Shown here in pieces: positions 1 through 64,000 of a stretch of 64,000 bases of DNA (positions are counted from its first letter, which is position 1; each line of letters starts with the position of its first letter). Position numbers and translations under genes: made by a program. The notes under the pieces were generated by a model that saw only the letters and a list, made by a program, of their open reading frames with translations, made no database searches and had not been told where the DNA came from. Source of the stretch: Leeuwenhoekiella sp. MAR_2009_132 (GTDB lineage Bacteria > Bacteroidota > Bacteroidia > Flavobacteriales > Flavobacteriaceae); assembly GCF_000687915.1 (NCBI RefSeq), contig NZ_JHZY01000004.1, positions 1,870,001 through 1,934,000 on the forward strand. Reading direction: 5' to 3'.

Positions 1-692
1 CAAAACCAGGAGGTTCTTACGCTGGAAATACTAAAGTTGTCGAGCACGTTATCCCAGATTTTGAAATACGTATACGAGATGGTGAACTAGAACTTAGTTT
101 AAACGGTCGTAATGCTCCTGAAATGCATGTTTCAAGGGAGTATACAAATATGCTTAAAGGTTATAAAGAAGCATCAGCAAAGAGTAAAACTCAAAAAGAT
201 GCGGTAATGTTTATAAAGCAAAAATTAGATGCTGCAAAATGGTTTATTGAAGCTATAAAGCAACGTCAACAAACGCTTTTCGTTACTATGAATTCTATTA
301 TGAATTACCAGAAAGAATTTTTCCTAACTGGTGATGAGCGTAATCTACGTCCTATGATTTTAAAAGATATTGCAGATGAAATTGGGATGGATGTTTCTAC
401 GGTTTCTCGCGTAGCAAATAGTAAGTATGTAGATACACCCTACGGTACAAAATTGATCAAGGAGTTCTTTAGTGAAAGTATGACTAATGATCAGGGGGAA
501 GAGGTTTCTACTCGCGAAATAAAGAAAATCTTAGAGATTACAATTCAGGAAGAAGATAAGCGCCGTCCTCTAACCGACGATAAATTAGCTAAGATTTTAA
601 AAGATAAGGGCTATCCTATTGCAAGGCGAACGGTCGCAAAGTATCGTGAACAATTAGATGTGCCAGTAGCCCGATTACGTAAGGAAATCTAA
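1..692 (+). CDS. rpoN: RNA polymerase sigma-54 factor, C-terminal part (5' end outside window)
   Basis: This is the carboxy-terminal portion of sigma-54, which directs RNA polymerase to -24/-12 promoters and needs an AAA+ activator. The open frame runs in from the window edge (first full codon at base 3), so the gene starts upstream; an internal ATG at 123 is not the start. Visible are the core-binding region, a helix-turn-helix region reading DIADEIGMDVSTVSRVAN, and the diagnostic RpoN box ARRTVAKYRE near the C-terminus, followed by a short basic tail. The stop is immediately followed by the ATG of the next gene, so the two are probably co-transcribed. Identity is secure from the RpoN box; only the N-terminal part is unseen. 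Confidence 0.96.
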   Translation, partial: KPGGSYAGNTKVVEHVIPDFEIRIRDGELELSLNGRNAPEMHVSREYTNMLKGYKEASAKSKTQKDAVMFIKQKLDAAKWFIEAIKQRQQTLFVTMNSIMNYQKEFFLTGDERNLRPMILKDIADEIGMDVSTVSRVANSKYVDTPYGTKLIKEFFSESMTNDQGEEVSTREIKKILEITIQEEDKRRPLTDDKLAKILKDKGYPIARRTVAKYREQLDVPVARLRKEI

Positions 693-1301
693 ATGAAATT
701 TATACTTCGCAGTTTTTCTTATATTATGCATCCGCTATTTATGCCACTTCTAGGGGTGTGTATTTATTTTACGATTACGCCTAAGTTTGTTCCAGAATCT
801 TTTATGTATGCTAAGATATTTGCGATTAGTATATTAACACTTGTAGTACCTATTTTATTTTACTTTCTTCTAGAAAGTATAAATCTTGTTTCTTCCAAAG
901 AATTGAGCGATGTTAAGGAACGACGCGTACCGCTTATATGCCAGATGGGTGTAACGTTTCTTATTATTAGCGTTATAATAAATGGGTATGAATTCCCAGA
1001 ATTATATATGTTTTTTATAGGGATTTTAATAGCTTCAGCTGTTTGTTTGCTTTTGAGTTTTTTTAAATATAAAGCAAGCCTGCATATGGTAGGTGTTAGT
1101 GGCGTGCTGGGATTTATTATAGCTTTGAGTATGGTTTATACTACAAACTACCTTCAGATTATTTCCCTATTAGTAATTGCAATAGGTTTAACTGCGGCAT
1201 CAAGGTTACAGATGAAAGCCCACAATATGCACGAATTAGTAGTAGGTTTAATCGCCGGAGGTCTTCCTCAGCTTGTAGTGTTTTATTTTTATAATATATA
1301 A
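693..1301 (+). CDS. PAP2-like integral membrane protein
   Basis: This 202-residue protein has about six or seven hydrophobic segments and no signal peptide. Near residues 126-130 there is KASLH and further on SRLQMKAHNMHE. The second matches the third motif of the PAP2 phosphatase superfamily (SR-x5-H-x3-D) with Glu in place of Asp. The first PAP2 motif is not obvious, so catalytic activity is uncertain; a lipid phosphate phosphatase role is an inference from the C-terminal motif only. The ATG abuts the rpoN stop with no gap, and the 3' end overlaps the convergent barrel gene by 13 bp. Confidence 0.7.
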   Translation: MKFILRSFSYIMHPLFMPLLGVCIYFTITPKFVPESFMYAKIFAISILTLVVPILFYFLLESINLVSSKELSDVKERRVPLICQMGVTFLIISVIINGYEFPELYMFFIGILIASAVCLLLSFFKYKASLHMVGVSGVLGFIIALSMVYTTNYLQIISLLVIAIGLTAASRLQMKAHNMHELVVGLIAGGLPQLVVFYFYNI

Positions 1302-2011
1302 AACATCAGACCTAATTTAAAGCTATTTAGCTCTAAAGGTTGTCCATTTATAAGAGTTCCATCTTTAAAGAACGGATTTAAGTTATAATAAAAGTGGAAA
1401 TTAAATGTGTCATAACCAAATGTGAATGTAAGTCCTAATCTGTATCTGTCAAATTCAGGAACATCAGTTTGTACAACTTGATTTCCGGTTTCTTCAAAGT
1501 TAAATTTGTACGCATAAACGTAGCCAAGTTGCAATCCAGTGTATACTCTCCAAAATTTATAATCTGCTGCAGTAGAAGTACGCCATCGTAGCTGAATTGG
1601 AGCTTCTATGAGATAAGTGCTAAGCCAGTTTTTATCATAGTCATAGCCTGAATCTATTACATTGAAAATTGTAGTATTAGATTGATCCTCTCCAACAAAT
1701 AAATTTTGATTGTAGGTGTTCATCGAAAATCCAGCTCCTATACCTATCGCAATATTGCGCTGTTCATTAATTGGCATATCTCGTATATAACCGATATGTA
1801 GTCCACCACTAAATCCATTTTGAGATAGTTCTTGTGGTTTATTGGTTAGTAGGTTAAAAGTAACTCCAATATAAAATTGATCCTCCCTATATTTTTGATC
1901 AAGTTGTAAACTATCTATGGTCTCAATTAGGCTGTCCTGCGCGTTGCTTTTTGTAACTATTGAAAATAGTACGAATAAAATAACAAGGGTAGATTTAGAA
2001 GATTGAAGCAT
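1289..2011 (-). CDS. Outer-membrane beta-barrel protein (PorT-like family)
   Basis: This 240-residue protein begins with a Sec signal peptide ending in SNAQ, followed by alternating aromatic/polar strands typical of a small Bacteroidota beta-barrel, and ends in a hydrophobic strand (LGLMFYIL). It resembles the PorT/porin-family barrels of this phylum. I do not see the N-terminal sequence I associate with the true type IX secretion protein PorT/SprT, so I leave it unnamed. It lies downstream of the ExbB/ExbD operon in the same direction, but a clear terminator at about 2089-2119 separates them. Function is not known from the sequence; an outer-membrane location is well supported. Confidence 0.75.
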   Translation of the reverse strand: MLQSSKSTLVILFVLFSIVTKSNAQDSLIETIDSLQLDQKYREDQFYIGVTFNLLTNKPQELSQNGFSGGLHIGYIRDMPINEQRNIAIGIGAGFSMNTYNQNLFVGEDQSNTTIFNVIDSGYDYDKNWLSTYLIEAPIQLRWRTSTAADYKFWRVYTGLQLGYVYAYKFNFEETGNQVVQTDVPEFDRYRLGLTFTFGYDTFNFHFYYNLNPFFKDGTLINGQPLELNSFKLGLMFYIL

Positions 2012-2088
2012 TTTTAAGCAACTTAAATATTTATTAGGAAGAGGTCAAAATTATTTTAGAAGTATTGATGTTGAATTTAAAGTTAATA

Positions 2089-2119
2089 AAAAAACGCCCT
2101 GAAAATCAGAGCGTTTTTT
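2089..2119 (-). terminator. Intrinsic terminator of the exbB-exbD operon
   Basis: Read leftward, a GC-rich hairpin (AACGC/GCGTT arms with a CTGA/TCAG inner stem and one mismatch) is followed by an unbroken U tract. It lies just beyond the stop of the last ExbD gene and before the barrel gene, so it closes the energy-transduction operon. Confidence 0.8.
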
Positions 2120-2152
2120 AACTTTTAAGAATAATGCAATATTTAATGTATC

Positions 2153-2632
2153 TTAATTATTTTTAACAGCGTCACCAGACTTAGTAACATAATTAATTTT
2201 AAGAGCATTAGCAGTCCTAAGTTCTTGTTTAATATCAGAAATAAGACCCATTTTACTATCGCCATCAACTTTAAGAGCAGTAGTTAAATAGTCTACCAGT
2301 TCTTCACGTTTACTTGCTCTTTCTTGATAAATAAAATCTTGGATTTCTTTAACTTCTGCAAATTTATCATTTAACTGAATTTTTGCAGATGTTCCAAATT
2401 TTGCTTGATACCTATCCACTGGTTCTCCAGCAAATATGTACATAACAAGATCTTTTTTGTCAAGTTTCTCAATTTGGTTTGCCGTTGGTAAATTGTTTTT
2501 AACCATTAAGGTATTTTCACGCATTACAGTAGCAACCATAAAGAAGAATAACAACATGAAAACTATATCTGGCAATGAAGCCGTAGAAATAGCTGGTAGT
2601 TCACCTCCCTTTTTCTTATTAAACTTAGACAT
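2153..2632 (-). CDS. exbD: ExbD/TolR-family biopolymer transport protein (second copy)
   Basis: A 159-residue ExbD/TolR protein. There is a short cytoplasmic N-terminus, then one transmembrane helix containing the family's functional Asp (STASLPDIVFMLLFFFMVAT), then a periplasmic domain. ExbD works with ExbB to turn proton motive force into TonB movement that powers outer-membrane receptors. It lies 28 bp downstream of another, longer ExbD in a four-gene leftward operon with ExbB, an arrangement common in Bacteroidota where two different ExbD subunits accompany one ExbB. Family assignment is secure; which TonB or receptors it serves is unknown, although TonB-like genes and a receptor lie elsewhere in this window. 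Confidence 0.93.
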   Translation of the reverse strand: MSKFNKKKGGELPAISTASLPDIVFMLLFFFMVATVMRENTLMVKNNLPTANQIEKLDKKDLVMYIFAGEPVDRYQAKFGTSAKIQLNDKFAEVKEIQDFIYQERASKREELVDYLTTALKVDGDSKMGLISDIKQELRTANALKINYVTKSGDAVKNN

Positions 2633-2660
2633 AGTATGTATTTATTAAGTTTTAGTAGTA

Positions 2661-3260
2661 TTATTTCGGTTCTGCCTCAGAAAGCTTCTCAGGATATAAT
2701 TCTCTAATGAGTTCAATTTTCGGCTTAAGCTTATCTTTATTTGCTTGAGTAGTTCTCGCGTCATTATAACGTGATTCTAACGAAACAAAAGATTCACCGT
2801 ATCTACTCATTGCTTCACGATCTCTTAGCTGATTATAAGCAGCTACAAGTTCATTTTGAACAGCTATATACCTTTTGTAAGATGTACCTCTATTATTTAC
2901 TAAAGAAATAATCGCTTTAGTTGGATTAGTAGAGCTATTTTCCGCTTTTGCACCCTGGCAGTAATTACAATCTTCAGCTCCATTATCTAAAAATTCAACT
3001 GCTGCCGCTCTCAAATCTTTAAGATCCATCAACGCATCTTCTACCAAAAGTTCGTTATTACTATTTACTACAACAGTAAATAAGTTACGCTCTTTAATAA
3101 TAGGCGGAGGTGGTTGATTATCCTCTAACTTGGGAGGCAATTTACGGCTTATACCGCTATCTGTTTCAATTGTAGTTGTAACCAGAAAGAAAATAAGAAG
3201 TAAGAAGGCAATATCTGCCATCGAACCTGCATTCACTTCTGGAGCTGATCTCTTTGCCAT
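2661..3260 (-). CDS. exbD: ExbD/TolR-family biopolymer transport protein (first, longer copy)
   Basis: A 199-residue ExbD/TolR protein. The N-terminal helix carries the conserved Asp in NAGSMADIAFLLLIFFLVTT. The periplasmic domain is longer than in its neighbour and contains a CNYC pair and a C-terminal charged helical extension rich in Arg, Glu and Lys (about residues 140-199). It starts 8 bp after the upstream membrane protein and belongs to the exbB operon. The two ExbD copies are clearly different in sequence, so this is an old paralog pair rather than a recent duplication. Confidence 0.93.
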   Translation of the reverse strand: MAKRSAPEVNAGSMADIAFLLLIFFLVTTTIETDSGISRKLPPKLEDNQPPPPIIKERNLFTVVVNSNNELLVEDALMDLKDLRAAAVEFLDNGAEDCNYCQGAKAENSSTNPTKAIISLVNNRGTSYKRYIAVQNELVAAYNQLRDREAMSRYGESFVSLESRYNDARTTQANKDKLKPKIELIRELYPEKLSEAEPK

Positions 3261-3268
3261 AATTTATT

Positions 3269-3709
3269 TTATTTAGCTAATTTCTTAACACCTGAGAATA
3301 CCATTGCACCCACAGCAACTAGAGCTAGAATGTAAAAAGCGTAAATACCTGCTTCTACCCATCTTGATGCACTAGCGGAAAGCACTTCACCATCTCTCAT
3401 TGGAGTTTCTTCACCAGAAGCTAGTAGGAAAGATATAGCTACAACAGCTAAGAATGCGCCAAGCCCTATTAAAGTTCCTTTTATTGACGAACCACTAGTG
3501 AATATATTCTTAATTACAAATACCAAGACAAATACCAATGCTATTGCAAAAATGAAATAAGCAATGTAAATAAATGGTGTAACCAGGCTATCTTGTAAAT
3601 CTGCTGAATCTAGTATTGCAGTATCTCCTGCAAGAATGATTCTAACAAGCCATACGGCTCCTAAAATCGACAGGATTAGTGCAACTATTTTTAGAATTTT
3701 ATGTAACAT
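3269..3709 (-). CDS. Small integral membrane protein between ExbB and ExbD
   Basis: A 146-residue protein with about four hydrophobic helices (roughly residues 7-27, 46-70, 78-98 and 122-143) and short loops. I recognise no catalytic motif. It lies between exbB and the first exbD in the same direction with gaps of 27 and 8 bp, so it is almost certainly co-expressed with them. By position it may be an accessory subunit of this ExbB/ExbD complex; that is inference from context only. Confidence 0.75.
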   Translation of the reverse strand: MLHKILKIVALILSILGAVWLVRIILAGDTAILDSADLQDSLVTPFIYIAYFIFAIALVFVLVFVIKNIFTSGSSIKGTLIGLGAFLAVVAISFLLASGEETPMRDGEVLSASASRWVEAGIYAFYILALVAVGAMVFSGVKKLAK

Positions 3710-3736
3710 AATTAAGTTATGTATTTAAAAGGATTA

Positions 3737-4534
3737 TTACTTCTTGTAACGTACAAGCATATCAATCAAAGTGATTGAAGCATCTTCCATATCATTTACG
3801 ATGCTATCAATTTTAGCAATGATATAGTTATAAAAGATTTGAAGTATAATCGCAACGATAAGACCAAATACAGTTGTTAAAAGTGCTACTTTAATACCAC
3901 CAGCAACAAGTGATGGTTGCATATCTCCTGCAGCCTCAATCTTATCAAATGCCTGTATCATACCTATTACTGTACCCATGAAACCAAGCATCGGTGCAAG
4001 TGCAATAAATAAAGAAACCCAAGATACGTTCTTTTCTAGAAGCCCCATCTGTACACCACCGTAAGCTACAACAGCTTTTTCTGCAGCGTCAACGCCCTCG
4101 TCTACACGATCAAGACCTTGGTAATATATAGATGCAACAGGACCTCTTGTATTTCTACAAACGTCTTTTGCAGCTTCAATACCACCGCTATTCAATGCAT
4201 CTTCTACATCTTGAGCTAATTTAGCTGTATTTGTGCTTGCAAGGTTTAAGTAAATAATACGTTCAATTGCAATAGCAAGACCTAAAATAAGACATAAAAG
4301 TACGATACCCATAAATCCAGGTCCCCCTTCTATAAAACGTTTCTTTAACTCTTGAGTAAATGATAAAGACTCTTCATCAGTGTCTGCGGCTGCAGCTTCT
4401 TCTGGAGCTTCATCTTGAACTGCAGTTAATACTGTTGCGTTAACAGACATTAAAGAGGCAGTATTTGCTTGAACTGTAAGATTGCCTAAAGCGATTACAG
4501 CTGTGATTACTAGAATAGAAAATACTCTTTTCAT
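3737..4534 (-). CDS. exbB: MotA/TolQ/ExbB proton channel family protein
   Basis: A 265-residue ExbB/TolQ protein. An N-terminal signal-like hydrophobic segment is followed by an acidic linker (about residues 40-58), then a transmembrane helix near 73-93. The conserved pair of helices spans about 170-235 (FIALAPMLGFMGTVIGMIQA and GIKVALLTTVFGLIVAIIL). This is the channel-forming partner of ExbD in the cytoplasmic membrane. It is the first gene of the leftward operon exbB / membrane protein / exbD / exbD. The N-terminal extension is typical of Bacteroidota versions of the family. Confidence 0.93.
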   Translation of the reverse strand: MKRVFSILVITAVIALGNLTVQANTASLMSVNATVLTAVQDEAPEEAAAADTDEESLSFTQELKKRFIEGGPGFMGIVLLCLILGLAIAIERIIYLNLASTNTAKLAQDVEDALNSGGIEAAKDVCRNTRGPVASIYYQGLDRVDEGVDAAEKAVVAYGGVQMGLLEKNVSWVSLFIALAPMLGFMGTVIGMIQAFDKIEAAGDMQPSLVAGGIKVALLTTVFGLIVAIILQIFYNYIIAKIDSIVNDMEDASITLIDMLVRYKK

Positions 4535-4607
4535 TGCTTTTGATCTTAAAAATTTAGTTAGTAAAGGATAAAGATATAAAATTAATTATTCAAATATTAA
4601 AAAATAG

Positions 4608-4695
4608 CAGAGAGGAAGGGATTCGAACCCTCGATACGCTTTTGGCGTATACACGCTTTCCAGGCGTGCGCCTTCGACCGCTCGGCCACCTCTCT
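4608..4695 (-). tRNA. tRNA-Ser (GGA)
   Basis: Read on the minus strand, an 88-nt type II tRNA is complete. The 7-bp acceptor stem is AGAGAGG/CCTCTCT, the D arm starts TGGCCGAGCGG, and the anticodon loop CTGGAAA gives anticodon GGA. A long variable arm (ACGCCAAAAGCGT) marks serine, and the T arm carries GGTTCGAATCC. Discriminator G follows; CCA is not encoded. Confidence 0.97.
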
Positions 4696-4791
4696 TTAAT
4701 TTGTTGAGCCGAAGCCTTTGTGACAGGCTGCCAAATAACAAAAAATATGTCAAATCCCAAAAGGAACATCGAAAATAATAATAATTTCTTA

Positions 4792-5816
4792 TCAACTCAT
4801 TTCTCCCCTTAGTGAAGTTTCAAATATAGTCTTAAAGACCTTTGGAGACAAATTTTGACTATTAAGATACATCATTTTAGTTATTGCAGCTTCTATTGTT
4901 AAGTCTTTTCCCGAAATAACACCAAGCTCTTTAAGTGCTGTACTGGTCTCATAATTACCCATTTGTACACTTCCCCATTTGCATTGCGTAATGTTTACCA
5001 GGGGGATTCCTTTATTGATAATTTTTTTTAATAAATCGATAAACCAACCTTCTGTAGTGCCATTTCCGGCCCAAATGTCATTATAATTACGCCACTGTAG
5101 GTTAATTTTTCAAACATATTTGTTAGTAGATTTTCATTTATACCGGGATAAAGATGTACTACAAGCACGTCTGTTTTTAATTCTTTATGAATTTTCAACT
5201 TTTTTCTGGTGTAGGGAAGCAATTTTTCGTCTTCAATTGTCAAATGAACACCAGAGGTTATTAATGGAGGATAGTTAGGTGATTTAAATGCTTCAAAATG
5301 CTCAGCACTTATTTTTGAACTCCGGTTACCTCGATATAATTTGTATTCAAAATAGAGTCCAACCTCAGTAATATAAGATCTACCTCTTTTTTTTAATGCA
5401 GCTATTTGTATAGCAGTAATTAGATTTTCTTTTGCATCTGTTCTTAAATCACCTATAGGGAGTTGAGATCCTGTAAGAATAACCGGTTTTGATAAATTTT
5501 CTAACATAAAGCTTAGCGCTGAAGCTGTATAACTCATCGTGTCACTACCGTGTAGAATTACAAATCCGTCAAAACGGTCATAATGTTTTTCTATGATTGC
5601 GCATAAGTCTCCCCAAAGTTTAGGGTTCATATTTGAGCTATCTATAGGTTTCTCAAAGCTTATGGTTTCAATAGTACATTCAATTAGACGTAGTTCTGGG
5701 ATTTTGTCTAAAAGATCATTAAAGTCGAACGATTTTAAAGCTCCCGTTTCAAAATCTTTAATCATTCCTATTGTTCCACCTGTATAAATCAATAAGATTC
5801 TAGATAATTTACTCAA
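4792..5816 (-). pseudogene. Type I L-asparaginase, interrupted by a single-base frameshift
   Basis: The first frame gives 262 residues of a cytosolic type I L-asparaginase (asparagine to aspartate plus ammonia). It has the first catalytic motif YTGGTIGMI (Thr15) and the second HGSDTM (residues 89-94). At the C-terminal domain the frame ends in an anomalous tail and stops at 5028. The next frame continues the family exactly, starting AGNGTTEGWFIDLLKK, and runs to a TGA at 4792-4794. The join falls at the GGGCC run (plus strand 5068-5072): one base is missing where TTTGGnGCCGGA is expected. The total of 1,025 nt is one short of a multiple of three; restored length is about 341 residues, normal for the family. 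Its start overlaps the upstream acyltransferase stop by 8 bp. It may be a real recent inactivation or a sequencing error in a G run. Confidence 0.88.
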
Positions 5817-6939
5817 TACTTTTAAGTTTATTAATTACGGGGTTAGCATACATTAAAAGAAAACTTTCCCGTGCAATTTCTCTGTTAGAATCTATTCTGC
5901 GCTCTAGCCTGCGTTCAAAAGCCCTTTTATCTTTTTCAGTATAGGTGTAGCTGTACGTGCTGGTGTTGTGATAAAGATCGTAGGCAATGTAATTAGAAGG
6001 CCATAGCTTGTAAATTCTATAAATTTCTTTGTCTATATATTTAGCAAGCTCTTGTAGTTTATCATTATCAGATAAATCGCGTGAATCAATCTCATCAAAT
6101 ACCGAAGTGTCTAATTTTCCGGTCGCGATATGTACTCTTTTTTTATTTCCAAGAGCTCCTCTTAATATACTATTAAAGTCTTCATTATTACTTTTTACAT
6201 AAGCTGTATCTTCACTTTTAGCAATAAGCTCAGGTACTTTTAAGACATCTGTAGGGTCAAACTCATATGAGATAGCTACTGGTCGAATATTTAAATCTTT
6301 TAGAAATGGAATCACCGGCTTATCACGACGTGCCATTCCTATCATTTTAAGAACTCCCTGCTGGGTTTTGTCGCTTCCATCCTTTGTACGCCCCTCGCGC
6401 TGCGCCATCCATATAGATTGATTGTTGTTATTTAAGACATGAGCAACGTATTCTGATAGATTTTTAGAGCTTAGTAGCATCTCTCTTGGGGTCAAACTGC
6501 GTTGAACAAGAAAGCTTCGATTAAGTCTGGCAAGTGCCATTAAAAATGGTTTTTGAACCAGATTATCACCTATTGCTGATGCAGTCATTACAAGATCATT
6601 GTCATAGAGTGCAACATTTATAAAGGAAGTGTCTAAAATAATATCACGATGATTAGACAAATAGAAATACGCTTTTCCCTTCTCTAAATTCTCAAATCCC
6701 GAAGTAGAGAACCCATCGGTGCTCTTTTCCATTATTTTTTGAACTGACTTATAGATGATTTTACTCTGAAAGTCAAAAATTGAATGACATTCGTTTATGA
6801 TTTCTTTTATTTCCCTTAAGGATTTGTCAGGAAATGTGAATTGCAACAAAGCCTGAAACATGGGATGGCGATAATGTGTCTGAAGTGCTTCATGTACTTC
6901 AGAATCGTCATAGGGTCTTATGGAGTCAAATTTTGACAC
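5809..6939 (-). CDS. 1-acyl-sn-glycerol-3-phosphate acyltransferase family protein
   Basis: A 376-residue acyltransferase of the PlsC/LPLAT superfamily, expected to transfer a fatty acyl chain to a glycerolipid at the inner face of the membrane. The catalytic His-Asp region is SNHRDIILD (residues 95-103). The phosphate-binding region is AQREGRTKDG (about 179-188), in which EGR is the usual second motif. Asp sits six residues after His, one more than the classical HX4D spacing, although D99 also lies close; I believe SNHRDIxLD is normal for this subgroup. The protein is longer than PlsC (about 240), with extra N- and C-terminal helical regions. Its stop overlaps the asparaginase start, so the two are co-translated. 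Confidence 0.85.
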   Translation of the reverse strand: MSKFDSIRPYDDSEVHEALQTHYRHPMFQALLQFTFPDKSLREIKEIINECHSIFDFQSKIIYKSVQKIMEKSTDGFSTSGFENLEKGKAYFYLSNHRDIILDTSFINVALYDNDLVMTASAIGDNLVQKPFLMALARLNRSFLVQRSLTPREMLLSSKNLSEYVAHVLNNNNQSIWMAQREGRTKDGSDKTQQGVLKMIGMARRDKPVIPFLKDLNIRPVAISYEFDPTDVLKVPELIAKSEDTAYVKSNNEDFNSILRGALGNKKRVHIATGKLDTSVFDEIDSRDLSDNDKLQELAKYIDKEIYRIYKLWPSNYIAYDLYHNTSTYSYTYTEKDKRAFERRLERRIDSNREIARESFLLMYANPVINKLKSIE

Positions 6940-6985
6940 AAATTATTTTTTAGTTTGATCGTAAAAGAACAAAATATTTTATTGA

Positions 6986-7756
6986 TCAGTCAAGGTTAAA
7001 AATATTTTTGGCATTTTTTGTGGTAATCTCACCTATTTCTGAGAGAGAAATACTGTAAATATCTGAAAGTTTTTGTGCTACTTCAATAAGGTAACTACTT
7101 TCGTTGCGCTTGCCGCGGTAGGGTGTTGGAGCGAGATAAGGAGCGTCTGTCTCTAATACGATGTGGTTTAGATCAATCTTCTTTAAAAACTGATCTATTT
7201 TTCCATTCTTGAATGTGGCTACACCGCCTATTCCCAATTTAAGATTAAAGTCTAAAGCTTGTAAGGCATCTTCTTCAGTTCCTGTAAAACAATGAAAAAT
7301 ACCTCTCAAACGATCATTATTTTCATTTTTGAGAACCTCAAATACTTCTTTAAAAGCATCTCGGCAATGTATCACAATAGGTAAGTCATATTCTTTTGCC
7401 CAGTGTATTTGTTTAGCAAAAGCCTCTTGTTGAATTTCTTTTGTTGATTGATCCCAATATAAGTCTATACCTATTTCGCCAACAGCGCAATGTTTTTTTG
7501 AACCGAGTTGCTGGGCAACATGTTCTAATTCGCCTTTAAGACTTTCGGGCTTAACGTGTGTAGGGTGTAAGCCTGCCATTACATGCATAGCCTCTGGATA
7601 TTTCTTTTTTAAATCCCACATTTTTGATGTGTATGTAGAATCTATAGCCGGCAGCATAAAATGTGTTATTGATTTCAGTTGGGCTCTTGCAATCATGGCA
7701 TCGCGATCCTCATCAAAAGATTCGCTGTACAGATGGGTATGGGTGTCTATAAACAT
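6986..7756 (-). CDS. tatD: TatD family metal-dependent hydrolase (DNase)
   Basis: A 256-residue TIM-barrel amidohydrolase of the TatD family, of normal length. Metal-binding motifs appear in order: FIDTHTHL at the N-terminus, VGEIGID (the metal-bridging Glu), IVIHCRDA, GIFHCFTG, and ETDAPYLAP near the C-terminus followed by RGKRNES. TatD enzymes are cytosolic metal-dependent nucleases acting in DNA repair and degradation. It is the first gene of a leftward group, 46 bp ahead of the acyltransferase. Confidence 0.95.
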   Translation of the reverse strand: MFIDTHTHLYSESFDEDRDAMIARAQLKSITHFMLPAIDSTYTSKMWDLKKKYPEAMHVMAGLHPTHVKPESLKGELEHVAQQLGSKKHCAVGEIGIDLYWDQSTKEIQQEAFAKQIHWAKEYDLPIVIHCRDAFKEVFEVLKNENNDRLRGIFHCFTGTEEDALQALDFNLKLGIGGVATFKNGKIDQFLKKIDLNHIVLETDAPYLAPTPYRGKRNESSYLIEVAQKLSDIYSISLSEIGEITTKNAKNIFNLD

Positions 7757-7860
7757 ATGGGGTAAATTTAAAACTTAGCCTTTAGCGTTGGTAAACTTTA
7801 TTAAAAAATTAAAATTCAAAAAGTTTTATTTAATCTAAGTTTGGTCATCTAGCATTTGAT

Positions 7861-8298
7861 ATGATTTCACTCTGGCAGTTTTTAAAGAAAAAAAAGTACA
7901 CTAGAATACCGCTTAAACCTGTAGGTACTGGGCATTTAAAATTTGAGGCTGTTATAAATGGTGTCAAAGGAGACTTTATTTTAGATACAGGTGCGTCTAA
8001 TACCTGTATAGGTTTTGAAGATCTTGAGCGTTTTAAATTATATGCCAAAGAAAGTGAAGTAAAAGCTGCTGGTGCAGGAGCTATAGATATGTTAACCCAA
8101 ATTGCTCAAGATAATTTAATTGAAATAGATACCTGGTCTACTAAGAATTTATCAATAGTATTATTTGATCTTTCTCACGTGAATCAAGCATTAATTAATC
8201 ACGATGCTGATCCTGTAAGTGGTATAATAGGTGCAGATGTTCTCAAAATTGGTAAAGCCGTAATTGATTATCAATATAGCTGTATGTATTTGAGATAA
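7861..8298 (+). CDS. Retropepsin-like aspartic protease (clan AA)
   Basis: A 145-residue protein with a single retropepsin-like domain. The catalytic signature ILDTGASNT (Asp42) is followed by a hydrophobic-hydrophobic-Gly element near the C-terminus (SGIIGADVL). Single-domain proteins of this kind are expected to dimerise to form the active site. There is no signal peptide or obvious membrane anchor, although the N-terminus is basic (KKKKYTR). It is transcribed divergently from tatD. Substrate unknown. Confidence 0.85.
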   Translation: MISLWQFLKKKKYTRIPLKPVGTGHLKFEAVINGVKGDFILDTGASNTCIGFEDLERFKLYAKESEVKAAGAGAIDMLTQIAQDNLIEIDTWSTKNLSIVLFDLSHVNQALINHDADPVSGIIGADVLKIGKAVIDYQYSCMYLR

Positions 8299-8312
8299 GA
8301 ATTAATTAGTGA

Positions 8313-8413
8313 ATTGTAACTTCACGAAAACCTCACTCACCACCCCGAAATTTAGTTACAATTAGAAATTTCTGTAATCAAGGAATTTATATAAATAAAG
8401 AAAGCCAGCTACA
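8313..8413. repeat. Direct repeat, copy 1
   Basis: 101 bp, about 90 percent identical by eye to the copy starting at 8459 (146-bp period). It contains a perfect 10-bp inverted repeat, AATTGTAACT (8312-8321) with AGTTACAATT (8354-8363), and ends in the left arm only of the AAAGCCAGCT hairpin. Confidence 0.85.
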
Positions 8414-8458
8414 GTGATATTGGAATAACGCTTCGCTTCGGTTTGAATATTTTAGAGG

Positions 8459-8558
8459 ATTGTAGCTTCACGTAAACCTCGCTGACCACCCCGAAATTAG
8501 TTACAATTAGTAATTTCTGTAATCATGGAATTTATAAAAATAAAGAAAGCCAGCTACA
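8459..8558. repeat. Direct repeat, copy 2
   Basis: 100 bp, the second copy of the element at 8313. The inverted repeat survives with one G-T wobble. Unlike copy 1, this copy keeps the complete AAAGCCAGCT/AGCTGGCTTT hairpin at its end. Confidence 0.85.
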
Positions 8559-8570
8559 AGAGCTGGCTTT
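8546..8570 (-). terminator. Hairpin, probable terminator for the leftward glycosylasparaginase gene
   Basis: A perfect 10-bp stem (8546-8555 with 8561-8570) has a 5-nt loop. Read leftward the stem is followed by a T-rich tract (TTTATTTTTA); read rightward there is no U run. It lies 130 bp beyond the stop of the minus-strand gene, so the assignment is moderate. Confidence 0.6.
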
Positions 8571-8700
8571 CACCCCAAATCATAATTGATTATTACAAGT
8601 CAATTACAACAGTCTTAAATATTTTCTGCCTTAAAAAGCGTGAAACAAAACTAAAGTTTTTTTCTGTAAAAAAAAACATTTAAAAAATCTATTCGATTTT

Positions 8701-9699
8701 CTAAGATTTTAAATAACTACCTGCGACGATTGGCTTATTTTCTTGATTACTATAGTGCATCATTTTAAAGCCTGGGTGAATGCAATAGCAGCCTGTCTCT
8801 CCTTTTTTATTTATAGCAATATAAGCGACTTGAAAATTTATATGATTAGGATTTGAGGTTACAATACGGCGTACAGCTTCTTCACATGCTTCCTGTGGCG
8901 TCATTCCATTTCGCATAAGTTCCACAATTAAAAAACTGCCTACTGTTTTAATAACTTCTTCCCCCATTCCTGTAGCAGCAGCACCGCCTATAGTATTGTC
9001 TATAAACAACCCACTACCTATCACGGGGCTATCACCTACACGGCCTTTCATTTTATATGCCAGACCAGAAGTTGTACACGCACCAGAAATATTTCCTTCT
9101 TTGTCAAGGCCTAGCATTCCTATAGTATCGTGGTTTTCAATATTAATTATTGGTTTATAGTCTGATGTTTTTAGCCATTCTTTCCATGCTTTTTCAGACT
9201 CCTCTGTTAATAGTTTTTCTGAAGTAAAACCACTAGCGACGGCTAATTCTTCAGCTCCTTTTCCTACCATAATTACATGCGGTGTATCTTCCATTACTTT
9301 ACGCGCAAGTGCGGCAACATTGGTTATGTTTTCTACACACATTACAGAACCACAATTCCCGGTATGATCCATCACGCAGGCATCTAAGGTTACATTTCCT
9401 TCGCGATCTGGAGAGCCCCCTTTTCCTACGGTTGTATTTTTAATATTTTCTTCTTCAACTGCAACGCCTGCAATTACCGCATCTAATGCAGAATATCCCT
9501 GATCTAAAAGTGCACCCGCTGTTGCGTTTGCTTTAGTAAATTCCCATGTGCAAATTGCTACAGCAGTTTCGTTCATTTTAGAGGTAGATAAATCTTGATT
9601 GTTTTTAGTTTGAGTTTTAGCTTGAGCAAAACTGTTTATGCCTAGTCCTATAGCTATGGTATTTAAGCTTGTAGTGGTAATAAAATTGCGACGTTTCAT
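8701..9699 (-). CDS. N4-(beta-N-acetylglucosaminyl)-L-asparaginase (glycosylasparaginase)
   Basis: A 332-residue Ntn-hydrolase that would cleave the GlcNAc-Asn bond of N-linked glycopeptides. The proenzyme self-cleaves before the catalytic Thr in NHDTIGML (Thr192), giving alpha and beta chains. The downstream substrate-binding motifs GRVGDSP and GGAAATGMGE are present. The N-terminus MKRRNFITTT followed by a hydrophobic stretch ending SFAQA looks like a Tat export signal, so the enzyme is probably exported folded to the periplasm. It is monocistronic and divergent from the metallophosphoesterase. Confidence 0.93.
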   Translation of the reverse strand: MKRRNFITTTSLNTIAIGLGINSFAQAKTQTKNNQDLSTSKMNETAVAICTWEFTKANATAGALLDQGYSALDAVIAGVAVEEENIKNTTVGKGGSPDREGNVTLDACVMDHTGNCGSVMCVENITNVAALARKVMEDTPHVIMVGKGAEELAVASGFTSEKLLTEESEKAWKEWLKTSDYKPIINIENHDTIGMLGLDKEGNISGACTTSGLAYKMKGRVGDSPVIGSGLFIDNTIGGAAATGMGEEVIKTVGSFLIVELMRNGMTPQEACEEAVRRIVTSNPNHINFQVAYIAINKKGETGCYCIHPGFKMMHYSNQENKPIVAGSYLKS

Positions 9700-9831
9700 G
9701 TGGGTTGTTTTGTGCTGAATAATTATTAGATAGTGAATAGCCTTTTTTAAATAGATTTCTTAAAAATATAAGTTTTAATAAGAATTTTAAACACATTGCT
9801 TTATTAATATTGCTGCGTCAAAATTTTAAAT

Positions 9832-11046
9832 ATGCGGTGGGTTTTATTTATTGTCTTTTATATTCTTATTGATATATACGCTTTTCAAGCTTTTAGAACT
9901 TTTTCTAAGAGTATATGGCTCAATTCAATTTATATAATCGTGTCTTTAACTGTATTGGGTGTTTTAATATATACGCTTTCTACTATGGACAGGTCTAAAG
10001 GAATTGAATCGCACGAGATGTATATTTTTGGTTGGTTTCTTGTCTTTTTTGTTCCGAAATTAATCTTGCTCATTATCATGTTTGGTGAAGATCTTGTTCG
10101 ATTTTTGGTTGGTTTGATAACTACACTATTTGGAAAGTCAGAATCTTTTGAATTACCCTCAAGGCGTAAATTTATAAGTACGGTGGCTCTAGGTATTGCC
10201 GCGATACCTTTCGCCTCGTTAATCTACGGAATGTACAAGGGCAAGTATAGATACAGGGTGCTTTCTTATACGTTAGAGTTTGAGGATCTTCCGGAAGCAT
10301 TTGATGGATATCGTATAACTCAAATAAGTGATATACACAGTGGAAGTTTTGATGACGAAACTAAAATAGCTTACGGGGTCGATCTTGTAAATAAACAAGA
10401 AAGTGATCTTATCTTATTCACAGGAGATTTAGTAAATAACTTTGCAAGTGAAATGACTAATTGGTCTCAGCTTTTCTCTACTTTAAAAGCTGAAGATGGG
10501 GTTTATTCTGTTTTGGGAAACCATGATTACGGCGATTATGCAGATTGGGAATCCCAGATAGCTAAGCAAGAAAATTTAAACCAGCTAAAAAGTATTGAAG
10601 CTCAAATGGGTTGGCAGCTTCTATTAAATGAGCATAGGTTTATAGAGCGAAAAGGCGAGCGTATTGCGTTAGTGGGTGTAGAAAACTGGGGAGCCGGTTT
10701 TAAGCAAGTCGGAGATATTGATAAGGCTTCTAAAGGTTTATCTAAAGATGATTTTAAAGTTTTAATGAGTCACGATCCCTCGTACTGGGCAGAGCGCATA
10801 AAAAAAGATCCTAAAAATTATCAATTAACATTGAGTGGTCATACCCATGGGATGCAATTTGGTATAGAGATTCCGGGCTTTTTAAGATGGAGTCCTGTTC
10901 AATACCGATATGAAAACTGGGCAGGTATATATAAGGAAAATAATAGGATTCTTAATGTTAATCGTGGATTTGGATATTTAGGTTATCCCGGTCGAGTAGG
11001 AATTTGGCCAGAAGTCACTGTTATTGAATTAAAACGAAAACAATAA
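9832..11046 (+). CDS. Membrane-anchored metallophosphoesterase
   Basis: A 404-residue protein with about three N-terminal transmembrane helices (roughly residues 2-20, 31-51 and 63-83), a twin-arginine-like SRRKFIS segment before another hydrophobic stretch (about 110-135), and then a calcineurin-like phosphoesterase domain. The metal-binding motifs are complete: SDIHSG (D167, H169), TGDLVNN (D199), LGNHDY (N230-H231-D232), a His in SHDPSYW, and SGHTHGMQFG. The family is similar to YaeI-type phosphodiesterases; the substrate cannot be read from sequence. The catalytic domain is predicted to face outward. Confidence 0.9.
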   Translation: MRWVLFIVFYILIDIYAFQAFRTFSKSIWLNSIYIIVSLTVLGVLIYTLSTMDRSKGIESHEMYIFGWFLVFFVPKLILLIIMFGEDLVRFLVGLITTLFGKSESFELPSRRKFISTVALGIAAIPFASLIYGMYKGKYRYRVLSYTLEFEDLPEAFDGYRITQISDIHSGSFDDETKIAYGVDLVNKQESDLILFTGDLVNNFASEMTNWSQLFSTLKAEDGVYSVLGNHDYGDYADWESQIAKQENLNQLKSIEAQMGWQLLLNEHRFIERKGERIALVGVENWGAGFKQVGDIDKASKGLSKDDFKVLMSHDPSYWAERIKKDPKNYQLTLSGHTHGMQFGIEIPGFLRWSPVQYRYENWAGIYKENNRILNVNRGFGYLGYPGRVGIWPEVTVIELKRKQ

Positions 11047-11160
11047 AACATCACAGTAATAAAATTCCTACCTAATAAATTTATATTATTAATAAATATC
11101 GATAAAAGTTATATTATTTAACTTGAAATACATATATTAGTTTAGATCTAATATGTGATT

Positions 11161-12573
11161 ATGATGTACGTTAAAAATATTTTTCTGCTCTTGTTGTTTT
11201 TTTTAGGTTTAACTAGCTATGCTCAAGTAGGTATAGGAACAACCACTCCCAACACTTCAGCTTTGCTTGAAATCCATTCTGATACAAAGGGTTTTTTAAC
11301 TCCTAGAATGACAACAATAAATAGACTTGCAATAAGTAATCCTGCAAACGGACTTTTAGTTTACGATACAGATGAGTCATCTTTTTATTACTATAAATCT
11401 TCTACCTGGTCAAAGGTTGATGGTACCAATAAAAGAGACAATTATGTTTTAGTAAAAAGCCAGGCAGATTTTCCGGCAGTTTCTGCGGGTTCAATCACGC
11501 TAGATGAGAATGTTTATTATGAGATAAATGGCGAAATAACTTTAACCGCTTCTATAAATCTAAATGGAGCATACGTAGCTGGCTTAGATGCAGGCGAAGA
11601 TGTTTTGAATTTTCCTGGGGGTGTTATTTTTAAAGGAGCCACAGGCGGAAGTATTCGTAATGTTACACTTAAGGGGTCTAAAGCATTTGAGATAACCGGG
11701 CCGGGGATTGCCTCTTCAGAATCTTTATTAATACAAAACACCATTATTAATGGTATGACTACAAGTGTAGGTTCTGTCTCAGGAATCGGGTTACTATTTT
11801 CAAATATTGTACAGTTTGTAGGTAATAAAAATGGTGTTTCCTATTCTAATATCGGTAATTTATTGCTAAATAATCAGGCCTGGTTAGGAACAAATTTAGG
11901 TACATATGAAAAATTTACGGGTAATTTTGGATTGATAGAAAAGGTTAGTGGCTTTAGTACGGTAAACGGGTCTGCTGTAGCTATTGATGTGAGTGCCGAT
12001 CCTGTATTAGCAGGGAGTGGTGTAATCTTAGGAACGGTTTTTACAGGGACATCAGCTACTTATATTAATAAATACACAACAGGGTCATTTGCAGGGTATA
12101 ATTTCACAAACAATTGGACTGTTAATTGTCCCGGTATACCGGCAGAATCAGATAATGAAGCTACAGGTAATATATATTTTGATTCTGCACCAGTTACTGT
12201 ATTGGGATCATCAGCAATAAAACTTCCCGTCACAACATTGTCAACCCGACTTTTTAGAATGGCTAATGGGGGTGTTTCAAATAGATTAGTATACCAAGGA
12301 AAAAAATCCCGAGCTATTAATATTTTTGGAGCAATATCATTCACTGCCATAGGAGGTATGCGAGTTACTTTTTCAATCCGAAAAAATGGCACTATCGTTT
12401 CGGGAACCGAAGTTATTTATGATATAATAAACACTAACGACAGGCAAGGATTGTCAATTATAGGTACCGTTGATGTAAATCCTAATGATTACATTGAAAT
12501 TTATGTAGAAAGAAATATATCTTCTACTCCTAATCAATTTTTAGTTACGAGCTATAATCTTATAGGAAATTAA
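11161..12573 (+). CDS. Secreted surface protein with Bacteroidota VGIGTTTP N-terminal module
   Basis: About 470 residues, starting with a Sec signal peptide ending SYAQ. Next comes the N-terminal module common on exported Bacteroidota proteins (VGIGTTTPNTSALLEI, GFLTPRMT, NGLLVYDTDESSFYYY). The rest is Gly/Ser/Thr/Asn-rich and repetitive in character, consistent with a beta-helix or beta-sandwich surface protein. No enzyme motif and no obvious type IX C-terminal signal are seen. The frame is open from a GTG at 11155, but the ATG at 11161 or 11164 is the more natural start; I chose 11161. A role at the cell surface is inferred; function unknown. Confidence 0.75.
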   Translation: MMYVKNIFLLLLFFLGLTSYAQVGIGTTTPNTSALLEIHSDTKGFLTPRMTTINRLAISNPANGLLVYDTDESSFYYYKSSTWSKVDGTNKRDNYVLVKSQADFPAVSAGSITLDENVYYEINGEITLTASINLNGAYVAGLDAGEDVLNFPGGVIFKGATGGSIRNVTLKGSKAFEITGPGIASSESLLIQNTIINGMTTSVGSVSGIGLLFSNIVQFVGNKNGVSYSNIGNLLLNNQAWLGTNLGTYEKFTGNFGLIEKVSGFSTVNGSAVAIDVSADPVLAGSGVILGTVFTGTSATYINKYTTGSFAGYNFTNNWTVNCPGIPAESDNEATGNIYFDSAPVTVLGSSAIKLPVTTLSTRLFRMANGGVSNRLVYQGKKSRAINIFGAISFTAIGGMRVTFSIRKNGTIVSGTEVIYDIINTNDRQGLSIIGTVDVNPNDYIEIYVERNISSTPNQFLVTSYNLIGN

Positions 12574-12662
12574 TAAATGAGCGTCTTTTTTATAATGTTT
12601 TCTTAAAATAAAGCTTTTAAGGCTTTTAGCCTTATATTTAACACTCTAAAAGAGCGTGAACT

Positions 12663-12959
12663 ATGTCAAAATTTGGAGCACTCATTGATTTGCAAATTCC
12701 GGTATTGCTTGATTTTTATACAGAATGGAATGAACAATCAACTACAATGCATGCAATCTTGCGTGATGTTGCGGCGGCACTAGGCGATAAAGTTAAAGTT
12801 GTAAAAATAGATGTAGATAAAAATCCAGAACTTGCCGAAGCTTTGCGAATTAAAGGACTTCCTACATTAGTTATTTATAAGAAAGGGGAGATGAAATGGC
12901 GTCAAAGCGGGGAACTTGATGCTAACTCTTTAATTTCGATTGTGCAAAAATTTGTTTAA
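12663..12959 (+). CDS. Thioredoxin-fold protein lacking the CxxC active site
   Basis: A 98-residue protein of thioredoxin length and fold: LLDFYTEWNEQS at the active-site position, VVKIDVDKNPELAEAL, and the cis-proline element GLPTLVIYKKGE. The usual WCGPC is replaced by WNEQS (residues 22-26), and there is no cysteine nearby, so it cannot be a dithiol oxidoreductase. Such proteins may act as binding or scaffold proteins. Its 3' end overlaps the convergent deacetylase by 4 bp. The fold call is strong; the function is unknown. Confidence 0.85.
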   Translation: MSKFGALIDLQIPVLLDFYTEWNEQSTTMHAILRDVAAALGDKVKVVKIDVDKNPELAEALRIKGLPTLVIYKKGEMKWRQSGELDANSLISIVQKFV

Positions 12960-13609
12960 AGACCTTTAAACTCATATCCTAATTCAGAAAAATGCTTTAA
13001 TACTTTGGGAAGTGTATATCGCAGATTTCTTTCTGCTTTAAGGCTGTCATGAAAAACGACAATACTACCATTTACTGAGTTTTTTAAAACATTTTTTAAG
13101 CACAGCTCTTTTGTGATGTTAGGGTCCCAATCGCGGGCTATAACATCATACATAATAATGTCGTAACCTCTAGCAATCAAATTTTCAGCTTGATTTTTCT
13201 TTATTTTCCCATAGGGAGGTCTAAAGATTTTTTGAATTGCTGAAAGCTTAGATTCCATTACCGCTTCCGCTTTTAAGAAATTAGAAATATAGGTGGTTGT
13301 TTCTGTTTTCCAGCCGTTGAGATGATTGTAGGTGTGATTACCTATGCTATTACCACTATTCTTTAAGTATTCAAAAGTGGTAGGATTCTTAAAAACATTT
13401 TCACCTATACAGAAAAAAGTGGCCTTAGCGTTATACGCTTTAAGAGTGTCTATTACCCATGGAGTAACCTCTGGTATGGGGCCATCATCAAAAGTGAGGT
13501 AAATATCTTTTTGAGAGTCATTCGCAATTATTTTATCCCATATGTACTTACTGTAAAGACGCTTAACTAATTTAGGCGTCTTTACCGGTAAGTTAAATTC
13601 TTCAAACAT
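12956..13609 (-). CDS. Polysaccharide deacetylase family protein (CE4)
   Basis: A 217-residue NodB-homology carbohydrate esterase. The motifs are in order: LTFDDGPIPE (catalytic Asp plus metal Asp), GNHTYNH (metal His pair), RPPYGK, a Asp/Trp element in ARDWDPN, and VVFHDS (catalytic His). It would remove acetyl groups from an N-acetylated polysaccharide or peptidoglycan; the substrate is not evident. No signal peptide is visible. It starts in a TAATG overlap with the stop of the GT117 gene, so the two are translationally coupled. Confidence 0.92.
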   Translation of the reverse strand: MFEEFNLPVKTPKLVKRLYSKYIWDKIIANDSQKDIYLTFDDGPIPEVTPWVIDTLKAYNAKATFFCIGENVFKNPTTFEYLKNSGNSIGNHTYNHLNGWKTETTTYISNFLKAEAVMESKLSAIQKIFRPPYGKIKKNQAENLIARGYDIIMYDVIARDWDPNITKELCLKNVLKNSVNGSIVVFHDSLKAERNLRYTLPKVLKHFSELGYEFKGL

Positions 13610-16600
13610 TATCGCGTAGTATCTTTTGGGATTGCAATAGAAGTATCTCTTAAGTTTTCTGTGGGTTGAGCAGTTTCAGGAGCTGTCTCGTCTTCACCAT
13701 AAAACTGACTAAACTTACGTAGATACGAGTTGAACTCTTTTGCTTTCTCAGGCAAAATGTCTTGATCCTGATTACGTATTAAAAGATCAACCAGACTTCG
13801 GTAGCGTTCAATATCTGTAATGATATCCTGTGCATATTTATACTGCTTGTTGAGATTTACAGTACTCCAGTAATTCAATTTTTCCTGATATTTTTTAGCG
13901 ACAGAATTCCATAATTCACGTGCTTTTTCCTGTTCACCTACTTGATAATAACCACTAATATAGGGTTCTAATAATGTGTAATATTCAAAAGTTTCTACCG
14001 GCATTTTTTCCATAGCCAGGTCGAGAATATTTTTGGCTTTATTAAATTCTTGCTCATTAATTAGCGTTTCGGTTAGACGAGCAAGATTTCCGCGGTAGGT
14101 GATACCATTACGACGGGTTTCGGTATCGTGATAAACATCAGGATCGCCACTATTACCCCAATACCAATTCATTGCGATATCATAAAATTTATCTGAATCT
14201 ATTCGGCCCATATCATAAGGAGATTGCGGGTCTATAGGAGTGCGTATAGGTACAAGTTTGTAGCAAACACCATCAAGCTGAAGAAAATCTTTCATCCACA
14301 AGTAGTCATCGTCCCCAAAGCTGCCGCCTGTAAAATAAATAGGACGTTCCCAGTTGTTGTTAGCCACGACGTCTAGCATTAGAAGGCGATTTTTATAAAG
14401 CACGTCTTCCTTAATGTTAACAACGATATTAGGAACAATTAAATCTCCATCTTTTTGTGCTACAATGCCATTTTTTAAAACAGTGTTTTTGTCAACAAGT
14501 ATGCTCACAAGTTTAGTCGGGTAGGTGTGAACCATCGTACCGCTTTGCAATTCTTCCATTGTTCTGGGGTCATCACTGGCTATCCAGTTCATCCAGGTTT
14601 TAATATCTAAAGTATCATTTGGTCTTAACTCATTATACCAAATTGCATCTCTGTTTCCGGCTACATATTTATCGTGGGTAAGTTGAGAAGGGATAGGATC
14701 ACTCTCATAAGCTTTACGCTTCATATCATCTATGTACCATGATGTCTGAAAAAGACTGGTATTTATAATGCGCACGTCTCTTCTATAACCTTCAATCTCC
14801 TGAGCATACCATAGAGCAAAGGTGTCATTGTCACCTATAGTGAATAGAATAGCATTTTCATCACAACTGTCTAAATACATTTTTGCCATGGCTAACGCGG
14901 TTTTTCGGTTAGAACGGTCGTGATCATCCCAGTTTTGAGCTGCTAAAATTACGGGTGCAGCTAGTAGGCATGCTACGGTAACAATAGGTAAAACAACCTT
15001 TGCACTAAGTTTATCTTTAAGCATATCATAAAGTGCATATACTCCAAAACCTATCCACATAGCAAATACATAAAACGAACCTACTAGAGCATAATCTCGT
15101 TCCCTAGGTTCAAATGCGCGCTCATTTAAATAAATTTTAAGTGCAATTCCTGTAAATAGAAATAAAACAAGAAGTACCCAAAAACTTTTTTTGTCTTTAC
15201 TTGCCTGAAAAACCAATCCGAGTAGTCCCAAAATAAGTGGTAAGAAGAAATACATATTTCTTCCTTTATTATTTAAAACATCACTAGGTAAATTATCCTG
15301 AGGTCCTAGACGTGCTTCATCTATAAATGAAATTCCACTTAACCAGTTACCGTGTATATCGTCATAATTACCTTGAATATCATCCTGACGTCCTGTGAAA
15401 TTCCACATAAAATAACGCCAGTACATGTAACCAAATTGAAAATCAAACATATACGCAAGGTTGTCTGAAAATGAAGGAGGATCAACATCTATATATTGTC
15501 GTATGCGCATTAAGAAAGCCTGAAAGCCTTCATTATCAATGCGACCTTGAGCATAATCAGACTTAAATTGTGCGACAGCTTGTTGTAATTCTTGATTATC
15601 TGCATATTCTGCCTTCACCTGAAACTGCAATGGCCCTGTGAACTGCATATAGTTTGCCATATGGTCTGTACTCCACATACGTGGTAGAAAAACTTTATGA
15701 CGGTCTTCTGAGTTTTGAACTGCATTTTTCCATTCGTTAACTATGATGTACTTCCCGCTTTTTTCATCTTTTTCATAGTTAGGTTTGCCGTCAACGTATG
15801 GGTTTTGAGCATCTAGCCCACCAAAAATTTCGGTGAATTGAGGGCCGTAAAACAAATGCGTTTCTGGATACTGTTCTCTATTGTAGTATGCAAGTAGTTC
15901 TCGAGCGTTGTTTGGGTTATTTTCATTTATAGTAGTGCCGGCATTTGCGCGTATAGGAAGCATCAGCCAACTCGAAAACCCAATAAAAATAAATAATATC
16001 GAAAGAATTAGCGTGTTTAGCTGGTAGTATGACTTTTTACGTGTAAACTTCAGCAAGAAATAGAAAATAGCAATAAATGCGATTCCTGCAATTATAGTCC
16101 CGCTGTTAAAAGGGAGTCCGAAGCTGTTTACAAAGAATACTTCGGCATAACCAAAGAAGCTTAAGGTATAGGGTAGCAAGAATTTAAAAATGAACATTAA
16201 TACTGCCACTACAATTACGTTAGCAACAATAAAGTTCTTTACCGTAATGGTTTTGTAATTTTTAAAGAAATATAAAAAACCTATTGCAGGAATTGTTAGT
16301 AGGGCCATAAAGTGAACCCCAAAGGAAAGTCCTATAATAAAACAGATAAGCATAAGCCATCTGTTGCCTCGCGGCTTAAACATATCACGCTCCCATAAAA
16401 GGGCTACATAAAAAAGCGCTGATAGCATAAACATGGCCATCGCATATACTTCTGCTTCAACAGCATTAAACCAGAAACTATCTGTAAATGCAAATGCAGT
16501 TGATCCTATAAAAGAGGCTGCTAAAATTGCCATTTGATCTGTGTCAGTAAGAATTTCTTTATTGCGTTTTAAGAGCTTACGCAATAATAGAGAAATGGAC

Positions 16601-16890
16601 CAGCACATAAATAAGATGGTAAATGCAGAGGCTAAACATGACATGAAATTCACGCAAAGGGCAACGTAAGTGGCATCTGGTGCAAAGATTGAAAAAAATG
16701 CTCCCAACATTTGATATAAAGGTGCTCCCGGCGGATGCCCAATTTCTAATTTTGAAGAGGTTGATATATACTCACCGGCATCCCAGAAACTGGCTGTGGG
16801 TTCTACTGTTAAGCTGTAAGTGATTAATGCAACAGCAAATGCACACCAACCAACTATTTTATTGTACTTCGGGAAATTGAAGTTTATCAT
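13609..16890 (-). CDS. GT117-family (DUF2723) multi-pass membrane protein
   Basis: A 1,093-residue protein of the DUF2723/GT117 family, characteristic of Bacteroidota and resembling protein O-mannosyltransferases. The acidic loop motif SFWDAGEYISTSSKLEIGHP lies in the first external loop after helix 1, followed by PPGAPLYQ. About ten to twelve membrane helices follow to near residue 660. A periplasmic soluble region then ends in a TPR-like helical segment (about residues 930-1060). It probably glycosylates exported proteins using a lipid-linked sugar; that is family inference. The gene is coupled by a 1-bp overlap to the downstream polysaccharide deacetylase, suggesting a shared glycan role. 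Confidence 0.88.
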   Translation of the reverse strand: MINFNFPKYNKIVGWCAFAVALITYSLTVEPTASFWDAGEYISTSSKLEIGHPPGAPLYQMLGAFFSIFAPDATYVALCVNFMSCLASAFTILFMCWSISLLLRKLLKRNKEILTDTDQMAILAASFIGSTAFAFTDSFWFNAVEAEVYAMAMFMLSALFYVALLWERDMFKPRGNRWLMLICFIIGLSFGVHFMALLTIPAIGFLYFFKNYKTITVKNFIVANVIVVAVLMFIFKFLLPYTLSFFGYAEVFFVNSFGLPFNSGTIIAGIAFIAIFYFLLKFTRKKSYYQLNTLILSILFIFIGFSSWLMLPIRANAGTTINENNPNNARELLAYYNREQYPETHLFYGPQFTEIFGGLDAQNPYVDGKPNYEKDEKSGKYIIVNEWKNAVQNSEDRHKVFLPRMWSTDHMANYMQFTGPLQFQVKAEYADNQELQQAVAQFKSDYAQGRIDNEGFQAFLMRIRQYIDVDPPSFSDNLAYMFDFQFGYMYWRYFMWNFTGRQDDIQGNYDDIHGNWLSGISFIDEARLGPQDNLPSDVLNNKGRNMYFFLPLILGLLGLVFQASKDKKSFWVLLVLFLFTGIALKIYLNERAFEPRERDYALVGSFYVFAMWIGFGVYALYDMLKDKLSAKVVLPIVTVACLLAAPVILAAQNWDDHDRSNRKTALAMAKMYLDSCDENAILFTIGDNDTFALWYAQEIEGYRRDVRIINTSLFQTSWYIDDMKRKAYESDPIPSQLTHDKYVAGNRDAIWYNELRPNDTLDIKTWMNWIASDDPRTMEELQSGTMVHTYPTKLVSILVDKNTVLKNGIVAQKDGDLIVPNIVVNIKEDVLYKNRLLMLDVVANNNWERPIYFTGGSFGDDDYLWMKDFLQLDGVCYKLVPIRTPIDPQSPYDMGRIDSDKFYDIAMNWYWGNSGDPDVYHDTETRRNGITYRGNLARLTETLINEQEFNKAKNILDLAMEKMPVETFEYYTLLEPYISGYYQVGEQEKARELWNSVAKKYQEKLNYWSTVNLNKQYKYAQDIITDIERYRSLVDLLIRNQDQDILPEKAKEFNSYLRKFSQFYGEDETAPETAQPTENLRDTSIAIPKDTTR

Positions 16891-17006
16891 AAGGCAAATT
16901 TAGCAAGCAGCGAATTTAAGAATTAATACGGTAATGAATTCTGTTTTACTTAAAACGACGCCAGGAATAAAAATATTTTTTGTTTTGAAAGTTTTTAAAA
17001 AAAATA

Positions 17007-17037
17007 TTTGCTGGTCTAAAAGTTTGTTTTAAATTTG
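17007..17037 (+). promoter_or_regulatory. Bacteroidota-type promoter for tRNA-Gln
   Basis: A -33 TTTG (17007-17010) and a perfect -7 TAAATTTG (17030-17037) are separated by 19 bp, matching the primary sigma factor consensus of Bacteroidota (TTTG, about 19 bp, TAnnTTTG). It lies about 54 bp before the tRNA. Confidence 0.75.
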
Positions 17038-17090
17038 CAGCCGCATTCGCAAGTCAGGTGAGTGTTTTCTTTTTTAACGAAGAAGGTTAA

Positions 17091-17163
17091 TGGCCTATGG
17101 TGTAACTGGCAACACGTCTGGTTTTGGTCCAGAAGAGTCTAGGTTCGAGCCCTAGTAGGCCAA
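17091..17163 (+). tRNA. tRNA-Gln (TTG)
   Basis: A 73-nt tRNA with acceptor stem TGGCCTA/TAGGCCA and discriminator A. The anticodon loop GTTTTGGT, flanked by CTG/CAG, gives anticodon TTG. The T arm carries AGGTTCGAGCCCT. CCA is not encoded. It is followed directly by an intrinsic terminator. Confidence 0.97.
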
Positions 17164-17171
17164 CAAAAAAA

Positions 17172-17200
17172 AATCCGAATCTTAGATTCGGATTTTTTTT
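17172..17200 (+). terminator. Intrinsic terminator after tRNA-Gln
   Basis: A perfect 10-bp stem AATCCGAATC/GATTCGGATT with a TTA loop is followed by eight T residues. A run of A precedes it, so it may also serve the leftward gene ending at 17222. Confidence 0.88.
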
Positions 17201-17221
17201 ATTTAAAAAGTTTCCACTTAT

Positions 17222-17557
17222 TTAGGCCTTTTTATTTGTAGTTAAGTAGTGAAGCATGTTTGTATAAAAAGTGATTCCGTGTGTGTCTTTTTTTATGCAA
17301 TCACATAAAAAGGATTTTAGTTGAGATGATTCAATCTCTATTAAAGCTTCCGTGTCTGGGGAATCAGACAAAATCGACTTCAGGCGAATTAATGTAATAT
17401 CTTCTTTATGTTCTATCACCACTTCAGAGGCTTTGAAAAATTTTTTCAGAATAGCTTTTTGAATGCTTTCAGATTGTGCAGAACGAAGGTTGTTTGTACA
17501 GTTGCGATCAATAATCTGAAATAGATTAACTAGGATCTCTTGAGTGGTTGCTTTCAT
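17222..17557 (-). CDS. Hypothetical protein, 111 aa
   Basis: I do not recognise this family. The protein is soluble, mixed alpha/beta in character, with no signal peptide or membrane segment. It contains four cysteines, two of them in a FLCDCIKK segment (near residues 87-94). It stands alone between the tRNA-Gln terminator and the rimP promoter region. Codon use looks like that of the neighbours, and the frame is clean with an ATG start, so it is probably a real gene. Confidence 0.55.
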   Translation of the reverse strand: MKATTQEILVNLFQIIDRNCTNNLRSAQSESIQKAILKKFFKASEVVIEHKEDITLIRLKSILSDSPDTEALIEIESSQLKSFLCDCIKKDTHGITFYTNMLHYLTTNKKA

Positions 17558-17767
17558 AAAGACTGGTTTAGATTTTAATTGAATTTAACTCTGTTTTTTA
17601 ATCTAAAGTTTTAATGAAATGTTATTTAGAATAGTATTAACTATTTTAGGTATAAATTTTAAATTTTGAGGAGCTATTTAATGGTAGGTATTTGCTATTA
17701 AATTGGTTTTTAGTTAATACCTACACAATGCTATTGTATAGGGTTTTTAAAACTTCAAAATTATTAC

Positions 17768-17829
17768 TATATTTGCAGCGTTAATTAAGAAAAAATTAAA
17801 CGAGGGGGCACTTAAAGTCCCCTCTTTTT
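17768..17829 (+). promoter_or_regulatory. rimP-nusA-infB promoter and terminator-like leader hairpin
   Basis: A perfect -7 element TATATTTG (17768-17775) is followed by a short leader containing a GC-rich hairpin GAGGGG (17802-17807) / CCCCTC (17819-17824) and then TTTTT. This has the form of an intrinsic terminator but sits between the promoter and the rimP ATG at 17838. It could attenuate or time expression of this operon, which encodes NusA, a factor that itself acts on hairpin termination. No clear -33 element is visible. Confidence 0.6.
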
Positions 17830-17837
17830 ATAGGATC

Positions 17838-18302
17838 ATGTTGAAGGAAAAAGTAAAAGCTCTTTTAGTAGAGGCGTTTGAAGAATATGAGTCGCTATTT
17901 TTAGTAGACCTTAGTTTTAAAGGAAATAACGAAATTACTGTTGTGATTGATGGTGATGAGGGTGTTACCGTTCAGGATTGTATAAATGTGAGTCGTAAGG
18001 TAGAGCATAATCTTGATAGAGAGGAAGAAGATTTTTCTCTTGAAGTGATGTCTTCTGGTGCTACAGAGCCATTAATTAATAAAAGACAGTACAAAAAGAA
18101 TGTTGGGAGAGATCTTGAGGTAAAGCTTCAGGATGGCTCAAAAATTACCGGGTTACTTACTAAGGCCGAAGAAAATACTATCACATTATCTTGGAAAGAA
18201 CGCGTTCCTAAAGAAGTAGGGAAAGGTAAAATTACGGTTGATAAAGAAGAGGTAATCTCTTTTGATACTATTGAGCAAGCAAAAGTTAAGATAAAATTTT
18301 AA
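17838..18302 (+). CDS. rimP: Ribosome maturation factor RimP
   Basis: A 154-residue RimP, required for maturation of the 30S subunit. The N-terminal alpha/beta domain carries VVIDGDEGVTVQDCINVSR, and LEVMSSGATEPLINKRQY corresponds to the family's conserved SPG-DRPL segment in a diverged form typical of this phylum. A C-terminal SH3-like domain follows. It is the first gene of the conserved rimP-nusA-infB cluster, 9 bp before nusA. Confidence 0.95.
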   Translation: MLKEKVKALLVEAFEEYESLFLVDLSFKGNNEITVVIDGDEGVTVQDCINVSRKVEHNLDREEEDFSLEVMSSGATEPLINKRQYKKNVGRDLEVKLQDGSKITGLLTKAEENTITLSWKERVPKEVGKGKITVDKEEVISFDTIEQAKVKIKF

Positions 18303-18311
18303 GTACATAGC

Positions 18312-19544
18312 ATGGAAAATATTGCGTTAATCGAATCGTTTTCAGAGTTTAAAGATGATAAGCTAATAGATAGAGTAATGCTTATGGCAATACTCGAAGA
18401 GGTTTTTAGAAGTACCTTGAAAAAACGTTTTGGAAGTGATGATAATTTTGATATAATTATTAATCCTGACAAAGGGGATTTAGAGATTTGGCGTAATCGT
18501 GTTGTTGTTGCAGATGGAGAGGTAGAAGATGAGAATTCTGAAATAAGTTTAACTGAAGCGCGTAAAATCGAACCAGATTTTGAGGTAGGTGAAGATGTAT
18601 CTCAAGAGGTTAAATTAATAGACTTAGGTCGTAGATCTATTTTGGCGTTACGTCAAAATTTAATTAGTAAGATTCACGAGCACGATAATACAAATATATA
18701 CAAGCAATTTAAAGATCTTGAAGGAGAGCTTTATAATGCAGAAGTGCATCATATTAGACATCGTGCGATCATTTTACTTGATGATGAGGGTAATGAGATC
18801 ATAATGCCTAAAGAAAAACAAATACCATCAGATTTTTTCCGCAAAGGGGAAAGTGTAAGAGGTATTATAGAGAGTGTAGAGTTAAAAGGCAATAAGCCTT
18901 CTATTATAATGTCCCGTACTTCTCCGTTATTTTTGGAGAAATTGTTTGAGTCAGAAATACCTGAAGTTTTTGATGGTTTAATTACTGTTAAAAAAGTGGT
19001 GCGTATTCCTGGTGAGAAAGCAAAAGTAGCAGTAGACTCTTATGACGATCGTATAGATCCTGTAGGTGCCTGTGTGGGAATGAAAGGTTCGCGTATACAT
19101 GGTATAGTTCGTGAGCTAGGTAATGAGAATATAGATGTAATCAATTACACGTCTAACCTGCAACTTTTTATAACACGAGCATTAAGTCCTGCAAAAATTA
19201 CTTCAATTAAAATAAATGAAGAGAATAAAACAGCAGAGGTTATGCTTAAGCCTGAAGAGGTTTCAAAAGCAATTGGTAGAGGTGGTCATAACATTCGTTT
19301 AGCTGGTCAGCTAACAGGTTATGAGATTGATGTGTACAGAGAAGGAGTGGAAGAGGATGTAGAGCTTTCCGAATTTTCTGATGAAGTTGAAGCTTGGGTA
19401 ATAGCTGAGTTTTCAAAAATAGGTTTAGATACCGCAAAAAGTATTTTAGAACAAGACGTAGAAGATCTTGTACGCAGAACAGACCTTGAGGAAGAAACCG
19501 TGTTAGATGTAATGCGTATTCTTCGTGAAGAGTTTGAACAATAA
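18312..19544 (+). CDS. nusA: Transcription termination/antitermination factor NusA
   Basis: A 410-residue NusA: an N-terminal RNA polymerase-binding domain (about residues 1-130), an S1 domain (about 135-200), and two KH domains with GACVGMKGSRIHGIVREL and AIGRGGHNIRLAGQLTGYEI. A short C-terminal acidic/helical tail follows. It modulates pausing, termination and antitermination. The length fits Bacteroidota NusA, which lacks the long enterobacterial C-terminal repeats. Confidence 0.97.
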   Translation: MENIALIESFSEFKDDKLIDRVMLMAILEEVFRSTLKKRFGSDDNFDIIINPDKGDLEIWRNRVVVADGEVEDENSEISLTEARKIEPDFEVGEDVSQEVKLIDLGRRSILALRQNLISKIHEHDNTNIYKQFKDLEGELYNAEVHHIRHRAIILLDDEGNEIIMPKEKQIPSDFFRKGESVRGIIESVELKGNKPSIIMSRTSPLFLEKLFESEIPEVFDGLITVKKVVRIPGEKAKVAVDSYDDRIDPVGACVGMKGSRIHGIVRELGNENIDVINYTSNLQLFITRALSPAKITSIKINEENKTAEVMLKPEEVSKAIGRGGHNIRLAGQLTGYEIDVYREGVEEDVELSEFSDEVEAWVIAEFSKIGLDTAKSILEQDVEDLVRRTDLEEETVLDVMRILREEFEQ

Positions 19545-19596
19545 CTAGGAGTGTACAGGTTTTTTAGGTTAATTTTATAGCGAATTATAGCATTTT

Positions 19597-22443
19597 ATGG
19601 CAGAAGTAAGAAACATGAGGTTAAATAAGGTATTACGTGAACTTAATATTTCACTTGATCGTGCAGTAGATTTCCTAAAGGAAAAAGGTCACGAAATTGA
19701 AGCACGTCCTACTACAAAAATCTCTGCCGAAATCTACGAGGTACTATCTGATCAATTTCAGACAGATGCCAATAAAAAAGTAGCGTCAAAAGAGGTAGCT
19801 CAAGAGAAGCAAAAAGAGAAGGAGGCGTTGCGTATAGCTCGTGAAGAAGAAATTGAAGAAAAACGTCAGACGCGAGAAACTCAGTCTGAGGTTATTCGTG
19901 CTAAAACTAATCTTCAGGGTCCAAAGCAAGTAGGTAAAATAGATCTTGATAAGCCTGGCAAACCTAAAGAAACACCTGTAGAGCCGGTTAAAGCTGAGCA
20001 GGCTGCCGCTCCTAAGGAAGAGATTTCAGAATCTAAAGTTGAAGCTGCTTCTAAAGAGGAGGCCCCAGCTGAAGCTAAAGAAGAGGCTAAGAAAGTTGAA
20101 GAAACTCCTAAGCCTAAGGTTGAAGAGGTTGCTAAGGCCGAGCCAAAGGTTGAAGAAGCTCCTAAAGTAGCTCCTGTTGAGGCAAAGAAGGAAGTTTCTG
20201 TTAAAGTAGGTGCAAAACCTCAGGAACAAAAAGCAGAACCTAAGAAAGAAGAGCCTAAACTTGGGGATGATGTTTTAAAAACAGATTATAAAAAATTAGA
20301 CGGTCCTAACTTTACCGGTCAAAAAATTGATTTATCTCAGTTTAAAAAACCAGAAAAGAAGAAGAAGCCCGTTGTTAATGATGATAAAAAACGCAAGCGT
20401 AAGCGAATAAGTAAAGCTCCGGGTGCTCCAGGGGCGAATACCGCAGGTTCTAACGCTAATACACGCGGAAAAAATACACGTAATACATCTGGTAGCGGAA
20501 ACAGAAGAGGTGCTACACCTGTAGTTAAGGAGGAGCCTACTGAAGAAGAAGTACAGAAACAAGTGCGCGAAACCTTAGAAAAACTTCAAGGTAAATCGAG
20601 TAAAGGTAAAGGTGCTAAATATCGTAGAGATAAGAGAGATCAACACCGTCAAAAGAATGAAGACGAGCAAGCTCAGCAAGAAGCAGAAAACAAAGTTTTA
20701 AAAGTTACCGAATTTGTTACTGTAAGTGAGGTTGCCACGATGATGGATGTTCAGGTCACTAAAGTGATTTCTGCTTGTATGTCATTAGGAATGATGGTTA
20801 CAATGAATCAGCGTCTAGATGCTGAAACATTATCTATCGTTGCAGATGAATTTGGCTATGAGGTTGATTTTGTAAATGCAGATATTAAAGAATCTGTTGC
20901 TGTACAGGAAGATGCGCCAGAAGATCTTAAACCAAGAGCTCCTATTGTAACGGTAATGGGTCACGTAGATCACGGTAAAACCTCACTTTTAGATTACATA
21001 CGTGAAGAGAATGTGATTGCAGGTGAGAGTGGTGGTATTACGCAGCATATTGGTGCTTATGGGGTTACTTTAAAAGATGGTCAAAAAATAGCCTTCTTAG
21101 ATACGCCGGGTCACGAAGCCTTTACCGCAATGCGTGCACGTGGTGCTCAGGTTACAGATATTGCAATTATTGTAGTTGCGGCAGATGATGATGTGATGCC
21201 TCAAACTAAAGAAGCTATCTCTCACGCACAGGCGGCGGGAGTGCCTATTGTATTTGCAATAAACAAAATAGATAAACCTACTTCAAATCCTGAGAAAATT
21301 AAAGAGCAATTAGCTCAAATGAATTTACTTGTTGAGGACTGGGGTGGTAAAATACAATCACACGATATATCGGCTAAAACCGGTGTAGGTGTTGCAGAGC
21401 TTTTAGAAAAAGTGCTATTAGAGGCCGAAATTCTTGAGCTTAAGGCAAACCCAGATAAGCGTGCAAACGGTACTGTGGTAGAAGCTTTCTTAGATAAAGG
21501 AAGGGGTTATGTTTCTACAATTCTGGTAGAAGGAGGAACCTTAAAAATAGGAGACTACGTACTTGCAGGTACTCATAGCGGTAAGATTAAAGCTATGCAA
21601 GATGAGCGCGGTAAAGAAGTTAAAGAAGCTGGGCCCTCAACTCCTGTGTCTATTTTAGGATTAGATGGCGCACCACAAGCAGGTGATAAGTTCAATGTGA
21701 TGGAAGATGAGCGTGAAGCAAAAGATATTGCTTCTAAACGAACTCAACTGCAAAGAGAGCAGTCTGTGCGTACTCAGAAACATATTACCCTTGATGAAAT
21801 TGGAAGACGTATTGCTTTAGGAGACTTTAAAGAGTTAAATATAATTCTTAAAGGTGATGTTGATGGTTCTGTAGAAGCGTTGACAGATAGTTTTGCTAAA
21901 CTATCTACTGAAGAGATTGTCGTTAATATTATACATAAAGGGGTAGGTGCAATTACTGAAAGTGATGTATTGTTAGCTTCTGCTTCAGATGCAATTATAA
22001 TTGGATTTAATGTTAGACCTGCCGGTAATGCCCGTCAAGTTGCAGATAAAGAAGAAATTGATATCCGTACATATTCTATAATCTACGATGCTATCAACGA
22101 TCTTAAAGATGCAATGGAAGGTATGCTTTCTCCAGTAATGAAAGAGGAGATTACTGGTAATGCTGAAATTAGAGAGACGTTTAAGATTTCTAAAATAGGA
22201 ACTATCGCAGGTTGTATGGTTACTTCCGGTAAAATCTTCCGCAATAATGGCGTTCGATTAATTCGCGATGGTGTAGTGGTTTATACCGGTGAATTAGCAT
22301 CCTTAAAGCGTTTCAAAGATGATGTGCGTGAGGTGGCTAAAGGTTATGATTGTGGTATGCAGATTAAGAACTACAATGATATACGAGAAGGAGATATTAT
22401 TGAATCCTATCACCAGGTAGCGGTCAAGAAGAAACTGAAGTAA
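19597..22443 (+). CDS. infB: Translation initiation factor IF-2
   Basis: A 948-residue IF-2. The N-terminal IF2N-like segment ([20 protein letters not shown]) is followed by a long low-complexity Lys/Glu/Ala/Pro region (about residues 70-230) and a basic Gly/Arg-rich stretch. A second IF2N domain (about 370-430) precedes the GTPase domain. The G-domain motifs are GHVDHGKTS (about 452-460), DTPGHEAF and NKID. Domains II-IV follow and the protein ends in KKKLK. IF-2 positions initiator tRNA on the ribosome. It closes the rimP-nusA-infB cluster and is followed by a strong terminator. Confidence 0.98.
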
Positions 22444-22463
22444 TTCGGTTTAATATATAAATT

Positions 22464-22500
22464 AAAAAGCCCCTGAAGAAATATTCTTTAGGGGCTTTTT
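22464..22500. terminator. Bidirectional intrinsic terminator between infB and the SPOR gene
   Basis: AAAAAGCCCCT (22464-22474) pairs with AGGGGCTTTTT (22490-22500), with inner GAAGAA/TTCTTT pairing. The A and T flanks provide a U run in both directions, which suits the two convergent genes. Confidence 0.88.
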
Positions 22501-22524
22501 AGATTTTACATATACTTAAGTGCA

Positions 22525-22911
22525 TTAACGCTCAGGCTTCATAACAAAAGCGTTAGGGAATAATTTTTGCACCTGTAATAGTGCACGGTCAGCTTCTAGT
22601 CGATTTCTAAAATTACCTACCCAAACCTTGTAATTGGGGCTTTCGTAAACAATTTTGGGCTCCCATTCATCATAGCGAGACTTATATTTACTGTGAACGC
22701 TATTTGCACCGGTCACAGTGCCATAATAAAGCTGAATTTTATATCGATCAACTAATTCATCATTATTAGTCATTTTTGATTTAAGTGACAGCAATTCGGG
22801 TATTCTATTATCTTGAATAACATTAGATTTGCCACTTTGAGCGTATGTATTTGTAATGAATAATCCGCCAAAAAAAATGTATGCAAGCGGTTTTAAAAGG
22901 GTTCTTTTCAT
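22525..22911 (-). CDS. Exported SPOR-domain protein
   Basis: A 128-residue protein with a Sec signal peptide (KPLAYIFFGGLFITNTYAQS) and a C-terminal SPOR-like domain, recognisable from YKIQLYYG early and YKVWVGNFRNRLEADRAL plus FPNAFVMK late. SPOR domains bind denuded peptidoglycan glycans, usually at the septum. Here the domain is preceded only by a short linker, so the protein is little more than an exported SPOR domain. It is convergent with infB. Confidence 0.85.
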   Translation of the reverse strand: MKRTLLKPLAYIFFGGLFITNTYAQSGKSNVIQDNRIPELLSLKSKMTNNDELVDRYKIQLYYGTVTGANSVHSKYKSRYDEWEPKIVYESPNYKVWVGNFRNRLEADRALLQVQKLFPNAFVMKPER

Positions 22912-23034
22912 AAGAAAAAATGTTTAAGCAAAAGTAATTGTTATAACTCAAAATGGACATATTTTATTATTTAGAACTCGTATAAATTACCTTTTAACGC
23001 TTTGCTAACACTTCAAAAATCCACTTCTAAGTCT

Positions 23035-23131
23035 TACTTTTGCCATCAAATTTGTCGGCATTCTTTTTAGCCTTGAGACCCTTGGAATTCCTAAGATCGA
23101 TGCCGCGCTAAGATGACAATTCTATCACACT
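23035..23131 (+). promoter_or_regulatory. Promoter element and structured leader of the alternative complex III operon
   Basis: A perfect -7 element TACTTTTG (23035-23042) begins a roughly 85-nt leader before the actA ATG at 23132. Within it CGGCAT (23056-23061) can pair with ATGCCG (23100-23105), enclosing a palindromic GGAATTCC. TAGC (23068-23071) can also pair with GCTA (23107-23110) in a competing or pseudoknotted way. A convincing -33 element at the usual spacing is not seen. No known riboswitch class is claimed. Confidence 0.45.
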
Positions 23132-24478
23132 ATGAAACAGGGTAAAAACCTTAATTCAGCTTTTCGATTTTCTTTAATCACTTTAGCTTTATTGCTTTCC
23201 TTTTCTTCTTTTGTATATGCTCAAGAAGCGGAACAGCCTGCTGATGGTGCTGCTCAATCAGAAACCTCGCCAGCGGTGCAGGGTGGTGATGCGGCTGCCG
23301 GAAAAGCTTTATTTAACGCAAATTGCGCAGCTTGCCACAAATTGTACACTCGTGCTACTGGTCCGGCTTTATTTGAAGTTACAGAAAGACGCGACAGAGA
23401 GTGGTTGTATCAATGGATTAAAAACAACCGTGCATTAATTGATGCGGGAGATCCAGAAGCTTTAGAGGTGTATAATGAATACAATCAAACTGCAATGAAC
23501 TTGTTTCCGCAGTTGACTAATGCAGACATTGATGATATTCTTGCGTACACGAATACGCCTAAGCCTGAAGCTACAGCTCCTGCTGCTGTTGCTGGTGATT
23601 CTGCTCAAGGTGGTGGAGGTGGAGTATCTACCACTATAATATTGGGAATTCTTGCTGTAATCCTGGTGATGCTGGTTGCGGTTCTTTTTCTTGTAAATAG
23701 CACTTTGAGAAAATTTGCAGTAGCACAAGGTGTAGAGCTTCCGGTTAAGGAAACCCGTAAGCCTATTTATAAAGCATTTGTTGAAAATCAATTTTTAGTA
23801 TTGGTTTCTGTTATTGTATTGCTTTTAGGAGGTGCTTACTTTGCCTATGGGTGGATGATGCAGGTAGGAGTTGATCAAGGTTATGAGCCAATTCAGCCTA
23901 TACATTATTCACACAGAATTCATGCTGGTGAGAATCAAATAGAATGTAAATACTGTCACTCTTCAGCAAGAACAAGTAAGCATTCTGGGATACCTTCTTT
24001 GAATGTATGTATGAATTGTCATAAGAGTATAGGCGAGGTTGCTGATAATACTTCAGAATTCTCATCAGTTACTGAGGACTATTCAAAAGAGTTTTACGAT
24101 AAAGAAATTCAGAAATTATATAAAGCAGCGGGTTGGGATCCTGCTACGCAATCATACACTGGGGAGACTCAGGCTGTAGAATGGGTACGTATTCATAACC
24201 TACCAGATTTTGCATATTTCAACCACTCGCAGCACGTTAGTGTTGCTGGGGTGCAGTGTCAAACGTGTCACGGTCCTGTTGAGGAGATGGAGATTATGTA
24301 TCAATTTGCTCCTTTAACTATGGGGTGGTGTATAAACTGCCATAGAGAGACAAACGTTAAGATAGATGGTAACCCATATTATGAGAAAATTCATGAGGAG
24401 CTTTCTAAGAAATATGGTGTTGAGCAATTAACGGCTGCGCAAATGGGAGGTCTTGAATGTGGTAAGTGCCATTATTAA
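23132..24478 (+). CDS. actA: Alternative complex III subunit A, multiheme cytochrome c
   Basis: A 448-residue subunit of alternative complex III, the quinol:cytochrome c oxidoreductase that replaces bc1 in many Bacteroidota. A signal peptide ends VYAQ. A mono-heme cytochrome c domain follows with CAACH (residues 65-69). Two membrane helices lie near residues 165-190 and 218-240, and a C-terminal multiheme domain carries CKYCH, CMNCH, CQTCH, CINCH and CGKCH. That makes six CxxCH heme sites in total. It leads the actABCDEF-coxBA cluster and is 57 bp upstream of actB. Confidence 0.95.
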   Translation: MKQGKNLNSAFRFSLITLALLLSFSSFVYAQEAEQPADGAAQSETSPAVQGGDAAAGKALFNANCAACHKLYTRATGPALFEVTERRDREWLYQWIKNNRALIDAGDPEALEVYNEYNQTAMNLFPQLTNADIDDILAYTNTPKPEATAPAAVAGDSAQGGGGGVSTTIILGILAVILVMLVAVLFLVNSTLRKFAVAQGVELPVKETRKPIYKAFVENQFLVLVSVIVLLLGGAYFAYGWMMQVGVDQGYEPIQPIHYSHRIHAGENQIECKYCHSSARTSKHSGIPSLNVCMNCHKSIGEVADNTSEFSSVTEDYSKEFYDKEIQKLYKAAGWDPATQSYTGETQAVEWVRIHNLPDFAYFNHSQHVSVAGVQCQTCHGPVEEMEIMYQFAPLTMGWCINCHRETNVKIDGNPYYEKIHEELSKKYGVEQLTAAQMGGLECGKCHY

Positions 24479-24535
24479 TAAAATAGAATACGTGTTGTTT
24501 TATCTCGCGTTCCAAAATAAATAACAATAGATTTT

Positions 24536-27500
24536 ATGTCATCAAACAAGAAATACTGGAAAAGTGTTGAAGAGCTAAATGAAAATAGCTCTATTGTTGA
24601 GGCGCTTAAACAGAATGAGTTTGCGCAGGAGATTCCTACAGATGAGTTTCTGGGCGACAAGAATTCGTTAGATGCCTCTTCTACTACGCGTCGTGATTTC
24701 TTAAAATATGTAGGTTTTTCTACAGCTGCTGCTACATTAGCTGCCTGTGAGGGTCCTGTTGTGAAATCAATACCTTACGTAGTAGCTCCAGAGCGTATTA
24801 CTGTAGGTAAAGCAGAGTATTATGCGTCTACAATGGCAGATGGTTTTGACTTCGCTAGTGTATTGGTTAAAACTCGTGAGGGAAGACCTATTAAAATTGA
24901 GAATAATAAAATGGCCTCTGCTTTAGGGGGTAATAATGCTCGTGTGCACGCTTCTGTATTGTCTATGTACGATACAAAAAGATTGCAAGGGCCAAAGATA
25001 AATGGAGAGGATGTTTCGTGGGATGAGCTTGATGAAAATTTAGGTTCTAAACTTAAATCTCTAGGTGGAAAAAGTATTGTGTTGTTGACACAAACTTTTG
25101 CGAGTCCATCAACGTCAAAATTAATTGCAGAATTTTCTGCAGCGTATCCTAATGTTAAGCATGTGACTTATGACACTATAAGTGAGAGTGCAGCATTAGA
25201 TGCTTTTGAGAGTAAATATGGAATGCGTGCATTACCTGATTACGATTTTTCTAAGGCAGAAGTTATTGTTTCTTTTGGAGCAGATTTCTTAGGAGATTGG
25301 CAAGGTGGTGGTTTTGGACCGAGCTACTCAAAAAGTAGAGTTCCTCAAAACGGAAAAATGTCTCGTCACATTCAGTTTGAGGCAAATATGACCTTGTCTG
25401 GAGCTAATGCAGATAAGCGTGTGTTAATGACGCCAAGTGAGCAGAAAAAAGCAATAACTGCATTGCAAGGTTTAATTGCTGGTGGTGGGTCTAACACAGG
25501 TCTTTCTCCAGAACTTGATAAAGCTGTTAAAGCTGCTGCAGCACAATTACGTAATGCTGGCAGAAAAGGTGTTTTTGTAACGGGTATTCAGGATGCAAAT
25601 GCTCAGCTAGTTGCATTATCTATAAATGAATCTCTTGGTAGTGTTGTTATAGATACACAATATCCTAAAATGACTCGTCAGGGTGATGCCAAGGCTGTTA
25701 AGCAATTAGTAGCTGACATGAACTCAGGTTCGGTAGGTGCTTTATTAGTAATGGGCGTTAACCCGGCTTACAGTATGCCTAATGTTGATGAGTTTAAAGT
25801 TGGTTTAGAGAAGGTTGATGTTCGTGTTTCTTTCAATATGAAAGAAGATGAAACCGCTTTGTTGTGTAATTATCTTGCGCCAACTCCACACTATTTAGAA
25901 TCTTGGGGTGATGTAGAGATTAAAAAGGGTCAAATTTGTTTGACGCAGCCTACCATAAGACCATTATTTAGTACTAGACAATTTCAGGATTCTTTATTAA
26001 CCTGGACCGGTAGTACACAAACGTATTATGATTATTTAAAAGCAAATTGGAGTAACTCTTCAACTAGCTTTAATCAAGCTTTGCACGATGGTATCGTGTC
26101 TGGCACTATAAATACAGAAGCAACCGCTGTTACTGAAGAAATGAATTCAGTTTCTGAAAATGGATCTTTAACACTAGCGAGTGCATTATCTGCATTAGCT
26201 CAGGATGGTGAACCTTCTGGAAATGTTTTTGATTTAACGCTGTATTCTAGTACGGGTATGGGTGATGGTCAGCAGGCTAATAACCCCTGGTTGCAAGAAT
26301 TTCCTGATCCTATTACAAGAACTTCATGGGATAACTTTCTTACTATGTCAAAAGTTGACGCAGATAAGTTAGGTGTCGAGAATGAGATTACTTCAAAGGG
26401 AGAGCTTAATGGTAGCTATGTAACCATAACATTAGATGGTGTTAAACTTGAAAATGTACCAGTATATATTCAGCCAGGTCAGGCTCCAGGGTCTGTAGGA
26501 CTTGCTTTGGGTTATGGTAAAACTGCTGCTGTACAGGATGAAATGAAAGTAGGTGTTAACGCCTACCCATTATATAAAGATTTTAGTGCAACTCAAAAAG
26601 TTGAAATTACTAAAACTAGTGGATGGCATGAGTTTGCCTGCGTTCAGATGCAGAATACAATGGCTGGTCGTGCAGATGATATTATCCGTGAGACTACATT
26701 AGAGATTTTTAATACTAAAGATGTTCATGCTTGGAACCCTGTAGGAGAGGTTGATTATAACCACTCTGAGATTGAGGTTAGAGATAAGAATGCAGACATT
26801 TGGGAATCTTTTGATGATACTGTAGGGCCACATTTTAATCTTTCTATAGATTTAAATGCGTGTACCGGCTGTGGTGCTTGTGTTATTGCGTGTCATGCTG
26901 AGAATAACGTTCCTGTGGTAGGGAAGCAAGAAGTTAGAAATTTTAGAGATATGCATTGGTTGCGTATTGACCGTTACTATTCTTCTGAAGATACCTTTGC
27001 TGAAGAAACTAAAACGCTTGAAGAGCTTCCGGCTTTTGACTCGTATTCTGTAGTAGAAGTTCAGTCTTATGATAATCCTGAGGTAGCTTTTCAACCTGTG
27101 ATGTGTCAGCACTGTAACCACGCTCCTTGTGAAACTGTGTGTCCTGTTGCTGCCATAGGTCACGGTAGACAGGGTCAAAACCAGATGACATATAACCGTT
27201 GTGTAGGTACACGTTATTGTGCAAACAACTGTCCATATAAAGTACGTCGTTTTAACTGGTTCTTATATAGTGAAAACGATGAGTTTGATTACAATATGAA
27301 CAATGATTTAGGTCGTATGGTTCTTAATCCAGATGTTACTGTACGTTCTAGAGGGGTTATGGAGAAATGTTCTTTCTGTATTCAAATGACTCAGAAGACT
27401 ATTCTAGATGCTAAACGTGAAGGTAGAGTAATTAAAGATGGTGAGTTTGCAACAGCTTGTAGCAATGCTTGTGATAATGGTGCTATTAAGTTTGGGGATG

Positions 27501-27628
27501 TAAATATTCCAGATTCAGAAATCGTAGAATTGAAAAATGATAAACGCAAGTATTATTTACTTGAAGATATAGGAGTTAAACCTAATGTATTCTATCAGGT
27601 AAAAGTTAAAAATACTGCTGAAGCTTAA
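24536..27628 (+). CDS. actB: Alternative complex III subunit B, molybdopterin-like/iron-sulfur protein
   Basis: A 1,030-residue fusion: an N-terminal molybdopterin-oxidoreductase-like region and a C-terminal ferredoxin-like region. An internal twin-arginine motif STTRRDFLKYVGF (about residues 49-61), followed by a hydrophobic stretch ending LAAC, marks export by Tat and possible lipidation. Iron-sulfur cysteine clusters include CTGCGACVIAC, CQHCNHAPCETVCPV, CVGTRYCANNCPY, and CSFC with a later CSNAC. In characterised complexes the ActB large domain holds no molybdenum cofactor; the iron-sulfur clusters carry electrons to the hemes. Family assignment is secure. Confidence 0.96.
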   Translation: MSSNKKYWKSVEELNENSSIVEALKQNEFAQEIPTDEFLGDKNSLDASSTTRRDFLKYVGFSTAAATLAACEGPVVKSIPYVVAPERITVGKAEYYASTMADGFDFASVLVKTREGRPIKIENNKMASALGGNNARVHASVLSMYDTKRLQGPKINGEDVSWDELDENLGSKLKSLGGKSIVLLTQTFASPSTSKLIAEFSAAYPNVKHVTYDTISESAALDAFESKYGMRALPDYDFSKAEVIVSFGADFLGDWQGGGFGPSYSKSRVPQNGKMSRHIQFEANMTLSGANADKRVLMTPSEQKKAITALQGLIAGGGSNTGLSPELDKAVKAAAAQLRNAGRKGVFVTGIQDANAQLVALSINESLGSVVIDTQYPKMTRQGDAKAVKQLVADMNSGSVGALLVMGVNPAYSMPNVDEFKVGLEKVDVRVSFNMKEDETALLCNYLAPTPHYLESWGDVEIKKGQICLTQPTIRPLFSTRQFQDSLLTWTGSTQTYYDYLKANWSNSSTSFNQALHDGIVSGTINTEATAVTEEMNSVSENGSLTLASALSALAQDGEPSGNVFDLTLYSSTGMGDGQQANNPWLQEFPDPITRTSWDNFLTMSKVDADKLGVENEITSKGELNGSYVTITLDGVKLENVPVYIQPGQAPGSVGLALGYGKTAAVQDEMKVGVNAYPLYKDFSATQKVEITKTSGWHEFACVQMQNTMAGRADDIIRETTLEIFNTKDVHAWNPVGEVDYNHSEIEVRDKNADIWESFDDTVGPHFNLSIDLNACTGCGACVIACHAENNVPVVGKQEVRNFRDMHWLRIDRYYSSEDTFAEETKTLEELPAFDSYSVVEVQSYDNPEVAFQPVMCQHCNHAPCETVCPVAAIGHGRQGQNQMTYNRCVGTRYCANNCPYKVRRFNWFLYSENDEFDYNMNNDLGRMVLNPDVTVRSRGVMEKCSFCIQMTQKTILDAKREGRVIKDGEFATACSNACDNGAIKFGDVNIPDSEIVELKNDKRKYYLLEDIGVKPNVFYQVKVKNTAEA

Positions 27629-27659
27629 AATTTTTTAAAATAAATATCAATATATTAAT

Positions 27660-29447
27660 ATGTCGTCACACTACGAAGCACCCATAAGAGAGCCTTTGAT
27701 TCTTGGAGAGAAATCTTACCACGATATCAGTGTAGATGTAGGAGCTCCTATATTAGGAAAGGCCAATAAATCTTGGTGGATTGTTTTTTCTATAGCGCTT
27801 ATCGCATTTTTGTGGGGTTTAGGCTGTATTGTTTATACAGTAACTACAGGAATTGGGGTTTGGGGTCTTAACAAAACAATTGGCTGGGCCTGGGATATTA
27901 CCAACTTTGTTTGGTGGGTAGGTATTGGTCACGCCGGTACCTTGATCTCCGCAGTACTTTTATTGTTCCGTCAAAAATGGCGTATGGCAATTAACAGGTC
28001 TGCAGAAGCGATGACAATTTTTGCTGTTGTTCAAGCTGGTTTATTTCCTATAATTCACATGGGTCGCCCTTGGTTGGCGTATTGGGTATTACCTATTCCT
28101 AACCAGTTTGGTTCGTTGTGGGTAAACTTTAATTCACCACTACTTTGGGACGTATTTGCAATATCAACATATCTATCTGTTTCGCTTGTTTTCTGGTGGA
28201 CAGGTTTACTTCCAGATTTTGCAATGATTAGAGACCGTACCAAAAGTCCTTTTCAACAAAAGATTTACGGTATATTAAGTTTTGGATGGAGCGGTCGTGC
28301 AAAAGACTGGCAACGTTTTGAGGAAGTATCTCTAGTGCTTGCAGGTTTAGCAACACCGTTAGTACTTTCAGTACATACTATTGTATCATTTGACTTTGCT
28401 ACTTCAGTTGTTCCGGGATGGCACAGTACGATTTTCCCTCCTTACTTTGTTGCTGGTGCAATATTTTCAGGATTTGCTATGGTACAAACATTACTTCTTG
28501 TAATGCGTAAAGTTGTAAATCTTGAAAATTACATAACAATTGTTCATATTGAATTTATGAATAAGGTAATACTACTAACTGGTGGTATTGTAACTGTTGC
28601 TTACTTAACCGAGTATTTTATTGGTTGGTATTCTGGTGTACCTTATGAGAATTATACCTATTTGTCTTTTGGTGCTGCTACGGGACCTTACTGGTGGGCC
28701 TTCTGGGCATTAATTATATGTAACCTTATTGTACCGCTTACGCTTTGGGTTAAAGCTTGGAGAAGAAATATAGTTTGGACCTTTTTTGTTGCCCTTGTTA
28801 TTAACATAGGTATGTGGTTTGAGCGTTTTGATATTATTGTTCTTTGTTTGAGTAAAGATAGATTAACATCTTCTTGGACTATGTTCTCTCCTACTTTTGT
28901 AGATATTGGAGTATTTGTTGGAACTATTGGTTTCTTCTTCGTATTATTCTTATTATATGCTCGTACTTTCCCTGTAATAGCTCAGGCTGAAGTTAAGAGT
29001 ATTCTTAAGTCGTCAGGAGCTCGTTATAAGAGAATTAGAGAGTCTGGTGAAGATCTTGCAGGAACTGCTGCAGATAGTCGTACTTCTAATTATGCTGAGC
29101 GTACAACCTTAGCTTCTGCATCAAATAATGATAAAACATATCATCAAGCTACAGTTAATGCAGATGCATTGTTAGATACTGAAGCTAAAAAAGCAGAGGT
29201 TGATTTGATGTTGTCACGAATAGGTATTTACGATCCAGCAACTCAAACGGCAGATGATTTGAAGCTGATAAGTGGTGTGGGTCCTGTACTTGAACAGAAA
29301 TTACATCAGTTGGGTATTTATACCTACGATCAGGTAAGTAAAATGACAAAAACAGAATATGATTTGTTAGATGAGATCATTGATGCTTTTCCAGGAAGAG
29401 CTGAACGTGATGATTGGGCAGGTCAGGCACAAAAACTTAAACAATAA
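27660..29447 (+). CDS. actC: Alternative complex III subunit C (NrfD-like) with C-terminal helix-hairpin-helix domain
   Basis: A 595-residue NrfD/PsrC-type quinol-binding membrane subunit with about ten helices in residues 40-440 (for example GIGHAGTLISAVLLLFRQKW). After the last helix there is a hydrophilic linker, then a compact domain at residues 532-595 starting DDLKLISGVGPVLEQKL and ending FPGRAERDDW. This is the helix-hairpin-helix module found appended to several respiratory and ribosomal proteins. ActC is normally about 460 residues, so this is a clear C-terminal fusion. It lies 31 bp after actB and 3 bp before actD. Confidence 0.95.
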   Translation: MSSHYEAPIREPLILGEKSYHDISVDVGAPILGKANKSWWIVFSIALIAFLWGLGCIVYTVTTGIGVWGLNKTIGWAWDITNFVWWVGIGHAGTLISAVLLLFRQKWRMAINRSAEAMTIFAVVQAGLFPIIHMGRPWLAYWVLPIPNQFGSLWVNFNSPLLWDVFAISTYLSVSLVFWWTGLLPDFAMIRDRTKSPFQQKIYGILSFGWSGRAKDWQRFEEVSLVLAGLATPLVLSVHTIVSFDFATSVVPGWHSTIFPPYFVAGAIFSGFAMVQTLLLVMRKVVNLENYITIVHIEFMNKVILLTGGIVTVAYLTEYFIGWYSGVPYENYTYLSFGAATGPYWWAFWALIICNLIVPLTLWVKAWRRNIVWTFFVALVINIGMWFERFDIIVLCLSKDRLTSSWTMFSPTFVDIGVFVGTIGFFFVLFLLYARTFPVIAQAEVKSILKSSGARYKRIRESGEDLAGTAADSRTSNYAERTTLASASNNDKTYHQATVNADALLDTEAKKAEVDLMLSRIGIYDPATQTADDLKLISGVGPVLEQKLHQLGIYTYDQVSKMTKTEYDLLDEIIDAFPGRAERDDWAGQAQKLKQ

Positions 29448-29450
29448 AAT

Positions 29451-29990
29451 ATGGCATCAGCAAACGTTTTACATGCGCTTTACAATGATGATGATATTCT
29501 CATGAAAGCTGTGAAGGAGTTACGTGCTAAAAAGTATAGAATAATTGAAGTGTACACTCCTTTTCCAGTACACGGTCTAGACAAAGCAATGGGGCTTGCT
29601 CCAACACGTTTAGCAATAACTTCTTTTATTTATGGTCTTATAGGATTGAGTGTGGCAACTTTAATGATGAATTTCATTATGATTGAAGATTGGCCAAGAA
29701 ATATAGGTGGTAAGCCTAGTTTCTCATACTTACAAAATATGCCTGCTTTTGTGCCAATTATGTTTGAGTTGACCGTATTTTTTGCAGCTCACTTAATGGT
29801 TATTACATTTTATTTGAGAAGTAAAATATGGCCTTTTCAGAAAGCTGCTAATCCTGATGTTAGAACAACAGATGATCATTTCTTAATTGAAGTAGATGCT
29901 GCAAATCACGATCTAGATGCGCTTTCTAAGTTTCTATATGACACGGGAGCTTCAGAAATTAGTTTAATTCATAATGAAGAACACGCTTAA
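29451..29990 (+). CDS. actD: Alternative complex III subunit D (DUF3341)
   Basis: A 179-residue DUF3341 protein with two central membrane helices (about residues 58-80 and 103-125) flanked by soluble parts. The N-terminal segment has the family motif VYTPFPVHGLDKAMGL. It is a structural membrane subunit of alternative complex III and sits between actC and actE with gaps of 3 bp on each side, indicating tight co-translation. Confidence 0.94.
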   Translation: MASANVLHALYNDDDILMKAVKELRAKKYRIIEVYTPFPVHGLDKAMGLAPTRLAITSFIYGLIGLSVATLMMNFIMIEDWPRNIGGKPSFSYLQNMPAFVPIMFELTVFFAAHLMVITFYLRSKIWPFQKAANPDVRTTDDHFLIEVDAANHDLDALSKFLYDTGASEISLIHNEEHA

Positions 29991-29993
29991 CAA

Positions 29994-30677
29994 ATGAGAA
30001 ATAATATCCAAATATTAGGCTCTTTGATGTTGCTCGTTATTTTGGCATCTTGTCAAAATAAAGACTATCGTAATTATCAATATATGCCTAACATGTACCA
30101 GGAAGTAAGTTATGAGGCTTACGGTAATTATGAGGTATTTCCAAATGGAATGGAAGCTATGATACCTGCAGAGGGTTCTGTTTCTCGCGGTTGGATGCCT
30201 TATGAGTACGAAAATAGTACAGCAGGTTATGAAGCTGCTAAAGCAACATTAGTAAATCCGGTTCCTTACACTGAAGATAATTTAAATGAAGGTAAAGAAC
30301 TATATACTATTTACTGTGCAATTTGTCACGGTGATAAAGGTGATGGTAAAGGAACTTTAGCCAAGCGTGAAAAGATTTTAGGTGTACCTGCATATAATGA
30401 TCAGGGAAGAGCAATTACTGAAGGTAGTGTTTATCATGTGACATATTACGGTATAAATACTATGGGTTCTTACGCTTCTCAAACTACAGAGCGTGAATTA
30501 TGGTTGATTAATCATTATGTCATAGATCTTAAAAACGAATTAGACGGTAAGCCTAAAAGAGCCTTTGATTCTGATTCTAGTGCAGATGATGAAGCTGTTT
30601 TAACTGAAGAAGAAACAACTGATGAGGAGGCTGCTACTAATGCAACAGTCACAGAAGAAGCTCATATTGAAGAATAA
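29994..30677 (+). CDS. actE: Alternative complex III subunit E, lipoprotein cytochrome c
   Basis: A 227-residue mono-heme cytochrome c. A lipoprotein signal ends at LASC (about residue 20). The heme motif CAICH lies in YCAICHGDKGDGKGT, and a likely axial Met is in INTMGSY. The C-terminus is a long acidic tail (roughly the last 45 residues, rich in Asp, Glu and Ala) not needed for the fold. It is the peripheral electron-transfer subunit that passes electrons toward cytochrome oxidase. Confidence 0.94.
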   Translation: MRNNIQILGSLMLLVILASCQNKDYRNYQYMPNMYQEVSYEAYGNYEVFPNGMEAMIPAEGSVSRGWMPYEYENSTAGYEAAKATLVNPVPYTEDNLNEGKELYTIYCAICHGDKGDGKGTLAKREKILGVPAYNDQGRAITEGSVYHVTYYGINTMGSYASQTTERELWLINHYVIDLKNELDGKPKRAFDSDSSADDEAVLTEEETTDEEAATNATVTEEAHIEE

Positions 30678-30700
30678 TAAAGCCAGGATATTTCAAAATT

Positions 30701-32059
30701 ATGTATACATTTTCTAGTAAATTAAGACTTTTCGCCATTATTAGTATGGTACTTGGGTTAGTTGGCTTGGTCTATGGCTTTCTTTCTGTTCCGGCTACGG
30801 TAGAGGAGGCAAGCGCGGTTTTAGCCTCTCACGATGCCCATCATGAGACTACTGATAATCATGAAGAAGCCAGTTTTATAGATGAAGCTCGTCAGGAGCA
30901 CGGTTATTCTGAAGCTGCAATGGCTAAAGATAAGGATATGGGACATAATGCTCATGAAGATGAAGAGCATATGCAACATGTTTTACATCAAATGCAAAGT
31001 AAACCCTGGTCTGCCGCATTCGTAGCCGCATTCTTTTTTATGATGATAGCTTTAGGTACTTTAGTATTTTATGCGATTCAAACAGCTGCTCAGGCAGGAT
31101 GGTCTCCAGTACTTTTTAGAGTAATGGAAGGTATAACGCATTATTTACTTCCTGGGTCTATAATTGTTCTTCTTATTGTAATATTTGCAGGAGAGCATTT
31201 TTATCCCTGGCAAAACCACGAGTTGGTTGCTGAAGATCAAATTTTACAAGATAAAGCTGGTTATTTAAATTTTCCTTTCTGGCTAATACGCTCTATTATT
31301 TATGTTGCAGGATGGAATTTATATAGATTCTTTGCAAGAAAAAATAGTCTTGCGATGGATACGGCAGAAGATGATAAGCCTTACAAGAATTTGTTTAAGT
31401 TTTCAATATTCTTTTTAGCCTTTTTCTTATGTACAGAATCTACAATGGCTTGGGATTGGTTCATGTCAATGACTCCACATTGGTACAGCACACTTTTTGC
31501 CTGGTATATTTTAGCTGGTATTATGGTATCTGCAGTTACCGTTATAGCTATGGTTACCGTTTCACTAAAGGCAATTGGTAAGCTCGAGTTTGTTAATGAC
31601 AGTCATCTTCATGATTTAGCCAAGTTTATGTTTGGTTTCAGTATATTCTGGACTTATTTATGGTTTGGTCAATTTATGTTGATTTGGTATGCAAATATAC
31701 CGGAAGAAGTAACCTATTTCATTTTAAGAATTCAGGAATACAATCCTATTTTCTTCGGAATGTTGATATTGAATTTTGTATTTCCTATTATTATTTTAAT
31801 GAACAGTGATTTCAAACGAGTTTCCTGGTTTGTAGTTATAGCTGGTACTATTATACTTGTAGGTCATTACATAGATATATTCTTACTTGTTATGCCATCT
31901 ACAGTAGGGCCATACTGGTCTTTCGGAATTACAGAATTCGCAGCTATATTATTTTTCCTAGGATTATTTATTCTTATGGTGGGCTTAGGCTTATCTAGAG
32001 TGTCGTTGAGACCTAAGAATAATCCATTCTTAGTAGAAAGCGAGCATTTTCATTATTAA
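30701..32059 (+). CDS. actF: Alternative complex III subunit F (NrfD-like quinol-binding membrane protein)
   Basis: A 452-residue integral membrane subunit related to ActC, with about ten helices. The first loop (about residues 42-100) is rich in His, Glu and Asp. Characteristic segments are ESTMAWDWFMSMTPHWYSTL and WFGQFMLIWYANIPEE. It completes the six-gene actABCDEF set, with coxB following after 26 bp. Confidence 0.95.
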   Translation: MYTFSSKLRLFAIISMVLGLVGLVYGFLSVPATVEEASAVLASHDAHHETTDNHEEASFIDEARQEHGYSEAAMAKDKDMGHNAHEDEEHMQHVLHQMQSKPWSAAFVAAFFFMMIALGTLVFYAIQTAAQAGWSPVLFRVMEGITHYLLPGSIIVLLIVIFAGEHFYPWQNHELVAEDQILQDKAGYLNFPFWLIRSIIYVAGWNLYRFFARKNSLAMDTAEDDKPYKNLFKFSIFFLAFFLCTESTMAWDWFMSMTPHWYSTLFAWYILAGIMVSAVTVIAMVTVSLKAIGKLEFVNDSHLHDLAKFMFGFSIFWTYLWFGQFMLIWYANIPEEVTYFILRIQEYNPIFFGMLILNFVFPIIILMNSDFKRVSWFVVIAGTIILVGHYIDIFLLVMPSTVGPYWSFGITEFAAILFFLGLFILMVGLGLSRVSLRPKNNPFLVESEHFHY

Positions 32060-32085
32060 TATCAACGAACAGAAAAAACACAACA

Positions 32086-33159
32086 ATGACCGTTTTTTTA
32101 GTACTTATTGTAATTATACTTTTTGCTGTAACATTATGGCAAATGAGTAAGATATATGCACTATCTAAAGGCAAGTCGAAAGATGAGTCTGGTGAAGTTG
32201 CAAATGATAAAGACAACAGCGTCAATGCAAAATTGATGGTGATGTTTACAGTTTTCCTTTATTTCTTAATGTTCTATTGTTTCTGGCATTATTCTAAATT
32301 TTATTTACCAGAAGCTTCATCTGAGCATGGTAGCAAGTATGATAATCTTATGTTTATCTCTATTGCTTTAATCATGTTTGTACAGATTATAACGCAATTT
32401 TTACTTCACTTCTTCTCTTATAAGTATAAAGGTGAAAAAGGAAAACGCGCATTGTTTTATGCCGATAATGATAAATTAGAATTCATCTGGACCATTATAC
32501 CTGTAATCGTACTGGCGGGTTTAATTATCTACGGTTTATTTACCTGGTCAGATATAATGAATTTTGAGGAAGACGAAGATGCACTAGTGATTGAATTATA
32601 TGCTCAACGTTTTAACTGGAAAGCTCGTTACTCTGGTGAGGATAATACATTAGGTAATGCTAACGTTCGTTTTATAGAAGGTATAAATCAATTAGGTATT
32701 GACCCTAGCGATGCAGACGGCCAAGATGATATCGTGACGCAAGAATTACACTTACCGGTAGGTAGACAAGTAATATTTAAATTACGTTCTCAAGATGTAT
32801 TGCACTCTGCTTATATGCCTCACTTTAGAGCACAGATGAACGTAGTGCCGGGTATGATTACACAATTTTCATTTACACCTACGGTAACTACTGAAGAGAT
32901 ACGTACTACAGATTATATGCAAGATAAAATGCGTACAATTCAGAAAATACGTAATGATAAGAATAAAGAACTTGCTGCTGCTGGTGAACCGGCTCTAGAC
33001 AATTATGATGAGTTTGATTATTATTTGCTATGTAATAAAATTTGTGGTAAAAGTCACTACAATATGCAAATGAAAATAATAGTAGAGAGTCAGGAAGATT
33101 ACGAAGCTTGGATTAAACAACAAGAAACGTTTAAAACTAGCATTGCAGGTCAAGAATAA
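32086..33159 (+). CDS. coxB: Cytochrome c oxidase subunit II
   Basis: A 357-residue subunit II. It has an N-terminal hydrophobic segment, two further membrane helices (about residues 55-75 and 125-150), and a periplasmic cupredoxin domain with the binuclear CuA site. The ligands are VLHSAYMP (His) and CNKICGKSHYNM (two Cys, His, Met). The family's CSELCG reads CNKICG here, with all ligands kept. CuA is the entry point for electrons from cytochrome c or directly from alternative complex III. Immediately upstream is actF, and coxA follows after 28 bp. Confidence 0.95.
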   Translation: MTVFLVLIVIILFAVTLWQMSKIYALSKGKSKDESGEVANDKDNSVNAKLMVMFTVFLYFLMFYCFWHYSKFYLPEASSEHGSKYDNLMFISIALIMFVQIITQFLLHFFSYKYKGEKGKRALFYADNDKLEFIWTIIPVIVLAGLIIYGLFTWSDIMNFEEDEDALVIELYAQRFNWKARYSGEDNTLGNANVRFIEGINQLGIDPSDADGQDDIVTQELHLPVGRQVIFKLRSQDVLHSAYMPHFRAQMNVVPGMITQFSFTPTVTTEEIRTTDYMQDKMRTIQKIRNDKNKELAAAGEPALDNYDEFDYYLLCNKICGKSHYNMQMKIIVESQEDYEAWIKQQETFKTSIAGQE

Positions 33160-33187
33160 AAAAAAATTACTAAAAAGAAATTAGATT

Positions 33188-35017
33188 ATGTCAGCACATT
33201 CAAATGCACTGGACCATGCTCACGATGATCACGATTCACATCACGATCATCACCAGACTTTTATAAGTAAATACATTTTTAGTACAGATCATAAAATGAT
33301 CTCTAAACAGTATTTAATTACCGGTCTTATAATGGGTATTATTGGTATTGCTATGTCTATTTTATTTAGATTGCAATTAGCGTGGCCAGAAAAAAGTTTT
33401 ACGGTTTTTGAAATATTTTTAGGTAAATGGGCGCCAGAAGGTGTTATGGATCCTAGTATCTACTTATCGCTAGTGACGATACACGGTACTATAATGGTTT
33501 TCTTTGTACTTACCGCCGGTTTGAGTGGTACTTTTAGTAACCTTCTTATTCCGCTTCAAATAGGTGCGCGTGATATGGCTTCAGGATTTTTGAATATGGT
33601 TTCTTATTGGCTATTTTTCTTGTCTGCTGTAATTATGTGTTGTTCTTTATTTGTTGAATCAGGGCCTGCAGCTGCCGGTTGGACTATTTATCCACCATTA
33701 AGTGCATTACCTAATTCAATTTCTGCGGCGGGTACCGGTATGACATTGTGGTTAGTTTCTATGGCTATTTTCATTGCGTCATCACTGTTAGGTTCACTTA
33801 ACTATGTGGTAACTGTAATTAATTTGCGCACAAAAGGAATGTCTATGACCAGACTTCCACTTACAATTTGGGCGTTTTTTGTAACTGCTATCATTGGTAT
33901 TGTTTCATTCCCGGTATTATTGTCTGCAGCTTTATTACTTATAATGGATAGAAGTTTTGGAACTTCTTTCTTCTTATCAGATATATATATTGGTGGTGAG
34001 GTACTGCACAATAGTGGTGGTTCTCCAGTACTTTTTGAACACTTATTCTGGTTCTTAGGTCATCCGGAAGTATATATTGTATTATTGCCTGCATTAGGTA
34101 TATCTTCAGAGGTTATTGCAACAAACTCACGTAAACCTATCTTTGGTTACAGAGCAATGATTGCTTCTATTTTAGCTATCGCATTTTTATCTACCATAGT
34201 TTGGGGTCACCATATGTTTATTTCAGGTATGAATCCATTCCTGGGTTCTGTATTTACCTTTACAACTTTGTTGATCGCTATACCTTCAGCAGTAAAGGCA
34301 TTTAACTACATAACCACTTTATGGAAAGGTAATCTCCAGTTTAACCCAGCGATGTTATTTTCTATTGGTCTTGTTTCTACCTTTATTACGGGTGGTTTAA
34401 CAGGTATTATCTTAGGAGATAGTACGCTAGATATAAATGTTCACGATACCTATTTTGTAGTAGCTCACTTTCACCTGGTAATGGGTATATCTGCATTGTA
34501 TGGTTTATTTGCTGGTGTTTACCATTGGTTCCCTAAAATGTTTGAAGGTAAAATGATGAATAAAAATCTTGGTTATGTTCACTTTTGGGTGACGGCTATA
34601 GGCTCTTATGCAGTATTTTTCCCAATGCATTTTATAGGTATGGCCGGTTTACCGCGTCGATATTATTCAAATACTGCTTTCCCATATTTTGATGATTTAG
34701 CAGATGTAAATATTCTAATTACAATAGCTGCAATAGTTACTGCTGCTGCTCAGCTCGTATTTTTATACAACTTTATTGTTTCAATTTTCTACGGTAAGAA
34801 AGGAGAATTAAACCCTTGGAAATCAAATACGTTAGAGTGGACTACAGGTCATGAACACATTCACGGTAACTGGGCTGGTGCAATACCAAGCGTGTATCGC
34901 TGGCCTTATGATTACAGTAAACTCAATGAGGATGAAAGTGATTATGTTATTGCCGGTCAGGATTATGTTCCTCAGACAGTTCCACTTCAACCAAATGAAG
35001 AAGAAATGAATCATTAA
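33188..35017 (+). CDS. coxA: Cytochrome c oxidase subunit I
   Basis: A 609-residue heme-copper oxidase subunit I. A His-rich N-terminus (HAHDDHDSHHDHHQT) precedes twelve helices. The catalytic motifs are WFLGHPEVYI (CuB His and the cross-linked Tyr), WGHHMFISG, and HDTYFVVAHFHLVMG (heme a/a3 His). The HPEVY motif places it in the A family of proton-pumping oxidases. It ends the respiratory block and is followed by a strong terminator. Confidence 0.97.
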   Translation: MSAHSNALDHAHDDHDSHHDHHQTFISKYIFSTDHKMISKQYLITGLIMGIIGIAMSILFRLQLAWPEKSFTVFEIFLGKWAPEGVMDPSIYLSLVTIHGTIMVFFVLTAGLSGTFSNLLIPLQIGARDMASGFLNMVSYWLFFLSAVIMCCSLFVESGPAAAGWTIYPPLSALPNSISAAGTGMTLWLVSMAIFIASSLLGSLNYVVTVINLRTKGMSMTRLPLTIWAFFVTAIIGIVSFPVLLSAALLLIMDRSFGTSFFLSDIYIGGEVLHNSGGSPVLFEHLFWFLGHPEVYIVLLPALGISSEVIATNSRKPIFGYRAMIASILAIAFLSTIVWGHHMFISGMNPFLGSVFTFTTLLIAIPSAVKAFNYITTLWKGNLQFNPAMLFSIGLVSTFITGGLTGIILGDSTLDINVHDTYFVVAHFHLVMGISALYGLFAGVYHWFPKMFEGKMMNKNLGYVHFWVTAIGSYAVFFPMHFIGMAGLPRRYYSNTAFPYFDDLADVNILITIAAIVTAAAQLVFLYNFIVSIFYGKKGELNPWKSNTLEWTTGHEHIHGNWAGAIPSVYRWPYDYSKLNEDESDYVIAGQDYVPQTVPLQPNEEEMNH

Positions 35018-35037
35018 GATTCAAAATAATTTAATCT

Positions 35038-35067
35038 AAAAGCCCGCTCATCTAGCGGGCTTTTTTA
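35038..35067 (+). terminator. Intrinsic terminator of the act-cox operon
   Basis: An 11-bp stem AAAAGCCCGCT/AGCGGGCTTTT with a CATCT loop runs into a T tract, 20 bp beyond the coxA stop. Confidence 0.9.
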
Positions 35068-35138
35068 TTGTTAATGATTAATTTAGGCTAATACTTTGTA
35101 TGTATTTTGCCTGAGTTTTGAATTAGTATATTTACACT

Positions 35139-36161
35139 ATGAATGAGAATTTAGATGCCAGTGGTGAAAGCTTCAGTAGAGAAGAACACGATATAGAACG
35201 AGCATTAAGACCCTTAAGTTTTGATGATTTTACAGGACAGGAACAGGTTATTGAAAACCTTCAGATATTTGTACAGGCAGCTAATAGGCGAGGAGAAGCA
35301 TTAGATCACACACTGTTTCACGGCCCGCCGGGTTTAGGGAAAACCACACTTGCTAATATTTTAGCCAATGAACTTGGTGTGAGTATAAAAATTACCTCGG
35401 GTCCGGTTTTAGATAAACCTGGTGATCTTGCCGGTCTTTTAACAAATTTAGAAGAGCGAGACGTTCTTTTCATAGATGAGATACATCGTTTAAGTCCTAT
35501 TGTAGAGGAATATTTATACTCTGCGATGGAAGATTATAAGATAGATATTATGATCGAAAGTGGGCCAAACGCCCGTACGGTTCAGATTAATCTCAATCCG
35601 TTTACATTAATAGGTGCAACCACACGATCTGGGCTTCTTACGGCACCTATGCGAGCTCGATTTGGTATATCATCACGTTTGCAATATTACGATACCGAAT
35701 TGCTAACGACCATAGTACAGCGCAGTGCTGAAATATTAAATGTGCCTATAGATATGGAGGCTGCAATTGAAATTGCGGGTAGAAGTAGAGGTACTCCGCG
35801 AATAGCAAATGCCTTGCTACGTAGGGTACGTGATTTTGCTCAAATTAAAGGCAATGGTAAAATTGATATTGCTATTGCGCGCTTTAGTTTAAAGGCACTA
35901 AATGTTGATGCTCACGGTCTCGACGAGATGGATAATAAAATACTTTCTACAATAATAGATAAGTTTAAAGGAGGGCCTGTAGGTATTACAACATTAGCAA
36001 CTGCGGTATCTGAAAGTGCAGAAACCATAGAAGAAGTGTATGAACCTTTTCTAATTCAACAAGGATTTATAATGCGTACACCGCGTGGACGAGAGGTGAC
36101 GGAAGCGGCCTATAAACACCTGGACAGAATAAAAGGTCCTGTTCAAGGTGGCTTATTTTAA
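35139..36161 (+). CDS. ruvB: Holliday junction branch migration ATPase RuvB
   Basis: A 340-residue RuvB. The Walker A motif is [13 protein letters not shown], Walker B is FIDEIHRL, and sensor 1 is [10 protein letters not shown]. The C-terminal winged-helix domain ends [14 protein letters not shown]. It drives branch migration with RuvA (encoded at 48423). A promoter-like pair (TTTTG near 35105, TATATTTA at 35127-35134) lies just upstream. The cytochrome P450 gene follows directly. Confidence 0.97.
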
Positions 36162-36164
36162 TTG

Positions 36165-37502
36165 ATGAGCACTATGCAAAAAATACCTCAGGTTTCGCGC
36201 CTAATGTTTATTAAATCAGCGCGTGCTATTTTAAAGAATCCGCTTCCATTTCATAAAAAAAACTTTAAACTTAAAGGAAATACTTTTCGGTTAAAGTTGG
36301 GTATATCTGAAAGTGTTGTATTTTCTAAAGATCCATTATTCGCACAATATGTGCTTCAAAAAAATCAGAAAAATTATAAGAAGTCTCCTATACAAACTAA
36401 AGATCTTGCAAAATATCTGGGGCAGGGTTTATTAACTTCAAACGGAACACACTGGGCAAAGCAGCGTAAACTTATTCAACCTGCTTTTCATAAAAAGCAA
36501 TTAGCCACTTTAATTGATAAGATTGAACAAGCTGTCATTACTGAAATTGAAAAAATCGAAGTAAATAAGCCTTTCGATATTTTTCCCATTTTTAATGATC
36601 TTGCTTTCCAGACTGTCGTGAAAGCTTTGTTTAGTAGTGCTGTAGATCAGAAATCTATAAAAAGACTGCAATACATTACTGAAGCAGCTCAGGAAATGAT
36701 GGTCAGAGAATTGAGACAACCGTATTTAATATGGTGGTTTAAACTTTCTGGACAGTTAAATAGTACATTAAAACTCACTCAGGAGGCACGGCAAATTCTA
36801 AAAGATTTAGTCAAAGAGCGTCAAAACCAAAATAAACGACAGGATGATTTGTTAGATATGCTTCTTGATGCGCGTTACGATGACGGTTCTGCCATGGCAG
36901 AAGAGCAGCTTATAGATGAGATTTTAATACTATTTACAGCCGGGCACGAGACTACATCTAATGCATTAACTTTTACTGCAGAATTACTGGCCAGGCATCC
37001 AGAAGTTCAGGATAAATTATATGCTGAAATAAGCGAACTAGATAATGAGAATGACCTTTTACTTAAAATCAAAAGTTTGCAGTATGTAGAGCAGGTTGTA
37101 AATGAGTCTATGCGACTTTATCCTCCTGCATATTTTATAGATCGAGTAAGTATAGCGGCAGATTCATTTTCAGGTTATGAAATTGCTCAAAATACGAGCT
37201 TACTTTTTTCTATTTATGAAATACACAGAGACACAAATTTTTGGAAAGATCCTAATAATTTCAACCCCGATCGCTTTATTGAGGACACGAGCATTAAGTA
37301 TTCACCCTATTACTATCCCTTTGGTGCGGGGCCGCGAATGTGCATAGGTAATAATTTTGCTATGTACGAAATGATTTTGGCAGTGGCGGAATTAGTTAAG
37401 CGTTTTAAAATTGAGTTTAAAGCCAGTCCTATTGAAATTAATCCCTTAATAACCCTTAAGCCTAAAGACGCAATACTTCAGTTTACAAAACGTGAAAATT
37501 GA
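36165..37502 (+). CDS. Cytochrome P450
   Basis: About 445 residues, a soluble bacterial-type P450 without a membrane anchor. The signature elements are all present: the I-helix oxygen-binding motif AGHETTSNA, the K-helix ESMRLYPP (ExxR), the PERF-like NPDRF, and the heme-binding loop [14 protein letters not shown] with the cysteine ligand. The substrate cannot be read from the sequence. The frame is open from a TTG at 36162, but the ATG at 36165 is preferred. It starts 3 bp after ruvB, and its stop overlaps the start of queG, so it is embedded in an operon of nucleic-acid genes. Confidence 0.93.
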
Positions 37503-38428
37503 TAGATAACAGGTCAAAATATACCCAACTCATAAAAACTGAGGCGCAACGTCTTGGCTTTATGTCGTGTGGCATTTCAAAAGCAGAGTTTTTAGAACAG
37601 GAAGCTCCCCGACTTGAGCGTTGGCTCAAAAAAAATATGCACGGAGAAATGGGCTATATGGAAAATCATTTTGACAAAAGACTTGATCCTACGTTACTGG
37701 TTCCCGGCGCAAAAAGTGTGGTTTCCTTGCTTTTAAATTACTATCCTGAAGCGCATCAACGCAAAGACTCTTATAAAGTTTCTAAATATGCCTACGGGAC
37801 AGATTATCATTTTGTAATTAAAGACAAACTTAAAGAGCTTTTAAATTATATAACTAAAGAAATTGGTGCTGTAGATGGGAGAGCATTTGTAGATTCTGCG
37901 CCTGTTTTAGATAAGGCGTGGGCAGCCAAAAGCGGATTAGGTTGGATAGGTAAACACAGTAATTTGCTCACTAAGCAAGTAGGTTCTTTTTATTTTATTG
38001 CAGAACTAATTATAGATCTCGATCTTGAGTATGATACACCGGTTACAGATCACTGTGGTTCCTGTACTGCTTGTATAGATGCATGTCCTACCCAGGCAAT
38101 TGTAGATGCTCACGTAGTTGACGGCAGTAAGTGTATTAGTTATTTTACCATCGAACTCAAAAACGAAATACCATCCTATGCGCAGGATAAAATGGATGAA
38201 TGGATGTTTGGCTGTGATATTTGTCAGGATGTTTGCCCGTGGAATCGATTTTCTAAACCTCATAATCAGCCTTTATTTAGTTCCAATCAGGCTATTTTAG
38301 ACTATTCCAGAAATGAATGGGAAGAACTTACGCAAGATTTATTTTCAGAAATCTTCAGGAAATCACCGGTAAAACGTACTAAATATGCTGGTTTAATGCG
38401 GAATATAAAATTTATAAAGCCAGAATAG
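37499..38428 (+). CDS. queG: Epoxyqueuosine reductase QueG
   Basis: A 309-residue QueG, the cobalamin- and iron-sulfur-dependent enzyme for the last step of queuosine synthesis in tRNA. Two 4Fe-4S motifs are visible: [15 protein letters not shown] and [11 protein letters not shown]. The N-terminal part includes [15 protein letters not shown] and [16 protein letters not shown]. The start appears to be TTG at 37499: an in-frame TGA lies at 37493, and the next in-frame ATG would delete the conserved N-terminal helix. The TTG overlaps the P450 stop (TTGA), implying translational coupling. Confidence 0.94.
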
Positions 38429-38522
38429 GTAATATAGTATCTTAAGGTAATAAATTATAATTTCTTGTTAATATAATAGCATATTCTTGTATATTGACCG
38501 CTGTTTTTAGTGATCTAATTCT

Positions 38523-38536
38523 CGAAAGCGTTTGCG
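38523..38536 (+). promoter_or_regulatory. Probable LacI-family operator upstream of the MFS sugar transporter
   Basis: CGAAAGCGTTTGCG matches 12 of 14 bases of the CGAAAACGTTTTCG palindrome found between lacI and the TonB receptor gene. It lies about 70 bp before the transporter ATG. This suggests that the transporter belongs to the same repressor regulon despite lying on the other side of lacI. Confidence 0.65.
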
Positions 38537-38605
38537 TTTTCTGTATTGCTATTTTAAAACAACTTTCTATTTCTACATTTAATTATAATCTATTAATATT
38601 CTTTT

Positions 38606-39955
38606 ATGAATAAGATATTGAGTGCAATTAATAAACCTAAACTTTCATTCTGGCAAATTTTCAATATGAATGTTGGTTTTCTCGGTATTCAGTTCAGTTT
38701 TGGACTTCAGCAAACAGCCATAAATCCTATCTTTTTATTTTTAGGTGCTTCAGAAGATATGCTGCCTATTTTAAATATTGCAGGGCCTATTACGGGACTT
38801 GTGATTCAGCCAATAATTGGTGCTATTTCTGATAAAACCTGGTTGCCAAAATGGGGTGGTCGAAGAAAACCTTTCTTTCTTGTGGGAGCGCTAATAGGAA
38901 GTTTGTGTTTATTTGCTTTTCCATACAGTCCGGCGCTTTGGTTTGCTGTAGGTTTACTCTGGATTCTTGATGTGGGAAACAATATGGCGATGGAGCCCTA
39001 TCGTGCTTTCGTGGGAGATAAATTACCTGCAAAGCAATTGAGTTTAGGATATCAAATGCAAAGTCTTTTTGTAGGCGCAGGTATAGTTCTTGCAAACGCT
39101 TCAATCTTCCTATTTCAAGATTGGTTTGGTGGAGGCGATGTAGCTGATGCTGCAGGCTCGATCCCAAAATGGTTATATTATTCGTTTTTTATAGGAGCTG
39201 TACTTTCAGTAGGAACAATTTTGTGGTCTGTTTTAAAAACTCCTGAAATCCCACCTACAGAAGAGGAACTTGACGAAATTAACCAGCATAGAGCACTTCC
39301 ATTTTCACAGCGGTTAAAAATACCATTTATTGAGATTGCAAGCACCATTAAAGAAATGCCTCGATTTATGTGGCGTGTTGCAGGAGTGTATTTATTTCAG
39401 TGGTATGCATTATTTATTTACTGGCAGTTTACGGTGCCTTTATTTAAAACAACAATGGGTTTCAATACTTCACAGGCAGCCGCACAGGCAGCAAAGATGA
39501 GTACGACTTATAATATCACCACTATTGTAGTAGCATTAGCACTAGTGCCGTTAACTTTGAAATTTGGGGGACGTAAAGTGTATTCTTTAAGTCTTTTTGG
39601 TTCTGCACTAGCACTGCTTACGATACCCTACATTACAGATCCTATATTAGTATTATTACCTATGATCTTATTCGGAATAGGATGGGCGGCGATGATGGGT
39701 ATTCCGTACACGATGGTTTCTAAAATTGTTCCTCAGAAAAAAAGAGGTATTTATATGGGTATTTTAAATATGATGATTGTAATCCCAATGGGTATTCAAA
39801 CAGTCTCTTTTGGTCCTATTTATAAATATTTATTAGGTGGTAATGCAGTAAATGCAATACTTTTTGGTGGTGTGTTCTTTATGATCGCAGCAATTTTGGC
39901 ATTACGACTAAAGCCAAAACACGCAGAGAAAGTATTTGAAGAGACAGAAGGATAA
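38606..39955 (+). CDS. MFS sugar transporter, SUT/SLC45-like (probable sucrose:H+ symporter)
   Basis: A 449-residue twelve-helix MFS carrier. After the second helix it reads GPITGLVIQPIIGAISD followed by GGRRKPFF (residues 84-91). This closely follows the signature of plant sucrose transporters and animal SLC45 proteins (GPxxGLxVQPxxGxxSD then GRRRPF). The conserved loop and the neighbouring fructokinase and GH100-like genes argue for sucrose or a related disaccharide, carried intact into the cytosol with protons. It is convergent with the LacI gene, 7 bp apart. Maltose-type disaccharides are the main alternative. Confidence 0.85.
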   Translation: MNKILSAINKPKLSFWQIFNMNVGFLGIQFSFGLQQTAINPIFLFLGASEDMLPILNIAGPITGLVIQPIIGAISDKTWLPKWGGRRKPFFLVGALIGSLCLFAFPYSPALWFAVGLLWILDVGNNMAMEPYRAFVGDKLPAKQLSLGYQMQSLFVGAGIVLANASIFLFQDWFGGGDVADAAGSIPKWLYYSFFIGAVLSVGTILWSVLKTPEIPPTEEELDEINQHRALPFSQRLKIPFIEIASTIKEMPRFMWRVAGVYLFQWYALFIYWQFTVPLFKTTMGFNTSQAAAQAAKMSTTYNITTIVVALALVPLTLKFGGRKVYSLSLFGSALALLTIPYITDPILVLLPMILFGIGWAAMMGIPYTMVSKIVPQKKRGIYMGILNMMIVIPMGIQTVSFGPIYKYLLGGNAVNAILFGGVFFMIAAILALRLKPKHAEKVFEETEG

Positions 39956-39979
39956 TACATTACTAAATAATTGTATTAT
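39952..39979. terminator. Weak bidirectional hairpin between the transporter and lacI
   Basis: ATAATACA (39952-39959) pairs with TGTATTAT (39972-39979) across the stop codons of two convergent genes. It is AT-rich and lacks a long U run, so it is weak support only. Confidence 0.35.
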
Positions 39980-41000
39980 TTGTTGAATCACGGGTTATTA
40001 AAGCAGTAGGTAAAACTACTGTTTTATGCTTTATAGCGGTTTTTTGTTTACCTGCGTTCAATTCTTTCAGCAATAATTTAAATGCTTTTTTACCCATTTT
40101 AAACCCCGGTTGATCTACCGTGCTCAATGTGGGCGTAATTGCAGAAGATACAAACCAATTACTAAATCCCATTAAAGCAATATCCTGTGGCATTTTTATA
40201 CCCTTTTCATTAAAAACTTTAATGGCGCCTACCGCAACTTGATCTGCACCCGTGAATAAACCATCTATGTCTGTATGATCTTGAAGTAGTTTTTCTGCAT
40301 TTCTAATGCCGTCTTCAAAATCTACTGCAGGGCATTCGTAAACTATAGAAGGGTCGTACGGAATATTGTAATCTTTTAATGCCTGTTTGTACCCAAGGAA
40401 ACGGTCGATTGCGTTTTGAGGAATAAGTGTTCCTCTAAAATGTGCAATGCGTTTACAGCCATTTTTTAATAAATGAGAGGTAGCAATGTACGCTGCTTTG
40501 CGATCATCAATAACAACTTTAGAACAGGGTACAACCTTAGCTATTTTATCAAACATCACTAATGGAATTTTACGGTCTATGACTTCTAAAAGATGTCTAA
40601 AATCATCAGTTTTATTTGCGAGCGAAATTATAATACCGTCTACACGTTTATCAATAAGAAGATCTATTTGCTTTTTCTCTAGCTCATAGGATTCATTAGA
40701 CTGAAGAACTATTACGAGATATCCTTTTTTTTCTGCAAGTTCTATAATGCCGTTAACAACCGTCGAAAAAAAATGATGTACAACATCAGGAATGATCACA
40801 CCTATAATTCTAGATTCTTTAGTTCTTAAATTAACAGCAAACGAGTTTGGTTTGTAATTGAGACTTTCAGCAATCTCAAGAACTTTTTTTCTGGTTTTAG
40901 GGCTTACATCTTTATAACCTTTCAAGGCTTTTGAAACGGTAGTAATAGAAATGTTCAATTTTTCTGCAATATCTCTTAAGGTCGTCTGTTCCATACTCAA
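39963..41000 (-). CDS. LacI-family transcriptional regulator of the sugar locus
   Basis: A 345-residue LacI/GalR regulator. The N-terminal helix-turn-helix and hinge reads TLRDIAEKLNISITTVSKAL, then NYKPN. The periplasmic-binding-protein-like effector domain follows (GVIIPDVVHHFFS, DGIIISLANK, GLFTGADQVAVGAI). It is divergent from the TonB receptor gene; two palindromic operators lie between the two starts, so it probably represses both the receptor and itself until the sugar or a derivative binds. The effector is unknown. Confidence 0.93.
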   Translation of the reverse strand: MSMEQTTLRDIAEKLNISITTVSKALKGYKDVSPKTRKKVLEIAESLNYKPNSFAVNLRTKESRIIGVIIPDVVHHFFSTVVNGIIELAEKKGYLVIVLQSNESYELEKKQIDLLIDKRVDGIIISLANKTDDFRHLLEVIDRKIPLVMFDKIAKVVPCSKVVIDDRKAAYIATSHLLKNGCKRIAHFRGTLIPQNAIDRFLGYKQALKDYNIPYDPSIVYECPAVDFEDGIRNAEKLLQDHTDIDGLFTGADQVAVGAIKVFNEKGIKMPQDIALMGFSNWFVSSAITPTLSTVDQPGFKMGKKAFKLLLKELNAGKQKTAIKHKTVVLPTALITRDSTNNTII

Positions 41001-41042
41001 ATTTAAACATTGTACTATTAGCGCAACTATTTAAATGAAAAT

Positions 41043-41079
41043 CGAAAACGTTTTCGGTTAAATCGAAAACGTTTTCGAT
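41043..41079. promoter_or_regulatory. Tandem LacI-type operators
   Basis: Two palindromes: CGAAAACGTTTTCG at 41043-41056 and an 18-bp perfect palindrome ATCGAAAACGTTTTCGAT at 41062-41079. Their centres (CpG steps) are 21 bp apart, two turns of the helix, so two repressor dimers would bind the same face. They lie 42 bp from the lacI start codon and 73 bp from the receptor start codon. Confidence 0.88.
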
Positions 41080-41152
41080 GATTTTTTAATCATTTCTACT
41101 TTATAAGTCTATTTAATTTGAGGGTATCAAGTAATCATTAAATCATATTGAG

Positions 41153-43783
41153 ATGAGATTAAATAGGTTTTCAAACGTTTTCTTACTAGTACTATTTTTA
41201 GTAGTAGGATCTGGCCTTATGGCCCAATCAACAATTTCTGGTACTGTAAAAGATAATGCTGGTATGGCATTGCCGGGAGTAAATGTTATTCTTGAGTCTA
41301 TGAGTAAAGGCTCTGTTACAGACTTTGATGGGAATTATACTATTACAGATGTTGCTGATGGCTCTTATACAATACTAGTATCTTATGTAGGTTTTAAGAC
41401 TGAAAAAAGAGCGATCACAATTAGCGGAGAAGATGTGGTTTCTAACTTTGATTTACAAACTGACGCACAATCTTTAGATCAGGTAATTGTAACCGGTGTT
41501 GCAAACCCAAGATCACGTATAGAATCTAGTGTTTCGGTTACGAGTTTAAAGCCAGAAGTGGTTCAGCAATCTGCGCCAAGAAGTACCGCTGAGATTTTTA
41601 GAACCATACCGGGTATTCGTTCAGAATCTTCAGGTGGTGAAGGGAATGCGAACATCGCAGTACGTGGGGTGCCTATTTCTTCCGGCGGATCTAAATATGT
41701 ACAATTACAAGAAGATGGTTTGCCAGTATTATTGTATGGTGATATATCTTTTGGTACAGCAGATATCTTTACCCGTTTTGACAGCAATGTAGCTCGTATT
41801 GAAGCTATACGTGGGGGTTCTGCATCAACATTATCTTCAAACTCTCCGGGTGGTATTATAAACATCATTAGTAAAACCGGAAAACAAGAAGGCGGTTCTG
41901 TAGGAACTACTTTAGGTCTTGATTACAGTAGTTTCCGTACAGATTTTGATTATGGGGGTAAGATAGGTGACGGTTTATATATGCATATGGGTGGTTTTTA
42001 CCGCGTAGGTGAAGGTGTGCGTCCTGCAGATTTTACTGCAAATAATGGAGGCCAGTTTAAATTTAATATCACTAAGGAATTTGAAAAAGGCTATGTGCGT
42101 TTAAGCGCCAAGTATCTTAATGATCGTGCTATCGCTTACCTTCCGGGACCGGTTGCCGTTACAGGTACTAACGCAAACCCTGAGTTTTCAGATTTAGCTA
42201 ATTTTGATGCAACCCGCGGAACACTGCATACCCCATTCCTTGAGCAAAATGTAGGTTTTGGTCCTAATGGTGACTTGCGAAGATCTAAAATTTCTGACGG
42301 TATGAACCCCGTGAGTACTTCAGTAGGTCTTGAGGCTTCATTTGATTTAGGGAACGATTTTAAGATTAAAACAAACGGAAGATTTAGTATGAATAAAGGA
42401 AGATTTGTATCTCCTTTCCCTGCGCAGGTTGCAACTGCTGGTGCGCTACTAGGTGATGATTTTGCTGCAGCTAACAATTGGAGTTCTTTTCAATACGCAA
42501 ATGGTGATGGCGCCGTAGCCAATGATGCGGTTTTAGCGCGTATTCATCTATTTGATACAGAGCTTAACAACTTCAATAACTTTATGAATGATATTAAGCT
42601 TACTAAGAAGTTAAATAACTTAAACGTTACTTTAGGTTTCTTTAAATCTATGCAAAATATCTCAATGTCCTGGTTGTGGAATTCCTATCTGCAAGAGGTA
42701 TCAGATGATAATGCGCGTTTAGTAAATATAGCTGATGCAGCGGGTAATTCTTTAAGTGAAAACGGACTTTATGCATACGGGACACCATTTTGGGGCAATC
42801 TACATCGTAATTACGATACGCGTTATAATGTATCTGCACCCTATGTTAACTTAGGTTTTGAAGCTTCAGAAAAATTAAATTTTGATGCAAGTTTACGTGT
42901 TGATTTAGGTAGAGTTGATGGTACATTCACTGGTGGTACTTCAAGACAATTTGATGTAAATAATGATGGTATTATATCTGTGCCAGAACAAAATGTTTTT
43001 GCTGTAGATAATGCTAATGCAACTACTGTTAACTATGATTATGATTATGTATCGTATTCTGTAGGAGCTAATTTATTGCTAACAGATCGTCAGGCGGTAT
43101 TTGGTAGATATAGCCGTGGTGCTTCTGCAAAAGCAGATCGTATTTTATTCTCAGGTTTAAATTATCTTGATGGTGATGCAATTAATGGTTTAGATTTTAT
43201 CAACCAGGCAGAATTAGGATATAAAAACAACTTTGAGAAAGGTGCACTTTATGTAACTGCTTTTTACGCTAAAACTATTGAAGAAGGCGGGTTTGAAGCA
43301 ACTTCGCAAACTATTATAGAAAATGATTACAGATCACTAGGTCTGGAGATTGAAGGTTCTTATTCCTTTGAAGATTTTAGCTTAAGAGGAGCTCTTACTT
43401 ATACAAATGCGAAGATAGATTCTGGGGATAATGAAGGAAATAAGCCACGTAGACAGCCAGACTTTATTTTTAACGTAATCCCTACTTACGATTTTGGTGC
43501 TGCAAAGCAAAATTCTGTAGGATTAAGCTTTGTAGGTCAAACTAAGGCGTATGCTCAAGATTCAAATGAACTTATTCTACCGGGATTTGTTATGGTTAAC
43601 AGTTTTGTTAAAGTAGGTATTACAGAGTCTTTAAGCGCTAATATTTCAGCAAACAACATTTTTGATTCTTTAGGTATTACTGAAGCTGAAGAAGGAAGTA
43701 TTATAGAAGGACAAACAAATTTTGTTAGAGCAAGAGCTCTAAGCGGTAGATCGTTAAGCCTTTCACTCAACTATTCGTTCTAA
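41153..43783 (+). CDS. TonB-dependent receptor with carboxypeptidase-regulatory-like domain (no SusD partner)
   Basis: An 876-residue outer-membrane receptor. A signal peptide ends LMAQ. A carboxypeptidase-regulatory-like domain follows (about residues 27-105: SGTVKDNAGMALPGVNVIL, VSYVGFKTEKR), then a plug domain (about 115-245, including VIVTGVANPRSR and STLSSNSPGGIINIISKTG). A 22-strand barrel ends in LSLSLNYSF with terminal Phe. There is no SusD-like lipoprotein beside it, so it works as a stand-alone TonB receptor, like the sucrose receptor SuxA of Xanthomonas. LacI-type operators precede it. Confidence 0.93.
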   Translation: MRLNRFSNVFLLVLFLVVGSGLMAQSTISGTVKDNAGMALPGVNVILESMSKGSVTDFDGNYTITDVADGSYTILVSYVGFKTEKRAITISGEDVVSNFDLQTDAQSLDQVIVTGVANPRSRIESSVSVTSLKPEVVQQSAPRSTAEIFRTIPGIRSESSGGEGNANIAVRGVPISSGGSKYVQLQEDGLPVLLYGDISFGTADIFTRFDSNVARIEAIRGGSASTLSSNSPGGIINIISKTGKQEGGSVGTTLGLDYSSFRTDFDYGGKIGDGLYMHMGGFYRVGEGVRPADFTANNGGQFKFNITKEFEKGYVRLSAKYLNDRAIAYLPGPVAVTGTNANPEFSDLANFDATRGTLHTPFLEQNVGFGPNGDLRRSKISDGMNPVSTSVGLEASFDLGNDFKIKTNGRFSMNKGRFVSPFPAQVATAGALLGDDFAAANNWSSFQYANGDGAVANDAVLARIHLFDTELNNFNNFMNDIKLTKKLNNLNVTLGFFKSMQNISMSWLWNSYLQEVSDDNARLVNIADAAGNSLSENGLYAYGTPFWGNLHRNYDTRYNVSAPYVNLGFEASEKLNFDASLRVDLGRVDGTFTGGTSRQFDVNNDGIISVPEQNVFAVDNANATTVNYDYDYVSYSVGANLLLTDRQAVFGRYSRGASAKADRILFSGLNYLDGDAINGLDFINQAELGYKNNFEKGALYVTAFYAKTIEEGGFEATSQTIIENDYRSLGLEIEGSYSFEDFSLRGALTYTNAKIDSGDNEGNKPRRQPDFIFNVIPTYDFGAAKQNSVGLSFVGQTKAYAQDSNELILPGFVMVNSFVKVGITESLSANISANNIFDSLGITEAEEGSIIEGQTNFVRARALSGRSLSLSLNYSF

Positions 43784-43810
43784 ACCCCCTTATTATAATT
43801 AAATTGTATT

Positions 43811-43844
43811 GTAGTGGATTAATTCTCAGTAATTAATCCACTAC
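43811..43844 (+). terminator. Strong hairpin between receptor and hydrolase genes
   Basis: A perfect 14-bp stem GTAGTGGATTAATT (43811-43824) / AATTAATCCACTAC (43831-43844) has a 6-nt loop, 28 bp beyond the receptor stop. Only TTATTT follows, so termination would be partial. It may instead protect the receptor mRNA 3' end and lower expression of the downstream enzymes. Confidence 0.6.
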
Positions 43845-43876
43845 TTATTTAAAAAATAACCAAACAAGTTTTAGTT

Positions 43877-45046
43877 ATGATAGAATACAATAAAGCAAAA
43901 GATTTACTTCATAAAGTAGCTTCTCCACAAGGTTTTCTTGCAAGCGCCAACGATATTTCAAATTATAGGAGAGTTTGGGCACGTGATGGTGTTATATGCG
44001 GTTTAGCTGGTTTACTTGATGGTGATAAACAGCTTACTGAAGCTTTTAAACAAACGCTTATCACATTAGCAACACATCAACATAAGCTAGGTAATATTCC
44101 TTCAAATGTTCATTTTGCAGAAACAGGTGTTGAAATCAGTTTTGGAGGGCTAGCCGGTCGTGTAGATACAGTTTCCTGGTTTATAATAGGAGTTTGTCAA
44201 TATGTACATAAAACGGGAGATACCGCTTTTTTTAAATCTATGAATGAAGCTATAGAAAAGGGGTTTGCATTAATGCATAGTTGGGAGTACAATGATGGAG
44301 GTTTAATGTATGTACCGCGCAGCGGAAACTGGGCTGATGAATATCCTACTCAAGGTTTTATTTTATATGATCAATTACTTCGTGTCTGGGCTATGCGTTC
44401 GTATCTAAACCTAGTGGAAGATGCAGATTTAAAGTCTAAGGTAAAGACCATTGAAAGTAAACTCGTCAAAAATTATAAGCAGCGTGGTGAGCAAGAAGCT
44501 GTTTATCATCCTAAAGCATATTCTAATCTTGATAAAAAACCGTATTGGGTAGCATCCTTGGAGCCTGCTGGTTATCAAACGCAGTTTGACGCATTTGCTA
44601 ACAGCCTTGCACTTATGCTAAAATTAGGAAGTCAAGACGATCAGGATGAGTTACTCGCTTATACAGAAACTACTCGTAAAGAATTAAAAACAAATCTCCT
44701 GCCTGCTTTTTGGCCCGTAATTAAAGAAGGAGATGAAGACTGGCGTTTTCTAACAAATAATTGTAAGTATGAGTTTAGAAACTATCCCTATGAATTTCAC
44801 AATGGGGGAACCTGGCAAATGGTTAATGGTTTTTATGGTTTGGGGCTTGTGCACTTAGGAAAACAAGATATAGCACAAGAGGTGTTAGGTCACATAAATA
44901 CTTTAAATGCCTATGAAGATTGGTCATTTTACGAAAATTTTAATTCTCAAACAGGGGCGCCTAATGGTGTGCCTTATTGTACTTGGAGCGCAGCTGGTGC
45001 TATTTTAATACAACAAGCTCTAAACGGTAATACACTGGCATTATGA
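43877..45046 (+). CDS. GH100-like (alpha/alpha)6-barrel glycosidase, probable neutral invertase
   Basis: A 389-residue cytosolic protein without a signal peptide. General annotation would call it a glycogen-debranching-like protein. The order of motifs matches GH100 alkaline/neutral invertases: WARDGVICGLAGLL (residues 34-47), GRVDTVSWFIIGV (94-106; GH100 has GRVDSGLWWI), ADEYPTQGFILYDQLLR (153-169), a YWVASLEP block with QFDAFANSLALML, and DWRFLTNN leading to FHNGGTW (GH100 HNGGSW). The predicted reaction is sucrose to glucose plus fructose, consistent with the downstream fructokinase, with which it overlaps by 4 bp. Activity is inferred; other alpha-glucosidase activity is possible. Confidence 0.7.
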   Translation: MIEYNKAKDLLHKVASPQGFLASANDISNYRRVWARDGVICGLAGLLDGDKQLTEAFKQTLITLATHQHKLGNIPSNVHFAETGVEISFGGLAGRVDTVSWFIIGVCQYVHKTGDTAFFKSMNEAIEKGFALMHSWEYNDGGLMYVPRSGNWADEYPTQGFILYDQLLRVWAMRSYLNLVEDADLKSKVKTIESKLVKNYKQRGEQEAVYHPKAYSNLDKKPYWVASLEPAGYQTQFDAFANSLALMLKLGSQDDQDELLAYTETTRKELKTNLLPAFWPVIKEGDEDWRFLTNNCKYEFRNYPYEFHNGGTWQMVNGFYGLGLVHLGKQDIAQEVLGHINTLNAYEDWSFYENFNSQTGAPNGVPYCTWSAAGAILIQQALNGNTLAL

Positions 45047-45972
45047 AAAAAGATATAGATATTATTTGCGCAGGTGAGATTCTTATAGACTTTATAGGAA
45101 TGCAGGATGACGTTTCTATAAAAGAGACAACTTCATATTCTAGATATTTAGGAGGAAGCCCAACAAATGTAGCCGTTAATACTTCTCGATTAGGACTTAA
45201 CCCTCGTATTGTTTGTGCAGTAGGTAATGATGGTTTAGGAGATTTTATGCTTAGTAAACTTGGTGCATATCATTTAGATACTCAAAGTGTAGGTGTTCGG
45301 GAGTCGCAACCTACGAGTGTGATTTTAGTTTCTAAAACTACAGGAACTCCAGATTTTGTAGCTTACAGAGAGGCTGATAAGGAGATTTATGAAGAGCAAC
45401 TTTCTCAAGAGCTGCTGGAGCGTTCAAAAGTTTTTCACACCACCTGTTTTGCATTGAGTAAAAAGCCTGCGCAAACAAGTATTATGGCCGCGGCGAAACG
45501 CGCTAAAGAATTGGGTTTGAAATTAAGTATAGATGTCAATTTTAGTGAGCGTATCTGGCCAGAACGAGAAGAGGCAATCGAGGTGATTAAATCTTATTGC
45601 AGTTACAATCCTTTAGTTAAAATAAGTGAAGATGATATGTTTCGCTTATTTGAAGTTCACAAATCACATGAAGAGATATTTGATTTTTTCCATAGTAATG
45701 GTGTTGATCTGGTTTGCTTAACACTAGGTGCTGCTGGTGTAAAAATAGCCAGAAGGAATGCTAAAATTTTAGAATTCCCAGCTTTAAAAATTGAATTTAT
45801 AGCAGATGCTACAGGAGCAGGAGATGCTTTTTGGTCTGGTTTTCTATTCGGATATTTATCTGGTTTTGATGATAAAGAAGCAGCTCAAACCGCATTAAAA
45901 ATGGCCGCTTTAAAACTTCAGTACCTGGGTAGCATTCCCGAAGATGTAGATGTTTTGGCTAAAATAAGCTAA
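45043..45972 (+). CDS. PfkB-family carbohydrate kinase, probable fructokinase
   Basis: A 309-residue ribokinase/PfkB kinase. The N-terminal glycine-rich signature is YLGGSPTNVAVNTSRLG and the C-terminal catalytic signature is DATGAGDAFWSGFLFG, where GAGD contains the catalytic Asp. The closest pattern is bacterial fructokinase (ATP plus fructose to fructose 6-phosphate). Its ATG lies inside the end of the GH100-like gene (4-bp ATGA overlap), so the two enzymes are made together, which fits cleavage of sucrose and capture of the released fructose. Other hexose kinases of the family cannot be excluded. Confidence 0.87.
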   Translation: MKKDIDIICAGEILIDFIGMQDDVSIKETTSYSRYLGGSPTNVAVNTSRLGLNPRIVCAVGNDGLGDFMLSKLGAYHLDTQSVGVRESQPTSVILVSKTTGTPDFVAYREADKEIYEEQLSQELLERSKVFHTTCFALSKKPAQTSIMAAAKRAKELGLKLSIDVNFSERIWPEREEAIEVIKSYCSYNPLVKISEDDMFRLFEVHKSHEEIFDFFHSNGVDLVCLTLGAAGVKIARRNAKILEFPALKIEFIADATGAGDAFWSGFLFGYLSGFDDKEAAQTALKMAALKLQYLGSIPEDVDVLAKIS

Positions 45973-46044
45973 AGGAAAAGAGGTCATTTCTTAGGGTGAT
46001 TCAATAATAGGTTTACTTTTGTAGTACGAGTAAACCATTAAATT

Positions 46045-48351
46045 ATGAGTAAAGAAAGTAAGCGAAGAGAAGCTTTAGTTTATCACGCAAAACCTACTCC
46101 TGGGAAAATTGCGGTAGTACCAACCAAGAAATATTCATCACAGCGCGATCTGTCATTAGCCTATTCTCCCGGCGTTGCAGAGCCTTGTTTAGAGATTCAA
46201 AAAGATATTGAAAATGCCTATAAATACACAGCTAAAGGAAATCTTGTAGCTGTAATTTCTAACGGAACCGCAGTTTTGGGTCTAGGAGATATAGGGCCTG
46301 AGGCATCTAAGCCGGTTATGGAAGGTAAAGGATTACTCTTTAAAATATTTGCCGGAATTGATGTTTTTGACATTGAAGTAGGTACAAAAGATGTAGAAGA
46401 ATTTATTGCAACGGTTAAAAATATCGCTCCAACATTTGGAGGGATTAACCTTGAAGATATAAAAGCTCCTGAAGCATTTGAGATTGAGCGCCGTTTAAAA
46501 GCAGAGTTAGATATACCGGTTATGCATGATGACCAGCACGGTACAGCTATAATATCTGCCGCTGCTTTACTCAATGCGGTAGAGCTTACCGGAAAGAAAC
46601 TAGAAGATGTACGCATCGTAATTAGCGGTGCAGGGGCAGCAGCTGTTTCATGTACCCGTTTGTACAAAGCCTTTGGAGCATCACCTCATAATATTGTGAT
46701 GTTAGATAGTAAAGGGGTTATACGTAGCGATCGGGATACCTTATCTGAAGAAAAGGCAGAATTTGCTTCAGATCGTAAAATAGATACCTTAGATGAGGCG
46801 ATGGTTGATGCAGATGTTTTTATAGGTCTTTCTATAGCAGACATCGTTACACCAGATATGCTTTTGTCTATGGCACCTAACCCTATTGTATTTGCAATGG
46901 CAAATCCTAATCCTGAGATTGATTACGAGTTGGCAACAAGTACACGTAAAGACATTATTATGGCTACCGGTCGTTCAGACCATCCTAATCAGGTGAATAA
47001 TGTTCTTGGTTTTCCCTTCATTTTCCGTGGTGCTTTAGACGTTCGCGCTACTAAGATTAATGAAGAGATGAAAATGGCAGCTGTAAAAGCTCTTGCCGAG
47101 TTAGCAAAAGAATCGGTTCCTGAGCAGGTAAATATTGCCTATGGAGAAACCCGTTTAAATTTTGGAACAGATTACATTATTCCAAAACCATTTGACCCAC
47201 GATTAATTACAAAAGTACCTCCTGCAGTGGCAAAAGCTGCTATGGAAAGTGGTGTGGCACGCGAGCCTATAACAGACTGGCAAAAATATGAAGACGAATT
47301 GTTAGATCGAATGGGGTCTGATAATAAGATCGTACGTCTTATACTTAACCGTGCAAAGACAGATCCTAAGCGTGTGGTTTTTGCTGAAGCAGATCAACTC
47401 GATGTGATGAAAGCTGCTCAAATAATTTATGATGAGGGTATAGGTACTCCCGTTTTGTTAGGAAATAGAGAGACCATTATTGAGCTTATGGAAGAGCTTG
47501 ATTTTGAAGCAGATATTGAGATAATAGATCCTAAGACGCCAGAGGAAAAAGTAAATCTTAATAAATATGCTAATATATACTGGCAAGGTCGTAAACGTAA
47601 GGGAGTCACGCTTTTTGACGCTCAAAAGCTGTTGAGACAACGTAATTATTATGCTGCAATGATGGTAAATGAAGGCGATGCAGATGCAATGATTACCGGT
47701 TATAGCAGTAGCTACCCTTCTGCAGTTAAGCCGGTTTTAGAAGTAATAGGAGCGGCGCCTAATGTTCAAAAAGTTGCTGCGGCAAACCTTATGAACACGA
47801 GTAGAGGTCCTTTGTTTTTAGCAGATACTTCTATAAATATCGAGCCTACTGCAAAAGAACTGGCTAAAATTGCTTTGATGACTGCGCGTACAGTTAGGTT
47901 ATTTGGTATGGAGCCGGTTATAGCAATGATTTCGTATTCAAACTTTGGTTCTTCAAAAAACCCACAGGCAGATAAAGTTAGAGAAGCGGTGGCTTATTTA
48001 CATAAATATTATCCAGATTTAGCTGTTGATGGTGAGGTGCAGGCAGATTTTGCGTTGAATGCAGAGTTGCTAAAAAGTAAATTTCCATTTTCTAAATTAG
48101 CAGGTAGAAAAGTCAATACGCTAGTATTCTCAAATATAGACTCGGCTAATATCATGTATAAGATGATTAAGGAGCTCAATAATGCAGATAATATAGGACC
48201 TATAATGATGGGTATGAACAAGCCTGTTCACGTACTTCAGTTAGGTGCTAGTGTTGACGAGATAGTTAATATGGCGGCAGTTGCAGTTATAGATGCTCAA
48301 CAAAAAGGTAAAAAATTACAAGATGTTCTATTAGGCCAATCAAAAGTCTAA
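46045..48351 (+). CDS. maeB: NADP-dependent malic enzyme with phosphotransacetylase-like domain
   Basis: A 768-residue MaeB-type enzyme, oxidatively decarboxylating malate to pyruvate. The malic domain (about residues 1-425) has SLAYSPGVAEPCLEI, VISNGTAVLGLGDIGP, the metal site VMHDDQHGTAI and the nucleotide-binding ISGAGAAAVSC. A C-terminal phosphotransacetylase domain (about 430-768) follows, thought to act in acetyl-CoA regulation rather than catalysis. The full fused length is normal. A -7-like TACTTTTG at 46014-46021 lies 24 bp before the ATG. Confidence 0.96.
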   Translation: MSKESKRREALVYHAKPTPGKIAVVPTKKYSSQRDLSLAYSPGVAEPCLEIQKDIENAYKYTAKGNLVAVISNGTAVLGLGDIGPEASKPVMEGKGLLFKIFAGIDVFDIEVGTKDVEEFIATVKNIAPTFGGINLEDIKAPEAFEIERRLKAELDIPVMHDDQHGTAIISAAALLNAVELTGKKLEDVRIVISGAGAAAVSCTRLYKAFGASPHNIVMLDSKGVIRSDRDTLSEEKAEFASDRKIDTLDEAMVDADVFIGLSIADIVTPDMLLSMAPNPIVFAMANPNPEIDYELATSTRKDIIMATGRSDHPNQVNNVLGFPFIFRGALDVRATKINEEMKMAAVKALAELAKESVPEQVNIAYGETRLNFGTDYIIPKPFDPRLITKVPPAVAKAAMESGVAREPITDWQKYEDELLDRMGSDNKIVRLILNRAKTDPKRVVFAEADQLDVMKAAQIIYDEGIGTPVLLGNRETIIELMEELDFEADIEIIDPKTPEEKVNLNKYANIYWQGRKRKGVTLFDAQKLLRQRNYYAAMMVNEGDADAMITGYSSSYPSAVKPVLEVIGAAPNVQKVAAANLMNTSRGPLFLADTSINIEPTAKELAKIALMTARTVRLFGMEPVIAMISYSNFGSSKNPQADKVREAVAYLHKYYPDLAVDGEVQADFALNAELLKSKFPFSKLAGRKVNTLVFSNIDSANIMYKMIKELNNADNIGPIMMGMNKPVHVLQLGASVDEIVNMAAVAVIDAQQKGKKLQDVLLGQSKV

Positions 48352-48373
48352 TACTCTATCTAACAGGCTTCAA

Positions 48374-48400
48374 TTGTGCTAATTAATTTTAGTACATTTG
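48374..48400 (+). promoter_or_regulatory. Promoter for ruvA-sprA
   Basis: TTG (48374-48376) and a perfect -7 TACATTTG (48393-48400), 16 bp apart, lie 22 bp before the ruvA ATG. The spacing is slightly short for the Bacteroidota consensus. Confidence 0.5.
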
Positions 48401-48422
48401 AAGCCTTAACTTTTTTAGCTAG

Positions 48423-49004
48423 ATGATTACTTTTTTGAAGGGCAAGTTGGTCGAAAAAAACCACACAGATGTCGTTATTGATTGTCAGGGTATAGGATAT
48501 TTTGTAAATATTTCGCTACATACCTTTTCACTTTTGCCAGAAGGAGAGCTTATTATGCTCTACACATATCTTCATATAAAGGAGGATGCTCATACACTTT
48601 ACGGCTTTGCTCAAAAGTCGGAACGAGAGATATTTAAACTATTAATATCTGTGAGTGGTGTGGGTACAAGTATTGCACGTACTATGTTGTCTTCATTAGA
48701 CCCTACGCAGGTAAAGCAAGCCATTGCAACGGGAGATGTAAGAACAATTCAGGGTGTGAAAGGAATAGGCGCTAAGACTGCTCAGCGTGTAATTCTTGAT
48801 TTAAAAGATAAAATTCTTAAAGTTTACGATGTTGATGAAGTTTCGGCGGGAACAGGCAATACCAATAAGGATGAAGCGTTATCAGCTTTAGAGACTCTTG
48901 GCTTTGTACGTAAACAAGCAGAAAAAGTTTGCGATGTTATCGTGCGTGAAAATCCTGATGCTACTGTTGAAACTATTATAAAATTGGCCCTTAAAAAACT
49001 TTAA
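48423..49004 (+). CDS. ruvA: Holliday junction branch migration protein RuvA
   Basis: A 193-residue RuvA: an N-terminal OB fold (MITFLKGKLVEKN, GIGYFVNISL), central tandem helix-hairpin-helix motifs (LLISVSGVGTSIARTML and IQGVKGIGAKTAQRVI), and a small C-terminal three-helix domain that contacts RuvB (ALSALETLGFVRKQAEKV). It forms a tetramer that holds the four-way junction. Six bases separate it from the start of sprA. Confidence 0.97.
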   Translation: MITFLKGKLVEKNHTDVVIDCQGIGYFVNISLHTFSLLPEGELIMLYTYLHIKEDAHTLYGFAQKSEREIFKLLISVSGVGTSIARTMLSSLDPTQVKQAIATGDVRTIQGVKGIGAKTAQRVILDLKDKILKVYDVDEVSAGTGNTNKDEALSALETLGFVRKQAEKVCDVIVRENPDATVETIIKLALKKL

Positions 49005-49010
49005 TAGACT

Positions 49011-52000
49011 TTGGTTACAAAACTACGCTGGTTTTCTTTTAAAATGCTATTAGTTTCAGGCACGTTTTTGTGCTCGATGTCTTTGTTTGCTCAGGAGGAA
49101 GAAGTTAAGGACTCTACAAAAACAGGTTTTACATTAGGAAAACTTAGCCTTAAAAATCCCAACTCTATACTTTCAAAATATACTTACGATCCGTTAACAG
49201 ATAAATATATTTATACGGAAAGTGTAGGTAATTACAACATTAATTATCCGCGCATTTTAACTCCAGAAGAGTTTAAAGATCTTGTTCAGAAAGAACAGAT
49301 GCGCAACTATTTTCAGCAGAAAATTGCCGCTGTAGATGGTAAGACTGAAGAAGGTTTAGAAGACCAAAAAAGTTTACTTCCTAATTTTTATGTAAACTCA
49401 GGTTTGTTTGAATCTATATTTGGAGGAAACAGTATAGAGTTTATACCTACCGGTAGTGTAGAGATGGATATTGGTGGTCTTTTTACCAAGCAGGATAATC
49501 CAAGTTTTTCTCCCAGAAACCGTACAAACTTCAGTTTTGATTTTGATCAGCGCATCAGTTTAAGCTTGCTGGGTAAAGTAGGTTCACGGCTTCAGGTAAA
49601 TGCAGTTTATGATACCGAAGCTAGTTTCAGTTTTCAAAATCAGATAAAGTTAGAGTACACGCCTAACGAAGACGATATTATACAAAAGATTGAAGTAGGA
49701 AACGTAAGTATGCCTCTTAATAGTGCATTAATACAAGGTTCTCAGAGTCTTTTTGGGGTTAAAACGCAGCTTCAATTTGGAAAAACAACAATAACAGGTG
49801 TTTTTTCAGAACAACAAAGTCAAACCCAGCAAGTATTAGCACAGGGTGATGGCACCATACAAAATTTTGAAATACAAGCTTTAGAATATGATGAAAACAG
49901 GCATTATTTCTTAGCTCAATATTTTAGAGATAACTATAATAGAGCACTGGCTAACTACCCGTTTATAAATTCTAATGTTCAAATTACACGGGTTGAAGTC
50001 TGGGTTACAAACCGTACACAGCGTTTTGAAAATACCCGTAATATTGTTGCTATTCAAGATATTGGAGAATCTACTCCCACACAAATAGGATTGCCTAACA
50101 TACCTACGGGTTTTATTAATCTGCCGGCAGGTAGTTATCCTAGAAACTCAAGTAACGATTTTAACCCTTTTGGTTTATCTGGCAACGGGCAGACTGTTTT
50201 AACACCTGCGATTAGAGATGCGGCTACCGTTGGTCAGGGTTTTGGTGGGGTTCAGGTTTCAGATGGGTCTGATTATGCCTCTCTAGAAAATGCACGTCAA
50301 CTTACACCATCAGAATATACATTAAATACGCAGCTGGGCTATATATCGCTTAATCAACGTTTGAGTAATGATGAGGTTTTAGCTGTTGCTTTTCAATATA
50401 CTGTAAATGGGCAGGTATACCAGGTTGGAGAATTTGCTAATGATGGTGTTGATGCTACCAGTGGCGCTTACCCAGATACAGACGGCGATGGCATTCCAGA
50501 TCTTGTTGATGTAGATGTAGATGGAGATGGGGTTAATGAGAACGGGCAGGATGTTGACGGAGATCAAATTGCCGATGGAGCTGACGCTAATGTTAATGGG
50601 CAAATACGTGGTGCAGATATAAATAATGATGGGATTTTAGATAGTTTAATTACCCCGGGGCAGGGAGGAACATCTCAAGCCTTGATCGTAAAACTGCTTA
50701 AAAGTAATATTACAGATGTTAATGAGCCCATTTGGGATTTGATGATGAAAAACATCTATGGTCTTGGAGTGGGGCAGTTGCAGCCAGATGGCTTTAGGAT
50801 GAATATTGTTTACACGTCACCATCACCTATAAATTATATTACTGCAGCAGATGGTGGTCCTGCGCTTCCTGAAGATGTGCAGAATACACCTTTGCTTAAT
50901 GTATTTAATTTAGATAATCTGACCAACTTTGGAGATCCTCAAAATGGGGGTGACGGTTTTTTTGATTTTGTAAATGGCTTGACTGTTAATCAAAGTAATG
51001 GAAGCATCATTTTTACTTCGGTAGAGCCTTTTGGAGAATATTTATTTAATAAGCTGCGCAACGCCGGGACAGAGAATTATGATAACGAAGATAGTTATAA
51101 TGCTAACCAGCGCAAGTATGTATATAACTCGCTATATAATTCTACTAAAACCATAGCGCAGGATAACGCAGATAAAAATCTGTTTCAATTACAGGGTACT
51201 TTTAAATCAACACAGGAAGAAGGTATCCCTATAGGAGGTTTCAATGTTCCGCAGGGATCTGTTACAGTAACTGCAGGAGGTAGAGTTTTACAGGAAGGTC
51301 TTGATTATTCAGTAGATTATCAACGAGGAAGAGTTATAATTCTTGATCAGGCGCTTAAGGGTTCAGGAATTCCTATACAGGTCTCTACAGAAAATAATAC
51401 ATTGTTTGGGCAGCAGACTAAGCGTTTTACAGGAATTAATGTAGAGCATCAGTTTAATGAAAATTTTATGGTGGGTGGGACGTTGATTAATTTAAATGAG
51501 CGCCCGCTTACCCAGAAAGCAACATATAGTTTTGAGCCTATAAACAATACCATTTTTGGTTTCAACGCTAACTTTTCAACTGAAGTTCCCTTTCTTACGC
51601 GTCTCGTAAATAAGCTTCCTAATATAGATACAGATGTTCCTTCTAATATTTCATTTAGAGGAGAAGTAGCTTATTTAATGCCTGGTCAACCTAAGGCTAC
51701 AGAATTTGGAGGGCAGGCTGCCTCATATATAGATGATTTTGAAGGTGCACAAACTTCATTAGATATAAGCTCTCCGTTGCAATGGAGTCTGGCATCGGCA
51801 CCGGTAGATTTTGGGGGTGAGTTTGCTAATGGTGATTTAAGAACCGGTTACCGTAGAGCAAAATTTGCCTGGTACAGTATAGACCCTATATTTTATACAA
51901 ACCAGCGTCCAGATGGTATTACAGATGCAGATGTTTCTACCTATGCAACACGTAGAGTTTTTAGAGATGAGATTTTTCCTGAACAAGATATTGTAGCGGG

Positions 52001-55000
52001 TACAACACAAGCGCTGTTTACGTTAGATATGGCCTATTATCCTCAGGAGCGCGGGCCATATAACTATAGTCTAGATGCACAAGATGGAATTCTTGAAAAC
52101 CCCGAACAAAATTTTGGAGGCATAATGAGACAATTTGCTTCAACAGATTTTGAACAGGCAAACGTAGAGTTTATTGAATTCTGGCTTATGGATCCGTTTA
52201 TTTATGCTGAAAATGCAACAAATACCGGTGGAAGACTTACATTAAATCTCGGAAATATTTCAGAAGATATTTTAAAGGACGGGCGTAAACAATATGAGAA
52301 CGGATTGCCGCAGGATGGTGGTGTTACAAATACAACACCTACCGTTTGGGGAAAAGTACCTACTAATCAGGCACTAATTTATGCTTTTGATACAGAGGGT
52401 GCTCAGCGTACAAATCAAGATGTAGGTTATGACGGTTTAAGTGATGATGAGGAAGCCGCAAATTTTCCGGCCTTTGCGGGTTTAGAAGATCCTGCCGGAG
52501 ATAATTATCAATATTTTGTTGCTGCTCAAGGTTCGGTTTTAGATCGCTATAAACAATATAATGGTCAGGAAGGAAACTCTCCTGTAGATGTTAGTCAAAC
52601 TAATAGGGGTTCTACAACCATACCCGATACCGAAGATATAAACCGTGATTTTACAATGAACACGGTAGATAGTTATTACGAGTATCAACTAGATATTACA
52701 CGTGCTACTCTTAATGTTGAGAACGAGTTTATAGTAGATCAACGTGATATTGAAGTGACTCTGCAAAATGGAAATACATTACCGGTAACATGGTATCAGT
52801 TTAAAGTGCCTATTAGTGCTTCAACTAATAAACAGGGAGGTATAAATGACTTCAGATCTATTCGTTTTATGCGCATGTTTATGAGTGGTTGGCAACAGCC
52901 TACCGTACTACGTTTAGGTTCGCTAGATTTAGTGCGTGGAGATTACCGTAGATACTTGTACACCTTAGATCCTGACGAGTCAGACCCTGCAACAGAAAAT
53001 ACACGGTTTGAAGTAACTTCAGTAAATATTGAAGAAAATAACGATCGTAATCCTATTCCTTATGTATTGCCACCGGGAGTTTTTAGAGAGGAGCTTATCA
53101 ATAATAATAACAACATTCGTCAAAATGAGCAATCTTTATCTCTTGAAGTATGTGACTTAGAAACTCAAGATAGCCGTGCGGTTTATAAGAATTTCAGATT
53201 AGACATGCGTCAGTATGAAAATCTGGAAATGTTTATACATCTAGAGTCCTTATTAAATGAAACTGCGGTTCAGGATAACGAAGTTGTTGCGATAGTGCGT
53301 ATGGGTACAGATTTAACTCAAAATTTTTACCAGATTGAGTTGCCGTTGAGCGTTACCGCTTTTGGAACAACCAGTCCTGATTTAATTTGGCCTGAAGCTA
53401 ACCGCTTAAAACTTTCATTAGATATTTTACAACGCGTTAAAGCTGTGTTTTTTGGGGGTGAATTCAACACGCTTGTTGATGAAATTACCTATTTTGATGA
53501 TGAGGCAAATCTTATTGCTGATCCTGCAGCAACACCTTATGAAACCGGAAGAGTGAGAGTGGGTATAAAAGGTAATCCTAGTTTTGGAGATGTACGACTT
53601 TTAATGCTAGGTGTTAAGAATGGAAATGACGAAGGGCAAAATACAGTATGCGCAGAGGCCTGGTTTAATGAATTGCGTTTGTCAGGATTGCAAAATCAAG
53701 GAGGTTGGGCCGGTGTAGTGAATCTAGATGCTAACCTTGCAGATTTTGCTACCGTATCTGGTACAGCGAGACAATCTACAGTAGGTTTTGGTAATATAGA
53801 TGCTGGTCCTAATCAGCGTAGTAGAGAAGATGTAAAATCTTATGATGTGGTTACTAATGTAAATCTAGGTCAACTACTTCCTAAAGACTGGGGAATAAAA
53901 CTTCCATTTAATTATGCGAGCGGTGCTGAGACAATCACACCACAATACGATCCGCTATTTACAGATATAAAATTAGATCAACGCATTGCTTCTGCCGCTA
54001 GTGAAGCAGAACGAGACCGTATTAAAGAAATCGCTATTGAGCGTACTAAGCGACAAAGCATAAATTTTATTGGCGTTAGAAAAGAGCGTACGGGAGAGAA
54101 AAAACCAATGCCCTGGGATATAGAGAATTTTACATTGGCATACAGCCATAATCAGGAAGATCATAAAGATTTTGAGATTGAAGAGGCTGTGAGTAAAAAT
54201 GTGCGGGCAGGAGCAACTTATGGTTATGCCTTTAAGCCAAAGGCATACGAGCCTTTTAAGAAAAACGATTCTTTGTTTGTAAGTAAGTATTGGAAACTAC
54301 TTAAAGATTTCAATATTAATTACCTGCCGGCCAGTGTAAATATTACTTCAAATATTACACGGCAATTCAGCCAGCAGCGTTTTAGAGATCTTTTAGCTAC
54401 AGAAGGTTCATTACCTATTCCTGAATATGTACAACGCAATTACCAGTTTGACCGAAACTTTGCAATTAATTATCCCGTTACAAAATCATTACGAGTAAAT
54501 CTGGAGCAGTATCAAAACCGAATAGTACGTAATTATTTGAATCCTGATAACACGTTAGATCCTAATGCCGGTGGGGTGTATACCAGCTTTTTTGATGTAG
54601 GAACGCCAGACAGGCACAATCAGACGATGCAGGTTAATTATGACTTGCCATTAGATAAGCTTCCTTACTTAGACTTTGTGAAGTCTACGTATTCTTATAG
54701 TACAGATTTTCAATGGACGCGAGGTTCATTTCAGCTACAGTCCTTAGAAGGAATACCAGATTTAGGAAATTCGGTTCAAAATGCAAATACGCATTCGTTG
54801 CAGACTTCTTTAGACATGAAATCGCTGTACGATGCCCTAGGATTAGTTAAAAAGAAAACCGGAGCGACGACACGATCAGCAAGAAGTAAAGCTGTGCCTA
54901 CTTTAGGAAATCCCAAAGCTGCTTCTCAAAAGCCTGATGAAGATGGACTAAGTGCCGGTGATAAAGCTAAAAATTCGCTTGTTAATCTGGCTACAGGTAT

Positions 55001-56330
55001 TAAGCGTATTCAGGTAAATTACGAGCAAAACAATGGTACGTTCTTACCGGGTTATCTTCCCGGAGTAGGGTTTTTGGGTACCGTAAGACCATCTACAGGA
55101 TTTGTATTTGGTAGTCAGGCAGAGATACGTGATTATGCGGCCAGACAAGGTTGGTTAACGCTTTATCAAGAATATAATGAGCAGTATAGTGAAGTTGAAA
55201 GCCGTAAGCTAGACATACAGGCGCAGACCAGTTTTATAGAAGACCTCACCCTAGATATAAATATGAATCGAATTTATCAGGAAACTTATAACGAAAATTA
55301 CAGAGTAAATCCTATAAGTCTCGATTACACGAGTCTTACGGGTAATACGCTTGGCAACTACAGTATTTCGACTTTAATGATAGGGACTGCATTCAACTCA
55401 AGTTCACTAGAGTCTTCAGCTAACTTCAATCGGTTTAGAGCTAATAGACTCGTTATTGCAGAACGCCTTGCCGAAGAGTTTTATGGTAATGATCAATATC
55501 CCAGAGATGCAAGTGGCTATCCTGTAGGTTTTAGTAGAACTAGCCAGGCAGTGTTGTTACCAGCATTTCTATCTGCATATACTCCGGGAACGGCAGATAA
55601 TGTTTCGTTAGGAGCATTTAGAAGTTTTCCGTTACCGAACTGGAATCTTAAATACACCGGTTTGATGAAGATAGACTGGTTTAAAAAGCGGTTCAAGCGA
55701 TTTTCTGTAAATCACGGATATCAGGCAGGCTATACTATAAATCAGTTTAGAACTAACTTAAACTATGATAGGGGCTTAAATAACGATGCTTCTGACGCAC
55801 AGGTGAACCAGGCTGGAGATTTTCTAAATCCGGTTTTATATTCTAATATTAACCTTACCGAATTATTTTCTCCGCTTATACGCCTTGATTTTGAGATGAA
55901 AAATTCAGTAAAAATTCTTGCAGAATTGCGTAAAGACCGCACGCTATCCTTAAGTTTTGATAATAATTTACTTACAGAAATTCACGGAAACGAATATATA
56001 ATAGGTTTAGGATATCGCTTAAAAGATATTAGATTTGCCACGCGAGTGGGAGGTAAGCGTACAATCTTAAAAAGTGATTTAAATTTTAAAGCAGATTTAT
56101 CACTGAGACAAAATGAGACGGTAGTGCGCTATTTAGATGTAGAAAACAGTCAGATTACAGCAGGACAAGACATTTATGGTCTTACCTTTACAGCAGATTA
56201 TGCTTTGAGTAAAAATCTAACTGCGATCTTTTATTATGATCACTCATTTGCGACTTATGCCATATCAACTGCATATCCGCAAACAACAATACGTTCAGGT
56301 TTAACATTGAGATATAATTTCGGAAATTAA
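49011..56330 (+). CDS. sprA: SprA, type IX secretion outer-membrane translocon and gliding motility protein
   Basis: A 2,439-residue SprA (Sov in Porphyromonas), the giant outer-membrane beta-barrel through which type IX substrates leave the cell. A signal peptide ends SLFAQ. The long barrel shows many alternating strands; characteristic SprA features include NFSFDFDQRISLSLLGKVGS, SYIDDFEGAQTSLDI and a final strand RSGLTLRYNFGN. An acidic TSP3-like repeat segment (about residues 488-545, starting DTDGDGIPD) is inserted in one loop. The start is TTG at 49011: an in-frame stop lies at 49005, and the alternative ATG at 49044 would lose the basic part of the signal peptide. The length is usual for flavobacterial SprA. 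Confidence 0.96.
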   Translation: MVTKLRWFSFKMLLVSGTFLCSMSLFAQEEEVKDSTKTGFTLGKLSLKNPNSILSKYTYDPLTDKYIYTESVGNYNINYPRILTPEEFKDLVQKEQMRNYFQQKIAAVDGKTEEGLEDQKSLLPNFYVNSGLFESIFGGNSIEFIPTGSVEMDIGGLFTKQDNPSFSPRNRTNFSFDFDQRISLSLLGKVGSRLQVNAVYDTEASFSFQNQIKLEYTPNEDDIIQKIEVGNVSMPLNSALIQGSQSLFGVKTQLQFGKTTITGVFSEQQSQTQQVLAQGDGTIQNFEIQALEYDENRHYFLAQYFRDNYNRALANYPFINSNVQITRVEVWVTNRTQRFENTRNIVAIQDIGESTPTQIGLPNIPTGFINLPAGSYPRNSSNDFNPFGLSGNGQTVLTPAIRDAATVGQGFGGVQVSDGSDYASLENARQLTPSEYTLNTQLGYISLNQRLSNDEVLAVAFQYTVNGQVYQVGEFANDGVDATSGAYPDTDGDGIPDLVDVDVDGDGVNENGQDVDGDQIADGADANVNGQIRGADINNDGILDSLITPGQGGTSQALIVKLLKSNITDVNEPIWDLMMKNIYGLGVGQLQPDGFRMNIVYTSPSPINYITAADGGPALPEDVQNTPLLNVFNLDNLTNFGDPQNGGDGFFDFVNGLTVNQSNGSIIFTSVEPFGEYLFNKLRNAGTENYDNEDSYNANQRKYVYNSLYNSTKTIAQDNADKNLFQLQGTFKSTQEEGIPIGGFNVPQGSVTVTAGGRVLQEGLDYSVDYQRGRVIILDQALKGSGIPIQVSTENNTLFGQQTKRFTGINVEHQFNENFMVGGTLINLNERPLTQKATYSFEPINNTIFGFNANFSTEVPFLTRLVNKLPNIDTDVPSNISFRGEVAYLMPGQPKATEFGGQAASYIDDFEGAQTSLDISSPLQWSLASAPVDFGGEFANGDLRTGYRRAKFAWYSIDPIFYTNQRPDGITDADVSTYATRRVFRDEIFPEQDIVAGTTQALFTLDMAYYPQERGPYNYSLDAQDGILENPEQNFGGIMRQFASTDFEQANVEFIEFWLMDPFIYAENATNTGGRLTLNLGNISEDILKDGRKQYENGLPQDGGVTNTTPTVWGKVPTNQALIYAFDTEGAQRTNQDVGYDGLSDDEEAANFPAFAGLEDPAGDNYQYFVAAQGSVLDRYKQYNGQEGNSPVDVSQTNRGSTTIPDTEDINRDFTMNTVDSYYEYQLDITRATLNVENEFIVDQRDIEVTLQNGNTLPVTWYQFKVPISASTNKQGGINDFRSIRFMRMFMSGWQQPTVLRLGSLDLVRGDYRRYLYTLDPDESDPATENTRFEVTSVNIEENNDRNPIPYVLPPGVFREELINNNNNIRQNEQSLSLEVCDLETQDSRAVYKNFRLDMRQYENLEMFIHLESLLNETAVQDNEVVAIVRMGTDLTQNFYQIELPLSVTAFGTTSPDLIWPEANRLKLSLDILQRVKAVFFGGEFNTLVDEITYFDDEANLIADPAATPYETGRVRVGIKGNPSFGDVRLLMLGVKNGNDEGQNTVCAEAWFNELRLSGLQNQGGWAGVVNLDANLADFATVSGTARQSTVGFGNIDAGPNQRSREDVKSYDVVTNVNLGQLLPKDWGIKLPFNYASGAETITPQYDPLFTDIKLDQRIASAASEAERDRIKEIAIERTKRQSINFIGVRKERTGEKKPMPWDIENFTLAYSHNQEDHKDFEIEEAVSKNVRAGATYGYAFKPKAYEPFKKNDSLFVSKYWKLLKDFNINYLPASVNITSNITRQFSQQRFRDLLATEGSLPIPEYVQRNYQFDRNFAINYPVTKSLRVNLEQYQNRIVRNYLNPDNTLDPNAGGVYTSFFDVGTPDRHNQTMQVNYDLPLDKLPYLDFVKSTYSYSTDFQWTRGSFQLQSLEGIPDLGNSVQNANTHSLQTSLDMKSLYDALGLVKKKTGATTRSARSKAVPTLGNPKAASQKPDEDGLSAGDKAKNSLVNLATGIKRIQVNYEQNNGTFLPGYLPGVGFLGTVRPSTGFVFGSQAEIRDYAARQGWLTLYQEYNEQYSEVESRKLDIQAQTSFIEDLTLDINMNRIYQETYNENYRVNPISLDYTSLTGNTLGNYSISTLMIGTAFNSSSLESSANFNRFRANRLVIAERLAEEFYGNDQYPRDASGYPVGFSRTSQAVLLPAFLSAYTPGTADNVSLGAFRSFPLPNWNLKYTGLMKIDWFKKRFKRFSVNHGYQAGYTINQFRTNLNYDRGLNNDASDAQVNQAGDFLNPVLYSNINLTELFSPLIRLDFEMKNSVKILAELRKDRTLSLSFDNNLLTEIHGNEYIIGLGYRLKDIRFATRVGGKRTILKSDLNFKADLSLRQNETVVRYLDVENSQITAGQDIYGLTFTADYALSKNLTAIFYYDHSFATYAISTAYPQTTIRSGLTLRYNFGN

Positions 56331-56343
56331 TTAAATATAAGTT

Positions 56344-56724
56344 ATGAGTTTACCATCAGATTTAAAATATACAAAAGATCACGAGTGGGTACGCATCGAA
56401 GGTGACATTGCAACCGTAGGTATTACAGATTTTGCTCAGGGAGAGCTGGGTGATATCGTATATGTTGAAGTAGAGACCGAAGGAGAGACACTTGATCGCG
56501 AAGAAGTTTTTGGTACTGTAGAGGCTGTTAAAACAGTTTCAGATTTATTCTTACCATTAACCGGTGAAATAATAGAATTTAACACTGCATTAGAATCTGA
56601 GCCAGAAGCTGTAAATGAAGATCCTTACGGCAAGGGGTGGATGATAAAAATTAAATTTACAGATGCCAGTGAGCTGGACTCGCTTTTAGAAGCAAGTGCG
56701 TATCAAGAATTAATAGGTGGGTAA
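56344..56724 (+). CDS. gcvH: Glycine cleavage system H protein
   Basis: A 126-residue H protein. The lipoylated lysine is Lys63 in [13 protein letters not shown], and HEWV and GELGDIVYV are typical. It shuttles the aminomethyl group between the P, T and L proteins, none of which is in this window. It is 13 bp after sprA and overlaps the start of the next gene by 8 bp. Confidence 0.97.
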
Positions 56725-57100
56725 ATTTTTAAGGCCTGCTGCATATGCTTATACGCTATTTATAGCGGTAATTTGTTTAATGCCTATGCCGCGCGTTTCT
56801 AATGCACCAAAGGATAGTGATAAAGTCATTCATCTTTTGGTGTATTTTTTATTTACACTAATTTGGTTTTTATACTATTTTTTAAGAGCAAAAACAGAAA
56901 ATTTTAAGCAATCATTAATTAAATGTGCGGGATTAGCTCTTATTTATGGTATACTTATTGAAGTAGTACAGGAAGTAGCAACAGTCTCTAGATCAGCAGA
57001 TTTTAAAGATTTAATAGCGAATTCTATAGGTATTTTAACAGGAGTAATTCTGATAATTGCAATGAAATCGCAGTTTTTACGATTAAAATCAAAATTTTAA
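56717..57100 (+). CDS. VanZ-like membrane protein
   Basis: A 127-residue protein with about four helices. The VanZ-like motifs are present: [20 protein letters not shown] (the DKxxH element), then YGILIEVVQ and [17 protein letters not shown], where Glu, Gln and Asp-x3-N are conserved. Function of the family is unclear. The start is GTG at 56717, inside the gcvH end; no later ATG would keep the first helix intact. The overlap implies translational coupling. Confidence 0.88.
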
Positions 57101-57155
57101 TTTCGAGTTGAAGCTATTTTTATTTAAATTAGCAATCCTTAATAACTAAAGATTC

Positions 57156-57884
57156 ATGGAACCTAAGAAAAATCCTAAAGCAGATCTAAGTAAAAGAAGT
57201 GTACTCTTCTTTCAGTTAGGTCTTATTTTGATACTCGGGCTGAGTTATATGGCCATTGAGTGGAAAACGTATGAGAAAGAGGCCATAGACATCGGTCAAT
57301 TAAATATGGACGATGTTCTAGAAGAAGATGTGCCAATTACTGAATTGAACACACCTCCACCTCCACCACCACCTCCGCCACCACCACCAGCACCAGAAAT
57401 CATTGAGGTTGTTGAGGATGATAAAGAAATTGAAGAAACTGTAATCGAATCTACTGAAACAAATCAGGAAGAGAAGATTGTAAAAGTTGAAGAAGTTTCT
57501 TTTGCTGAAGAAGAAGTTATTGAAGATGTACCATTTGCAGTTATTGAAAACGTACCGGTTTATCCTGGTTGCGAAGATGAGAAAGGTAACGACGCAAAGA
57601 AAAAATGTATGTCTGAAAAGATCAGCCAGTTTGTAAACAGAAAATTTAATACTGAATTAGGTAGTGAATTAGGGTTATCTGGTGTAAACCGTATATATGT
57701 ACGTTTTAAAATTGATCAAAAAGGAAATATAGTTGATATAGGTTCTCGAGGTCCTCACCCTAGATTAGAATCTGAAGCAGAGCGTGTAATTAAATTATTA
57801 CCGCAAATGACTCCAGGTAAGCAAAGAGGTAAGGCTGTAGGGGTGCTTTATTCACTTCCTATTGTGTTCCAGGTTCAGGATTAA
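57156..57884 (+). CDS. tonB: TonB-family energy transducer with polyproline linker
   Basis: A 242-residue TonB-like protein: one N-terminal membrane helix (about residues 16-36), then a run of twelve prolines (about 67-78) and an acidic linker (about 80-125) spanning the periplasm. The C-terminal TonB domain reads VPVYPGCED, RIYVRFKIDQKGNIVDI and RVIKLLPQMTPGKQRGK. A pair of cysteines (in YPGCE and KKKCM) is shared with the next gene. It would transmit ExbB/ExbD energy to outer-membrane receptors. A strong terminator follows. Confidence 0.92.
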   Translation: MEPKKNPKADLSKRSVLFFQLGLILILGLSYMAIEWKTYEKEAIDIGQLNMDDVLEEDVPITELNTPPPPPPPPPPPPAPEIIEVVEDDKEIEETVIESTETNQEEKIVKVEEVSFAEEEVIEDVPFAVIENVPVYPGCEDEKGNDAKKKCMSEKISQFVNRKFNTELGSELGLSGVNRIYVRFKIDQKGNIVDIGSRGPHPRLESEAERVIKLLPQMTPGKQRGKAVGVLYSLPIVFQVQD

Positions 57885-57904
57885 TCTGAATTTTAATAGA
57901 ATCA

Positions 57905-57941
57905 AAAATCCCGTCCGCGTAAGCGAGACGGGATTTTTTTT
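57905..57941 (+). terminator. Intrinsic terminator after the first TonB gene
   Basis: An 11-bp stem AAAATCCCGTC/GACGGGATTTT with an internal CGC/GCG extension runs into at least seven T residues. It separates the two TonB paralogs. Confidence 0.9.
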
Positions 57942-57995
57942 GTGGCAAGCTTATTGTTAAAGTTTTAAGATATAGTAATCTTTAAAACTTTTATT

Positions 57996-58772
57996 ATGAA
58001 AGAATCACAAAAACGCGAAGTTACCACTCGGCAAAGTGGAAATCGCGCAACAAGCAAGCACGATGTAAATCTACGAAAAAACAGTGTTGTCTATTTTCAG
58101 ATTGGGCTTATCGTTACCTTAATTCTAGCTATTTTAATTCTTGAAATTAAGTCTCCTGCTGTGAGCTACTCAACAGAACCCTTAAAGGAAGTAGCTACGG
58201 TTTCATTAGAAGACTGGAATCAGTCTTTTGTAAAAGAATCCCATCAAAAGCCTTTACCAAAGTTACCTGAAGTGTCAAAGATTTTGCCGCCAGAAGTAGT
58301 TGATGATAATACCCCAGAAGCAGCTATAATACCAGACTTTAAAACTACAGATATCTCAAAGGAGTCGATTAATCCCAATGATCTAAGACCAGAGCCTGAG
58401 AAAGAAGTAGAAACGTTTAGTGTTATGGGGGTAGAAGTGGTTCCCATCTATCCCGGTTGTGAAGGGCTTGATTCTAATGCAGCGCGTAAAGCTTGTCTCC
58501 AGGAAAAATTAAATTCTTTTATAGGCAAGAACTTTGATACTTCATTGGGAGAGCAATATGGCCTTTCCGGAATGAATAAAGTGGATGTACAATTCACTAT
58601 TGATGAATTTGGTAATGTGGTTAATTTGCAAAGCCGCGCGCCACACAAGGCTTTAGAAGCCGAAGCTAAACGCGTTATGAATAAATTACCCAAAATGAAA
58701 CCGGGAACACAGCAGGGTAAAAAAGTGCGGGTTATTTATTATCAGCCTATAAAATTTAAAGTGCAGAATTAA
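57996..58772 (+). CDS. TonB-family protein, paralog without polyproline run
   Basis: A 258-residue relative of the preceding TonB protein with the same plan: a basic N-terminus, one membrane helix (about residues 31-52), a periplasmic linker (about 55-145) and a C-terminal TonB domain (VPIYPGCEG, VQFTIDEFGNVVNLQ, RVMNKLPKMKPGTQQGKKV). The twelve-proline run is absent, replaced by a mixed Pro/Glu/Asp linker. The two C-terminal domains align throughout by eye but differ at many positions, so the duplication is old. Confidence 0.88.
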   Translation: MKESQKREVTTRQSGNRATSKHDVNLRKNSVVYFQIGLIVTLILAILILEIKSPAVSYSTEPLKEVATVSLEDWNQSFVKESHQKPLPKLPEVSKILPPEVVDDNTPEAAIIPDFKTTDISKESINPNDLRPEPEKEVETFSVMGVEVVPIYPGCEGLDSNAARKACLQEKLNSFIGKNFDTSLGEQYGLSGMNKVDVQFTIDEFGNVVNLQSRAPHKALEAEAKRVMNKLPKMKPGTQQGKKVRVIYYQPIKFKVQN

Positions 58773-58793
58773 TTGAAAATTACGTTTATCTTC

Positions 58794-58825
58794 AAAAGCC
58801 TAGGTGTACTGCTCAGGCTTTTTTT
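58794..58825 (+). terminator. Intrinsic terminator after the second TonB-like gene
   Basis: AAAAGCCT (58794-58801) pairs with AGGCTTTT (58815-58822) and runs into a T tract. The loop is 13 nt. Confidence 0.75.
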
Positions 58826-58927
58826 AAAATGGGGAAGTTAAAGACTGAGTTTTTGTGGTGTTGGCGTATTTAATCTTAAAGATTTCTAAAAAATACTATC
58901 TTTCGCTATCCTAAATTTTTTCAACTT

Positions 58928-61051
58928 ATGCTATCTAAACTTTTAGCATTTTGCTTTTTATTTTTCAGTATTAATTTTGCTTACTCACAACTAGTTAAGG
59001 GAGACTTTGAGAAATACCCCGTTTTTGAAGCGTGCGATTCAGTTTCCGCAGGTGATTTAAAGGTTTGTTTTAATGCAACTTTAATTGCTAAAGTAACTTC
59101 AGAATTTAAAATGCCGCAACGGGTTTTAGACGAAAATTATACCGGAGAGCTAATAGTACTCTTTGAAGTTACAAAAGAAGGCAAGTTTGAACTTTTGAAC
59201 GTAACCGCTATTTATACTGAGCTAAAGGAAGAACTTGAGCGTGTTTTTTTAACGCTGCCAAAGGTTAAACCGGCAACTTATAACGGTAGACCTACCTATA
59301 TGCAGTTTAGTATGCCTGTTCCTATTCCATTTAGCAAAAATCAAGATGTAAGACCATTAGATAATGTTCCGGTAATTAAGCCAAAACCGGTTCAGAAGCT
59401 ATCTTTTGAAGAGCAAGGTGCCTCAGAATATGATGGTATTCAAACATATCCTTTTGAAAACCGGGAATACAATTCGCAACTTTATATTCCGTTTTCTCAT
59501 CAAACCTATAGCAGATTTGATCAGGAGATGAATCGAGTGGGTACAAATAGCCATACGGCGAGTAAGCCATTTACTTATGCTAGTGTAAATACATATTACA
59601 ATTTTAAGGAGAAGCAGGAACGTTTGTATAAAGAGAAAAGTTCCTGGTTTGGAAGGAAATTATGGAATGAGCATATGGTGACGCTTCAGGGTGAAGATTA
59701 CTGGTTCACATTAGATCCTGCAGCAGATTTGCAATTAGGTTTTGAAACTGCAGATTCAGAAAATCAAAGTTATACCTATAATAATACACGTGCTTTAGTA
59801 TTTCAGGGAGGTCTTGGAAGTAAGCTTAATTTTTATACGGTATTTTATGAGAGTCAGGGTAGCTTTGCTGGCTATTATAATCGTTTTGCAAGATCGTTAA
59901 GACCAGATGGGGGTAACCCTGCGATTGTACCGGGTAGAGGTGTAGCTGCAGATTTTGGGACAGATGACTTTGATTATCCGGTTGCTGAGGCTTATTTATC
60001 GTATTCGCCAAATGAGCATTTTAATTTTCAATTTGGTCACGGAAAAAATTTTATAGGCGATGGTTACCGATCGCTTTTACAGAGTGATAATGCGAGTCCT
60101 TATCCTTTTTTTAAATTGAATACTACATTTTGGAAATTTAAATATTCAAATACCTGGATGTCATTACGTGATGTGCGGCCAGAAGTTGTTGCAGACGGAT
60201 CGTTTAAGACCAAGTTTATGGCAAATCACTATTTAAGTTTTAATGCTACAAAACGTTTGAATTTAGGGCTTTTTGAAAATGTAATTTGGACCAATGATAA
60301 CGACAGAGGATTTGATCTTAATTATTTAAATCCGGTTATATTTTACCGGGCAATTGAGTTTTCTACAGGTTCAAGAGGAGGAAATGCTTTAATAGGATTG
60401 AGTGCAAAATATAAATTCAGCGATAACTTTAATGCCTATGCACAGGTGGTTATAGATGAATTCTCAACCTCGGCAGTGTTTAGTAACACAAAAAGCTATA
60501 AAAATAAACAAGGGGTGCAGGTAGGCTTTAAGTACTACGATGCTTTTAAGATAGATAATCTACAGCTTCAGTTTGAGTTTAATCAGGTGCGTCCTTATGT
60601 ATATTCAAATAATGAGATTGTGCTTAATTACGGGCATAACAATCAATCTATGGCGCATTTATGGGGTGCAAATTTTAGAGAGCTTATAGGTATTGCGCGC
60701 TACGAGAATGATAGATGGTATGGTACTGCAAAACTTATATACGGCGAGCGAGGTTTTGAAGTGGGTGATATTAATACCATCTATTATGGAGGAAGTATTT
60801 ATGGTAATGATGAGAATATTCCCAGTGAGTTGGGTATTGAGATCGGTCAGGGTAATAAAGCGCAGACGCTTCTCGCAAATGTTGAGCTCGGTTATTTAGT
60901 TAACCCGTCTACAAACTTAAAAATTTATACAAATGTGCTTTTTAGAGATCATACAATAGATGAGGTTGATCCTGTAAATTTTACAGAAAAAACACTTTGG
61001 GTTAATTTTGGAATTCGAACAGATTTATTTAATTGGTATTTTGATTATTAG
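58928..61051 (+). CDS. remB: RemB-like gliding motility outer-membrane protein with N-terminal TonB-C-like domain
   Basis: A 707-residue outer-membrane protein with a signal peptide ending FAYSQ. Residues about 30-135 resemble the TonB C-terminal domain of the two preceding genes (YPVFEACDS, LIVLFEVTKEGKFELLNVTA, LPKVKPATYNGRP). After a linker, a large beta-barrel part follows with FQFGHGKNFIGDGYRSLL and NLNYLNPVIFYRAIEF, a pattern I associate with RemB/Wzi-like barrels of gliding flavobacteria. It ends in a short aromatic strand (LFNWYFDY). The RemB name is family recognition without alignment; an outer-membrane location is firm. Confidence 0.68.
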   Translation: MLSKLLAFCFLFFSINFAYSQLVKGDFEKYPVFEACDSVSAGDLKVCFNATLIAKVTSEFKMPQRVLDENYTGELIVLFEVTKEGKFELLNVTAIYTELKEELERVFLTLPKVKPATYNGRPTYMQFSMPVPIPFSKNQDVRPLDNVPVIKPKPVQKLSFEEQGASEYDGIQTYPFENREYNSQLYIPFSHQTYSRFDQEMNRVGTNSHTASKPFTYASVNTYYNFKEKQERLYKEKSSWFGRKLWNEHMVTLQGEDYWFTLDPAADLQLGFETADSENQSYTYNNTRALVFQGGLGSKLNFYTVFYESQGSFAGYYNRFARSLRPDGGNPAIVPGRGVAADFGTDDFDYPVAEAYLSYSPNEHFNFQFGHGKNFIGDGYRSLLQSDNASPYPFFKLNTTFWKFKYSNTWMSLRDVRPEVVADGSFKTKFMANHYLSFNATKRLNLGLFENVIWTNDNDRGFDLNYLNPVIFYRAIEFSTGSRGGNALIGLSAKYKFSDNFNAYAQVVIDEFSTSAVFSNTKSYKNKQGVQVGFKYYDAFKIDNLQLQFEFNQVRPYVYSNNEIVLNYGHNNQSMAHLWGANFRELIGIARYENDRWYGTAKLIYGERGFEVGDINTIYYGGSIYGNDENIPSELGIEIGQGNKAQTLLANVELGYLVNPSTNLKIYTNVLFRDHTIDEVDPVNFTEKTLWVNFGIRTDLFNWYFDY

Positions 61052-61055
61052 AATT

Positions 61056-61457
61056 ATGAAAGCACATTTTATTTTAGGTTTAACAATACTATTACTTATG
61101 TCAAATTCATGTAAAGAAGAAGTTTTTAAAGGGCCGGAGTTTGACTCTAATTTTGCTCATGTGGTGTACTTCTGGCTTAAAAACCCTGAAAATATAGAAG
61201 ACCGCAAAGCATTTGAAACATCACTAAAAAAATTCTTAGCTACAAGTGAATACGCTAAGACAAAATTTATAGGAGTTCCTGCTGAAACCCCACGCGATGT
61301 TGTTGATAACAGCTGGACTTATTCAATAATTCTAACGTTTCCGTCTAAAGAATCTCAGAATAACTACCAGAATGAACCCGTGCATTTAAAGTTTATCGAA
61401 GAGTCATCTAATCTCTGGGAGCGCGTACAGGTTTACGATTCTGTAAAATTAGATTAG
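61056..61457 (+). CDS. Dabb-domain (stress-responsive A/B barrel) lipoprotein
   Basis: A 133-residue protein. The lipoprotein signal MKAHFILGLTILLLMSNSC is cleaved before Cys19, so the mature protein is membrane-anchored. The rest is a Dabb-like ferredoxin-fold barrel: FAHVVYFWLKNPE, RKAFETSLKKFL, SWTYSIILTFPSKESQNNYQ and HLKFIEESSNLWERVQVYDS. The frame is open further upstream inside remB, but the ATG at 61056 gives a clean lipoprotein signal just after the remB stop. Function unknown. Confidence 0.85.
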   Translation: MKAHFILGLTILLLMSNSCKEEVFKGPEFDSNFAHVVYFWLKNPENIEDRKAFETSLKKFLATSEYAKTKFIGVPAETPRDVVDNSWTYSIILTFPSKESQNNYQNEPVHLKFIEESSNLWERVQVYDSVKLD

Positions 61458-61829
61458 TTGATTTTCAGTAGTCAAACGCTTGTATTAAGGTTTTGTGAAT
61501 ATGTGATTTTATTATTGAGGAGTCTTTAATGAAAAGTATTTTTGACTTGAATAATAGTTCTTTTATACCCTGTGAGAATTGGGCAATTGCATCTTCTATG
61601 ATCTCTAGCAATGTCAATATTTGACAGGGCTCTGGTTAACTTATAAAGTGCAATCAAAACCAGATCTCGTATTTGCGCTAATTTAAAAATATCATTTTGA
61701 GCATTTAAATTACTGATTGTTAGTAGTACAGCGAGCATTAAAATGCTGTGTATTTTCTTGAGTAAATTAAAGCTTTGAGAATTACTTTACTATACATAAA
61801 TCATTAGGGTGTATTAACCTTAGAATAGG
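61458..61829. other. Intergenic region holding a probable gene relic
   Basis: A 372-bp gap between a lipoprotein gene and ctaB. Its only coding-like content is a short leftward frame at 61526-61738, described separately. The rest is AT-rich with no structure I can support. Confidence 0.6.
61526..61738 (-). pseudogene. Degenerate exported protein fragment, possibly an ankyrin-repeat relic
   Basis: A 70-codon leftward frame. Codons just upstream of its ATG read LLKKIHSIL, which with MLAVLLTISNLNAQ makes a convincing signal peptide, but there is no normal start codon before it and an in-frame stop lies above. The mature start NDIFKLAQIRDLVLIALYK resembles the opening of exported ankyrin-repeat proteins of this phylum. 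The remainder ends after about 50 residues with no complete repeat. Most likely a truncated remnant; a genuine short secreted protein is the alternative. Confidence 0.35.
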
Positions 61830-61860
61830 TTGTATAGAAGGTGTGCGTGCAGTATCTTTG
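61830..61860 (+). promoter_or_regulatory. Bacteroidota-type promoter for ctaB
   Basis: TTG (61830-61832) and a perfect -7 TATCTTTG (61853-61860), 20 bp apart. Because it lies within the long open frame, it implies that ctaB translation begins downstream of 61860. Confidence 0.65.
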
Positions 61861-61892
61861 CACGACTTTTTAAAGCCCTTGAAAACACGCAT

Positions 61893-62786
61893 TTGAGCCT
61901 CGCTAAAACCCATACAGCACCAGCATCTATCTGGATAGATTTTAAAGAAATCACTAAGATGCGTCTTGCCATTAGCGTGGTTTTTTCTAGTATGGCCGGT
62001 TATCTTCTAGGTGCTTACGCCTTAGACTGGTTAACTGTGGTTCTTCTCGCAATAGGAGGCTATTTAATGGTAGGAGCATCTAATGCTTACAATCAAATTA
62101 TAGAGCGCGATCTTGATGCCTTGATGGATCGTACAAAGAACAGACCTATCCCTGCAGGAAGAATGACTGTGCGTACTGCCTTTACTATTGCTACTACATT
62201 TACAATTCTAGGTTTACTTACTTTATATATAATAAACCCAATTACAGCAGTTTTTGGTGGAGTATCTATTTTTCTATATGTATGTGTCTATACGCCATTA
62301 AAGACTAAAACTCCTTTGTCTGTTTTTGTAGGTGCTTTTCCAGGTGCAATTCCATTTATGATGGGCTGGGTTGCTGCTACAGGTAATTTTGGCATAGAGG
62401 CGGGTACGCTTTTTATGGTTCAATTTTTTTGGCAATTCCCCCATTTTTGGGCAATAGGCTGGTTCTTGTATGATGATTATAAAAAAGGAGGATTCTTTAT
62501 GCTTCCCACAGGTGAGCGCGATCGCGGCACCGCAATACAGGTCATTTTATATACAATCTGGACTATCCTGGTTTCTTTAATTCCTGTATTTGGCGTTACA
62601 GGGAGGTTGTATTTGACGCCTGTATCTGCTGTACTGGTTGGGATTTGCGGTTTAGGCTTGTTGTATTATGCAATACGGCTATACAGGTTTAAAAATAATG
62701 TTACTGCAAAGCGTTTGATGCTTTCTAGTGTAAGCTATATAACGTTGATACAGATTATATATGTTGCTGATAAATTTTTGAGATAA
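61893..62786 (+). CDS. ctaB: Protoheme IX farnesyltransferase
   Basis: About 297 residues of a UbiA-superfamily prenyltransferase that makes heme O from protoheme for cytochrome oxidase. The catalytic Asp-rich motif NAYNQIIERDLDALMDRTKN is followed by RPIPAGRM, and the second acidic loop by FFWQFPHFWAIGWFLYDDYK. Eight or nine helices are visible. The frame is open from a TTG at 61830, but a promoter -7 element overlaps that region, so TTG at 61893 (SLAKTHTAP...) is the likely start and fits family N-termini. Its stop shares a base with the ATG of the next gene. Confidence 0.92.
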   Translation: MSLAKTHTAPASIWIDFKEITKMRLAISVVFSSMAGYLLGAYALDWLTVVLLAIGGYLMVGASNAYNQIIERDLDALMDRTKNRPIPAGRMTVRTAFTIATTFTILGLLTLYIINPITAVFGGVSIFLYVCVYTPLKTKTPLSVFVGAFPGAIPFMMGWVAATGNFGIEAGTLFMVQFFWQFPHFWAIGWFLYDDYKKGGFFMLPTGERDRGTAIQVILYTIWTILVSLIPVFGVTGRLYLTPVSAVLVGICGLGLLYYAIRLYRFKNNVTAKRLMLSSVSYITLIQIIYVADKFLR

Positions 62787-63379
62787 TGGAATATACATCA
62801 CAATCAGAAGCGGTTAAATTAAAGAGGTCAAAAAAAATGATGCTGTGGTTTGGTATCATTAGTCTTTCAATGATGTTTGCGGGTCTTACCAGTGCTTACA
62901 TCGTAAGTAGTGAGCGCAGAGACTGGCTTTCAAATTTTGAATTACCACAAGCATTTTATTTAAGTACGGGAATTATTGTAATGAGTAGCCTATCTATGTT
63001 TGTTGCAAAGTGGGCGATATTTCAAAATAAAAATCAACTGGGTACTTTATCTTTATTGGCAACTTTAGGGCTCGGAATTGCCTTTGTGGTGCTTCAGTTT
63101 AGGGGTTTTGATGAGATAATCGCCAGCGGATATTTTTTTACGGGTAGTGAAAGTTCGGTTACAACTTCATTTATATATGCATTTGTAATCACACACGTGG
63201 TTCACGTATTAGCCGGTATATTGGTTTTATTAGTAGTAGTTATTCAACAATTAAGAGGAAAATATTCTAAAGAGCAATCACTTGGATTTGAGCTGGGTGC
63301 TACCTTCTGGCACTTTGTAGATATACTTTGGGTTTATTTGTTTCTGTTCTTTTTATTTGCAGACGATCTTATAAAATAA
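62786..63379 (+). CDS. Cytochrome c oxidase subunit III (first, short form)
   Basis: A 197-residue heme-copper oxidase subunit III with five helices and no extra domain. Features are the N-terminal MMLWFGIISLSMMFAGLTSA, FITHVVHVLAGILVLL and GATFWHFVDILWVYLFLFFL, the last holding the conserved His of the family. It starts in a 1-bp overlap with the ctaB stop. Flavobacteria commonly carry two subunit III genes in a row, and the second follows here. Confidence 0.93.
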   Translation: MEYTSQSEAVKLKRSKKMMLWFGIISLSMMFAGLTSAYIVSSERRDWLSNFELPQAFYLSTGIIVMSSLSMFVAKWAIFQNKNQLGTLSLLATLGLGIAFVVLQFRGFDEIIASGYFFTGSESSVTTSFIYAFVITHVVHVLAGILVLLVVVIQQLRGKYSKEQSLGFELGATFWHFVDILWVYLFLFFLFADDLIK

Positions 63380-63410
63380 AAGAGTTCTTTTTAAATGCTA
63401 AGAATTCTTT
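63379..63410 (+). other. Hairpin between the two subunit III genes
   Basis: AAAGAGTTCT (63379-63388) pairs with AGAATTCTTT (63401-63410) with one G-T wobble. A T run appears only about 10 nt later, so it is a weak terminator or an mRNA processing/stability structure. Confidence 0.4.
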
Positions 63411-63452
63411 AAAAAATCGTTTTTTTGAATGGTTATAAATACCGATTATTGC

Positions 63453-63484
63453 TTTGAAAAGCATTTTTAAAATACCTATTTTTG
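63453..63484 (+). promoter_or_regulatory. Bacteroidota-type promoter for the second subunit III gene
   Basis: TTTG (63453-63456) and a perfect -7 TATTTTTG (63477-63484), 20 bp apart, lie 26 bp before the ATG. This suggests that the second subunit III gene has its own promoter. Confidence 0.75.
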
Positions 63485-63510
63485 CAACGCTTATAAATTG
63501 ATATTAAAAT

Positions 63511-64000
63511 ATGGACGCTACTGCTGTTAGAACAGGCACAGAAGGCAAAATTTGGGGAGGTGATAACAACCCCCTAAAAGCTAGTTACGGAAAAATGATG
63601 ATGTGGTTTTTCATCCTTTCTGATGCACTTACTTTCTCCGCATTCCTTGCCGCTTACGGATTTTCGAGATTTAAATACATGGACGAATGGCCTATAGCCG
63701 ATGAAGTGTTTACTCACTTTCCATTTTTACACGGTGTTGATGCGCCTATGTACTATGTGGCGTTGATGACGTTTATTCTTATTTTCTCATCAGTTACTAT
63801 GGTTCTTGCAGTTGATGCCGGTCATCATATGAAGAAGAACAGTGTAATCTGGTATATGTTTTTTACCATTATAGGTGGTGTAATCTTCGTAGGTTCTCAA
63901 GCTTGGGAGTGGGCAAACTTTATTTCGGGTGAATACGGTGCTGTTGAAACTAAAGCAGGTCGTATTTTACAATTTGTAAATGCTGAAGGGGAGCAGGTAG
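63511..64000 (+). CDS. Cytochrome c oxidase subunit III (second, long form), 3' end outside window
   Basis: The first 163 codons of a second heme-copper oxidase subunit III. Recognisable features are KASYGKMMMWFFILSDALTF, a long loop with HGVDAPMYYVALMTFILIF, DAGHHMKKNSVIWYM and VGSQAWEWANFISGEYG. The frame continues past the window edge. Compared with the preceding gene it has an extra N-terminal soluble segment and a longer first loop, so the two are different paralogs rather than a recent duplicate. Confidence 0.92.
   Translation, partial: MDATAVRTGTEGKIWGGDNNPLKASYGKMMMWFFILSDALTFSAFLAAYGFSRFKYMDEWPIADEVFTHFPFLHGVDAPMYYVALMTFILIFSSVTMVLAVDAGHHMKKNSVIWYMFFTIIGGVIFVGSQAWEWANFISGEYGAVETKAGRILQFVNAEGEQV

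Follow-up and report, generated by a model that had tools for sequence, protein, structure and literature searches.

The sux locus of Xanthomonas is described as a set of the receptor SuxA, the carrier SuxC, the LacI repressor SuxR and the amylosucrase-type sucrose hydrolase SuxB (PMC1790865). The scr pathway of Shewanella is described with ScrP, ScrK, ScrT-II, Omp-Scr and ScrR-II (PMC2996990). In the Rgaga1 locus of R. gnavus, the sucrose kinase AgaSK accompanies the strict enzyme RgSPP; the kinase domain (215 amino acids) was modelled on the uridine kinase 3ASY, and its authors place the phosphate on the glucose half of sucrose, yet RgSPP needs a phosphate on the fructose half (PMC6521584; PMC7688924). 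Of the compounds tested with the phosphorylase IcSPP, sucrose-6F-phosphate is reported to be the only one that it accepts (PMC6720575).

We analysed a window of 64,000 nucleotides (i.e. the whole stretch of DNA) from Leeuwenhoekiella sp. MAR_2009_132, in which a set of five genes very probably imports and breaks down sucrose in this marine flavobacterium (Table 1). All five open reading frames (ORFs) of the initial annotation were recovered, each with Pfam matches over the cut-off: MFS_1 for the carrier, LacI/Peripla_BP for the regulator, Plug, TonB barrel and CarbopepD_reg_2 for the receptor, Glyco_hydro_100 for the hydrolase and PfkB for the kinase. At 38.5-46 kb, every ORF of at least 90 amino acids was either one of these five genes or a short antisense frame within one of them, with no SusD. 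The LacI ORF opens at a TTG at 41000, with an in-frame ATG two codons downstream, and the start of the PfkB gene overlaps the stop codon of the hydrolase gene.

Table 1. Features of the sucrose locus, with positions in the window.
Feature	Position	Strand	Length	Source or remark
Weaker LacI-type operator CGAAAGCGTTTGCG	38523-38536			2 of 14 positions differ from consensus
MFS carrier gene	38606-39955	+	449 aa	ORF list
LacI-family regulator gene	39963-41000	-		ORF list and Pfam
Operator 1, CGAAAACGTTTTCG	41043-41056			Perfect palindrome
Operator 2, CGAAAACGTTTTCG	41064-41077			Perfect palindrome; 21 bp from operator 1
TonB receptor gene	41153-43783	+	876 aa	ORF list and Pfam
RNA hairpin	43811-43844	+	14 bp	Between receptor and hydrolase genes
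GH100-like hydrolase gene	43877-45046	+	389 aa	ORF list and Pfam
PfkB-family kinase gene	45043-45972	+	309 aa	ORF list and Pfam

Compared by gene content, the locus is of the sux type, and the likeness to sux pointed out earlier was upheld: both have a TonB receptor, an inner-membrane carrier, a LacI repressor and a putative intracellular sucrose enzyme. The enzyme is amylosucrase-type in sux, whereas it is GH100-like and not of the SuxB type in the window; furthermore, the description of sux lists four genes and no kinase, whereas the window has a PfkB kinase. The Shewanella pathway shares the TonB receptor, permease, LacI regulator and kinase with the window, but has a sucrose phosphorylase instead of the GH100-like enzyme; its permease is assigned to the GGP family and ScrK is called a fructokinase. 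Rgaga1 resembles the pathway proposed below in pairing an ATP-dependent sucrose kinase with a strict sucrose-6F-phosphate enzyme, but according to its description the kinase is fused to GH36 and uptake is by an ABC system. The maltose-type SusCD/GH65/bPGM loci of Flavobacteriaceae likewise have LacI and an MFS carrier of the same superfamily, but their carriers are only 36-38% identical to that of the window and they contain SusC/SusD, GH65 and bPGM.

Control by LacI, with operators to match, was supported by two perfect palindromes and a weaker site about 70 bp upstream of the MFS start. The exact 14-mer CGAAAACGTTTTCG has no copy elsewhere in the 4.28-Mb genome, and a 16-mer with at most three mismatches gave three matches in the window versus 0.31 expected. 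The tandem pair is conserved in 20 LacI/receptor loci, the window included. The 93-nt spacer between the receptor and hydrolase genes had a folding z of -3.87, with 1 of 200 shuffles as good, and its hairpin is possibly an attenuator or stability element. Matches to TAnnTTTG promoter boxes were uninformative (80 versus 90.6 expected).

The MFS carrier contains GPITGLVIQPIIGAISD and GRRKPFF. Its best solved relative was SUC1 (E 1.6e-17), followed by two SLC45A4 sequences (E 2.1e-6), which makes it a member of the SUT/SLC45 superfamily; besides these two proteins, no solved protein matched up to E 1. The model for plant-type sucrose/H+ symporters, TIGR01301, gave 95.5 bits, below its cut-off of 511. 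Hence, it is a bacterial SUT-like carrier outside the TIGR01301 subfamily, and is predicted to be the SUT/SLC45-like sucrose carrier of the inner membrane. The receptor scored 84.9 bits with the SusC model TIGR04056, below the cut-off of 368.25, and with no SusD among the ORFs the locus was rightly called SusD-less; it is not a Sus-type PUL with a SusC/SusD pair.

In the carrier tree, a starred clade (100/100) of 52 of the 73 rows includes the window carrier and all 47 carriers with sucrose-enzyme neighbours. The remainder of this clade consists of four carriers without a listed enzyme and one (L114) adjoining a divergent GH65, while L126 and the five carriers that belong to SusCD/GH65/bPGM loci fall outside. 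Orthologous carriers (76-77% identity) occupy the chromosomal slot of the window or lie beside its maeB flank. One of them (L104) adjoins a sucrose phosphorylase (TIGR03852, 455 bits, cut-off 334), and two (L103, L105) adjoin an enzyme resembling sucrose-6F-phosphate phosphorylase (SPP).

The hydrolase scored 69.6 bits with Glyco_hydro_100 (PF12899; cut-off 23.6), and its predicted (alpha/alpha)6 fold was nearest to InvA, InvB and CINV, with a gap to the next-best fold. D97 and E353 were invariant in alignments of 20 and 48 rows and align with the catalytic Asp and Glu of InvA, which we take to be D188 and E414 in InvA numbering; D97 is the predicted acid and E353 the predicted base. Pfam, fold and catalytic residues agree with the kinship to GH100 noted initially. 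In the structural alignment, identity to Anabaena InvA/InvB and the Arabidopsis neutral invertase was 19-20%, and the 389 residues of the hydrolase compare with 427-457 resolved residues in solved GH100 enzymes.

Among the 20 GH100-like rows, R32 was present in 18 (missing in L060 and L152) and R169 in 19 (missing in L054). The position of R32 is occupied by Gln in InvA, InvB and CINV1, and that of R169 by Phe in InvB and CINV1, InvA not being covered in this column; the corresponding residues are Ser and Trp in a protein that carries a fused sucrose-phosphate phosphatase domain. The profile alignment sets R95, which adjoins D97, against a Pro of InvA and InvB; in CINV1, it pairs R95 with an upstream Arg, where InvA and InvB also have Arg. 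R95 was withdrawn as a clear phosphate-clamp residue, because the alignment is ambiguous and offers no clear difference from the three invertases. A GH100-like group beside glycosyltransferases (L062, L063, L065, L068) was put aside as it probably has another function.

The nearest solved relative of the PfkB kinase, 3hj6, is named a fructokinase (200.6 bits). The fructokinase model PRK09434 gave 124 bits versus a cut-off of 450, and the top NCBIfam model was TIGR04382 (5-dehydro-2-deoxygluconokinase; 168 bits versus 300). A dedicated fructokinase acting after hydrolysis, as originally assigned, is not what the neighbours of the orthologues of this kinase suggest. The window-type PfkB directly adjoins SPP in 40 of 46 loci (6/6 in one set and 34/40 in the other), with 49-57% identity in the family sample; in five of the 46, neither kinase type lay within the fetched stretch. 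These enzymes are of the strict type: a 578-aa representative aligned with IcSPP (6s9u) over two stretches, 6-177 and 232-572 (E 5.6e-205), and all 46 retain the five F6P-binding residues of IcSPP. Since the kinase orthologue usually adjoins this phosphorylase, sucrose is more likely to be phosphorylated before cleavage. PF02378 (PTS EIIC), the single PTS family searched, had no match in sets of 9 and 43 genomes (control, 7/14).

In four genomes, the GH100-like gene has a P-loop kinase (PF00485) as its neighbour. This kinase had matches in 27 of 395 genomes, of which the four closest (at least 39% identity) adjoin GH100-like genes, whereas weaker matches (24-28%) had no sucrose genes at the eight places fetched. 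In L163, a P-loop kinase that nests in the tree among those adjoining GH100-like genes heads a run of co-directional genes holding SPP. The AgaSK kinase domain was likened to these kinases via the common 3ASY match, which here reached E 0.067 only. The name of the R. gnavus sucrose kinase was absent among the 120 listed matches of at least 1080, from a capped set of candidates and with fused proteins excluded by length. One GH100-like gene with R32 (L055) has no kinase of these kinds within 19.9 kb.

We lean very slightly towards LacI-controlled sucrose scavenging in which phosphorylation would precede cleavage, a confidence lowered a little because of the ambiguous R95 alignment. On this reading, PfkB, judged by its partners only, is a predicted sucrose 6F-kinase (rather than a fructokinase) and the GH100-like enzyme is predicted to cleave sucrose-6F-phosphate (rather than sucrose). 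R32 and R169 also speak for it, and the rows that lack one of them, L055 and the five SPP loci with neither kinase type speak against it. The order in the initial annotation, in which a neutral invertase cuts free sucrose and PfkB then phosphorylates fructose, is a serious possibility that we rate below even. It agrees with the fold and catalytic residues shared with InvA/CINV1, with the invertase names of the solved GH100 relatives and with the fructokinase name of 3hj6. The GH100-like enzyme and PfkB form one 719-aa frame in L058, which is compatible with either order. Furthermore, SPP-linked and GH-linked kinases mostly occupy different parts of the tree. In the tree of 74 kinases, 35 of the 40 SPP-linked kinases and one GH-linked row form one weakly supported group (98/77), so that a change of partner could have brought a change of specificity. 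The GH100/SPP label nevertheless requires three changes on this tree, two of them forced by starred branches. SPP-linked kinases held two starred places in an earlier 47-row tree; L112 with L122/L064/L123 is still starred, while L037 among the SPP rows is now weak. The 74-row tree left out L066, L109, L022, L056, L057 and five amylosucrase rows; in favour of phosphorylation first, the PfkBs of amylosucrase loci, whose enzyme releases fructose, form a separate clade (24-25% identity). Hydrolysis before phosphorylation, however, leaves unexplained why the same kinase family stands beside an enzyme requiring sucrose-6F-phosphate in genomes without PTS EIIC, and why the P-loop kinase behaves in parallel.

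A bispecific kinase and hydrolase, using both sucrose and its phosphate with both orders side by side, would reconcile the fructokinase-named relatives with the SPP partnership, but has no positive evidence and seems very improbable. A disaccharide other than sucrose, for instance trehalose or maltose, is at least as improbable. A neutral trehalase (GH37, PF01204) occurs in related loci, e.g. L020/L021 of Dokdonia, and maltose-type loci also use carriers of this family. However, only one of seven maltose-type carriers belongs to the window's carrier clade, which holds four sucrose-specific enzyme types, the best fold of the hydrolase is GH100, and the GH37 of related loci comes on top of GH100-like and PfkB genes, whereas the window locus has none. 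Maltose or trehalose as substrate was rejected on the carrier clade and hydrolase fold; neither carrier nor hydrolase was nearest to such families by sequence or fold. Sucrose, the substrate proposed initially, is very probably correct, given the carrier clade and the sucrose enzymes next to orthologous carriers.

From the observed genes, operators, predicted fold, catalytic residues and partner swaps, we infer from sequence the substrates of all components and the order of steps. Sucrose would pass the outer membrane via the TonB receptor and enter the cytoplasm via the SUT-like carrier. PfkB would transfer a phosphate from ATP to C6 of the fructose half, and the GH100-like enzyme, using D97 as the acid and E353 as the base, would split sucrose-6F-phosphate into glucose and fructose-6-phosphate. 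LacI would repress both transcripts via the tandem pair and the weaker site until relieved by sucrose or its phosphate. We give an even chance to a general PTS-free, kinase-first sucrose pathway in Flavobacteriaceae, in which a PfkB sucrose 6F-kinase (replaced by a P-loop PRK-type kinase in some lineages) supplies sucrose-6F-phosphate to a GH13_18 phosphorylase or, interchangeably, to a GH100-family sucrose-6F-phosphate hydrolase.

Neither a GH100 sucrose-6F-phosphate hydrolase nor a PfkB sucrose kinase was found in the open-licence literature searched. If sucrose is phosphorylated first, both specificities would be new; the GH100 enzymes with solved structures are invertases from plants and cyanobacteria, and a phosphate-requiring member would depart from them. 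The fructokinase and GH100 invertase names carried by many genomes in such loci would then be wrong. It would also mean phosphorylated, cell-trapped sucrose in bacteria without a PTS, and would explain where, in Flavobacteriaceae, the strict phosphorylases of this clade obtain their substrate. Even under the classical order, the locus marks a chromosomal slot where one sucrose enzyme or uptake component takes the place of another.

The architecture is shared with other genomes: all five genes occur in 14 of 30 named loci, from Kordia, Lacinutrix, Marinirhabdus, Patiriisocius and uncultured Flavobacteriaceae. In these 14 the MFS gene lies between receptor and hydrolase, and none of them shows the order of the window, in which MFS comes first and faces LacI. 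The reported absence of GH32 applies to the locus itself but not to the genome: the reading of an organism without GH32 was rejected in view of a set of GH32 (318.7 bits), sugar porter and second PfkB at C4:737000. A weak partial GH32N match was also present on C2 (30.4 bits, cut-off 22.1).

The initial annotation had placed genes for an MFS carrier, a LacI regulator, a TonB receptor, a GH100-like hydrolase and a PfkB kinase in the window locus, and an ORF and Pfam domain search bore out their positions and domains. An exact 14-mer operator occurs twice in the whole 4.28-Mb genome, with the copies 21 bp apart and both upstream of the receptor gene. As a 16-mer with up to three mismatches, the operator was found three times in the window versus 0.31 expected. 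The tandem pair (two copies, at most two differences each, spacing 20 or 21 bp) was kept in 20 LacI/receptor loci including the window, in a scan set that excluded the locus L058 and loci from L150 upward. The pattern did not hold for L059, where a single weak copy was seen, or for L041's second LacI/receptor pair, which is less similar.

The hydrolase adjoined PfkB in all 30 named loci, which were chosen through the hydrolase, and 14 of the 30 held the complete five-gene set. In others the receptor was replaced by a second MFS and a Ca-binding-type neutral trehalase, in some also by an SSS symporter. Neutral trehalase (GH37), usually with a second MFS, belongs to many of these loci, which are perhaps joint sucrose and trehalose loci; several of them hold a further MFS of 385-391 aa. 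In L058, from another family of the phylum, hydrolase and kinase are fused beside an SSS symporter, a TonB receptor and a LacI gene. The fusion suggests two closely coupled steps in either order: invertase and then fructokinase, or phosphorylation of sucrose by PfkB and then cleavage of sucrose-6F-phosphate. The window's own genome also encodes GH32, a sugar porter and a second PfkB as one set, divergent from GH65-bPGM-LacI (L066); this set is a separate sucrose or fructan route.

The best solved relative of the window PfkB is 3hj6, named fructokinase, and none of the curated fructokinase models reached its cut-off with this protein. In L103 and relatives, an orthologous kinase adjoins a 578-aa GH13_18-type protein that scored 347.7 bits against a sucrose phosphorylase (SPase) cut-off of 334.4 and aligned in two long stretches with IcSPP, a sucrose-6F-phosphate phosphorylase (SPP). 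IcSPP was active with fructose-6-phosphate or sucrose-6F-phosphate and with no other compound tested, and its authors describe a clade that takes in Flavobacteriia; the residues predicted to bind the fructose-6-phosphate part are R152, E264, K364, Q378 and K434 (passages of PMC6720575). These five were kept in 46/46 SPP proteins and K373 in 45/46. At the six positions L104's SPase carries P, E, L, Q, R and N, and E264 and Q378 are therefore not diagnostic. A window-type PfkB directly adjoined SPP in 40 of the 46 SPP loci (6/6 first loci, 34/40 in the family sample). In L163 a P-loop kinase lies four genes upstream of SPP in the same co-directional run, and five loci (L179, L182, L185, L187, L188) showed neither kinase in the fetched stretch. 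The PTS check covered EIIC (PF02378) alone; it gave no match in nine genomes, four of them with SPP loci, nor in 43 further SPP genomes, and the control search matched in 7/14 genomes. Because PfkB stands beside SPP and PF02378 had no match, these sequences point to an ATP kinase as the most likely source of sucrose-6F-phosphate, with PfkB as the candidate.

A tree of 74 kinases required three changes in partner label, two of them forced by starred branches. In the firm swap, L112 (SPP) groups with L064, L122 and L123 (GH100-like). A weakly supported group holds 35 of the 40 SPP-linked kinase rows, which leaves room for specificity that may have changed along with the partner. A P-loop kinase (PF00485) adjoins the GH100-like gene in G118, G095, G254 and G368, all four sampled genomes with a close copy, and the L163 kinase, alongside SPP, is nearest to that of L054 (45%, support 0.99). 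All four pairings of two kinases and two enzymes thus exist, since PfkB and the P-loop kinase each occur with both. Amylosucrase loci held a kinase in 5/7 cases, in a separate clade, and no kinase was seen beside the SPase of L104. Such a distribution would be expected if sucrose-6F-phosphate were the shared intermediate.

Twenty GH100-like proteins were aligned, 19 of which adjoin or share a locus with a kinase (L055 does not). Arginine was found at R32 of the window hydrolase in 18/20, at R95 in 19/20 (Lys in one) and at R169 in 19/20, and at all three in the L058 fusion. In profile alignments with solved GH100 invertases, R32 corresponds to Q in InvA, InvB and CINV1, and R169 to F in InvB and CINV1 (column not covered for InvA). 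R95 corresponds to Pro in InvA and InvB and shows no clear difference from invertases, because CINV1 aligns an upstream Arg there. Phosphate contact by any of the three would be a guess. The distant GH100-like domain of L061, 28.5% identical to the window's, has S, S and W at these positions. A second GH100-like group, 27-28% identical to the window's, has E, S or A, and V; it adjoins a conserved 380-aa gene resembling a glycosyltransferase and likely has another function.

Coordinates and members of features at the compared loci
Feature	Locus	Position (strand)
GH100-like + PfkB fusion, single 719-aa open frame	L058	8028-10187 (-)
Sucrose-6F-phosphate phosphatase domain (PF05116, 204.5 bits) fused to GH100-like domain	L061	8620-10701 (-)
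Second GH100-like group	L062	9102-10301
Second GH100-like group	L063	9244-10422
Second GH100-like group	L065 (genome G297)	9085-10251
Second GH100-like group	L068	9208-10395
GH65-bPGM-LacI and GH32 set	L066	G000:C4:727500-747300
Strong 14-bp hairpin, receptor-hydrolase spacer, no T run after it	window	43811-43844
Operator pair	L029-L039, L041, L045, L046, L064, L103, L105, L122, L123, window	
GH37 loci	L020-L027, L040, L042-L044, L112, L119, L151, L163, L168, L170, L171, L173, L174, L180, L181	

A carrier homologue (E 1e-30) occurred in 206 of 392 phylum genomes, so the family alone says little on substrate. We fetched 40 carrier places and typed the neighbour genes. Of the 73 carriers placed in a tree, 52 formed a single starred clade, which took in every carrier linked to a sucrose enzyme: GH100-like (33; most GH100 rows were chosen through the hydrolase), amylosucrase-type (7), SPP-like (6) and SPase (1), where the amylosucrase, SPase and first SPP rows were reached via the carrier search. 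The rest were four carriers without a listed enzyme and L114, whose maltose label rests on a divergent GH65 (24% identity). The other six maltose-labelled carriers fell outside the clade, five of them from SusCD/GH65/bPGM loci.

In layout logic the window locus resembles sux and the Shewanella scr pathway. The members of LacI-governed sucrose regulons named in a review are permeases, PTS, porins, phosphorylases, hydrolases and fructokinases; neither "Bacteroidetes" nor "Flavobacteria" occurs as a word in its main text (PMC4052901). For a microbial-mat consortium that includes two Bacteroidetes, a published reconstruction has TonB receptors predicted to take up sucrose and beta-glucosides, with no GH100 in the passages concerned (PMC5507952). 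An ATP sucrose kinase adjoining a strict SPP is already known from R. gnavus, according to sections of PMC6521584 and PMC7688924. The open-licence literature searched gave no description of the pairing of kinase and GH100-like enzyme seen here.

The hydrolase was present in 4 of 13 Leeuwenhoekiella genomes, the window's own included, and 16 of 296 sampled phylum genomes gave a match at a threshold of E 1e-3, although several of these matches were distant. The other three Leeuwenhoekiella have only carrier (60-61% identity), hydrolase and kinase in the slot; the window differs in its carrier, which clusters with carriers adjoining phosphorylases, and in having LacI and the receptor. Because the flanks queG and maeB-ruvA are common to many relatives, one chromosomal slot has received differing sucrose modules, whose enzyme is GH100-like (the receptor being present or absent), SPase (L104) or SPP-like (L103, and L105 judged by its maeB flank). 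The queG-maeB slot of L102, L113 and L116 contains only the carrier, and no sucrose enzyme adjoins it. L106, from another family (G127), encodes a carrier that shares 77% identity with that of the window and lacks the other genes, which would reflect transfer or contamination.
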